IMG/VR virus record: IMGVR_UViG_3300025276_000089
Span: 1-35,016 of that record
DNA length: 35,016 nt
From: a virus
Strand: one strand, 5' to 3'
The notes beneath the pieces are model-generated. The model saw only the letters and a program-made list of their open reading frames with translations, was not told the origin of the DNA and ran no database searches. The position numbers were made by a program, and so were the translations under genes. This document shows, one piece after another, positions 1 through 35,016 of this stretch. Position 1 is the first letter of the stretch; each line of letters begins with the position of its first letter.

Positions 1-387
1 CGGGAGTGTGTTTCTACGCACACGCGAGAGACCGCCGATTTCGAGGTTTTTTGGGAAGCCTACCCGTCGAAGACCGGCAAGGCCGCGGCTCGAAAAGCCT
101 TCCCTGCGGCGAGGGCCAAGGTCGCCAGCGTAGAAACCATGATCGACGCTCTGGCCCGCCAGCGGCTCTGGGAGCGATGGCGGCGCGGGATCATCCCCAA
201 CCCGGCGACCTGGCTGAACCAGGAGCGCTGGAACGACGAAGAACCCCCGCCAAGCAATCCCACCCCTCGGAAACCCCATGACCGCCCATCTCCCGACGAT
301 CGCCGTGCAGCCCGCAACGGAATCTGGGCTGACATTGCTGACGAAGAAAGTGGCCAGGGAACTCGCCTGCTTGCCGGAGCGGGATGA
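1..387 (+). CDS. C-terminal part of a phage replication organiser protein (5' end outside window)
   Basis: The open frame enters from the left edge in frame 1 and stops at 385-387. The visible 128 residues carry the C-terminal signature common to phage replication/helix-turn-helix organiser proteins: FEVFWEAYPSKTGKAAARKA followed about 50 residues later by IPNPATWLNQERWND. In related phages this domain lies after an N-terminal winged helix and helps load the replicative helicase. The DNA-binding part is not in the window, so the role is inferred from this tail alone. The next gene overlaps its last 110 bases in another frame, a common arrangement in phage replication modules. Confidence 0.75.
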   Translation, partial: RECVSTHTRETADFEVFWEAYPSKTGKAAARKAFPAARAKVASVETMIDALARQRLWERWRRGIIPNPATWLNQERWNDEEPPPSNPTPRKPHDRPSPDDRRAARNGIWADIADEESGQGTRLLAGAG

Positions 388-724
388 GGTGGTGCGGGAG
401 TGCCAAGCCGTGATCGCAGCGGCTGAGCCCGCCCCCCTGGACGCCTTCGCCATGGCCGTTGAACGGCTGGCCCTTCACTACCCGGAAAGCCGTCTGACGC
501 CGCAGGAGAGCCGCATGGTCCTGGCCGACTGGCGGAGGCTCCTGGGCCACCTCCCGTCCGACATCATGGCCGCTGGCGTAGACGCCTACGTCATGAGCCC
601 GGCGCGGTTCTTCCCGACTCCTGGCCAGTTCGCGGCCCTGGTCGATAGCCCCTGGAAGATCCGCCAGATCCTCGCCAAGCGCGCAAGAGACGCCTTGGAC
701 CTCATGAACCGGTCCGCAGCCTAA
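278..724 (+). CDS. Phage early protein, possible helicase-loader-like partner
   Basis: A 148-residue soluble protein. Its C-terminal half contains an alternating helical region with the motif RFFPTPGQFAALVD (about residues 110-123), of the type seen in small phage proteins encoded just after replication organisers. That position and motif suggest a replication accessory or helicase-loading role, which is inference. The chosen ATG at 278 has no clear Shine-Dalgarno sequence and implies a 110-base overlap with the upstream gene; a later start (for example GTG near residue 25) is possible. No membrane segment or enzyme motif is visible. Confidence 0.6.
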   Translation: MTAHLPTIAVQPATESGLTLLTKKVARELACLPERDEVVRECQAVIAAAEPAPLDAFAMAVERLALHYPESRLTPQESRMVLADWRRLLGHLPSDIMAAGVDAYVMSPARFFPTPGQFAALVDSPWKIRQILAKRARDALDLMNRSAA

Positions 725-742
725 GCCCTGAAAGGAAACGAG

Positions 743-1567
743 ATGAGCAACATGGCAATTCGATGGAGTGGCGAGAACGATCGCTACTTCGGTCCATTCA
801 CCTACGCTCGGGAGCGTCGCGGCTATCGGTCCCTGGCTGTCGTGCTGGGGTCTGGCGACGGTGACGACTACCCTGGCTGTCGCCTGCGCCTGTCGGCTTT
901 CGGGCACACGCTGATCATCGCTCTGCCGCCGATCATCCGCCCGCACGCCACCCGGCACTATCCGAAGTGGGACGCCGCTACCGTGGCCCGGCTCGGTCGT
1001 GATTGGTACGACGACTTCAGCGAGCGCGAGTACGGGTTCACCTACGGCGAGGGGTTCCTGAACGTCAAGTTCGGGCGCCAGACCCACGATAGCTCCACCG
1101 AGAAGAACTTCGGTTGGTTCCCGCCCTGGACGCAATGGCGCTTCGTCCGCCACAGCCTCTACGGCCTGGACGGCTCGCTGTTCGCCGACTTGCCGCACCG
1201 GGCGCGCTACGGCTCACCTGAGTATGCGGAGAGCCGCCGCCTTGAGGAATCTTGCCCCACGGCGACGTTCGCGTTCAAGGACTTTGACGGCGAGGAGCTG
1301 ACCGTCACCACGAAGATCGAAGAGCGCGAGTGGCTGTTCGGCGAGCGCGGCTTCGCGTGGCTGTCGCTGTTCCGCAAGCCGAAGGTGCGTCGCTCTCTGG
1401 ACCTCCGGTTTTCAGACGAAACGGGCCGCCGCAAGGGCTCGTGGAAGGGGGGCACGATTGGCTCTGGCATCACCCTTGAGCCCGGCCAACTGCACGAGAG
1501 CGGCTTCCGCCACTACTGCGCCGACAACGGCATGGCCTTCATCGGACCTGTGGACCCCACCCAATGA
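743..1567 (+). CDS. Conserved phage protein of unknown function
   Basis: A 274-residue protein with a good ribosome site (AAGGAAACGAG) before its ATG. I recognise the type from other phage genomes but know no function. It is rich in Trp, Tyr and Phe; the centre reads NVKFGRQTHDSSTEKNFGWF (about residues 108-127), then a WTQWRFVRHSLYGLDG stretch, and a later segment with a possible beta structure (FAFKDFDGEELTV). No membrane segment, cysteine cluster or nucleotide-binding motif is visible. The downstream gene starts inside its stop codon (ATGA), so the two are translationally coupled. Confidence 0.65.
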   Translation: MSNMAIRWSGENDRYFGPFTYARERRGYRSLAVVLGSGDGDDYPGCRLRLSAFGHTLIIALPPIIRPHATRHYPKWDAATVARLGRDWYDDFSEREYGFTYGEGFLNVKFGRQTHDSSTEKNFGWFPPWTQWRFVRHSLYGLDGSLFADLPHRARYGSPEYAESRRLEESCPTATFAFKDFDGEELTVTTKIEEREWLFGERGFAWLSLFRKPKVRRSLDLRFSDETGRRKGSWKGGTIGSGITLEPGQLHESGFRHYCADNGMAFIGPVDPTQ

Positions 1568-1944
1568 CCTGGACCGAATGGAAGGGCGGAGAGTGCCCGG
1601 TAGAGCCTGAGACTGTGGTGGAGGTGAAGACGCGCAAGCCGGGAATGACCATCACCGGCCCGGCGTCGTTCTCGCTCCTCAAGTGGGCTCACGAGGGCGA
1701 CTCCTTCGACGTGGTGGCCTATCGCGAAGCCGAGCAGCCGAAGGCCAAGGAGACGCTGCATGAAGCCCTGCGTCAGTGCGGCTGGGTAGTCGTCGCCGTC
1801 GCCATGATCGGGGTCTGTGGCGACATGATCCGCGACACCTACAACGGCGAGGTCAAGTGGCTGGCTTCCGGCTGGATCATACTTGCCGTCGCCTGGACCA
1901 TGAAGAAGTTTGCCACCCGCACGGCACGGAAGGAAGCGAAATGA
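1564..1944 (+). CDS. Small phage membrane protein
   Basis: A 126-residue protein starting at the ATGA overlap with the gene before it. The first 60 residues are soluble and begin with a Trp-rich segment (MTWTEWKGGECPVEP). The C-terminal half has two probable membrane segments: one around VVVAVAMIGVCG (residues 75-86) and one around WLASGWIILAVAW (residues 98-110). A basic tail (KKFATRTARKEAK) follows and probably stays in the cytoplasm. Function unknown; the position among early genes argues against a holin. Confidence 0.6.
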   Translation: MTWTEWKGGECPVEPETVVEVKTRKPGMTITGPASFSLLKWAHEGDSFDVVAYREAEQPKAKETLHEALRQCGWVVVAVAMIGVCGDMIRDTYNGEVKWLASGWIILAVAWTMKKFATRTARKEAK

Positions 1945-2237
1945 GCGACCTCAACCACGGCCAGAACGTCACCTACACCGAGGCCGAAAGCCTCATGGCC
2001 GCCGCCAGCGCGATCCCCGAAAAGCCCTTCTCCACCCGCATAACAGAAGCGGAAGAGAAGGCGTTGGAGGGGCTGATCACGTGGCTTGATGGCGAAGCTC
2101 TGAAAGAGCTTAGGGCCTATGGCCAAGTCCTTAAAACGGATGGTGTCTGCGGGCTGGGCTCCCGCCATCTTGTCCACGCGCAGGCCTACGCCACCGCAGC
2201 CGCTCTCGCTCGTGACTATGCACGGAAGGAAGGGTGA
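1941..2237 (+). CDS. Small phage protein, unknown function
   Basis: A 98-residue acidic, mostly helical protein. Its ATG at 1941 overlaps the preceding stop by four bases (ATGA), and its own stop overlaps the next start (TGATG), placing it in the tightly packed early operon. The centre (EAEEKALEGLITWLDGEALKELRAYG broken by short turns) looks like a helical bundle. No domain recognised and no cysteine or metal-binding cluster visible. A role in early phage metabolism or host takeover is possible, but nothing in the sequence decides it. Confidence 0.5.
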   Translation: MSDLNHGQNVTYTEAESLMAAASAIPEKPFSTRITEAEEKALEGLITWLDGEALKELRAYGQVLKTDGVCGLGSRHLVHAQAYATAAALARDYARKEG

Positions 2238-2422
2238 TGGTCAGCTACATCGTCACCGGCTATCGGCGCACCGCCGTCATGATGACAGTCGAGGCTGGAT
2301 CCGAAGAAGAGGCTATCGAGAAGGCCAAGGCCGGAGAATACACTTCTGCCGACACCGAGCCTGACGGAGACATTCAGCTCTCGAGGTGGACCGCCCAACC
2401 CTCAAACACAAGGGAGGGGTGA
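2237..2422 (+). CDS. Small DpnD/PcfM-like protein
   Basis: A 61-residue protein (MVSYIVTGYRRTAVMMTVEA...). The alternation of a beta strand, TVEAGSEEEAIEKAKAGEY, then an acidic tail matches the pattern of the small DpnD/PcfM-type proteins, in which a 'VEA-S-EEA' segment forms a strand-helix unit. The ATG at 2237 overlaps the previous stop (TGATG); a GTG three bases earlier is also possible. Function of this family is unknown. The next gene has a similar strand/helix layout and may be a distant paralogue. Confidence 0.5.
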   Translation: MVSYIVTGYRRTAVMMTVEAGSEEEAIEKAKAGEYTSADTEPDGDIQLSRWTAQPSNTREG

Positions 2423-2424
2423 GC

Positions 2425-2619
2425 ATGGCCGTCCGCACCTTCACCGGCACGTTTCGCGACCGCTCCGGAGCATCTCGCGTCTTCCGTCTTGAGGCCGAGA
2501 ACCATGACCAGGCTGAACGGTTCGCCCGCGACCTGATCGCTTCCGGCGCCAGGATCGACGGGGAGCTGATGGATGAAACCGAGGTCGAGACCTTCACCGA
2601 ACAGGGGAGGGCGCATTGA
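2425..2619 (+). CDS. Small early protein, possible paralogue of the gene before it
   Basis: A 64-residue protein starting at ATG 2425, directly after a strong AGGGAGGGG ribosome site; that site decided the start over the longer frame. It reads MAVRTFTGTFRDRSG, then FRLEAENHDQAERFARDLI. This is the same strand, 'EA', then helix order as the preceding 61-residue protein, suggesting an old duplication. No enzyme motif. Function unknown. Confidence 0.5.
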   Translation: MAVRTFTGTFRDRSGASRVFRLEAENHDQAERFARDLIASGARIDGELMDETEVETFTEQGRAH

Positions 2620-2680
2620 CCGCAGCGCCCGGCGTGATCCCCAGCGCGAACCACTCTACAATCCAGGCAGAGGTAAGCCG

Positions 2681-3379
2681 ATGACCCGCCGCAAGCACAA
2701 AATGCAGCCCGCCCCGGTCCCCGCCGGTGACGTCATGGAGCTGCCCGCCAACGAACGCGGCGCCCCGCCCGAGGTGGTTGCGCAATACGATCGTGAGCAG
2801 GCCCGCCTTATCAACCCCCTGGCCAGCGACAAGGCCCGCGAGCAGGCTCGGCGTAACCTGGAGAACCTGGAAGCCAACCGGGCGCGTTGGGGCGAGAAGG
2901 CCTGGCAAGAACGAGCGGCGGCCGAGACCGAAGGCCTGGCCAAGGCGCGCGGCGAAGACGTGGCCCGTGACGGCGGTCGGATGCGGATTGTCAGCCGCGA
3001 TGGCCTTTACGCCGCCGCCCGCGCCCGCGATGGCCTGACGCAGCGCCAATATGAGGTCGGGGCGCGATACCGTGCGGGATGGCAGGCGCGCTCTGCGGAC
3101 GTGGGAAGCCAACTTGGGGCCGTGAGCGAGTCCAGCGCCGGCCACGACAACAACCGCTTCGTGGCGGCCCGCGCCCAACGCGCGATCAAGCTGCAGATCC
3201 TAGGCAAGATGGAGCGCGCCGTTGCGGTCCAATGCAGCTCAGAGCCTGCCTGTCTGCAAATGCTCCGCTGGGTTGCCGGGGAGGGCCATTCCCTGGCCAG
3301 CTTTGGCGAGGGCCGGGCCTACGAGCGCAACCTCCGCGCCCTTAAGCGAGCCCTAGACGTAGCGGGCACGGTGACGTGA
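2681..3379 (+). CDS. Possible phage late-gene regulator (DUF6456-like C-terminus)
   Basis: A 232-residue protein. ATG 2681 was chosen because an AGAGGTAAG ribosome site precedes it; the frame is open further upstream. Residues 35-95 are a charged helical or coiled segment. Residues 115-140 read RDGLTQRQYEVGARYRAGWQ, and the C-terminus (residues 190-230) has paired helices around MLRWVAGEGHSLASFG and NLRALKRALDVA. This order (a 'Q-x-x-AGxRYR' segment followed by a C-terminal helix-turn-helix-like unit) resembles the DUF6456-type regulators of alphaproteobacterial phages. Its place at the end of the early block is where a late activator or antiterminator would sit. Family assignment is by eye and uncertain. 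Confidence 0.5.
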   Translation: MTRRKHKMQPAPVPAGDVMELPANERGAPPEVVAQYDREQARLINPLASDKAREQARRNLENLEANRARWGEKAWQERAAAETEGLAKARGEDVARDGGRMRIVSRDGLYAAARARDGLTQRQYEVGARYRAGWQARSADVGSQLGAVSESSAGHDNNRFVAARAQRAIKLQILGKMERAVAVQCSSEPACLQMLRWVAGEGHSLASFGEGRAYERNLRALKRALDVAGTVT

Positions 3380-3454
3380 TGCACTAGATGTTGACGCGGG
3401 AAGGCCAAGGTGGCATATCGGTCATGTCGGCGCTTTGCGCCCGTGACCAGAGCG

Positions 3455-3667
3455 TCACCGCTTCTTCAACCGCGACCCATAGGCCGGCACCTCCCGCCCC
3501 ACTGGCAGATCCACCTTCACCCGCTCCGGCGCATCCAACCCCAGACGCAGCAGCGCGATAAGCGCCGCGTTCCGGGTCATGCCCCGACCAGCCGCCCAGC
3601 CTTCTACAGCCTCCAGCACATCAGCCGGAGGTCGGAACGATAGGGGCGGGGACTTCGGTTGAGCCAT
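3455..3667 (-). CDS. Ribbon-helix-helix (RHH) transcriptional repressor
   Basis: A 70-residue protein on the minus strand. Residues 9-45 (LSFRPPADVLEAVEGWAAG, then GMTRNAALIALLRLGL) fit the ribbon-helix-helix fold: a short strand with basic and aromatic residues, helix A, a G-x-T/S-R-N turn and a hydrophobic helix B. RHH proteins bind palindromic operators as dimers of dimers. A perfect 15-bp palindrome begins two bases upstream of the chosen ATG, so autoregulation is likely. It is divergent from the Acb2/Tad1-like gene at 3827, which suggests it represses that gene too, in the manner of anti-CRISPR-associated (Aca) regulators. A longer form beginning inside the palindrome is possible; no good ribosome site supports either start. 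Confidence 0.7.
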   Translation of the reverse strand: MAQPKSPPLSFRPPADVLEAVEGWAAGRGMTRNAALIALLRLGLDAPERVKVDLPVGREVPAYGSRLKKR

Positions 3668-3668
3668 G

Positions 3669-3687
3669 GGGATGTAATACATCCTCT
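3669..3687. promoter_or_regulatory. Candidate RHH operator, copy 1
   Basis: The 15-bp odd palindrome GGATGTAATACATCC occupies 3670-3684 and has seven perfectly paired bases on each side of a central A. The surrounding 19 bases (GGGATGTAATACATCCTCT) recur identically at 6493-6511. This copy touches the start of the RHH gene on the minus strand and faces the Acb2/Tad1-like gene on the plus strand. It is probably the operator through which the RHH protein controls itself; binding is inferred. Confidence 0.65.
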
Positions 3688-3826
3688 CGCGCCCGAGAGC
3701 ACCCCCCCCTTCGCGCCCAGCCCAACGCCTCAACATCCCAGAGGCGAGACCATCTCAGCCCTACACATGCGCGTTGGGGCTGCGGCGCGAGACTTCATCA
3801 GCCGGACAATCGAAAGGAGGTGCCCA

Positions 3827-4225
3827 ATGCGCACCCTGACTGAACACCGCGTCAACGCGGCGAACGACCGTCTTCAAATCACCGTGGCTGATGAGCCCGG
3901 CGCTGGTGGCGCGAGCCACTACTACGTCGTGAGCGGCTATGATCCGAAGGCGAACCCCTCGGTTCTGTCGCTTGGCGCCCCCGCCGGCCCGCACATCGGC
4001 ATCCTGTTTCAGAACGGCCCGATCAGCGAGGCCGGCATCAACGGTGTGACCCACGAGGCGCTGCTCGCCATTCTGATCGATCGGATGCGTAGCTTCCAAA
4101 CTGGCCCGTATTCGTGCCGTGAAAACGCGCTCGCCCTGACCAAGCTGGAAGAGGCCCAGATGTGGCTCCTTCAGCGGACCCGCGCCCGCATGTCGCGCGG
4201 CGTCGAGGGAGCCCACAAGGTCTAG
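3827..4225 (+). CDS. Acb2/Tad1-like anti-defence protein (cyclic-nucleotide sponge)
   Basis: A 132-residue protein with a near-perfect ribosome site (AAAGGAGGTG). The C-terminal region CRENALALTKLEEAQMWL, then QRTRARMSRGVEGAHKV (about residues 91-132) matches the helical hairpin of Acb2/Tad1-family proteins. The middle (ILFQNGPISEAGINGVTHEA, then LLAILIDRMRSFQ, residues 57-89) and the N-terminus (LTEHRVNAANDRLQITVADE) match the longer Tad1-like form. Known members bind and sequester the cyclic nucleotide or cyclic ADP-ribose signals of CBASS and Thoeris, so the host effector is never switched on. The gene stands alone between a divergent RHH repressor with its operator and a strong hairpin at 4235, as a self-contained anti-defence unit. 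Family assignment is by recognition; ligand is unknown. Confidence 0.75.
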   Translation: MRTLTEHRVNAANDRLQITVADEPGAGGASHYYVVSGYDPKANPSVLSLGAPAGPHIGILFQNGPISEAGINGVTHEALLAILIDRMRSFQTGPYSCRENALALTKLEEAQMWLLQRTRARMSRGVEGAHKV

Positions 4226-4234
4226 GCCGCCCTA

Positions 4235-4264
4235 TCGCGCCGGCTCAATCACGAGTCGGCGCGA
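4235..4264 (+). terminator. Strong hairpin after the anti-defence gene
   Basis: A 12-bp stem (4235-4246 with 4253-4264, one G-T wobble) closes a six-base loop, beginning TCGCGCCGGCTC. It starts nine bases after the stop of the Acb2/Tad1-like gene. No clear T-run follows, so it may act as an intrinsic terminator of the GC-rich type or as an mRNA 3'-end stabiliser. Confidence 0.6.
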
Positions 4265-4317
4265 TGCCTTCTGACCATCTCTCCTAAGCGACATTCCGCC
4301 GCCCTGATAATGGCGGG

Positions 4318-4428
4318 ATGTCTAGAAACACTCGACCCGCCACCCGCCTCTCGGTCGCCCTGCAGATCGCCCGCCTAATCAGGGTCGTCTGCGAGATCAT
4401 TTCCTGGCTCCGCGACAATTGGCCGTGA
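4318..4428 (+). CDS. Possible 36-residue small protein
   Basis: A short frame reading MSRNTRPATRLSVALQ, then IARLIRVVCEIISWLRD. The second half would form an amphipathic or membrane-associated helix with basic residues on its N-terminal side. A weak GGCGGG lies too close to the ATG to be a convincing ribosome site. It fills the otherwise empty interval between the hairpin at 4264 and the gene at 4448. Low confidence; function unknown. Confidence 0.3.
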   Translation: MSRNTRPATRLSVALQIARLIRVVCEIISWLRDNWP

Positions 4429-4447
4429 CCCCAACCCCGGAACACCT

Positions 4448-4975
4448 ATGACCCCCGAAGAGATCCGCCTGAAGGCTCTGACTCTGGCGACCAACAACGG
4501 GCAGACGAAAGCGGCCTCGCCGGAAGACATCGTGAAGCGCGCCCGCGCCTACGTCGAGTTCATCGAGGAGCGCGCCGGTCTCTCTGCTGGTCTCCGTCGC
4601 GCCATCGACGCCGCGTCGCAGCCCGAAGACGCGCAGACCTGGGCCGGCTTCAACAAGCGAAAGTCTGCCGAGGCCCACGCCGAACGCATGGCGACGCTTC
4701 ACGCGCTTCACGGCGCAATTGAGAGCGACCCCATCCAGATGGCCCGCAAGGCGCTGTATGATGTGGGCGGGATTGAGCTGAGAGCGATGGACTTGGGCGG
4801 CGCCATGGGCCGAATGGTCCCGATGATCCCCAACGATCCCACCCTGCGAGCCCGCGCCGACGCCTACAACGCCCTGGCCGATCTTCACGCCAAGCAGTCA
4901 GCCGAAGTGTTCCACATCGCCCGCCGCGCCGACATCGGCAAGCAGACCGGCGCCAGCGACTTCCTGCGAGCCTAA
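4448..4975 (+). CDS. Phage protein of unknown function
   Basis: A 175-residue soluble, helix-rich protein. The N-terminus (EEIRLKALTLA, then SPEDIVKRARAYVEFIEE) is of a sort common in alphaproteobacterial phages among the small genes before the terminase. No catalytic or metal-binding motif is visible. No strong ribosome site is seen (GGAACACCT precedes the ATG). Followed by a 54-base gap and another small gene in the same direction. Function unknown. Confidence 0.6.
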   Translation: MTPEEIRLKALTLATNNGQTKAASPEDIVKRARAYVEFIEERAGLSAGLRRAIDAASQPEDAQTWAGFNKRKSAEAHAERMATLHALHGAIESDPIQMARKALYDVGGIELRAMDLGGAMGRMVPMIPNDPTLRARADAYNALADLHAKQSAEVFHIARRADIGKQTGASDFLRA

Positions 4976-5029
4976 CCCCATCAACCACCCACCGCCAGGA
5001 CATCCGCAAGGATCTGGCTAAGGACCGCC

Positions 5030-5248
5030 ATGGACCTTCCCACCCGCATCCGTGATCTCCGCAGCCTTCCCGAATCCACCGATTGGGAAGAGGCCGTCGA
5101 GACGATCCTTCTGGAGATGGCCGAGCGCCTAGCCAAAAGCGAATTGCTCCGGGCAGACTACACTCGCAAGACGCAGGAGCTTGCACGCCTCGGCCGGCTC
5201 ATCCCCATGTACAGCGCCCACACCCAAGCCTCTGAGGCCACACCATGA
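5030..5248 (+). CDS. Small helical phage protein
   Basis: A 72-residue protein, acidic in its first half and with a heptad-like helical stretch (ETILLEMAERLAKSELLRAD), suggesting a small helical dimer. Its stop overlaps the metallopeptidase start (ATGA at 5245), so the two are probably made together. No domain recognised; it could be a partner of the peptidase, but that rests on position only. Confidence 0.55.
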   Translation: MDLPTRIRDLRSLPESTDWEEAVETILLEMAERLAKSELLRADYTRKTQELARLGRLIPMYSAHTQASEATP

Positions 5249-5877
5249 CCGAAGAGACCAAGCGGCCGTATCCCGACGCCGCGCTGCTCGATCCGGTCGC
5301 GCCTGACGCCTTTCAGCCTGACCCCGCTCTAGCGCAATGGCTGATGGACACATTCATCGCCGATGACGCGCGGCTTCTCAATGGCGACCACAGCCACCTT
5401 CGCTTCGCCAACATCGGCTGCCTTTGGACCAACGTCGGCAACAGCCGCCAACAACGCCGCATCGTCGGGCAATGTGAACTAGGCCAGCCCCGAGCCATGC
5501 AAGGCAAGTGGGGCAAGGCTCGCCAGGAGATTCAGGTGCGGGAATGGTTCGGCGACGTGCCGGACTTCATTCTGACTTTCGATGCTGGCTATGCGGCGAG
5601 CTGTAGCGACGCAGAGTTCTGCGCCCTGGTCGAGCACGAACTCTATCACGCCGGCCAGGAGCGAGACGACTTCGGCCAGCCCAAATTCACCCGCGAAGGC
5701 CGTCCCAAGTTCGCTATGAGGGGCCATGATGTCGAGGAGTTCGTCGGCGTGGTCCGACGCTACGGCGCTTCTGCGTCAGGCGTGGCTGAACTCGTAGAAG
5801 CCGCCAAGCGTGGCCCACAAATCGCCGCCGTAAGCATTTCTCAGGTTTGTGGGACTTGCGCGCTTAGGGCCGCATAA
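5245..5877 (+). CDS. Putative phage zinc metallopeptidase
   Basis: A 210-residue protein with the zinc motif HELYH at residues 131-135 (two His ligands and catalytic Glu132) inside CALVEHELYHAGQE. A later RGHDVEEFVGVVRRYG (residues 159-174) could supply the third ligand, His161. This layout, with the preceding hydrophobic strand DFILTFDAGYAA, matches the phage 'putative metallopeptidase' family. No signal peptide is seen, so it acts in the cytoplasm or inside the virion; the target is unknown. It follows the 72-residue gene by a 4-base overlap and is followed after 17 bases by the small-terminase-like gene, placing it at the entry to the packaging block. Confidence 0.8.
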   Translation: MTEETKRPYPDAALLDPVAPDAFQPDPALAQWLMDTFIADDARLLNGDHSHLRFANIGCLWTNVGNSRQQRRIVGQCELGQPRAMQGKWGKARQEIQVREWFGDVPDFILTFDAGYAASCSDAEFCALVEHELYHAGQERDDFGQPKFTREGRPKFAMRGHDVEEFVGVVRRYGASASGVAELVEAAKRGPQIAAVSISQVCGTCALRAA

Positions 5878-5894
5878 GTCTTGAGGATAGCCTG

Positions 5895-6392
5895 ATGGCA
5901 GAGCGTGGAGAGGCGAAGCTCACCGAAGAAGCCCGTGCCTATGTGGTTCAGGCCCTGGCCTGCTACGACGCGCCGTCTGTCGTGCGCGAGGCGGTCAAGA
6001 AAGAATTTGGCCTCACGATTACACCGCAGGCCGTCGAGGCATACGATCCAACCAAGCGAGCCGGCGCCAAGCTTTCCGAGAAGTGGAAGGTGTTGTTTGA
6101 GCGCACCCGCGAGGTCTTCCTTGAGGACACGGCCCGCATCGGAATTTCTCACCGCGCCGTTCGCCTCCGCGCCCTTCAGCGTATGGTCGACAAGGCCGAG
6201 AACATGAGCAACCTCGCTCTGGCCTCTCAACTGCTGGAGCAGGCGGCCAAAGAGGTCGGCGGGCACTACACGAACAAGCGCGAGTTCAGCGGCCCGAACG
6301 GCGGCCCGATCCAGACCTACGACCTGTCGAAGGCGGATGATGACGACCTGAAGAAGCTTGAGGCGTTGCTGGCTAAGGTGGCGCCGGAATGA
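5895..6392 (+). CDS. DUF2280 family protein, probable small terminase subunit
   Basis: A 165-residue protein. Residues 8-95 (KLTEEARAYVVQALACYDAP, then VVREAVKKEFGLTITPQAVE and a helix up to the RIGISHRAVRL region) match DUF2280, a helix-turn-helix domain encoded next to phage large terminases. The C-terminal part has a helix (MVDKAENMSNLALASQLLEQ), a GGHYTNKREF segment and an acidic tail. Small terminase subunits recognise the phage packaging site and present DNA to the motor. Unusually, the large terminase is not adjacent but about 4 kb away at 10375. Confidence 0.8.
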   Translation: MAERGEAKLTEEARAYVVQALACYDAPSVVREAVKKEFGLTITPQAVEAYDPTKRAGAKLSEKWKVLFERTREVFLEDTARIGISHRAVRLRALQRMVDKAENMSNLALASQLLEQAAKEVGGHYTNKREFSGPNGGPIQTYDLSKADDDDLKKLEALLAKVAPE

Positions 6393-6478
6393 GCGCGTCG
6401 GGGTTCTTCCTGAGCCAGGTACATCTCGCAGGCTACACCGAGGGGTTTCGCCAGCGGAACGATCAGCTCCCGACCTGA
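6389..6478 (+). CDS. Possible 29-residue coupled peptide
   Basis: A short frame starting in the ATGA overlap with the DUF2280 gene stop; it reads MSASGFFLSQVHLAGYTEGF, then RQRNDQLPT. The stop-start coupling is the main support. It may be the leftover start of a longer ancestral gene cut off when the accessory cassette entered. Low confidence. Confidence 0.3.
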   Translation: MSASGFFLSQVHLAGYTEGFRQRNDQLPT

Positions 6479-6492
6479 CCCCTCCACCGGGA

Positions 6493-6511
6493 GGGATGTA
6501 ATACATCCTCT
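6493..6511. promoter_or_regulatory. Candidate RHH operator, copy 2
   Basis: Identical over 19 bases to 3669-3687, with the perfect palindrome GGATGTAATACATCC at 6494-6508. It lies 70 bases before the first gene of the accessory cassette and 26 bases before the stem-loop element at 6537. It probably lets the RHH repressor encoded at 3455-3667 control the cassette promoter. Confidence 0.65.
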
Positions 6512-6536
6512 GGCCTAGGGCCGAACCTGCAAGCCC

Positions 6537-6560
6537 CGTCGAGATGACGCGGCGTTTCCC
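6537..6560 (+). promoter_or_regulatory. Repeated late-gene leader element, copy A
   Basis: Begins CGTCGAGATGACGCGGCGTT and ends in CCC. The same element precedes the capsid gene (15359) and tail-fibre gene (25577) at nearly the same distance from the start (41, 40 and 38 nt). The first 13 bases can form a 5-bp stem around an AGA loop. It may be a late promoter part or an RNA signal in the leader. Confidence 0.5.
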
Positions 6561-6577
6561 TGTGATGGAGGTCCGCC

Positions 6578-6781
6578 ATGCCGGCCTATCGCGACCCCGA
6601 ATCCCGACAGATCGTCTATCCGGATCGGTCCTTTCCCGGGGACCTTCCGCAGACCCTGGCCTATGACGGCTCTGGCAACCTCTCGACCATCACCGTCACG
6701 GATGGGACGAACACCTGGGTCCAGACCCTGACCTACACTGATGGAAACCTGACGGGCGTCAGCGCCTGGGTGAAGCAATGA
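6578..6781 (+). CDS. Small phage structural-type protein
   Basis: A 67-residue protein with a GATGGAGG ribosome site. The C-terminal half (LAYDGSGNLSTITVTDGTNT, then WVQTLTYTDGNLTGVSAWVK) is a short beta-rich unit with Tyr-Asp and Gly-Asn turns, a pattern I recognise from small genes near phage structural genes. It may be a decoration or adaptor module for the large protein encoded next, whose start overlaps its stop. First gene of the cassette between the terminase subunits; preceded by operator copy 2 and leader element A. Confidence 0.6.
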   Translation: MPAYRDPESRQIVYPDRSFPGDLPQTLAYDGSGNLSTITVTDGTNTWVQTLTYTDGNLTGVSAWVKQ

Positions 6782-8346
6782 GTGGGGTTCTTCGCACGCT
6801 GGGCGGGGATTTGGTGGTTGTCGATAACGCGGCGCGAGAGGGGGCGCTTGGAACGACCATCGCCAGCGTCGCGGCAGATGAGCCCGAAGACTTCGGCGCG
6901 ATTGTCCTGCGCGACAGCAACGACGCGGCCCTGATCGGCCAGGCCGCTGACGGTTCGGTCTCGCTGCGCCTTTCGCTGTGGAGCCTGAACAACGCCCAGC
7001 TTCACGCTTCCGCCGCGGAGGTGCGTGGGGCGTTTGGCCAATACAATGTGCTCCGCAGCACGACAACGGTGGATCCGGTGAGCGGCCAGCCGACGCAGGT
7101 TCGCTTTTTCAGCTACGACGACGCGGACGGGCAAACTTACAACGCACTGCAAAAGCGGGTGAGCTTCACCGATACGGCGCTGATCGACGGCAACGAGCCG
7201 CTTCCGATCTATGCCGTCTACGGTCAATCCAACGTCAGCGACGTTTTCGGCGGCGCTCCGGTGGAGACGGCTGCGCGATATCCCACCAAGCATGTCATGT
7301 TCTCCGCCAACAGCGCCTTCAACGGCGCGTCGAGCGCGGTGTTGGATGGCTCGACCCAGCAAGACATCCTGCCCGCGTCGGACGCTGGGCGCACATCGCA
7401 GTCGCTTTTCATTATGGCTGCGACGGCGCAGGAAGCGCTGGGCGTTGCTGCTGAGGAACGTTCGCAGGGCGGCCTGCATCTCTGCGTCTTCGAGGGTGGC
7501 CAGCAGCTCCCCGCCTTCGAGCAGGGGACCAACAACTATACCAACCTGATGACCGCCTACGAGCGCGCCGTAGAGGTCGCGGCCGACTATGGCCGGAGCG
7601 CACAGGTCAAGATCCTGACCTTGGTGCAGGGCGAGGCCGGGCCGTTCACGCGCTCGACATACGACACAACCCTGCAGGCGATCGTCGGCGATCTCGTGAC
7701 GGACATCAAGGCCATAACGGGCCAGGTTGCCGATCCCTGCGTGTTCGTTTGGCAGACCAATATTGGCGCCGCCGCGACGGCCAACGAGGCCCAGCTGGGT
7801 CAGTGGGACGCGACGGAGGCGCTGACTTCCACCACCCGACTTGTCGGCCCGATGTATCAGTTCCCCCTGGTTGATGAGGGCGCCACAGATATTCACCTGA
7901 CTGCCGCGTCTCGCATGATGCAGGGCGCTACGGAGGCTGATGCTCGACGCCGCTACCTGGCTGACGATTTCACGCCGGTTAAGCCTGTCTCGGCCATCCG
8001 GTCGGGCACAACCGTGGTGGTCACCTTCGATGGCCCAGGCGCGCTGTCCTTCGACGCGGATTGGGTCCTGGCGGCGACGGACTATGGCTTTGGCTGGGAG
8101 GGCGCGTCTGCGACCATCTCGTCCGTCACAATCACTGACACGCTTGAGGTGACCATCGAGCTGTCCACGGGCGAGGCCGGGGTTCTCACCTATGCAAGGA
8201 CCCGAGACGACCAGAACACGTGGGCGAGCCGCCGCGGCCAGTTGATGCACCAGACCTCGACGGTGAATCCCTTCTACACGCTGGGATACACCGTGCCGCA
8301 GTATATCCGCCACTACTGCATCGTCTTCGAAATGGATGTGTCCTGA
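6778..8346 (+). CDS. SGNH/SASA-type carbohydrate esterase, probable virion or receptor-processing protein
   Basis: A 522-residue protein. The block YAVYGQSNVSDVFGG (residues 145-159) carries the GQSN nucleophile motif (Ser151) of SASA/sialate O-acetylesterase-like SGNH hydrolases; LVQGEAG (282-288) matches the QGE block; DIHLTA (371-376) supplies Asp371 and His373 near the expected catalytic pair. Residues 1-135 and 390-522 look beta-rich and may be attachment domains. Such enzymes remove acetyl groups from surface polysaccharides. No signal peptide, so export would be by virion assembly or lysis. The neighbouring LamG-like protein supports a carbohydrate target. It is unusual to find it between the terminase subunits instead of with the tail genes. 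Confidence 0.75.
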   Translation: MSGVLRTLGGDLVVVDNAAREGALGTTIASVAADEPEDFGAIVLRDSNDAALIGQAADGSVSLRLSLWSLNNAQLHASAAEVRGAFGQYNVLRSTTTVDPVSGQPTQVRFFSYDDADGQTYNALQKRVSFTDTALIDGNEPLPIYAVYGQSNVSDVFGGAPVETAARYPTKHVMFSANSAFNGASSAVLDGSTQQDILPASDAGRTSQSLFIMAATAQEALGVAAEERSQGGLHLCVFEGGQQLPAFEQGTNNYTNLMTAYERAVEVAADYGRSAQVKILTLVQGEAGPFTRSTYDTTLQAIVGDLVTDIKAITGQVADPCVFVWQTNIGAAATANEAQLGQWDATEALTSTTRLVGPMYQFPLVDEGATDIHLTAASRMMQGATEADARRRYLADDFTPVKPVSAIRSGTTVVVTFDGPGALSFDADWVLAATDYGFGWEGASATISSVTITDTLEVTIELSTGEAGVLTYARTRDDQNTWASRRGQLMHQTSTVNPFYTLGYTVPQYIRHYCIVFEMDVS

Positions 8347-9077
8347 TGGCTCTGGTTTACAATGGCGCCGTGAGCCGGGCTGGGGCGCCGGCCCCTGGGT
8401 ATCTCGCGGCGCTGCTCGCCATCCCTGGCGCGCTGCACGTCTTCGACGCTGAGCACGTCACTCTGTCCGGGAGCGACATCGCGACCATGACGGACCTGTC
8501 GGGCTCTGGCCAGACGCTTGTTTTTCCATCCGGTCAGCGCCCGGCCCTGATCTCGGACGCTTTAAGCGGCCGGCCAGTGGCGCGTTTTTCCCGGTCGGAT
8601 CAGGACACGGGCACGCTCAGCGGCGACCAACCTGACCTTGCCGCCGCGTACACGCGCGTTCTGGTGTTCAAGCCGTCGACGCCATCGGCGGACTGGACCA
8701 TTGACGGCCGCTACACCGACGCCTCAAACCAAGACACCTTCCGGTGGGCGAACGCCGCAGCCAAGTGGCGCCACCGGCGCGGGACAACCGACTTCGACAT
8801 CGAGGGGATTGTCCCGGATCGGTGGAACACCGTCATGCTTGGTTTCGACGGGACCAATGTGCGCGACCGCGCCAACACCACGAGCATGACCACTCAGGCG
8901 TCCAGCGGCGCGGTTGGGAGCGGGGCCTATCGGATCGCCACGACAAATTCCGCCGCGCAGGCGCCCGAGATGGATTTGGCGATGGTCGCGGTGTTCGAAG
9001 CTTGCATCGTCAATGATGCTGATGCTCTCGCCGCCGTAGCGGCCTACGTCGGCGTCAAGTACGGGCTTCCGCTCTAG
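8346..9077 (+). CDS. LamG/concanavalin-like phage protein
   Basis: A 243-residue protein starting at a TGATG overlap with the esterase gene. The order of motifs fits the concanavalin/LamG-like jelly-roll proteins of phages: HVFDAEHVTLSGSDIATMTD (about 32-51), DLSGSGQTLVF, RPALISDALSGRPVARFS (66-83), then VFKPSTPSADW, and an ending AVAAYVGVKYGLPL typical of these domains. Members bind carbohydrates or decorate virions. With the esterase it probably forms a sugar-directed pair. Its stop codon shares four bases (CTAG) with the stop of the minus-strand gene that follows. Confidence 0.7.
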   Translation: MALVYNGAVSRAGAPAPGYLAALLAIPGALHVFDAEHVTLSGSDIATMTDLSGSGQTLVFPSGQRPALISDALSGRPVARFSRSDQDTGTLSGDQPDLAAAYTRVLVFKPSTPSADWTIDGRYTDASNQDTFRWANAAAKWRHRRGTTDFDIEGIVPDRWNTVMLGFDGTNVRDRANTTSMTTQASSGAVGSGAYRIATTNSAAQAPEMDLAMVAVFEACIVNDADALAAVAAYVGVKYGLPL

Positions 9078-9376
9078 CTCTCCGTCCACTTAGCCAACGC
9101 GCTCTCACCGCGCCTGGTCAGAAAATAGCCGTTACCGCCGACGCCGTCGTGGCGGATCAGCCCAAGCCGCTCAGCCTCTTGAACGGCGACGGGGGCCGCA
9201 TCCGTTTCTGATACCCATCCGCCGGACTCGGCCATGCGCTGCAGTAGAGCCCCGCAAGCGCCTGGCGCCTCAGGAACGGGCTTAGCCTCCGAGGCTATCG
9301 CCCAAGCGCAGAAATGCACACCTACGACGACAATGACGGCAATGGCGGCGAAGCGGGCGAGAACGTCAGAGTCCAA
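9074..9376 (-). CDS. Membrane-anchored small protein with possible winged-helix domain
   Basis: A 100-residue minus-strand protein starting at TTG 9376 with a GGAG site eight bases before it. Residues 8-28 (RFAAIAVIVVVGVHFCAWAI) form one membrane segment; the C-terminal 50 residues (VQEAERLGLIRHDGVGGNGY, then FLTRRGESALAKW) look like a winged-helix unit. It is encoded tail to tail with the LamG-like gene with a 4-base stop overlap. Such lone antisense genes in late operons are often lysogeny-expressed accessory genes (morons). Function unknown. Confidence 0.55.
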   Translation of the reverse strand: MDSDVLARFAAIAVIVVVGVHFCAWAIASEAKPVPEAPGACGALLQRMAESGGWVSETDAAPVAVQEAERLGLIRHDGVGGNGYFLTRRGESALAKWTES

Positions 9377-9519
9377 GTCGATTGCTCCGTTTTTGGTAGC
9401 ATTGCCAAGCCTTACCGCAGCCTAGACGATTAGCAAGCCCGCCTAGGTCAGACATACAGCGCCAGGAGCCCTGAGAGAGGGGCGGGGTGCATCCACCGCT
9501 ATCGAAAGGGGTCGATCCA

Positions 9520-10029
9520 ATGATCTCGGCTCTTCTCCTGATCCCGCTTTACGCCCTGGCCGATCGCTTCGCCGGGGGCGGCGCGCCGAAGCTCGATGCG
9601 GTCCTGCCGGGCCGTGGGCTAGCCTGGGCGGCTTTGGCGTGCGCCGTGGTGGGTTGGCTCATCGCCGGCCTTCCTGGCGCTCTCCTGGCCCTCGTGTGGG
9701 GCGTCTATCGCTCATTGCCGTGGAAGGCGCTGGGCGGTCGGCTTGATCCCCGCCACGCGACGGACATTCCCGGCGTGTTGGCTCGTCATGCCATCGTGAT
9801 ACCAGGCGTGATCGTGATTGCAGTTGGCGGTGTGCTGGGCGACCCCATCACTGCGGCTGCGGCCTCAATCGGCTTCGCCATCGCCGCAACGGTCATCGCC
9901 TTTGCATATGGCCGAGCCATCGCCGATCTGGAAGCCAGAGGCGACCCTGAAAGCAACCAGAACACGGTCGCCGAACTCGCCCGCGGCGCGGCTTACGGCG
10001 CGATGTGCTTCGCGATATTGGCGGCCTGA
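9520..10029 (+). CDS. Phage-encoded multi-pass membrane protein
   Basis: A 169-residue protein with a GAAAGGGG ribosome site. Probable membrane segments lie near residues 1-14, 33-62 (AWAALACAVVGWLIAGLPGA and following), 94-108 and 115-130, with a last hydrophobic stretch at the C-terminus (AAYGAMCFAILAA). I see no transporter or holin signature. It sits in the accessory cassette before the large terminase. A role in superinfection exclusion is conceivable from the topology and context but is not shown. Confidence 0.6.
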   Translation: MISALLLIPLYALADRFAGGGAPKLDAVLPGRGLAWAALACAVVGWLIAGLPGALLALVWGVYRSLPWKALGGRLDPRHATDIPGVLARHAIVIPGVIVIAVGGVLGDPITAAAASIGFAIAATVIAFAYGRAIADLEARGDPESNQNTVAELARGAAYGAMCFAILAA

Positions 10030-10032
10030 ACC

Positions 10033-10368
10033 ATGCGCATCCAAGTCCTGGCCCGCGGCGGCCTGTCGGTCTACGGCGCCGACTACGACGCCAAGCGCAA
10101 CGCTGCGACGATCAACCCCCTTGAGGGCGAGACGACGCCGGTCCTGATCGAGTACCCAGGCGCGCCGACATCGGTCACGACCGAAGGCAGCGGGCTTAGC
10201 GCCACGACCCCGACCGTCTCGGGATCTCAGCTCTCCACCACCATTAGCGGCGAGCGCGGCTATGTGGACATCACCGCGACCTTTGGAGGGGCGCGAAAGA
10301 CTATCCGCATTCAGTCCGGCCGCGTGGTTGATGACGACTATGGCATCCCGCTAGACGACTTCAACTGA
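10033..10368 (+). CDS. Small beta-rich phage protein
   Basis: A 111-residue protein starting three bases after the membrane-protein gene. It is rich in Thr, Ser and Gly with alternating strands (VLIEYPGAPTSVTTEGSGLS, then GYVDITATFGGARKTIRIQS) and an acidic end (DDDYGIPLDDFN). It looks like a single Ig-like or decoration-type beta domain. It ends six bases before the large terminase gene. Function unknown; a virion decoration role is inferred from fold type and place. Confidence 0.55.
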   Translation: MRIQVLARGGLSVYGADYDAKRNAATINPLEGETTPVLIEYPGAPTSVTTEGSGLSATTPTVSGSQLSTTISGERGYVDITATFGGARKTIRIQSGRVVDDDYGIPLDDFN

Positions 10369-10374
10369 TCCCCG

Positions 10375-11838
10375 ATGGCGATTAGTGCAAGCCGCCTGCC
10401 GACCCTTGAAGAGGTGAGGGCGGAACGGGCTAGGCGCGCGGCGCTGTGGAAGCCTCGGGACTATCAGCGGCCGCTCTGGGATTATCTCTTGGCTGGAGGC
10501 CGGCGAGCCGACGTCGCGGCGCATCGGCGTTGGGGCAAGGATGACGTAGCCCTGGCTTGGGCCAAGGAAGCGTCACAGCGCAGGGTCGGGGTCTACTGGC
10601 ACATGCTGCCGGAAGCCGCTCAGGCCCGCAAAGCCATCTGGGATGCGGTCAACCCGCACACCGGCAAGCGGCGCATCTACGAAGCGTTCGGCGAGCTGAT
10701 GGACGGCGCCGAGATCCGCAACACCGACATGTTCATCCGGTTCAAGAACGGATCGACATGGCAGGTTGTGGGGTCGGACAACTTCGACAGCCTGGTGGGC
10801 TCGCCGCCCATCGGGGTGGTCTTCTCCGAGTGGGCCATCGCCAAGCCCGACGCCTGGACCTACATCCGCCCGATCCTGGCCGAAAACGGCGGCTGGGCCA
10901 TCTTCATCTGGACGCCGCGTGGTCGGAACCATGCCGTCAGGGCATTCGAGGCCCGCGAGCGCGATCCGACGTGGTTCACGCAGCGGTCAACGGCCCTTCA
11001 GACCAGCGTCTTCACCATCGAACAACTGGACAAGGAGCGCCAGGAGTTCATCGACGAAACCGGGTCCGAGGAAGAGGGCGACGCCAAGTTCCGCCAAGAA
11101 TACCTGGTGGACTTCGACGCCGCGGTTCCCGGCTCCTACTACGGGACCGAACTGAAGAAGGCCCTGGACGAGGGGCGCATCACCGACGTTCCGCACATCG
11201 CCAGTATGCCGGTGGACACCGCATGGGACATCGGGGTCGATGACTACACCGCGATCTGGTTCTTTCAGGACAACGGCAAGCGCGTCCGGGCCATCGACTA
11301 TTTCGAGACCAACGGTGAGGGCGTCGAGGCCATTGTCCGCACCGCCATGCCGGAGCTTATCCCCGATCCGGTGGAGCGGGCCGAAGCGCTGGCGAAGCTC
11401 GGACGAACACAGCCCTACACCTATCGGAACCACTTCCTGCCCCACGACGTGAAGGTCCGGGAGTGGGGCGCCGGCGCAAAGACCCGGCTGCAAACCCTCC
11501 AAGGCTTCGGCGTCAAGCCGGTGCGGGTCGGTGTGCAGCAGGGGCCAGCCGAGCGGATCAACGCCCTGCGACGCCTCCTGCCGGTCATGTCGTTCGATGC
11601 GCACCGCTGCGCCGTTGGCCTCGACCGCCTGAGAAACTACCGCAAGCGTTGGAACCGCTCACTGGCGGCCTTCACCGAGCCCCTGCACGACGACAATTCC
11701 CACGGGTCCGACGCGGCCGGCGAATACGCCGTGAACAGCGCGATCATCCCGATGGTCAAACCACAACCGGCGCCGCCTCGCGACCGCTGGTCTCAGGCCG
11801 ATCAATCAGGAGGGAGGGCAGATTGGAAGACAGCTTGA
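10375..11838 (+). CDS. Terminase large subunit (DNA-packaging ATPase and nuclease)
   Basis: A 487-residue protein. The N-terminal ATPase has a deviant Walker A, HRRWGKDD (residues 50-57; the usual Ser/Thr after Gly-Lys is replaced by Asp), a Walker B GVVFSEWA (147-154) with catalytic Glu152, and a coupling motif IWTPRG (178-183). The RNase H-like nuclease half shows DTAWDIGVDDYTAIW (281-295) and HDDNSHGSDAAGEY (438-451), which supply the metal-binding acids. It pumps DNA into the prohead through the portal encoded next. The portal start lies 16 bases inside its 3' end. It is separated from the small-terminase-like gene by the accessory cassette. Confidence 0.9.
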   Translation: MAISASRLPTLEEVRAERARRAALWKPRDYQRPLWDYLLAGGRRADVAAHRRWGKDDVALAWAKEASQRRVGVYWHMLPEAAQARKAIWDAVNPHTGKRRIYEAFGELMDGAEIRNTDMFIRFKNGSTWQVVGSDNFDSLVGSPPIGVVFSEWAIAKPDAWTYIRPILAENGGWAIFIWTPRGRNHAVRAFEARERDPTWFTQRSTALQTSVFTIEQLDKERQEFIDETGSEEEGDAKFRQEYLVDFDAAVPGSYYGTELKKALDEGRITDVPHIASMPVDTAWDIGVDDYTAIWFFQDNGKRVRAIDYFETNGEGVEAIVRTAMPELIPDPVERAEALAKLGRTQPYTYRNHFLPHDVKVREWGAGAKTRLQTLQGFGVKPVRVGVQQGPAERINALRRLLPVMSFDAHRCAVGLDRLRNYRKRWNRSLAAFTEPLHDDNSHGSDAAGEYAVNSAIIPMVKPQPAPPRDRWSQADQSGGRADWKTA

Positions 11839-13895
11839 ACAATCCCGCCTCTGAAGGCCAGCCCGACAACCTTCCGGCCCTGATCCAGATGTACGAGGCC
11901 GCGGAAGAGGCGAGCTACACCGCCCGGACCAAGGCCGAGCGCGACCGGGACTATGTGGACAACAAGCAGTTGACCGACGAGGAGGTCAACACCCTCCGCA
12001 CCCGTGGTCAGCCGCCTATCGTCCTGAACGTGCTCCGCGCCCGCGCCTCGTTCCTGGGTGGGATGGAAAAGCGCCAGCGCCGCGATCCGAAGGCCTGGCC
12101 GCGGAACAACCCGAACGACGTCGGGGCCGCGGAAGCCTTCACCGATGGGATGCGCTACGTCATCGACAAGGCGGACTATCCCTCGGCCCGTTCGCAGGCG
12201 TGGAAGAACATTATCGTCGAGGGCTTCGCCGGCCTGGAGATCGCCGCGCTTCAGAAGCGAAATGGCGACATCGAGTTTCACATCAAGCGCATCCAGTGGG
12301 ATCGCCTGTTCTATGATCCGCACTCCAGCGAGCCTGACTTCAGCGACGCGCGATATCTCGGCCAAGTCGTCTGGATGGACTATGAGGACGCACTGGCCCG
12401 CGCCGTCGCCAACGGCATGGACGAGGCTCAGGCTCGCACCATCCTTGAGGCGACCATTGAGACCGCGCCCGGTCCAGGCCGGACCTATGACGACAAGCCG
12501 CGCTACACGGTGTGGGCTGATGGCCGCCGCAAGCGGGTCCGCATGGTCTATATCTGGCACCGCACCACGCGGGGTTGGACCTATTGCGAGTTCACCCGCG
12601 GCGGCAAGCTGTACGAGGCGACCGACCCGTATGTGGACCAGGACGGCGAGGGCTACTGCCCCTGGGTGATCGAGAGCGCCAACGTCGATCGGGACAACAA
12701 CCGATACGGCGAGATGCGCCACCTGATCGATCCCCAGGACGAGATCAATAAGCGCCGGTCCAAGGCGCAGCACCTTCTGAACGTCACTCAAGTCGTCGCC
12801 GAGAAGGGCGCGGTGGATGACGTCAACCAAGCCCGTCGCGAACTTGCCCGCCCGGATGGCTGGATCGAAACCAACGTCGGCGCAGCGCTCAAGATCGACC
12901 GCGGCCTGGACCTGTCCATGGGGCAGACCCAGATGGGTATGCAGGCCATGGCCTATATCCAGGAGGCTGGTCCTAACCAGGCGCTTCTGGGCAAGGGCGT
13001 CTCCGATCAGTCGGGCCGCGCTATCGAGGCGCAACAGGCCGGCGGTCTGGTCGAGCAGTCGGATCTGATGGACACCCTGCGCCGGATGGACTGGCGCGTG
13101 TTCAATATCGTCGCATCGATGATGAAGCAGTTCTGGACCGCCGAGAAATGGGTCCGCGTCACGGATGATGAAGACAGCCCAAAATGGGTTGGGCTCAACG
13201 CGCAACAGTGGATGGACCCTCAGACCGGCATCACCGGGACGCAGGACGAATGGCGCCGGGCAGCCGAACAGGGCATCCGCCCCGGCAATCTGGTCCCGGC
13301 CGTCGATCCGCAGACCGGCCAGCCCATGGTCGCCAACGACATGGCGCGGCTCGATATGGACATCATCGTCTCCGATGCGCCGGACACGATCAACCAGAGC
13401 GGAGAGCATTACGGGGCGTTCGTCGAGCTGCTCGGTTCGAACCTTCCCCCGCCGTTCCTCAAGATCGCGCTGGAGATGCACCCGGGCCTGCCGTCCAAAC
13501 GCAAGGCTCAACTGCTGGAAATGCTGGATCAAGCCGGCCAGCAACCGCAGGACCCGAACGCCGACGACGCAACCCGTCTCGCTCGCGAGATGGCCGAGGC
13601 CAAGGTCGCCGCGACGCGGGCCGGGGCCTATTCGCAACTCGCGTCCGGCGCCGAGAAGCTGGCCCGCATCGGCGTGGCCGTCGATATGCCTGACATGCAA
13701 GCCGGGATGACGGACGCGCCTCAGGCCCCTCCGCAGGGCCAACCCCAAGGTCCGGGCGGCGTGCCTATGCCTCAGGGCATGGAAAGCGCTGGCGGGGCTC
13801 CTATGGGGCCTGACGGCGGCGTTCCGATGCCTCCCCAGCCGCAGGAGGCCCCGATGGCGGGGCTTATGGGTGGTGAGCCGAGGATGGTGGCCTAA
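11823..13895 (+). CDS. P22-like portal protein
   Basis: A 690-residue protein beginning at TTG 11823 behind a very strong AGGAGGGAGGG site; this decided the start, which overlaps the terminase gene by 16 bases. Recognisable segments are DNKQLTDEEVNTLRTRGQPP near residue 50, ASFLGGMEKRQRRDPKAWPR, and the central RHLIDPQDEINKRRSKAQHL; these fit P22 gp1-type portals. The C-terminal 60 residues are rich in Pro, Gln, Met and Gly and are probably disordered or form a barrel inside the capsid. Portals are dodecameric rings at one vertex through which DNA enters and leaves. The stop is shared tail to tail (CTAA) with a minus-strand gene. Confidence 0.88.
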   Translation: MEDSLNNPASEGQPDNLPALIQMYEAAEEASYTARTKAERDRDYVDNKQLTDEEVNTLRTRGQPPIVLNVLRARASFLGGMEKRQRRDPKAWPRNNPNDVGAAEAFTDGMRYVIDKADYPSARSQAWKNIIVEGFAGLEIAALQKRNGDIEFHIKRIQWDRLFYDPHSSEPDFSDARYLGQVVWMDYEDALARAVANGMDEAQARTILEATIETAPGPGRTYDDKPRYTVWADGRRKRVRMVYIWHRTTRGWTYCEFTRGGKLYEATDPYVDQDGEGYCPWVIESANVDRDNNRYGEMRHLIDPQDEINKRRSKAQHLLNVTQVVAEKGAVDDVNQARRELARPDGWIETNVGAALKIDRGLDLSMGQTQMGMQAMAYIQEAGPNQALLGKGVSDQSGRAIEAQQAGGLVEQSDLMDTLRRMDWRVFNIVASMMKQFWTAEKWVRVTDDEDSPKWVGLNAQQWMDPQTGITGTQDEWRRAAEQGIRPGNLVPAVDPQTGQPMVANDMARLDMDIIVSDAPDTINQSGEHYGAFVELLGSNLPPPFLKIALEMHPGLPSKRKAQLLEMLDQAGQQPQDPNADDATRLAREMAEAKVAATRAGAYSQLASGAEKLARIGVAVDMPDMQAGMTDAPQAPPQGQPQGPGGVPMPQGMESAGGAPMGPDGGVPMPPQPQEAPMAGLMGGEPRMVA

Positions 13896-14095
13896 AACAT
13901 TCCCGGTTCGCGCCACCAAGTCCCGGCGCGATCTCGCCAGTAACCCATCAGGTCGTCATCCTCGATGATCTCAGGCGACAGGCGGATTGGAAGCAAGCCG
14001 CCATCGGGACCGCGTTCGTTCTCAAGCTGGCTCTTGACGCCAAGGCCCGCCAGTTCGGCGTCGGTCATGTCTTTCGGGCGCTTGGTTGGGGTCAT
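13892..14095 (-). CDS. Small antisense accessory protein
   Basis: A 67-residue protein, second gene of a two-gene minus-strand operon. It reads MTPTKRPKDMTDAELAGLGV, then continues to an acidic and aromatic end (IIEDDDLMGYWRDRAGTWW). Its ATG overlaps the stop of the upstream minus-strand gene by four bases (ATGA) and its stop overlaps the portal stop by four. No domain recognised. Function unknown; probably an accessory (moron) gene. Confidence 0.55.
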   Translation of the reverse strand: MTPTKRPKDMTDAELAGLGVKSQLENERGPDGGLLPIRLSPEIIEDDDLMGYWRDRAGTWWREPGMF

Positions 14096-14307
14096 TGGCC
14101 GGCTCGCTCGGCAAGGATCTTCCGGGCCGCTTCGTTGTAGGGCGCCTGCTCGCGACACAGGGCTTCGAACTCAGCTTCCCGGGCAGCGAGCCAGCGGCCG
14201 TCCTTGATCAATTGGCGCCATCGTCGCCCAAGGCGTTCGATGGCCCACGTCTCGTAAGCGTAAAACGCGACAACGGCAGCGCCGAACAGCACGCAGAACC
14301 AGAACAT
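14092..14307 (-). CDS. Small single-span membrane protein (antisense accessory gene)
   Basis: A 71-residue protein with an excellent CAGGAGG site before ATG 14307. Residues 1-19 (MFWFCVLFGAAVVAFYAYE) form a membrane segment, followed by a basic, helical cytoplasmic tail (RLGRRWRQLIKDGRW, then AAREAEFEALCREQ). It is first in a two-gene minus-strand operon lying between the portal and scaffold genes. The frame stays open for about 900 bases upstream over the scaffold gene, but the ribosome site and hydrophobic start favour this short form. Membrane insertion in a lysogen, perhaps for superinfection exclusion, is a guess. Confidence 0.6.
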   Translation of the reverse strand: MFWFCVLFGAAVVAFYAYETWAIERLGRRWRQLIKDGRWLAAREAEFEALCREQAPYNEAARKILAERAGQ

Positions 14308-14445
14308 GGCGGCCTCCTGATGAGGCCAAAAGCCTAACAGTTTCCGCGCCCTCGCGCGACCCCCATCCGCCCCTAGTGGGCTGATCCGCCCGGCCCGGTA
14401 CGGCCGAGAGAGCTGAACGTCGAGAGACTGTCCAGCGCATCCCAC

Positions 14446-15330
14446 ATGATGGACCAAGCTAACCCCCCGGCTGGGAATGAAGCCGAGACGAACCTGACCC
14501 CGATGTCGGACATTCTGGGTGGCGGCAACGCCCCTCAAGAGGCCGCGTCGGGGTTGGGCCAGTCGGAGGAACCGCAGGCCCATGAGCCCGCGCTGACCCC
14601 CGACCCCCAAGCCGCCCCGCAGGCCAATGCGGAGACTCCCCAGGCGCCCGCCCAGGCCGCCGACTTCGACCAGCTCGCCAACGATCCGAAGTTCCAAGAG
14701 TGGCTGAACCCGCGTCTCCCCAAGTGGGCGCGCGAGCATGTCACGAATGCGAACAAGACCGTGCGCGAGGCGGAGGCCCAATTGGCCGACGCGCGCCGCC
14801 GTCAGGCGCAACCCCAGCCGCAGCCGCAACAGTACGAAGGCCCGGCCCTTGATCCTCTCGCCGACCCCGACGGCTATCATCGGGCGATCCAGGAAAGCCT
14901 GCGAGGCGAACTCCAGACCTTCCAACTCCAGACCACGCTCACCCTTTCGGAGCGCTTCGCCAAGCAACAGCACGGCGCTGACGCCTTCGAAGATTGCCGC
15001 GCCTGGTTGAGCACCAAGCCGGACATCGAGCAGTGGGCCATCCGCCAGCCCGACCCGTGGGGCGCCGCCTTCACGCAATTCCAGCGTGAACGTGTCGTCG
15101 AAGAGGTCGGTGACGATCCCGCCGCCTACCGCAAGCGGTTGGAGGATCAGATCCGCGCGGAGATCTTGGCCGAACAGCAGCGCGACCCCGCGCCGGCCAA
15201 TCCGCAGATGCGCGCTCAACCCAATCAGACGCCCCCGCCGGCCACCGCCGGTGTTCGGAGCGCCGCCCCCCGTTCCGGGGCTCCGGCGTTCACGGGGCCG
15301 ACCCCGCTTGGCGACATTCTGAACCGCTAG
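14446..15330 (+). CDS. Capsid scaffolding protein
   Basis: A 294-residue protein rich in Ala, Gln, Pro and charged residues, with no cysteine cluster or enzyme motif. The first 75 residues are low-complexity (for example PDPQAAPQANAETPQAPAQA). Residues 95-125 form a helical or coiled region (WAREHVTNANKTVREAEAQL) and the C-terminal part is a helical basic domain ending in FTGPTPLGDILNR. Composition, length and position between portal and capsid genes match phage scaffolds (P22 gp8 type), which guide capsid assembly and then leave. The start may be either of two adjacent ATG codons at 14446 and 14449. A diverged copy of the late leader element lies at 14418-14443. Confidence 0.75.
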   Translation: MMDQANPPAGNEAETNLTPMSDILGGGNAPQEAASGLGQSEEPQAHEPALTPDPQAAPQANAETPQAPAQAADFDQLANDPKFQEWLNPRLPKWAREHVTNANKTVREAEAQLADARRRQAQPQPQPQQYEGPALDPLADPDGYHRAIQESLRGELQTFQLQTTLTLSERFAKQQHGADAFEDCRAWLSTKPDIEQWAIRQPDPWGAAFTQFQRERVVEEVGDDPAAYRKRLEDQIRAEILAEQQRDPAPANPQMRAQPNQTPPPATAGVRSAAPRSGAPAFTGPTPLGDILNR

Positions 15331-15358
15331 GCCGGGTCACTCACCCAACCCCCTGCGC

Positions 15359-15382
15359 CGTCGAGACGACGCCGCATTCCCA
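15359..15382 (+). promoter_or_regulatory. Repeated late-gene leader element, copy B
   Basis: Begins CGTCGAGACGACGCCGCATT and lies 40 nt before the capsid ATG. Here the first 13 bases make a perfect 5-bp stem around AGA (CGTCG-AGA-CGACG), while copies A and C have a G-T wobble at the top pair. The paired position changes while pairing is kept, which hints at selection for the stem. Confidence 0.5.
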
Positions 15383-15398
15383 ATGAAGGAGCTTAGCC

Positions 15399-16478
15399 AT
15401 GGCGGAAACCCGCGCGGCTACCGGTCTCACTGTCGAGCAGTGGGATGACAAGTTTTTCGTCGAGCACATCCAGGAGAACGTGTTCTCCAAGCTGATGGAG
15501 ATGGGCGAAAACGCGGCCATCCAGGTCAAGGAAGACCTGACCAAGAAGAAGGGCGACGTGATCCACTACGCCCTGCTGAACCGCCTCACCGGCGACGGTG
15601 TGGAGGGTTCGGCCACCCTGGAAGGGTCGGAAGAAGACCTGACCTCGCGTTCGCACCCCCTGACCGTGAACAAGCGCCGCCACGGCGTCTTGGTTCCCGA
15701 GATGGAGGAGCAGAAGTCGGCCATCGGCCTGCGTGAAGCCGCCAAGCCGGCCCTCATGACCTGGGGCAAGGAGAACACCCGCGACCGCATCATCCGCGCT
15801 CTCGGGTCGATCAACGGCGTGGCCTACGCTTCGGCCACCGAGGGCCAGAAGGACGCCTGGCTGGCCGACAACGCCGACCGCGTTCTGTTTGGCGCCGCGA
15901 AGTCGAACAACTCGGCCAACGACCACTCCGCGTCGCTGGCCAACGTGGACGGCACGACCGATGTACTGAAGAAGGGCACTCTCTCCCTTCTGAAGCGCAT
16001 GGCGCGCACCGCCTCGCCGAAGATCCGCCCCCTCCAGGACAAGGGCAACGGCAAGTACCTGTACATCGCCTACGCTCACCCGTTCGCGATGCGCGACCTT
16101 CGCTCCGAGATGGAGTCCATCCTCGACGACACCACTGCCCAGGGAGAGGCCATGCGCCTCTTCGAAGGCGGCGATCTCTATTGGGATGGCATCATCATCA
16201 AGGAGTGCGAGGACCTGCCGATCTACACCGGCGTTGGCGCCTCCAGCATCGACGTGACCCCGGTCTATCTGCTCGGCGCCCAGGCCATCGGCTACGGCAT
16301 CGCCAAGCGGTGGAAGACCATCGAGCAGAAGTTCGACTATCAGGACAAGTCCGGCGTGGCCATCGACGCCATCGACGGCTTCGACAAGCTGACCTTCGGT
16401 TCGGGCTCGGGCGACCGTGACGACCTCCGCGATTATGGGGTCGCCACTCTGTACGTCTCCGGCGTCGCCGACGCCTAA
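15399..16478 (+). CDS. Major capsid protein (N4-gp56 / DUF4043 type)
   Basis: A 359-residue protein with a GAAGGAG site. The start (TGLTVEQWDDKFFVEHIQEN) and the following segment GDVIHYALLNRLTGDGVEGS, then LEGSEEDLTSRSHPLTVNKR are typical of the N4-gp56/DUF4043 capsid family, as is the later KYLYIAYAHPFAMRDLRSE. These proteins adopt the HK97 fold and form the icosahedral shell. It lies directly after the scaffold gene and before a hairpin terminator at 16503, so its high expression is probably set by a leader signal (copy B) and limited read-through downstream. Confidence 0.87.
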   Translation: MAETRAATGLTVEQWDDKFFVEHIQENVFSKLMEMGENAAIQVKEDLTKKKGDVIHYALLNRLTGDGVEGSATLEGSEEDLTSRSHPLTVNKRRHGVLVPEMEEQKSAIGLREAAKPALMTWGKENTRDRIIRALGSINGVAYASATEGQKDAWLADNADRVLFGAAKSNNSANDHSASLANVDGTTDVLKKGTLSLLKRMARTASPKIRPLQDKGNGKYLYIAYAHPFAMRDLRSEMESILDDTTAQGEAMRLFEGGDLYWDGIIIKECEDLPIYTGVGASSIDVTPVYLLGAQAIGYGIAKRWKTIEQKFDYQDKSGVAIDAIDGFDKLTFGSGSGDRDDLRDYGVATLYVSGVADA

Positions 16479-16502
16479 GCGGTCCATCCCCTGACAACCT
16501 GA

Positions 16503-16536
16503 CGGGCGGCCCCTAGCGGGCCGTCCGCCCCCTTTT
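16503..16536 (+). terminator. Terminator after the major capsid gene
   Basis: A 10-bp stem (16503-16512 with 16518-16527, one wobble) around the loop CTAGC is followed by C-rich sequence and TTTT. It lies 24 bases after the capsid stop and before the decoration gene. It probably lowers transcription beyond the capsid gene. Confidence 0.6.
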
Positions 16537-16554
16537 CCTGAAAGGAGTGGTCAC

Positions 16555-17040
16555 ATGGCCGCTGAAACTCTCACGGGCACCCGCGCTGCTGCGGACTTCC
16601 CGGTCTACAAGCCCATGGGCGCTGGCGCTCTCGCCGTCGCCTTTGGTTCCTACGCCGTCGCCGCCAACGTCGAAGACGGCGACATCTTCAAGCTGTGCAA
16701 GCTTCCCGCCGGCGCCATCGTGGTTGGCGGCGAGTTCTGGACCAGCGATCTCGACACCGGCACTGAGGTGCTGGACATCGATCTCGGCTGGGCCGCCAAC
16801 GGCGGCGCGGAAACCGTCGATGCGGCCACGCCTGCGGGCCTGGTCAATGCCGGCGTCCTCACCGGTGACGTGAACACCGACCTGACCCCGGCCGGCGTCA
16901 ACCTGCGCCCCTTCAACATGGGCGCCGGCGTCATCGGTCCCTTCACCAATGAGACGGTGATCCAGGCCGAGGCCAATGTCGCCGCCAACGTCTTCGCGGC
17001 CGGCACCATCTATTGCCGCGTGGACTACATCGTTCCCTAA
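16555..17040 (+). CDS. Probable capsid decoration or head protein
   Basis: A 161-residue protein with an AAAGGAGTGG site. It is rich in Ala, Gly, Val and Thr and looks all-beta; the segments DGDIFKLCKLPAGAIVVGGE and FTNETVIQAEANVAANVFAA are typical of small phage proteins encoded immediately after the capsid gene. Such proteins commonly stabilise the shell or cover it. The pair 'capsid, terminator, decoration' suggests the two need different amounts. Assignment rests on position and composition. Confidence 0.6.
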   Translation: MAAETLTGTRAAADFPVYKPMGAGALAVAFGSYAVAANVEDGDIFKLCKLPAGAIVVGGEFWTSDLDTGTEVLDIDLGWAANGGAETVDAATPAGLVNAGVLTGDVNTDLTPAGVNLRPFNMGAGVIGPFTNETVIQAEANVAANVFAAGTIYCRVDYIVP

Positions 17041-17048
17041 GCGTGATC

Positions 17049-17074
17049 GGGCCGGCTCTGGATAGGGTCGGCCC
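17049..17074 (+). terminator. Possible hairpin in the 188-base gap after the decoration gene
   Basis: GGGCCG (17049-17054) can pair with CGGCCC (17069-17074) around a 14-base loop, followed by ACCTTTC. It is a weak terminator candidate. The rest of the gap (to 17228) shows no convincing gene; it has a possible second stem at GCGCC/GGTGC and ends with AAGGAA before the next ATG. Confidence 0.35.
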
Positions 17075-17228
17075 ACCTTTCTGCGCATTCCCCGCAGCAG
17101 CCGGCCGCGCCAGGGCTGCGGTTATCAAAACCAGCACGGATGCGCCATTCGGCGTCAAGCGGTGCGCAGCTTCGAAGTTGCCGTAATCCGAGCCAGCGCG
17201 GGCCATTTCCAACCCAAGGAACACCCGC

Positions 17229-17717
17229 ATGAGAGCCATGTTCATTGGCGATCCCCGCTATGACGGTGATGGCCCGAAAGTCCTGACGCTGCATGGCGTC
17301 GCGTTTCCGAAGAACGAATGGGTCGATCCGGTCCCGAGCGCCCTTGAGGGCAAGCTGGCCGGCAACAGCCATTTCGCGACGGATGACGGCGAGACTGATG
17401 TCGTCGTCGCTCAAGCCGAGCCCCCGATTACCGCGCCGTGGGTCGATCCGGTCCCGGCCGACACGCCCGCCCCCGTTGAAGGCGATCCGGCCCCCGACTT
17501 CATCGCGCCCGACGCCTATCCGCACCTGACCGACGCCCAGGTCGAAGCCCTCGACCGCGACGGCGACCAGATCCCCGGCGGCTCCAATGCGTCGGACGAA
17601 AAGGCCGCGCTGATCAAGACGCTGGAGGGGATGAACGTCGATTTTGACCGTCGTCTCGGCGTCGCCAAGCTGAAGGCCCTGGTGGACGAGCAGAAGTTCA
17701 TCAAGGGCGAGGACTAG
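17229..17717 (+). CDS. Phage head protein with C-terminal HeH/LEM-like motif
   Basis: A 162-residue acidic protein. Residues 1-85 include two similar WVDPVP segments (about 31-36 and 70-75), a sign of a short internal duplication. The C-terminal end (DEKAALIKTLEGMNVDFDRR, then LGVAKLKALVDEQ) has the helix-extended loop-helix pattern of HeH/LEM motifs, often found at the end of phage head or terminase-linked proteins and able to contact DNA or protein. It heads the connector genes. Exact role unknown. Confidence 0.6.
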   Translation: MRAMFIGDPRYDGDGPKVLTLHGVAFPKNEWVDPVPSALEGKLAGNSHFATDDGETDVVVAQAEPPITAPWVDPVPADTPAPVEGDPAPDFIAPDAYPHLTDAQVEALDRDGDQIPGGSNASDEKAALIKTLEGMNVDFDRRLGVAKLKALVDEQKFIKGED

Positions 17718-17721
17718 GGCC

Positions 17722-17922
17722 GTGGCGGCGGTCGTCGCGCTCCATCTGCCGGGTCGCGTGGCCCTGCTGGACGACGGCCGCCTCGCTCCCATCGTCAACC
17801 TCTTCGACGTCTGCGGCGACGCGACCGACGACACGGACCTGGCCGCTGCCTTCCTCGCCCAGATCGACGGCTACGCCTTCTGCGACCTGATCCACGATTA
17901 CGACAAGGCGACCCTGCAATGA
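17722..17922 (+). CDS. Small protein in the head-tail block
   Basis: A 66-residue protein from GTG 17722, with a weak ribosome site at GGACTAGGG. It is acidic and partly hydrophobic (APIVNLFDVCGDATDDTDLA). Its stop overlaps the start of the gp4-like gene (ATGA), so it is probably co-translated with it. In position it matches the short proteins between head and connector genes of P22-like phages. Function unknown. Confidence 0.55.
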   Translation: MAAVVALHLPGRVALLDDGRLAPIVNLFDVCGDATDDTDLAAAFLAQIDGYAFCDLIHDYDKATLQ

Positions 17923-18254
17923 CCAAACAGCAGCTTCGCCGGATGCTCCTGGCGCACCTCAAGGTGATCAACGCCGCGGACGAAAGCCCGCCGGCCGAAC
18001 TCGCCAACCTGGCGGACATCTGGATCGACACGAGCCGGGCCGAGCTGCAAGAGCGCGGTTTGGTCTGGTGGGATGCGAACGACATTCCTGACGCCGCGGC
18101 GATGCCGTTCATGCTGTGGGTTGCGTCTCAGGCGGCGCCCGCGTTCGGCAAGAACGGCAAGGGCCATGAGGCCCGGATGATGGAGGGTGAGGTTCGCCTT
18201 GCCGCTCTGAAGTCCAGCGCCGAACGGCCCACGGTTCGGGCGACCTATTTCTGA
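17919..18254 (+). CDS. gp4-like tail accessory/head completion protein
   Basis: A 111-residue helix-rich protein. The centre (DIWIDTSRAELQERGLVWWD, then ANDIPDAAAMPFMLWVASQA) and the end (EGEVRLAALKSSAERPTVRA) are features I associate with the small proteins encoded just before the gp10-like tail hub. In P22 this position is gp4, which seals the portal after packaging and joins it to the tail. The flanking TGATG and ATGA overlaps show a tight operon with the hub gene. Assigned by position and pattern. Confidence 0.65.
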   Translation: MTKQQLRRMLLAHLKVINAADESPPAELANLADIWIDTSRAELQERGLVWWDANDIPDAAAMPFMLWVASQAAPAFGKNGKGHEARMMEGEVRLAALKSSAERPTVRATYF

Positions 18255-19624
18255 TGCGCCTTCCCCTTCCGATCGGTAAGAAGGCTGGCCGCGCCAAGGT
18301 CCCGATGGAGGGCGTGGAGCGGCTGGTCAACGGCTACCTGGAGAGCGTGCCGGAGGGCAAGGAGCCGACGCCGGTCTACGGCTCCCCTGGCCTTGTGGCG
18401 TGGTCTAGCGGTCTTCCTGGCGCCCCTCGCGGGATGCTGGAGATGACCGACCGTCTATTCGTCGTGGCCGGGACCAACCTCTACGAGATCGCGGTCAACG
18501 GCGTGGCGAGCGTCAAGGGCTCGATCCCTGGCGCCGACCGAGTGGCGATGGCCGGCGACGGTGTTCATGTCGTCATCGTCTCGGCCGGATCGATCTACGT
18601 CTATGACGGGGCTTCGACGCAGGTCGTTACAGACCCTGACGCCCCGGAAGCCTCTGGTGTGGCGTGGGTCGATGGCTATTTCGTCTTCACCGAGCGCGAC
18701 ACAGACATCTTCGTCGCCTGCGAGCTGGACGATCCGCTGGACTTCGACGCGCTCGACTTCGCCTCCGCGGAGTGGAAGCCCGACATCCTGATTACGCCGA
18801 TCATCCTGCGCCGGACCCTGTTCCTGGCCGGCAAGCAGACCATCGAGGCGCAGCAGAACACCGGCGGGACCGATTTCCCGTTCACCCGCTATCAGGACGT
18901 GATGGTGGACGTGGGCTTTGCCGGGCGGGAAGCTGGCGTGGTCACGAACGACACCATGTTCTTCCTGGCCTCAGACCGCACCGTGCGACGGCTGGACGGG
19001 ATCACGGCGGTTCGTGTCTCCAATCATGACATCGAGCGCCAGATCAAGACCTGGCCCAACCCCGAACAGACCATCGCCACAGCGCATGTCTGGGAAGGCC
19101 ACCTCCTGGTCACTTTCCGCAATCCGGCGGGCTGCATCGTCTTCGATCAGTCCACCGAGCTTTGGCACGAGCGCAAGTCCTTCGGATCTGAGACCTGGTG
19201 CGCGACGTTCTACGCCCGGTGTTTCGGGCATGACCTGTTCGCCGACTCCCGAACCGGAACGATCTTCAGGCTGGACGCGAACACCCACACCGAGGCCGGC
19301 GAGCCCCTGATCTTCGAGATGACCACGCCCTACGCCTATGCCCAGGGCTTGGACTTCTCCGTCGATGAGGTGGAGGTCATCGCTCAGACGGCGGTCGGCT
19401 CCCTAACCCTTGATCCGAAGATCACCCTCGAAACGACGAAGGACGGCGAGGTCTTTGTCCATCGGATCGAACGCCGCATGGGGAAATCCGGCGAGCGCAC
19501 CAAGCGCGTCGGTTTCGGCCCGCAAGGCTCCTCTGACGCCATGGCGTTCCGGCTGACCATCGCTGACCCGGTTCGCCGGGCGATCCTTGGCGTCTATGTT
19601 GACATCGACGTGGAGCGCGACTGA
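18254..19624 (+). CDS. P22 gp10-like packaged-DNA stabilisation protein (tail hub)
   Basis: A 456-residue protein, close to P22 gp10 (about 470). The start VERLVNGYLESVPEGKEPTP, then VYGSPGLV (residues 21-49) is the typical N-terminus, where the peptide's name and SPGL motif are conserved. Repeated beta-blade-like units follow (RLFVVAGTNLYEIAVNG; WVDGYFVFTERDTDIFVACE; VWEGHLLVTFRNPAGCIVFD). gp10 forms the lower tail-tube ring that keeps DNA inside the head and holds the fibres. The gene is joined by TGATG overlaps to the gp4-like gene and the following one. Confidence 0.8.
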   Translation: MRLPLPIGKKAGRAKVPMEGVERLVNGYLESVPEGKEPTPVYGSPGLVAWSSGLPGAPRGMLEMTDRLFVVAGTNLYEIAVNGVASVKGSIPGADRVAMAGDGVHVVIVSAGSIYVYDGASTQVVTDPDAPEASGVAWVDGYFVFTERDTDIFVACELDDPLDFDALDFASAEWKPDILITPIILRRTLFLAGKQTIEAQQNTGGTDFPFTRYQDVMVDVGFAGREAGVVTNDTMFFLASDRTVRRLDGITAVRVSNHDIERQIKTWPNPEQTIATAHVWEGHLLVTFRNPAGCIVFDQSTELWHERKSFGSETWCATFYARCFGHDLFADSRTGTIFRLDANTHTEAGEPLIFEMTTPYAYAQGLDFSVDEVEVIAQTAVGSLTLDPKITLETTKDGEVFVHRIERRMGKSGERTKRVGFGPQGSSDAMAFRLTIADPVRRAILGVYVDIDVERD

Positions 19625-20007
19625 TGGCCCTCCCGCTTCAGATCCCGCCCGTTGGCGTTCCTATGCTCGATCCGCGCGGCTTCGTCACGCAGCCCTGGCG
19701 CAATTTCTTCGCTGCCCTGGTTTCCCGCGCAGGCGGGATCGTCGGGGAAAAGCAGGACTACGACGCCACGCTTGAGGCGCTCGCGGGTCTTAGCAGTGGG
19801 GCGGGCCTAGTCACGCAAACCGGCGCCGACGCCTTCACCAAACGGACCCTCACCGGGACTGCGGGTCAGGTCACGGTGACGAACGGGGATGGCGTCTCTG
19901 GCAACCCGACGCTCTCCCTCGCGGACACGGCGGTCACTCCTGGAATCTACGCCCCACCGGCCTCCATCACTGTGGACGCCAAGGGTCGGGTCACGGCGAT
20001 CTCGTGA
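19624..20007 (+). CDS. Minor tail protein / fibre adaptor-like
   Basis: A 127-residue protein. The last two-thirds carry the motif order common in phage fibre stems: LVTQTGADAFTKRTLTGTAG, QVTVTNGDGVSGNPTLSLAD, ITVDAKGRVTAIS. The N-terminus (GFVTQPWRNFFAALVSRAGG) resembles proteins that dock such stems on the tail hub. Its last codon overlaps the GTG start of the next gene. It probably joins tail hub and fibre, or is a short fibre. Confidence 0.65.
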   Translation: MALPLQIPPVGVPMLDPRGFVTQPWRNFFAALVSRAGGIVGEKQDYDATLEALAGLSSGAGLVTQTGADAFTKRTLTGTAGQVTVTNGDGVSGNPTLSLADTAVTPGIYAPPASITVDAKGRVTAIS

Positions 20008-20438
20008 TCCGCGTCGAGCGCGACCCGGCGTTCTGGGTCGATGTGCTGTCTGACCCGTCCCTGGCGCACATGCGGGGCGACTTGGAGCCGGCGGCCATCA
20101 TTCCGGCGCTGGAGCGCGCCATTCCCCTGGCCGCTGAACACGGCGGATTCCTGTTTTTCCCGGCCGACAGCTTCGGCCACGCCTTCGAGCTTCACACCTT
20201 GTTCAAGCCCGCAGGATGGGGCCGCGAGGCCTTCTCCGCGGCGCGGGAAGCCTTCGACTACATCTTCGAGCGCGGCGATCTCGTCATCACCCATGAGACG
20301 CCACACCCACAATCCAGACCCCCGAAGACCTTCCGCTTCGAGCCCTGCGGCGAGTTCCGCGACGGGCCGCACGGGTCCTATCGGCTCTGGCTTCTGACAA
20401 AAGACGCATGGCGGGCCAGTCCCGCAAGGAGGCGCTAA
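20004..20438 (+). CDS. DUF2824 family phage protein
   Basis: A 144-residue protein from GTG 20004 (GTGA overlap). It shows the features of DUF2824 proteins: an N-terminal RDPAFWVDVLSDP, a central GGFLFFPADSFGHAFELHTL, then FKPAGWGREAFSAAREAFDY and a C-terminal FRFEPCGEFRDG. The order resembles a GNAT-like fold, but acetyl-CoA binding is uncertain. The family lies in podovirus ejection or tail blocks. Its stop overlaps the next start (TAATG). Confidence 0.7.
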   Translation: MIRVERDPAFWVDVLSDPSLAHMRGDLEPAAIIPALERAIPLAAEHGGFLFFPADSFGHAFELHTLFKPAGWGREAFSAAREAFDYIFERGDLVITHETPHPQSRPPKTFRFEPCGEFRDGPHGSYRLWLLTKDAWRASPARRR

Positions 20439-21724
20439 TGCCTGTTCTTCCCGCTATTGGCGCCGGCCTTGCGGCCATCGGGGGCGGTTCTGCTATCGCA
20501 GGCGGCCTGACCGTCGCCGGGACCGCTGCAAGCCTGATCGGGGCCAACAACGCCGCCAACGCCACCCGCGAGGCTGGCCAGCTTTCGTACCAGGCAACCC
20601 AAGACGCCGCACGCCTGCAACAGCAGATTTACGAGCAGAACCGGGCCGACAACGAGCCGTTCCGCCAGATCGGGCTTTCGGCGGCGGATGCGCTGGCTGG
20701 CGGCCTCGGTCTTCGCGCGCCCGGCCAGCCGAACGGCGCCACGCCCTCTTCGGTCTCGATGACGCAGCCCGGCTACGGCGGCGGCCCGACCTATGACGTG
20801 CCGGCCTATTTGCAGGCCAACCAGGACGTGGCGCAGCGGGCCGCGGAGCTTCGTGGAGCGGGCGTCATCGGTCCCGGCGGTCAATGGGCCGACGAAGAGG
20901 ATTGGGTCGCCCAGGTCCAGCTTCCCAACGCCCTTGCGGCCGGCGAGCAACGCGCATTCCCAACCGTCTCCATGACGGGAGGAGAGGCTGGCCCTTCGCC
21001 AGGCTATGCCGACCCCACGGCGCCCGGCGGCTACTATGCCGGCGCTCGACCCGAGTTCGCCCCGCGCCAGGACTTCGGCCCAGCGCCCAGCCTCGACTTG
21101 TCCATCGCGACGTTCGAGCAAGATCCCGGCTATGAGCTGCGGCTTCGCGAGGGCAATTCCGCGCTGGACGCCATCGCCTCGACCGGCGGCAACCGCTTCA
21201 GTGGCAACCGGCTGAAGGCCGCGACCCGGTTCAATCAGGACTTCGCCTCGCAGGAGTACGGCAACTTTGCCGGCCGCCAAGTCGGCATCTACGGGATGAA
21301 CCTCGGCCAGTACAACACCGACCGGAGCCGAGCCGACTCCATCTATGGCCAGGACCGCGCCCGATCCGATGGGCTGTACGCCGATGATCGCGGCTATCTG
21401 ACTGATCGCTACGACACCCGCAACTCGACCCTGTTGAGCATGGCGGGCTTCGGGACCGGCGCAACCCAGGCCAATCAGAGCGCAGCGACCAGCTTCGCGG
21501 CCAATCAAGGCAACCTGCTGATGACCGGCGCCCAGGCCCAGGGCGACGCAGCCCTGGGGGCGGCGGACTCGTGGAACCGCGGCCTTGGCAACGTCATCAA
21601 CGCAGGCGCCTATCTCGCCGGCAATCGCCCGACGAGCAGCAAGCCGAGCGCCAGTCGCATCCCGTCGATGACCATGGGCCAGACCGTCTACAATCCCGCC
21701 TACACCGGCTTTGGCCCCTACTGA
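20438..21724 (+). CDS. DNA ejection (DNA transfer) protein, first of three
   Basis: A 428-residue protein. ATG 20438 was preferred to an earlier ATG (20408) because AAGGAGG lies just before it. The N-terminus has a Gly/Ala-rich hydrophobic stretch (residues 5-38) then a helical QDAARLQQQIYEQNRADNEP. The later segment FEQDPGYELRLREGNSALDA, NRFSGNRLKAATRFNQDFAS, QEYGNFAGRQVGIYGMN is characteristic of P22 gp7-like ejection proteins. They are packed with the genome and pass into the host envelope to build a DNA channel. The gene starts the ejection operon. Confidence 0.75.
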   Translation: MPVLPAIGAGLAAIGGGSAIAGGLTVAGTAASLIGANNAANATREAGQLSYQATQDAARLQQQIYEQNRADNEPFRQIGLSAADALAGGLGLRAPGQPNGATPSSVSMTQPGYGGGPTYDVPAYLQANQDVAQRAAELRGAGVIGPGGQWADEEDWVAQVQLPNALAAGEQRAFPTVSMTGGEAGPSPGYADPTAPGGYYAGARPEFAPRQDFGPAPSLDLSIATFEQDPGYELRLREGNSALDAIASTGGNRFSGNRLKAATRFNQDFASQEYGNFAGRQVGIYGMNLGQYNTDRSRADSIYGQDRARSDGLYADDRGYLTDRYDTRNSTLLSMAGFGTGATQANQSAATSFAANQGNLLMTGAQAQGDAALGAADSWNRGLGNVINAGAYLAGNRPTSSKPSASRIPSMTMGQTVYNPAYTGFGPY

Positions 21725-21734
21725 GGAACGCGCG

Positions 21735-22502
21735 ATGAACCGGGTGTATATTCCCAGCATGACCGAGGCCATCGGCTCCTATGAGGCGGGCCAGGATCGT
21801 CGGCAACAGCGCGACGGCCAGGATCGTCGTCGTCAGGTCGGCGGGCTCATGGCGTCCGGCGACTATGCCGGCGCGGCCCGTTCAGCGATGGAGGGCGGCG
21901 ACCTTGAGCTTGGCCTGTCCGCCCAGAAGCTTGGCGCGGCCCAGGCCGAGTCTGAAACCCGCCGCACCATTGGCTCGCTGGTGGGCGCTGGCGACTACGA
22001 CGGGGCGATCAAGACCGCCTTCTCCGGTGGCCAGCTTGAGCTTGGCGCGGAGGTCCAAGGTCTTCTCGACAAGGCCGACGAGCGCGAGCAGGCCGAGGTT
22101 CAGCGCCGGGCCGAAACCATCGCCCGCACCGTGGCCCCCCTGATGGACATGAAGGACATCAACGCCCGCCGGTCCTATATCCAGCAGAACGCCTCGACCC
22201 TCATCTCGGCCGGCTACACGCCCGAACAGCTCGCCAGCTTTGAGCCGACCGACGAAGCCCTGGCGCCCATCTTCATCGACGCGATGGGCCTGGTGAAATA
22301 CTTCGACGAGAAGGCCCGGCGTCGGGATGACAGCCGCGCCGATGAAGAACTTGGCCTGTCTCGCGAGCGCGTCGGCATCTCTCGCAGTCAGGTCGGCATC
22401 TCCGCGGCCAACCTCGCCCAGCGGCAAGCCGAACATGCCGCCCGCCAGGCGCAGGGCGGATACGGCGCCGGCTACACCCCCGATGCGATCAAGTGGGACT
22501 GA
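21735..22502 (+). CDS. Probable internal virion/ejection protein, second of three
   Basis: A 255-residue, almost wholly helical protein rich in Ala, Gln, Arg and Glu. It has a repeat-like pair of segments, LMASGDYAGAARSAMEGGDL and LVGAGDYDGAIKTAFSGGQL (about 37-57 and 85-105), that look like two copies of one helical hairpin. The C-terminal part is a heptad-like basic helix. There are no enzyme motifs. Place between two other ejection-type genes supports a role as an internal virion protein released with the DNA. Confidence 0.6.
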   Translation: MNRVYIPSMTEAIGSYEAGQDRRQQRDGQDRRRQVGGLMASGDYAGAARSAMEGGDLELGLSAQKLGAAQAESETRRTIGSLVGAGDYDGAIKTAFSGGQLELGAEVQGLLDKADEREQAEVQRRAETIARTVAPLMDMKDINARRSYIQQNASTLISAGYTPEQLASFEPTDEALAPIFIDAMGLVKYFDEKARRRDDSRADEELGLSRERVGISRSQVGISAANLAQRQAEHAARQAQGGYGAGYTPDAIKWD

Positions 22503-22508
22503 CCCAAC

Positions 22509-23291
22509 ATGGCTGATCTCCGCGAAGGCATGACCGGCACGGCGCCGGATGGGACCCGCGTCACGGTGCGCGGCGGGCGGGTCGTCCCGCTTGGCCCGGA
22601 AGGCACTAAGCCCCGCGCCGAATACGGCCAAGGCGCCTATGAAACGAACGACGGGGCGATCTTGCGCCCGAGCAAGGGCGGCGGGGTCCAAGTCATGCGC
22701 GGCCCGCAGACCGCGGCAGCCGAGGCCCGAACGCGCCTGGAACTCGGATTTGATCCGATCTTCGCGGCGCAGAAACAGATGGAGCAAGCCGAGCGGGGCG
22801 GGGTCAATCCCTACAGCCGCGATTGGGGCGCCCGCATGGCTGAAGCCATTCCATTTGACGGCGGCGCGGCGGCTCGCATGGTCGGCGGCAATGACTATCA
22901 GTCCTATGAACAGGCCAACCGCACGTTCGAATCCGCCATCCTGCCCATCTTCTCCGGCGCCGCGGTGACAGACAGCGAGGCCAAGCGGTTCGTTCGCGCC
23001 AATCTCCCGCAAATCGGCGACACGCCCCAGACCCTGGCCGCCAAGTCGAAAAACCGCCAGCGTCTGATCAACGCCGCGGCCCGACTGACGGGGCGCGAAC
23101 AGCCCTATCCTGAAGTGGACGCCTGGAGCCCTGGTGGCGGCTCTGGCGCGACGGATGAAAAGCGCCGCATGGGGCCGACCGATCGCCGCATGGCCGAAGA
23201 CGCCAAGCGCAGCCGCCAACCCGAGACCGGCCCCGGCGGGGCGTCGGTCAAGGTCGGCAACCAGACCTACACGGTGCGTGAGAAGCCATGA
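22509..23291 (+). CDS. Probable internal virion/ejection protein, with short N-terminal beta unit
   Basis: A 260-residue protein. Residues 1-32 (GMTGTAPDGTRVTVRGGRVV) form a small beta unit. The centre, YEQANRTFESAILPIFSGAA, then VTDSEAKRFVRANLPQIGDT and a SKNRQRLINAAA helix (about 135-195), is a conserved segment I know from alphaproteobacterial podoviruses in ejection blocks. The C-terminus is charged and flexible and ends in another short beta unit (VKVGNQTYTVREKP). Its stop overlaps the next start (ATGA). Confidence 0.6.
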   Translation: MADLREGMTGTAPDGTRVTVRGGRVVPLGPEGTKPRAEYGQGAYETNDGAILRPSKGGGVQVMRGPQTAAAEARTRLELGFDPIFAAQKQMEQAERGGVNPYSRDWGARMAEAIPFDGGAAARMVGGNDYQSYEQANRTFESAILPIFSGAAVTDSEAKRFVRANLPQIGDTPQTLAAKSKNRQRLINAAARLTGREQPYPEVDAWSPGGGSGATDEKRRMGPTDRRMAEDAKRSRQPETGPGGASVKVGNQTYTVREKP

Positions 23292-25378
23292 AAACCTTCG
23301 AGATCACGCTCCAGTCCGGCAAGACCATCGAGGTCGATGCGCCGGACGCCCAGACCGCGGCGAAGGTGGCGGCCCGCTACGAGGCGCAGCAGACCCGCGC
23401 TCCGACCACGAAGCCGCAGCGTCGTCGGACTGAGGGCGCGTTCGGCGAGGTCGCAGGCCTCATGGCCAACATCAACCGCGGATCCGGCATCGGGGATGAG
23501 GTTGTCGCCGGTCTGCGCACCGCGGGGGATGTGGTGACGGGCAAGGTGCGCGGGACCCGCAACCCGGACGGCTCGATCACGCCGGGCGACATCGGCGGGG
23601 CCTTCCGTCGCAACATGGCCGATCAACGCGTGGTCGAAGACGACTTTACGCAGCGTCGGCCAAAAGTGGCGGCTGTGGGTCGCGGCGCCGGCATGACCGC
23701 GCCCGCTATGATTCCGGCGGTTGGCGCTGGCGCTGCGACGACGCTTACATCAGCCATCGCCCGCGGCGCGACCACGGCCGCGACGGAAGCCGCGGCATAT
23801 GCTCTCGCTGACCGCGGGACGGGCCAGGAGCGCCTTCAAGGAGCAAACCGGGCCATCATCCCTGCGGCAATGGGTGGCGCCGCTCTGGGGGCCGCTGGCT
23901 ACGCTCTGACCCGCCCCCGCATGGTTCGCACCGACGAGGACCTGGCCGCTCAAGTGCTGGTGGACCGCGCAAAGGCAGATCCGGCTCAGATGCGCGCCGA
24001 GGCCCAAGCTATGCGCGACGTTGGCGTTGCCCCGACTGGCCTGGACGTGATCGGCGAACGTGGCCGTCGCGTGGCTCGCGCCACCGGCGTCAAGACCGAC
24101 ACGGCCGGCGAGATCCTGACCCAGAACGCCATGACCCGTTCGGCCTCCACGAAGCCCGCGGTGATGAGCAACACCCGCCGCATGGTGGACGATCCGCGCA
24201 CCGTGACCGCCTATGTTGACGACCTGACCACGGCGCGCAGCGAGGCGGCCACGACGCAGTATCGCGAGCCCTACCAGGCGATGGTGCAAATCGACGCCGA
24301 CGCGGCATCTGCGCTTCGCGGCGACCCCGGCCGAGCTGCTATCCAGCGTGCCCGGCAAGCCGCCGTCGCGCGTCAGGACTATACGCAGGTTCAAGAGCTT
24401 GACGCCCTCCTGGCCCCTAACATGAACGAGTTTCCCGAGGTCTCGGCCGGCACGCTGGACCGTATCCGCATCGCGATGGGCGAGCGCGCCGAAACCGCTG
24501 GCCGCCGCGGCGCCCGTGACATCGCGTCAGGCCTTCGCTCGCGTCAGTCGGCCATCACCGGCGCACTGGATAACGTCGAAGGCCTGGGTGAGGCGCGGGC
24601 CAACTTTCGTCAGACGACGCAGGCCATCAACGTTGCGGACGGGACTGATCGGCTGGACATCTTCTCCACCGACCCGGCCGACTATGGCCAGTGGGTTCAG
24701 AGCCTCGGCCCGGAAGCCCGCCGCGCTAACGCCATGGCGATCCGTCAGGAAATCCTCGACACGCTGGGCGGCCAGCGCTCCTCGACCTTCGGCTCATTGG
24801 ACGAGCTTTCGACCTCGCCCTATGTCCGCGAGAACTTGGCCGCCGCCGTGGGCGAGGAAGCTGCGGACGGCTACCTTCGCAACATCGCCGCGCGTCTGCG
24901 CCAGACCCGCAACGCCTCCATGGTCACGCCCGGCGCAGGCTCTCGCACCGCGGTTCTGGAGAATGACCTTGGCGAGGTTGGCCGCAATGTCTCGGCCGGG
25001 GCCAACGCGGTTCAGCAGACCCTTCGTGGCGACGTGATCGGTCTTGCCCGCACCGCGGCGGATTGGTGGCGCCGCCGCGGAGTGAGTCCGGCCCAGGCCG
25101 AAGCGCTTGCGCGGGTCACGACGGATGAGGGGATGCTTGATCGCCTGATCGCGGCGGCAGAAGCCCGCGGCGGTCAAGGGGCTGGTCAGGACTTCCTACA
25201 GACCCTCGCCACGGCGCTCAATGACGCCGGGCCTCAAGATCCCGCCTTAGCCGCTCTACGTCGAGAGGTTTCGGCCCGATTGTCCAGGGCTGGAGCGTTG
25301 ACGACGGCAGCGCCTGAACCGGCGGTTGAGGTGTCGATCCCGAACCGGCCGGAACTTGGGGTTGGCCGAGCCTACTGA
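23288..25378 (+). CDS. Large internal virion (DNA ejection) protein
   Basis: A 696-residue protein. Residues 1-36 (FEITLQSGKTIEVDAPDAQT, then AAKVAARYEAQQ) form the small beta-alpha unit found at the N-terminus of many podovirus ejection proteins. Residues 135-215 are Ala/Gly-rich and hydrophobic (PAMIPAVGAGAATTLTSAIA) and could cross a membrane after ejection. The rest is helical and rich in Ala, Arg and Gln. By size, composition and position it is the counterpart of P22 gp16. Its last 161 bases are overlapped by a minus-strand gene. Confidence 0.7.
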   Translation: MKTFEITLQSGKTIEVDAPDAQTAAKVAARYEAQQTRAPTTKPQRRRTEGAFGEVAGLMANINRGSGIGDEVVAGLRTAGDVVTGKVRGTRNPDGSITPGDIGGAFRRNMADQRVVEDDFTQRRPKVAAVGRGAGMTAPAMIPAVGAGAATTLTSAIARGATTAATEAAAYALADRGTGQERLQGANRAIIPAAMGGAALGAAGYALTRPRMVRTDEDLAAQVLVDRAKADPAQMRAEAQAMRDVGVAPTGLDVIGERGRRVARATGVKTDTAGEILTQNAMTRSASTKPAVMSNTRRMVDDPRTVTAYVDDLTTARSEAATTQYREPYQAMVQIDADAASALRGDPGRAAIQRARQAAVARQDYTQVQELDALLAPNMNEFPEVSAGTLDRIRIAMGERAETAGRRGARDIASGLRSRQSAITGALDNVEGLGEARANFRQTTQAINVADGTDRLDIFSTDPADYGQWVQSLGPEARRANAMAIRQEILDTLGGQRSSTFGSLDELSTSPYVRENLAAAVGEEAADGYLRNIAARLRQTRNASMVTPGAGSRTAVLENDLGEVGRNVSAGANAVQQTLRGDVIGLARTAADWWRRRGVSPAQAEALARVTTDEGMLDRLIAAAEARGGQGAGQDFLQTLATALNDAGPQDPALAALRREVSARLSRAGALTTAAPEPAVEVSIPNRPELGVGRAY

Positions 25379-25526
25379 TCCGGCGCCAGGCTCGACGAGC
25401 GCTACGCTTGGCGTGCTTCCACAGCAGGACGAAGATCCAGGCCCAGATGAAGAAGCCGGGCACAAAGGAAGATCGAGCGTAAATCTGCTCGCCGATCTCC
25501 CACCGTACGTCTTCATCGTCGCCCAC
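25218..25526 (-). CDS. Possible antisense membrane protein
   Basis: A 102-residue minus-strand frame from GTG 25526, with a membrane segment (FVPGFFIWAWIFVLLW, about 21-36) followed by a basic stretch (KHAKRSARRAWRRISRL) and a Pro-rich tail. The charge distribution is that of an N-out/C-in single-span protein and resembles the antisense membrane protein at 14092. It overlaps the 3' end of the large ejection gene by 161 bases, weakening the call, but it fills the 236-base gap before the fibre gene, which has no plus-strand gene. Confidence 0.5.
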   Translation of the reverse strand: MGDDEDVRWEIGEQIYARSSFVPGFFIWAWIFVLLWKHAKRSARRAWRRISRLGQPQVPAGSGSTPQPPVQALPSSTLQPWTIGPKPLDVERLRRDLEARRH

Positions 25527-25576
25527 GCGCCGATAATGCCTGCAAAGCCCATCCGGCGAAACCCCACAAATTGCAG

Positions 25577-25600
25577 CGTCGAGATGACGCCGCAGCCCAA
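25577..25600 (+). promoter_or_regulatory. Repeated late-gene leader element, copy C
   Basis: Begins CGTCGAGATGACGCCGCAGC and lies 38 nt before the tail-fibre ATG. It is nearly identical to copies A and B in the first 17 bases, including the CGTCG-AGA-TGACG stem. Confidence 0.5.
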
Positions 25601-25614
25601 AGAAGGAGATCGCG

Positions 25615-26262
25615 ATGGCCGCAGGACGGTTGATCGTGCCTGGCTGGATGCCGGCCGAAAATGCGAGCGGCGACAGGATCGCGGGCGCTCGGCTCTATTT
25701 CTACGAGAACGGGACCACGACGCTGGCCGAGGTGTTCACCACCTCCAGCCTCGCAACCGCTCTAGCCAATCCCGTCATTGCCGACGATGCGGGCGGCTTT
25801 GCGGCGATCTGGGCCGATACGGCCGAGACCTTCACGGTTGCGGTGACGGACGGCTCTGGCGCGCCCCTGGCGGCCTATGATGGCGTTTCCCCCTCCATCG
25901 ACGCCACGCTGGCCTCTGCGGCTCTGGCTGAAAGCGCGAAGGACTCGGCTCAGGCGTCGGCTACGTCGGCATCCGCCAGTGCCACGGCGGCGGCGGCGTC
26001 CGCCAGCACCGCCTCCACCGCCTCGACCGCGGCTGTAGCGGCGGCGGCGACGGCAACCGAGATCGCCGGCTTCGATCCCGCCCTCTACCAGCTTCGCAGC
26101 GAGGAGGGGGTCGCCAACGGCTACGCGCCCCTCAACGCCAGCGCCAAGGTTCCCGACACCCACCTGACCGCGGCCCCGGTCTCCACGCCGCAACAGGCCG
26201 CGCTCGACGCCCTCGAAACCGAACAAAAAGCCTTCGCCGTGGCGATGGCGATTGCCCTCTAA
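25615..26262 (+). CDS. Tail fibre protein, stem part
   Basis: A 215-residue protein with an AGAAGGAGA site. The N-terminal 100 residues (GRLIVPGWMPAENASGDRIA, then GARLYFYENGTTTLAEVFTT) resemble the baseplate/hub-attachment domain of phage fibres: 'a-G-A-x-L-Y-F-Y-x-x-G-T-x-T' followed by a beta unit ending in FTVAVTDGSGAPL. Residues 105-150 are an Ala/Ser/Thr-rich coiled repeat. The C-terminus has the common fibre segment YAPLNASAKVPDTHLT. It starts the fibre operon and probably needs the next two proteins to make a complete fibre. Confidence 0.75.
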   Translation: MAAGRLIVPGWMPAENASGDRIAGARLYFYENGTTTLAEVFTTSSLATALANPVIADDAGGFAAIWADTAETFTVAVTDGSGAPLAAYDGVSPSIDATLASAALAESAKDSAQASATSASASATAAAASASTASTASTAAVAAAATATEIAGFDPALYQLRSEEGVANGYAPLNASAKVPDTHLTAAPVSTPQQAALDALETEQKAFAVAMAIAL

Positions 26263-26274
26263 GGAGCCCGGCCA

Positions 26275-26685
26275 ATGCCCGCGACCGAAAACGCCTTCAT
26301 CTCTCCGCAGTCGATCCAGACCGCCTACGCCGTCACCGCGACCGCGAACACCGACCTTGACGACGCGCCCACGACTGTTGAGCTGCTGATGACCGCCGGG
26401 GCCAACGGCGCCCGCGTGACGCGCATCACTTCGATCCCCCGCGCGACCGTCACGGCGACCAACGTCCAGCTCTATCTGTCCAAGGATGGTGGGACCACCA
26501 AGCGCCTGCTCGAAACCATCCTGGTCGCGGCTCACACCGTGGCGGCCACGACTGAAATCCCGGCCTACGATTGGGGCTTCAGCGAGGACAATCCGCTTCT
26601 CTTGGAGGCCGCCGACGAACTCTATGTCGGCCAGGGCGTCTCGACCGGGTCCGTTGTCACGACCGCGCACTACGGCGACTACTGA
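26275..26685 (+). CDS. Fibre-associated phage protein
   Basis: A 136-residue all-beta protein. Its centre (DDAPTTVELLMTAGANGARV, then TRITSIPRATVTATNVQLYL) and SKDGGTTKRLLETILVAAHT belong to a type of small protein often encoded between fibre and adhesin genes in alphaproteobacterial phages. Its TGATG overlap with the next gene suggests joint production. Probably part of the fibre or its tip. Confidence 0.6.
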   Translation: MPATENAFISPQSIQTAYAVTATANTDLDDAPTTVELLMTAGANGARVTRITSIPRATVTATNVQLYLSKDGGTTKRLLETILVAAHTVAATTEIPAYDWGFSEDNPLLLEAADELYVGQGVSTGSVVTTAHYGDY

Positions 26686-27383
26686 TGACGCAGGGGATTT
26701 TGGGGCTTCGCGGGCAGGGTATGGATGGCCGCAAAAACGCTAGCCGCGTCACGCTCCTGCGCCGCGATTGGCTGTACGGGATCGAGGACGTAAGCCCTGT
26801 CGCACAGTCCTATACCGTCACGCCGCCCCCCGGCGCCCTTTACTGCGTCGCCCGCCTAGTGGCCGGCGGGGGCGGCCGAGATGCCTCGATCTCCACCTCG
26901 ACGGGCGCTGGTGGCGACTATGCGCGCAAGCTAATCCGTGTGCCGGGCCAGACCCCTCTGGCTGTAAGCGTGAGCAACGCTGCGAACCTGGACGGGTCTG
27001 ACGGCCAGGACACGACCGTAAGCCTTGGCGGGGTGGTGGTATGCCGTGCTGGAGGTGGCGAGGGAGGTGGGGCCTCCCCGGGCGCGGCGGGGCCGCGGGC
27101 TCAGAGCCTTGGCGATGTCATTCGCGGCGGCGAAGCCGGAACGTCCACCACGGGCGGCGCGTCCGGGTCAGACATCGACGATCCTGACACGCTGTGGCTT
27201 GGCGGCTTCACCAAAACCTCGCCGGCAACCGCGCCCGCGTCTGACGGGACTGAGCCGCCCGTATTGCCGGTCTATGGGTCTGGCGGCGCCCCGGGCAGCA
27301 GCGACGGCCCCTTTGTCGGCGATGGCCGACAAGGCAGCCCCGGGGTCGCCGTCCTAGAGTTCTACAACCTCAAGCCCTACTAG
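26685..27383 (+). CDS. Glycine-rich tail-fibre tip protein / adhesin
   Basis: A 232-residue protein starting at the TGATG overlap. After a PPGALYCVARLVAGGGGRDA segment (residues about 48-67) it contains several glycine-rich loops (AGGGEGGGASPGAAGPRA; GGEAGTSTTGGASGS; YGSGGAPGSSDG) between short hydrophobic strands. This pattern is typical of phage adhesins, in which Gly-rich loops at the fibre tip contact the receptor. It ends in VAVLEFYNLKPY, a common final strand. A strong hairpin at 27408 follows, marking the end of the operon. Confidence 0.7.
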   Translation: MTQGILGLRGQGMDGRKNASRVTLLRRDWLYGIEDVSPVAQSYTVTPPPGALYCVARLVAGGGGRDASISTSTGAGGDYARKLIRVPGQTPLAVSVSNAANLDGSDGQDTTVSLGGVVVCRAGGGEGGGASPGAAGPRAQSLGDVIRGGEAGTSTTGGASGSDIDDPDTLWLGGFTKTSPATAPASDGTEPPVLPVYGSGGAPGSSDGPFVGDGRQGSPGVAVLEFYNLKPY

Positions 27384-27407
27384 GCGCGCCCTTTGACGCC
27401 AGAAGGC

Positions 27408-27438
27408 GGCTCGGAAGGGATTGCGCCCCTCCCGAGCC
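27408..27438. terminator. Strong hairpin between fibre and lysis genes
   Basis: GGCTCGG (27408-27414) pairs with CCGAGCC (27432-27438), and AGGG (27416-27419) with CCCT (27427-27430), separated by one A-C mismatch, around a seven-base loop. No T-run follows. Probably a terminator or mRNA end-protecting structure between the fibre and lysis operons. Confidence 0.55.
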
Positions 27439-27521
27439 TGACCCGCCGCATGACCGGCCGCCTGATCAGGCCCGGACACTCAACACCATCCCGACACCTT
27501 GGCAATAGAAAGGGGCTCCGC

Positions 27522-27566
27522 ATGGCCCGACGTGACCACGCCCGCACCGGGGGTTCCCGTGCCTGA
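27522..27566 (+). CDS. Possible leader peptide in front of the lysis gene
   Basis: A 14-residue frame (MARRDHARTGGSRA) with the best ribosome site of the area (AAAGGGG, seven bases before ATG). Its stop lies just inside the start of the next gene (GTG 27559), so ribosomes ending here could re-start on the membrane protein. This would be translational coupling or timing of lysis. Evidence is arrangement only. Confidence 0.3.
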   Translation: MARRDHARTGGSRA

Positions 27567-27984
27567 GAACCTTCGCGAATGGATCATCGGCCTGGTGGCG
27601 GTTCTGGGGTCCGGCGGGATCGGCGCGTTGATCAACGGCCGGTTCAAGCCGTCGTCGAAAGCAGAGGACGCATCGGCGGAAGCGGCGGCGGACGTGGCTC
27701 GCACCGACGGCTTCGTAAAGCTCCTGGAGCGCGTGGAACTTCGGCTCGAAAAGGTCGAGGCCGAGGCCGATCGATGCCAGGCCGAGAATGCCGAGCTTCG
27801 CCAAGCAAACGCGGATCTGCGTCAAGAGGTCGCTGAACTGAAGGACCGGCTCAAGCACCTTGAAGACGGACGCCTGGCCAGGGACATCGCGGACGCTACG
27901 CGGAGCCTTCCCGACACCTTGACCACCATCGAAGACGGCAAGGTCACGGTCATGCGCCCGGCCAAGCGGAAGGAGGGCCAATGA
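27559..27984 (+). CDS. Lysis-cassette membrane protein with coiled coil
   Basis: A 141-residue protein from GTG 27559; GTG 27532 and TTG 27499 are other in-frame starts. Residues 7-25 (EWIIGLVAVLGSGGIGALI) form one membrane segment and residues about 48-108 a long coiled coil (LLERVELRLEKVEAEADRCQ; RQEVAELKDRLKHLEDG). This layout is frequent for the first gene of alphaproteobacterial lysis cassettes and may be a holin regulator or a pinholin-like protein. The alternative starts recall dual-start holin/antiholin genes. Its stop overlaps the next start (ATGA). Confidence 0.6.
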   Translation: MPENLREWIIGLVAVLGSGGIGALINGRFKPSSKAEDASAEAAADVARTDGFVKLLERVELRLEKVEAEADRCQAENAELRQANADLRQEVAELKDRLKHLEDGRLARDIADATRSLPDTLTTIEDGKVTVMRPAKRKEGQ

Positions 27985-28295
27985 CCCGCGTTGACCTGTT
28001 CGAACGCCTGGTCGGCAATCTCGCCAGGCCGTTCTCCATTATCGCCACCTCGTTCAGCGCCGCTGTTGTGCCGGTCGTAATCGTCTGGCGCATCGCGCCG
28101 GAGCGACTGGACCTCGTCGCGGCGGCGGCCTTTGTCGGCGCGCTCTATGCCGGCGTCGGCACGCTCTATTGGGGCAAGGCCTGGGAAAACCAGAAGACGG
28201 AGAAGGCGAAGGCCGAGGTCGAGGTCGCCAAGGCCACCGCCCGGCCGGCGCCCGATGACGGCGAGTTGCCGGCCGACCAGAGGCTCAAGCCATGA
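27981..28295 (+). CDS. Holin (two membrane segments)
   Basis: A 104-residue protein with two membrane segments: about residues 19-37 (SIIATSFSAAVVPVVIVWRI) and 45-65 (LVAAAAFVGALYAGVGTLYW), followed by a charged tail (ENQKTEKAKAEVEVAKA). Size, topology and place directly before the endolysin gene fit a class II holin, which opens the inner membrane at a set time so that endolysin reaches the cell wall. Coupled by ATGA overlaps on both sides. Confidence 0.7.
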   Translation: MTRVDLFERLVGNLARPFSIIATSFSAAVVPVVIVWRIAPERLDLVAAAAFVGALYAGVGTLYWGKAWENQKTEKAKAEVEVAKATARPAPDDGELPADQRLKP

Positions 28296-29017
28296 ACGCC
28301 GACGCCATCGATCAGCTTCTCGTCGCTCGGGGAGCCATAGACGCCGCCCTGGCCGCTCTCCAGCCACCCGCGCCCGCACCGGTCGCTCCGCCTCCTGCGC
28401 CCACCCAGGGCCTGCGGAGCCCCGCTCTGTTCTTCGACCAGCTTCGCGCCGGGAAGATGCTTGGCCCGGTCCTGTCCAAGGACGAGGTGTCGGGCTGTGA
28501 GGCGATCCTGGCTGCCTGCCTCGGCTGGCCCGCTTCCTGGACCGCCTATGCCCTGGCCACGGCCTATCACGAGACGGCCGGCACCATGCAGCCGATCAAG
28601 GAATATGGTGGCACGGCCTACTTCCGGCGGATGTACGACATCGAGGGCGAGCGCCCGGCCAAGGCTCGCGAGCTTGGGAACCTGACCCCAGGCGACGGCG
28701 CCCGGTACGCAGGCCGCGGCTTCGTCCAACTCACGGGGAAGGCCAACTATTCCAGGGCCGGCCAGAAGCTGGCCATCGACCTGGTGGCGGATCCAGACCT
28801 CGCCATGCGCCCCGACATCGCCGCCCAGGTCATGCGCCGCGGCATGGAAGAGGGCTGGTTCACTTCGAAGAGCTTGAACGACTTCGTCCCGATGTCGGCT
28901 GAGCGCCAGCACTACAAGAACGCGCGGCGGGTGATTAATGGCGCTGACCGGGCAGATCAGATTGCAGGGTACGCACTGGCGTTTGATGCGGCCCTATTGG
29001 CGGGGCAATGGGCCTAG
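28292..29017 (+). CDS. GH19-type endolysin
   Basis: A 241-residue protein. A short N-terminal helix and Ala/Pro linker (residues 1-40) precede a glycoside hydrolase family 19-like domain. The catalytic segment ATAYHETAGTMQPIKEYG (89-106) supplies Glu94 and probably Glu104; GRGFVQLTGKANY (141-153) and NARRVINGADRADQ (about 211-224) are the other conserved blocks. These phage enzymes cleave glycan strands of peptidoglycan. There is no signal peptide, so export depends on the holin. Its stop shares CTAG with the stop of the HNH gene on the other strand. Confidence 0.85.
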   Translation: MNADAIDQLLVARGAIDAALAALQPPAPAPVAPPPAPTQGLRSPALFFDQLRAGKMLGPVLSKDEVSGCEAILAACLGWPASWTAYALATAYHETAGTMQPIKEYGGTAYFRRMYDIEGERPAKARELGNLTPGDGARYAGRGFVQLTGKANYSRAGQKLAIDLVADPDLAMRPDIAAQVMRRGMEEGWFTSKSLNDFVPMSAERQHYKNARRVINGADRADQIAGYALAFDAALLAGQWA

Positions 29018-29676
29018 TGGTTCACCGGGGCACGAATCGCGCGCTCGACCGACCAGCCCCGCTTGAGGCGAGCGTTTATGGCAGCGGGAGAAACGCCGTG
29101 AGCGCGACCCGCCGCGGCAAGGCTCGGGTATGCCACGCCATCAATGGTGACGGCCCGCAGGTTGCGGCGGTGCAGCGCCCCCTGCTCGCAAGCCGGCGCC
29201 CAACGGCAGTTAGCTGGAGTGTAATGGCCGTTCGGGTCAATTCGATCGATCGTGTAGCCCTCAGGGCGTGGGCCCATGTCCTCAAAGAAGGCCTCGAAAC
29301 TAGCCCATCGTTCGCACACGACGATGCCGCGGCCGCCCCATCTGGGATAGTTGGAACTCTTAACGTCAGTGCAGCGACGCTTCATCCCAAGCCATACGCT
29401 GTACTCGGGGGACATCGTCTGGTTGCTGCGATGGCCATGCTTGCCTCGCGCCGCCGCGAGAGTCGCCTTGGCCTGCGCGGTTTGCCCTCGCGCCCGCGCC
29501 GTTTCAATCCGAAGGCAGCCACACGAACGCACCGCTCCAGCCCGGAGATGGGAACCAAGCGGCCAAGCAGTTTTCCCGCAGTCGCACAAGCAGTCCCAGC
29601 GCTGGGGTTTCTCAGACTTCCGGATCACCAGAAGTCTCCCAAAACGCTGTCCAGAAATGTCGATCAATGCGGCCAT
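29014..29676 (-). CDS. HNH homing-type endonuclease inserted in the lysis cassette
   Basis: A 220-residue minus-strand protein. An N-terminal zinc unit has CLCDCG (29-34) and SCGC (51-54). The HNH-like core runs from WLGMKRRCTDVKSSNYPRWG (95-114) through RGIVVCERWASFEAFFEDMG to the IDRIDPNGHYTPANCRW block (143-159). A C-terminal DNA-binding unit, DGVAYPSLAAAGRAHGVSPA (179-198), resembles NUMOD repeats. Such genes copy themselves into phage genomes lacking them. It separates the endolysin from Rz/Rz1 and runs opposite to the lysis operon. The start is uncertain: the chosen ATG at 29676 lacks a clear ribosome site and an upstream TTG would add 23 residues. Confidence 0.8.
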   Translation of the reverse strand: MAALIDISGQRFGRLLVIRKSEKPQRWDCLCDCGKTAWPLGSHLRAGAVRSCGCLRIETARARGQTAQAKATLAAARGKHGHRSNQTMSPEYSVWLGMKRRCTDVKSSNYPRWGGRGIVVCERWASFEAFFEDMGPRPEGYTIDRIDPNGHYTPANCRWAPACEQGALHRRNLRAVTIDGVAYPSLAAAGRAHGVSPAAINARLKRGWSVERAIRAPVNH

Positions 29677-29774
29677 TGATGGAGCATCAGCATGTTTGAA
29701 CTGCCTGTCAATGAGGCGCGGCCCTACCACGCCATGGCATTTCAATCGGCGTTGATTGCTGGGGGGTGGACACG

Positions 29775-30173
29775 ATGATCGCCCAAGCCATCACCATCGC
29801 CCGCGCCTGGTGGAAGGCTCTGCCAGGATTCGTCCTCGGCGCCCTGATCGCCTTCCCCCTCGGCCAATGCAGCGGGGATGCGCGCGCCACCAAGCGCCTG
29901 GAGGCCGCCAACGCCGCCAGCCAGGTCAAGGCCCTGAACGAAGACGCCAAGGCCAAGGAAACCGCCGCCGCTGAGCGGATGAACGACGCCGCCGATGTGG
30001 CGGCCATGAACGAAAGGCTCTCCGATGCCGTCGCCTCGCTTCCTGATCACGTCCCTAGCGCTCGCCGCATCGCTCTCGGTTGCCAGCGGCTGCGCGAAGC
30101 CGGGACCCGTAATGCAGACCTTCCCGTCGAATGCCGACCTGCTGGTCAAGCCCAAGCCCGTCCCGCCCCCTGA
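29775..30173 (+). CDS. Inner-membrane spanin subunit (Rz-like)
   Basis: A 132-residue protein with a GGGGGG ribosome-site-like stretch before ATG 29775. Residues about 15-32 (KALPGFVLGALIAFPLG) form the N-terminal membrane anchor; the following periplasmic part is a long charged helix (RLEAANAASQVKALNEDAKA and on), and it ends with the CQRLREAG segment typical of Rz. Spanins fuse the inner and outer membranes in the last step of lysis. The Rz1-like gene lies largely inside it in another frame, the classic arrangement. Confidence 0.75.
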   Translation: MIAQAITIARAWWKALPGFVLGALIAFPLGQCSGDARATKRLEAANAASQVKALNEDAKAKETAAAERMNDAADVAAMNERLSDAVASLPDHVPSARRIALGCQRLREAGTRNADLPVECRPAGQAQARPAP

Positions 30174-30312
30174 GATCGTGACCTCGGAAGCCGCGGCGGA
30201 CGCCCACGACATCGCGCTCGAGCAATGGGCCGAGGAAGGCTGGCGCCAGGTCGGCCGGATCTGTCGATGGGCCAAAGCTCGCGGCGCCGATGTGAGCTGC
30301 CCAGATGCGTAA
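30025..30312 (+). CDS. Outer-membrane spanin lipoprotein (Rz1-like)
   Basis: A 95-residue protein encoded in the +1 frame from inside the Rz-like gene and extending 139 bases beyond it. The N-terminus is a lipoprotein signal (RFLITSLALAASLSVASGC) with lipobox ASGC and acylated Cys23. A Pro-rich stretch follows (VKPKPVPPPE), typical of Rz1. Its C-terminal half (EQWAEEGWRQVGRICRWAKA) is longer than in the shortest Rz1 proteins. It would be anchored in the outer membrane and reach the Rz-like partner across the periplasm. Confidence 0.75.
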   Translation: MPSPRFLITSLALAASLSVASGCAKPGPVMQTFPSNADLLVKPKPVPPPEIVTSEAAADAHDIALEQWAEEGWRQVGRICRWAKARGADVSCPDA

Positions 30313-30384
30313 CGCCCAGGTCACGCCTAAGCCGTGGTGGCGGGTGTGGTGAGAATGCTGCGGGCTGGACGCGACCCCAGCTTA

Positions 30385-30455
30385 ACTCGGCGACGGGATT
30401 TGAACCCGCGTAACTGGCACTCCAACACCCAGTGTGAGGTCTGCTTCGCGCCGAG
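30385..30455 (-). tRNA. tRNA-like sequence, non-canonical or degraded
   Basis: On the minus strand, CTCGGCG (30455-30449) pairs perfectly with CGCCGAG (30392-30386), giving a seven-base acceptor stem. A full T arm lies beside it: GCGGG, loop TTCAAAT, CCCGT (30409-30393). Total length (71 nt) is right for a tRNA. The 39 bases between do not form normal D and anticodon arms: no GG in a D loop, and the best stem there is ACTGG/CCAGT with an 11-base loop. No CCA is encoded. It is a tRNA pseudogene or tRNA-like structure; amino acid cannot be given. Confidence 0.4.
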
Positions 30456-30593
30456 CACGCGCCTGGAGGTACGAGCGGGCGCTTCTGCTCTCAGCGCCGC
30501 CGTTGGGCCTGGAAAATCGGGCGCCCGTATTCCTGCGACCTCGACAAGCCCGACCCCGGCGAAATCCCCATCATCGACAGCGAGGAGGGCTAG
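30433..30593 (+). pseudogene. Frameshifted remnant of a small zinc-ribbon protein
   Basis: One frame contains CEVCFAPSTRLEV (from 30433); another, shifted by one base, continues with GRFCSQRRRWAWKIGRPYSC and DLDKPDPGEIPIIDSEEG up to the stop at 30591-30593. Together they look like one protein with two Cys pairs (CxxC ... FCSQxRRWAWK), as in phage zinc-ribbon proteins. No intact start is visible and the break lies near 30470-30485. The stop overlaps the GTG of the metallophosphoesterase. It may be decay, a sequencing error or programmed shift. Confidence 0.35.
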
Positions 30594-31666
30594 TGCCTAA
30601 TCCCGGTCTGAGTGAAGCGCAAATGGCCTCTGCCAAGGCCCGCGTCGAAGAGAAGCTGCGCCAGGGCTTCCGGCCCCGCGGTCAGCCCGGCTCGGGCGGA
30701 TCAGCTGTTGCAGCCGCCGCACAGGAGGCGAAGGCGGCCGGCGAGGTCAAGTCCGTCAACTCCTTCGAAAGCCGGGTGTCGGCTATCATGGGGACGGAGT
30801 ACGAGCCGGACTGGTCGCTGTACCGGCCCCGCCAGTACCAGCACGCCGCGCCTGGCGATCCGGTCATCCCGTCACAGGATCACGTCCAGGAGTCGGATCC
30901 AGACGGCCGCCCCGTCACGGTCGCGGTCATCGGAGATGCTCACGACAGCCCGCACCTTCCGAACAAGGAGCGTTTCTACTGGCTAGGCCGCTTCTGCGCG
31001 GAACACCAGGTCGAGTGGGTTGTCAGCATCGGCGACTGGTGGACGATGGACTGCTTCTCCTCGCACGCCGACCGGGCCACATTCGAGGGCCGCGCCAAGC
31101 CGACCTTTGACCAGGACCGCGAGAGCTTCCACGCCAGCCAGCGGGAGTTCCAGCGCGGGCTAGGATCGCACAAGCCGAAGAAACTTTGCACGCTAGGCAA
31201 CCACGAAAAGAGAGCTTGGACCTACACGAACCTACACCCGGACGGCCTGTCTTATGGTCAGCTCGTGGAAGAGGCGTTCGCCCAATGGGGTTGGCGGACG
31301 GCGCCCTACGGCGAGTATCGGTTTATCGGCGGCGTGGGCTTTGTCCATATCCCTCTGAACGGCCTCGGAAAGCCTCTCACGCAAGGCCAGCGCGTGAACA
31401 AGGCTATGTGCGACACCATTCACGGCGACGACCACAGGGCCACGCAGATCACCGATCACAAGTCCGGCCCGTTCCGCAGCCCTACCATCTACTCGGCCGC
31501 TACCGCCCTCCCGCCGGGCTTTATCGAGGGCTTCGCGAACAAGGGCGGTTCGGCCTGGCGCTCTGGCGTCTGCCTCGCGACGGTCTGGGATGGTCACGTC
31601 CGGTCCTGGAGCTTTACCGAGATGCTGCTTCTGCGCCGGCTGTACGGCGAACAGGTCGCCGCATGA
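30593..31666 (+). CDS. Calcineurin-like metallophosphoesterase
   Basis: A 357-residue protein from GTG 30593, whose first base is shared with an upstream stop. The metal site motifs appear in order: AVIGDAHDS (GDxH), VSIGDWWTMD (GDxxD), CTLGNHEKR (GNHE), and IHGDDHRATQ, which may replace the usual GH-x-H block. The first 100 residues are a flexible Ala/Gln-rich region and a short RPRQYQHAAPGDPVIPSQ segment. These phage enzymes hydrolyse phosphodiesters in nucleic acids or nucleotides; the target is not visible. Lying after lysis genes, it is likely an accessory gene. If active on cyclic nucleotides it could add to anti-defence, which is speculation. Confidence 0.78.
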   Translation: MPNPGLSEAQMASAKARVEEKLRQGFRPRGQPGSGGSAVAAAAQEAKAAGEVKSVNSFESRVSAIMGTEYEPDWSLYRPRQYQHAAPGDPVIPSQDHVQESDPDGRPVTVAVIGDAHDSPHLPNKERFYWLGRFCAEHQVEWVVSIGDWWTMDCFSSHADRATFEGRAKPTFDQDRESFHASQREFQRGLGSHKPKKLCTLGNHEKRAWTYTNLHPDGLSYGQLVEEAFAQWGWRTAPYGEYRFIGGVGFVHIPLNGLGKPLTQGQRVNKAMCDTIHGDDHRATQITDHKSGPFRSPTIYSAATALPPGFIEGFANKGGSAWRSGVCLATVWDGHVRSWSFTEMLLLRRLYGEQVAA

Positions 31667-31863
31667 CCGAAGATCTGGACGCCCTGACCGGACGGCTATT
31701 CGCTACGCCAGAAGGCCGGGAGTGGCTGCATCGGTTCGGCAATCACTCCTCGGCTCACCGTTCGGTCTGTCGAGATGCTGAAGCGCGGCTCAAACGCATG
31801 AGGCGGATATGGGGGGATGGGTCTTCGCCCTCGGCTTCCTCGCCGGATGCGCCTTCACCCTGA
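31663..31863 (+). CDS. Small phage protein
   Basis: A 66-residue protein beginning in the ATGA overlap with the metallophosphoesterase gene. It reads MTEDLDALTGRLFATPEGRE, then WLHRFGNHSSAHRSVCRDAE, and ends with a Ser/Pro-rich tail. Coupling to the enzyme gene is the best clue: a partner or regulator. No domain recognised. The next small frame starts inside its 3' end. Confidence 0.5.
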   Translation: MTEDLDALTGRLFATPEGREWLHRFGNHSSAHRSVCRDAEARLKRMRRIWGDGSSPSASSPDAPSP

Positions 31864-31925
31864 TCGCTGCGGTGTTTGGGGTTGTCGCCCTGTATAGGGT
31901 TGTTCTGAGGGGGTTTGGCCCTTGA
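31809..31925 (+). CDS. Possible 38-residue membrane peptide
   Basis: A short frame reading MGGWVFALGFLAGCAFTLIA, then AVFGVVALYRVVLRGFGP: one clear membrane helix with a basic C-terminal end. GAGG lies six bases before its ATG. It overlaps the 3' end of the previous gene in another frame. Phages often carry such tiny membrane proteins late in lysis or accessory blocks. The gap from 31926 to 32097 shows no further convincing gene. Confidence 0.45.
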   Translation: MGGWVFALGFLAGCAFTLIAAVFGVVALYRVVLRGFGP

Positions 31926-32097
31926 GGGGGCTGCGGCGGGTCCGCTGGTTTCCCGAGACCTACGTGTCGGAGCGTCCCCCGCACTCGCCTGACGTTTCGC
32001 ATGAGCGCCGCCGCAGCCCCACCACACTACGCTTATCACTCCCACGGTCAAGCCGAAAAGCGTTGTGAATCAAGGCGTTTTCGGCTATGTTGCTGGG

Positions 32098-32379
32098 ATG
32101 GAAAACGATCCGGTTTTTGTGTTCGGCTCGAACCTGGCGGGCCGCCACGGCAAGGGCGCTGCGCTGTGGGCGCGCCAGAACCGAGGGGCCATCTACGGCA
32201 AGGGGATGGGCCTGCATGGTAATAGCTACGCGATCCCCACCAAAGACGAGAGAATCCGCACGCTGCCGCTTAGTATGATCGCTGACTTCGTGGGCTGCTT
32301 TCTCGCGGACGCGCGCTCAAGGCCAGACCTGACATTCCAGCTCACGCCTATCGGCTGTGGTCTAGCCGGCTATGGGTAG
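32098..32379 (+). pseudogene. A1S_2505-like phage protein, C-terminus cut off by inverted repeat
   Basis: The reading frame from ATG 32098 gives DPVFVFGSNLAGRHGKGAAL, then YGKGMGLHGNSYAIPTKDER and LTPIGCGLAGYG. This is the N-terminal two-thirds of a common phage protein of the A1S_2505 type, whose 'FGSN-x-x-GxHGxGAA' and 'SYAIPTKD' blocks resemble a macro-domain (ADP-ribose-binding) fold. In intact members the sequence continues well past 'GCGLAGY'. Here the TAG stop lies inside the 23-bp inverted repeat that begins at 32373, so insertion truncated the gene. An earlier GTG at 32065 could add 11 residues. Confidence 0.65.
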
Positions 32380-32395
32380 TGGGTCAGTTTGAATT
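32373..32395 (+). repeat. Left terminal inverted repeat
   Basis: Begins TGGGTAGTGGGTCAGTTTGA and matches the right end (34699-34721) perfectly in inverse orientation. It also supplies the premature TAG stop of the A1S_2505-like gene. The ten-base core GGGTCAGTTT recurs at 33267-33276 near the end of the IS1-family fragment. Confidence 0.85.
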
Positions 32396-32484
32396 CGCCC
32401 TCAATTGGACGAGGCTTGACCACGCGCGGAGTCGCGCTGCGCCTGCAATTCGCGGCGTTTCTGCTACAATGTCGGGATATCAGT

Positions 32485-32496
32485 GATAACGTTATC
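32485..32496. promoter_or_regulatory. LacI-type operator-like palindrome
   Basis: GATAACGTTATC is a perfect 12-bp palindrome with a central CG, as in LacI/GalR family operators. It lies in a 275-base interval (32396-32670) with no gene; the interval also has TTGACA at about 32580, upstream of the antitoxin-like gene. A similar 14-mer recurs at 33319-33332. Confidence 0.45.
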
Positions 32497-32670
32497 GCCA
32501 GCCCGGCGCGGGCAAGCGATCAAACGTAGAGAGCGTTTGCTCGTGCCATGAATCGCGCCCGGTGTCAATATCAGAACCCTTGACAGGGCCGGAACAAAGA
32601 CGACTTTCGGCCTGTTGGGCCAGTCTGGCCATTTTGGCCGCTGGCCTGTTTTACGCGAAAGGAGGTTGTA

Positions 32671-32835
32671 GTGGCAGCAATTGATCTAAGACGCTTGGGT
32701 CGCGCTACTGAACCCAGAACGGCGTCCTTGGACGCGTTTGTCGCGAAGGCGTATCGCAATTCGTCTCGACCCACGCCGGACCTGGTTCGGGTGATGAAGG
32801 CCTACGCGGACACGCAGAAGAAGCCCAATCCGTAG
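32671..32835 (+). CDS. Possible antitoxin of a GNAT toxin-antitoxin pair
   Basis: A 54-residue protein from GTG 32671 with a GGAGG site. It reads MAAIDLRRLGRATEPRTASL, then DAFVAKAYRNSSRPTPDLVR and a basic end. Its stop overlaps by one base the GTG of a GNAT-toxin-like frame (TAGTG), the usual layout of type II toxin-antitoxin operons in which the antitoxin comes first. I do not recognise the family; no ribbon-helix-helix is evident. The partner is truncated, so the system is probably dead. Confidence 0.45.
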   Translation: MAAIDLRRLGRATEPRTASLDAFVAKAYRNSSRPTPDLVRVMKAYADTQKKPNP

Positions 32836-33209
32836 TGCTGCCGTTTGATCCGGCGGATCTGAGCTATTCGCCGTTTTCAGCGGAGTGTGCCACGGCGAGC
32901 TTCTCCTGTGGTCAGGACACGGTTGATCGCTGGTTCAAAGAAAAAGCCAGCGGTCACCATGCCCGCCACAGGTGTCGGGTGACTACAGTCCACGCTCCAG
33001 ACGATCAAACGCCAGTCGCCTTCTACGCGCTAGCGGTCGTAGCTGAGCGCCTGACTGATCGGTGGGCGCTGATAGGCGCCAAGGGCCGCGCCCGCGTCGT
33101 TCAGCAGCTTCGCCACCGTGTTCTTGCTGGCTCCCGTCAGGCGCGTCACGGCGCGGATCGACATGCCCTCACACAGCAGATGGAGGATTTGGGCGCGTTG
33201 AGCTTGTGA
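32835..33209 (+). pseudogene. GNAT toxin (TacT-like), truncated by an IS1 fragment
   Basis: The first 70 residues from GTG 32835 match the N-terminus of toxin-type GNAT acetyltransferases: ASFSCGQDTVDRWFKEKASG, then HARHRCRVTTVHAPDDQTPV and AFYALAVVAERL. In TacT-like toxins this part is followed by the acetyl-CoA binding motif, which is absent here: from about 33055 the frame runs backwards through the IS1-family fragment and its residues are meaningless. Intact relatives (about 160-170 residues) acetylate aminoacyl-tRNA. The fragment should be inactive. Confidence 0.6.
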
Positions 33210-33221
33210 GAGCTTGTTCAT
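33030..33221 (-). mobile_element. IS1-family transposase fragment (N-terminal domain)
   Basis: Minus-strand frame from ATG 33221: MNKLSQAQRAQILHLLCEGM, then SIRAVTRLTGASKNTVAKLL and NDAGAALGAYQ. This is the helix-turn-helix N-terminus of the IS1-family transposases common in alphaproteobacteria. Intact proteins continue into a DDE domain with 'DEIWSF'; here the sequence breaks off after about 55 residues (near 33060), where it abuts the GNAT fragment. The IS end probably lies near 33267-33276, where GGGTCAGTTT occurs. Confidence 0.6.
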
Positions 33222-33317
33222 GGCTCAACCATATAACGCATGACGCATATCGGTCAAGCATAAGGGTCAGTTTAAAGATGAGTCATCTCAAGCCCTTGTC
33301 CCAGAAGGGAAAAGAGT

Positions 33318-33346
33318 TTGACAACGTTATCATTTGGGGGGATATT
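33318..33346 (+). promoter_or_regulatory. Promoter-like site overlapping a LacI-type operator
   Basis: TTGACA (33318-33323), a 17-base spacer and GATATT (33341-33346) form a sigma-70-like promoter on the plus strand. The palindrome TGACAACGTTATCA (33319-33332; one mismatched pair) overlaps the -35 box and spacer, as expected of a repressor site. No gene follows in that direction; it points into the 3' end of the tRNA gene. It looks like a promoter separated from its gene by rearrangement. Confidence 0.4.
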
Positions 33347-33350
33347 CCGA

Positions 33351-33427
33351 TGGCACCCAGGCCGGGATTCGGACCCGGAACCTCCGCCTTAGCAGGGCGG
33401 CGCTCTGTCCCATTGAGCTACCTGGGC
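33351..33427 (-). tRNA. tRNA with GCU (serine) anticodon but class I body
   Basis: The minus strand folds as a full cloverleaf: acceptor GCCCAGG/CCTGGGT (first pair G-T), D arm GCTC/GAGC, anticodon arm CCGCC-CTGCTAA-GGCGG, variable loop AGGTT of only five bases, T arm CCGGG-TCCGAAT-CCCGG, discriminator G and an encoded CCA. The loop CTGCTAA gives anticodon GCU, reading serine codons AGC/AGU. True bacterial tRNA-Ser has a long variable arm, needed by seryl-tRNA synthetase; this one lacks it. The T loop also has C in place of the usual T at position 55. Charging and function are open. Confidence 0.85.
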
Positions 33428-33718
33428 GCATCGGACGGGGCACCAGGCGAGGCGCCGAGGGGCGGCTACCCCTCGACACCAAGCCCGGTGATCAGTCCAA
33501 CAAAACGGGCCGGTAACGCACCGCAAGCCCTCCTTTTCTTTGCAATGTCAGCGCTGGACGGTCCCTTCGGGAATCGCCCAGCTTTGTCTGTTATGCGCTC
33601 GGCGCTTGTCGCCGTCAACCGTGTGCGCGTCCTATACGCCGACAAGCGCAACGGTCGTTGACGGACCAACGATCTCGGAGCATAAGCCATGAACACCAAC
33701 GGACGTGGATAGCCGACC
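33428..33718. other. Intergenic stretch between the tRNA and the gene at 33719
   Basis: No supported gene is seen in these 291 bases. A TTGACG...CATAAG pair with 17-base spacing (about 33657-33685) may be the promoter of the gene at 33719. A seven-codon frame (MNTNGRG, from about 33690) may be a leader peptide. Confidence 0.4.
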
Positions 33719-34225
33719 ATGGACGACTTCGAAGAGTTCACCCGCGACCGGATCGCGCGCCTTCGCGCCGAAGCCGACGCGCTCGATAAGACACTCAAAG
33801 AGTACCTGAGCGCCAAAAACCGGCAGGTCGGACAAACTCGCCGGTCCGGCCCCGATCAACCGCGCAGCGGCGCATTTGGCGTGGTCATGGAGGCTATCGC
33901 CAACGCTGGTCCAGAGGGGCTCACGCTTGACCAGATGATCGACGCGGCGGCGGCGGAGGGCTTCACGGTCAAGCGCAATACGCTGCGCTCTCAGGTCTGG
34001 CAGGCGAAGAACGACAGCGAGCTAGTGGCGCTTGAGGCGGGAAGATATCGCGCAGCGAGTGCAACGCCTTCGTCGAGCCCTCGCGCTGACGACGACACGT
34101 GGGGCCAGTTCTCTTCGCCGGCAGCCGTTAGGAAGCGTGAGCGACCTGCAACCTTTCAACAAACTGTTGGCACGATGAGGCCCAGCGCTGAGTCCGACGA
34201 TCTAGACGACGAAATTCCGTTCTAG
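33719..34225 (+). CDS. Coiled-coil and winged-helix protein of unknown function
   Basis: A 168-residue protein. Residues 3-33 form a charged coiled-coil helix (EEFTRDRIARLRAEADALDK, then TLKEYLSAKN). Residues 50-115 look like a winged helix (FGVVMEAIANAGPEGLTLDQ, MIDAAAAEGFTVKRNTLRSQ, VWQAKNDSELVALEAGRYRA), a type common in alphaproteobacterial genomes. The tail is Ser-rich and acidic (DDLDDEIPF). Probably a DNA-binding accessory protein. Its stop shares CTAG with the minus-strand gene that follows. Confidence 0.6.
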   Translation: MDDFEEFTRDRIARLRAEADALDKTLKEYLSAKNRQVGQTRRSGPDQPRSGAFGVVMEAIANAGPEGLTLDQMIDAAAAEGFTVKRNTLRSQVWQAKNDSELVALEAGRYRAASATPSSSPRADDDTWGQFSSPAAVRKRERPATFQQTVGTMRPSAESDDLDDEIPF

Positions 34226-34449
34226 TCTTTCGCCCAACGCTTCGCGGCGGCCTTCCTGGCGATCTCAGACCGCTGCTCTGGCGTCAGGGATTCTGCGCGC
34301 GCCTTACCACCCTTCAAGCCGCCAGACCGCCCGAGTTCACCCATAGGGGACAGCTCGGGCGCTTTGCGTTCCGGCTCTTCGCCGGTGGCAATGTCTACAA
34401 TCAGCCTCGCCAATTCATTGGCGTCGCGCGGGCGTTTCGGATTCGGCAT
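34222..34449 (-). CDS. Small basic protein with histone H1-like / AK-rich tail
   Basis: A 75-residue minus-strand protein. The first half (MPNPKRPRDANELARLIVDI, then ATGEEPERKAPE) is a short helix and linker; the second half is a GRSGGLKGGKARAESLTPEQ, then RSEIARKAAAKRWAKD segment, a motif seen in small alphaproteobacterial proteins and resembling DNA- or RNA-binding basic helices. It is second in a two-gene minus-strand operon (TGATG overlap with 34449-34643). Often such pairs ride on mobile elements; function unknown. Confidence 0.65.
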   Translation of the reverse strand: MPNPKRPRDANELARLIVDIATGEEPERKAPELSPMGELGRSGGLKGGKARAESLTPEQRSEIARKAAAKRWAKD

Positions 34450-34643
34450 CAGACCGGCGCTCCCGTGGACATGGCTCGCCAGAAATCGGTGACGTTCAAG
34501 ACGACCCCTTTAGGCGTCAGGATGGTCACGTTTCTCGCAGCGTTCTTTTCGAACTCAAGCCCCGCCGCATAGGCAAGGTTGGGTGTCGGCGCGCCCACGC
34601 GCTCTGTGCGATCCATGAACTCGGCGGTTACGAGATATTCCAT
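34449..34643 (-). CDS. Small protein, partner of the basic protein downstream
   Basis: A 64-residue minus-strand protein (MEYLVTAEFMDRTERVGAPT, then PNLAYAAGLEFEKNAARNVT, ILTPKGVVLNVTDFWRAMST). It looks like one alpha-beta domain. Its stop overlaps the start of the basic-protein gene by one base (TGATG), so the two are co-expressed. Two-gene size and overlap recall toxin-antitoxin pairs, but no known family is recognised. Confidence 0.55.
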   Translation of the reverse strand: MEYLVTAEFMDRTERVGAPTPNLAYAAGLEFEKNAARNVTILTPKGVVLNVTDFWRAMSTGAPV

Positions 34644-34698
34644 CTCGCCACTATAGCGGCTCCCCCCTGCGCGCGTAAGCGGTGGTCAAGCCCGTCCA

Positions 34699-34721
34699 AA
34701 TTCAAACTGACCCACTACCCA
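34699..34721 (-). repeat. Right terminal inverted repeat
   Basis: Perfect inverse copy of 32373-32395. Read inward on the minus strand it begins TGGGTAGTGGGTCAGTTTGA. Only 22 bases separate its outer end from the start codon of the host helicase gene. Confidence 0.85.
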
Positions 34722-34743
34722 AATCCCGTTAGGAGTCGCAGCC

Positions 34744-35016
34744 GTGAACGCGCTTTCCCCCGCCCTTGATCTGGCGCCTGCCCTGGTGGTCCTGCCGGGA
34801 CCCCGCGCCGGCGCGGCCGACGCCGAGCGGGCCGAGGTTCTGCGCGCGCCCGACGCCCGGGACCTGTTCGAGCGCGGCCCGGTCCTGGTGGCCCATGCGG
34901 CCATGACGGCGAGGCGGCTGGCCCTGCATCCGCCGCCGCGGAGCCCGCGGACCTTCGACGCCCTGGAGCTGTTCGCCTTCGTGCGGCCGGCGAAGTTCTG
35001 CGCGCCCTCGGCTGCG
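34744..35016 (+). CDS. DinG-like ATP-dependent DNA helicase, N-terminus (host gene, 3' end outside window)
   Basis: A frame from GTG 34744, behind TTAGGAG, stays open to the window end (91 residues). It reads LDLAPALVVLPGPRAGAADA, then GPVLVAHAAMTARRLALHPP and DALELFAFVRPAKFCAPSAA, the N-terminal segment of the DinG-type helicases of Caulobacterales, where 'AFVRPA-FCAPS' is conserved. Third codon positions are almost all G or C, unlike the more mixed phage genes, so this is host DNA. The helicase motifs lie outside the window. The gene looks intact at its 5' end, though its upstream region has been replaced by the element. Confidence 0.75.
   Translation, partial: MNALSPALDLAPALVVLPGPRAGAADAERAEVLRAPDARDLFERGPVLVAHAAMTARRLALHPPPRSPRTFDALELFAFVRPAKFCAPSAA

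Follow-up and report, generated by a model that had tools for sequence, protein, structure and literature searches.

Two copies of a palindromic sequence, at an RHH-type regulator gene and ahead of a late-gene region, are putative operators in a phage genome

Why would a phage genome carry the same 19-base sequence in two places 2.8 kb apart, once at the start of a small regulator gene and once ahead of a gene cassette and the packaging genes? The window analysed here is an entire IMG/VR record of 35,016 bp. An earlier note on this DNA had counted exactly two copies, judged them unlikely to be a product of chance and linked both loci to one regulator. Two exact copies of GGGATGTAATACATCCTCT are indeed found, at 3669-3687 and 6493-6511, both on the plus strand, and the window holds no others at up to three mismatches. 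The chance expectation, from 100 dinucleotide shuffles, is 0. The core of both copies, GGATGTAATACATCC, is an odd palindrome of the form GGATGTA-n-TACATCC, with 7-base arms and an A at the centre. As this centre base is unpaired, 14 of the 15 core positions are palindromic, and the earlier description of a 15-base perfect palindrome was slightly overstated. The shorter motif TGTAnTACA does not occur elsewhere in the window. The pair of sites is thus real and specific. The features discussed below are listed in Table 1.

Table 1. Positions of the two sites and of the genes and elements around them in the window.
Feature	Coordinates	Strand	Remarks
RHH-type regulator gene	3455..3667	-	70 aa, MAQPKSPPLSFRPPAD...; PHROG 4738; Pfam RHH_5 below cut-off; conserved in relatives
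Site 1, operator copy (predicted)	3669..3687	.	Palindrome 3670-3684; conserved before ATG in all relatives
Acb2/Tad1-hairpin (anti-defence-like) gene	3827..4225	+	Pfam Acb2_Tad1_hairpin, E 1.7e-7; divergent from RHH gene
DUF2280 gene, small-terminase position	5895..6392	+	Pfam DUF2280, E 1.3e-42; upstream of site 2
Intergenic block with site 2 and leader element	6469..6570	+	92% identity to prophage
Tentative promoter	6475..6502	+	CTGACC, 16 nt, TGTAAT; second hexamer inside palindrome
Site 2, second operator copy (predicted)	6493..6511	.	Palindrome 6494-6508; prophage counterpart differs at centre base
Late-gene leader element CGTCGAGATGACGCGGC	6537..6553	+	Common to capsid gene and gene 25615
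First cassette gene	6578..6781	+	67 aa; ORF; no family match above cut-off
Cassette gene, tail-fibre-like	6778..8346	+	PHROG 4201 tail fiber, E 2.7e-38
Cassette gene	8346..9077	+	243 aa; no family match
111-aa gene	10033..10368	+	Kept between cassette and terL in prophage
Large terminase gene, terL	10375..11838	+	PHROG 2, E 3.7e-22; downstream of cassette, same strand

The product of the regulator gene is probably an Arc/Mnt-like RHH protein. Its match to PHROG 4738, annotated as 'transcriptional repressor', has an E value of 1.8e-5. The match to Pfam RHH_5 is below threshold (14.9 bits against a cut-off of 26), and by sequence match the curated cut-off for the RHH (MetJ/Arc) superfamily is not reached; RHH_5 is matched by four of seven relatives, at best with an E value of 0.0085. 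A structure model of moderate confidence (mean pLDDT 65) has two helices, at residues 15-28 and 32-45 after an N-terminal stretch, which are the positions expected for an RHH protein. Foldseek matches of the model include Arc, AmrZ and CopG, all with E values above 1, and a sequence search of the PDB with the RHH profile gave no match. Compared with this profile, P22 Arc has 29% identity over 34 residues and P22 Mnt 28% identity over 46 residues, including SFRPP against NFRMP in Mnt; the alignment covers the strand and the helices. The strand residues S10 and R12 are invariant among the relatives.

These relatives are encoded on seven IMG/VR contigs and in one Phenylobacterium MAG, where the gene is part of a prophage; we found none in isolated phages or plasmids. 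The most diverged is that of locus L137, with 73% identity to the protein of the window. Other Caulobacteraceae genomes gave four weak, distant RHH-like genes, and the two that were examined, in L141 and L142, have no matching palindrome. The L141 gene (1474-1683) encodes a 69-aa protein whose C-terminal tail, DRPAYGSRLKKR, is common with the phage RHH proteins and whose N-terminal strand differs.

Site 1 ends 2 nt before the ATG of the RHH gene, which begins at 3667 on the minus strand. A site at the same distance is kept in all seven viral contigs and in the Phenylobacterium prophage, slightly altered in one of them; the palindrome thus stands before the ATG in all relatives, as at an autoregulated phage repressor with an operator at its own start. 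The 17 nt preceding the ATG are invariant in six of seven distinct loci, and 15 of the 17 are kept in L137. Over the next 53 nt upstream only 19-29 positions match the window, and inside the gene itself up to 24 of 49 codons carry synonymous differences. L137, which encodes the most diverged protein, is also the locus with the altered palindrome arm. Protein and site may have changed together there, as far as a single case can suggest. A -10-like stretch, TATTAC (3679-3674), lies inside site 1 and ends 6 nt before the ATG. The RHH transcript is probably leaderless. This fits with what is known from Caulobacter, where leaderless messages are common and 375 have been found (PMC4117421).

The sequence at site 1 could in principle be kept for other reasons than binding. 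An in-frame ATG inside the site, at 3682, would add MYYIP to the RHH protein, and a short hairpin can form from the palindrome on either strand, so that the sequence might be conserved as coding for this extension or as an RNA hairpin at the starts of messages. We give this explanation hardly any credence. The invariant GG before the inner ATG falls outside the extended reading frame, and the z-scores of the hairpin are only about -1.7. For site 2 the coding explanation is ruled out, because no RHH gene follows that site and the corresponding strand of the prophage reads ATG-TAG.

A search of IMG/VR with GATGTAnTACATCCCCATG gave six contigs, all of them RHH loci. Among 390 Caulobacteraceae genomes, roughly 1.4 billion bases, GGATGTAnTACATCC was found in one genome, twice, with both copies inside the RHH prophage. 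It should be noted that from base composition we estimate about one chance match in 1.4 billion bases, and therefore the telling point is the pairing with the RHH prophage. The earlier note had counted many copies across the host genome as an argument against its proposal. In the 3.5-Mb Phenylobacterium genome, allowing one mismatch, we found only the two prophage copies. A host-wide regulon is ruled out, as 389 of the 390 family genomes lack the palindrome. Among eighty loci with terminase relatives, ATGTAnTACAT was absent except from a phage that is the same as that of the window, and the terminase relatives without an RHH gene have no operator palindrome. An 18-mer scan of IMG/VR for further examples of site 2 gave a single new match, L348, which was rejected as a chance match.

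Two large and unrelated rumen-phage contigs, IMGVR_UViG_3300031994_000011 and IMGVR_UViG_3300028805_000070 (loci L078, L018, L036 and L021), carry 38 and 15 copies of the palindrome with at most one mismatch, the former mostly at 152.9-171.8 kb and the latter at 14.4-19.6 kb. Most of these copies are extended to TTGGATGTAATACATCCAA and lie between a terminator-like sequence and a consensus promoter. Where a good promoter could be recognised, resembling TTGACA-N17-TATAAT, the palindrome ends most often 10-12 nt and sometimes 20-23 nt upstream of it. Most commonly the -35 is 11 nt away, and in a second group of copies it is about one helical turn more distant. The rumen copies look like a dense regulon, and their spacing is activator-like. 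The two contigs gave no RHH relative, so the palindrome alone does not identify its reader, and another reader is possible.

Could, then, another protein, of host or phage, read both sites in the window as well, with the RHH gene merely one of its targets? The dozens of copies of the same 15-mer in the rumen phages would agree with this. A host regulator, however, should have host targets, and in the host-family genomes the site occurs only where the RHH gene does; moreover, the RHH gene keeps the site amid unrelated upstream contexts. We therefore regard another reader in these phages as improbable. The proposal of one regulator for the two loci holds to the extent that the repeat is specific and that its conservation and co-occurrence tie it to the RHH gene.

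It does not hold for the anti-defence link. The earlier note had described the first locus as an RHH/anti-defence node. The Acb2/Tad1-hairpin gene adjoins the RHH gene only in the window and in a near-identical phage, and is absent from that place in the other RHH loci compared; the neighbours differ in loci L134, L136, L125, L109 and L087. Gene order in the relatives thus rules out that RHH and anti-defence genes form a conserved pair. The hairpin gene may begin at an in-frame ATG at 3767, and its product, possibly a cyclic-nucleotide sponge, has an N-terminal extension relative to the hairpin domain.

What is kept in the loci examined is the position of the RHH gene: it is the sole gene on its strand there, opposite to that of its neighbours, with replication genes (DnaB-like helicase) on one side and packaging genes on the other. 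Its convergent neighbour encodes a NusG domain in three relatives (L136:10967-11575, L109:1407-1988 and L137:3333-3875, all on the minus strands), and thus a transcription elongation or antitermination factor may occupy this slot. In the window the same early-side slot is taken by gene 2681-3379, which matches no family; the convergent neighbour in the prophage and in L087 likewise encodes an unnamed protein. The prophage of Phenylobacterium seems to be complete; reading its sequence by eye, we noted an integrase-like gene at about 60.6-61.7 kb, and also repressor-like and Cro-like genes at about 50 kb. Given the latter, the RHH protein is unlikely to be the master repressor of lysogeny. At the far end of the window, a 2.3-kb segment (32362-34732) is bounded by terminal inverted repeats of 34 nt that are 88% complementary. 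Inside it are a tRNA-Ser gene (33351-33427, minus strand) and two ORFs, one acetyltransferase-like and the other of an insertion-sequence-like HTH type. The sequence past 34740 looks chromosomal by eye.

Site 2 ends 66 nt before the start codon at 6578. The second copy in the Phenylobacterium prophage, GGATGTAGTACATCC, has intact arms and a changed centre base, and is found at the homologous place, after the small-terminase slot. The DUF2280 gene of the window is assigned to that slot from its position before terL. Site 2 is part of a block of about 100 bp that is conserved between window and prophage although the genes on both sides are unrelated. Within this block, a -35-like CTGACC (6475-6480) and a -10-like TGTAAT (6497-6502) give 9 of 12 matches to a promoter (p 0.019 by shuffles); a score this high or higher was reached in 9 of 998 sequence windows. 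A stricter scan calls no promoter at site 2, and the promoter is therefore tentative.

This setting could also mean that only site 1 matters, as an autoregulatory operator, and that site 2 is carried along in a recombination joint for the late modules, with little or no effect on the cassette. A module joint would be conserved between unrelated genes in just this manner. Site 2 is found in two phage lineages only, and a related phage contig of 50.9 kb, which also carries an RHH gene, has site 1 and no site 2. Against such a passive role, neither lineage has changes in the arms of site 2, with variation confined to the symmetric centre, and the promoter-like pair overlaps the site in the window. 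On balance, we consider a mere joint rather unlikely.

In the window, site 2 is followed by a cassette whose tail-fibre-like product (6778-8346) also has a weak carbohydrate-esterase match (Pfam SASA, E 0.0043, below cut-off). In the prophage, a 109-aa and a 229-aa gene replace the esterase cassette, and the same 111-aa gene and terL then follow. The earlier note had named the esterase cassette as the second target. Since the genes directly after site 2 are a variable slot, unrelated between the two phages, the late operon is a more probable conserved target than the esterase. The site would be better described as standing at the start of that operon, from which transcription would run into the terminase-portal region.

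A second repeat points in the same direction. The 17-base element CGTCGAGAYGACGCSGC occurs at 6537-6553, 15359-15375 and 25577-25593, in each case 38-41 nt ahead of a start codon, namely those of the cassette, the major capsid gene and gene 25615. The prophage has it at each of the three homologous places, and a more distant phage (L148) has two copies. The element may act as a late promoter or form a leader hairpin; covariation in support of an RNA hairpin is weak and not decisive. Its presence ahead of both the cassette and the major capsid gene suggests one late class for the two.

Based on these observations, we consider it fairly likely that both sites are operators of the RHH protein, which would be an autorepressor that also controls the late unit, from a swappable tail-fibre/esterase cassette into terL. 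Autorepression at site 1 together with repression of the late unit at site 2 would be the simplest mechanism. The binding, repression, promoter positions and timing that we infer are as follows. In brief, an Arc/Mnt-like RHH dimer would read both palindrome arms at either site. At site 1, the protein would repress its own, probably leaderless, transcript, since the predicted operator includes the -10-like stretch, and this would keep its level low and constant. At site 2, it would cover the -10-like stretch of the promoter that starts the late transcription unit, that is the variable cassette, then terL, portal and the rest. The transcript starts are predicted at the A of the RHH ATG (3667) and near 6509. 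The late genes would thereby be held down in a lysogen or early in infection. Relief would probably come from convergent early transcription through the RHH gene, or else from a regulator encoded in the neighbouring early slot.

We further speculate that this RHH family of alphaproteobacterial temperate phages, encoded between early genes (NusG-like in some) and packaging genes, is a dedicated late-gene lock. It would act through two operators, one at the start of its own gene and the other at a position of exchange for host-interaction cassettes, and convergent early transcription would release it. In this general form the idea is doubtful, though conceivable. If true, newly acquired cassettes would come under RHH control on arrival. 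An uncharacterised phage regulator here gains a predicted binding site that is precise to the base, and a second target. If our reading is right, temperate phages of Caulobacteraceae would have a simple and separate late-gene control, located at a point of cassette exchange.

Several known systems resemble this arrangement in part. Arc and Mnt of the immI region of Salmonella phage P22 are encoded by small RHH repressor genes in the late genome half, and their operators overlap adjacent promoters (annotation of NC_002371); the gene described here is, by prediction, of the same kind. In P22, Arc and Mnt have different operators that lie together in a single intergenic region, and an antirepressor gene is under control, whereas here one predicted operator sequence is found twice, with 2.8 kb between the copies and the second ahead of a putative late operon, and no antirepressor gene was seen near the RHH gene. 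RHH antitoxins such as RelB repress their own promoter through an operator (PMC2812701), and an operator at the own promoter is predicted here as well. Unlike in those systems, no toxin gene was seen adjoining the RHH gene in the gene order of the loci examined, and the second site is in another transcription unit. The anti-CRISPR-associated (Aca) families described in two reports (PMC9410906, PMC9410881) are helix-turn-helix proteins encoded in an operon with an acr gene. Aca repressors and the present case have in common a phage repressor gene near an anti-defence-like gene and inverted-repeat operators, both the repressor and the operators being predicted here; in this case, however, an RHH-like protein is encoded, divergently from the anti-defence gene, and the association with that gene is not conserved.

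The stoperators of mycobacteriophage L5 are many asymmetric sites spread over the genome and read by one repressor. The likeness is that one repressor, here a predicted one, has the same sequence as its target at multiple places of a phage genome. The sites here are symmetric and at the putative starts of transcription units, and number two in the window and two in the prophage-bearing genome. Judging from the sequences, it is plausible that their arrangement is a variation on well-known phage repressors, with an unusual second target.
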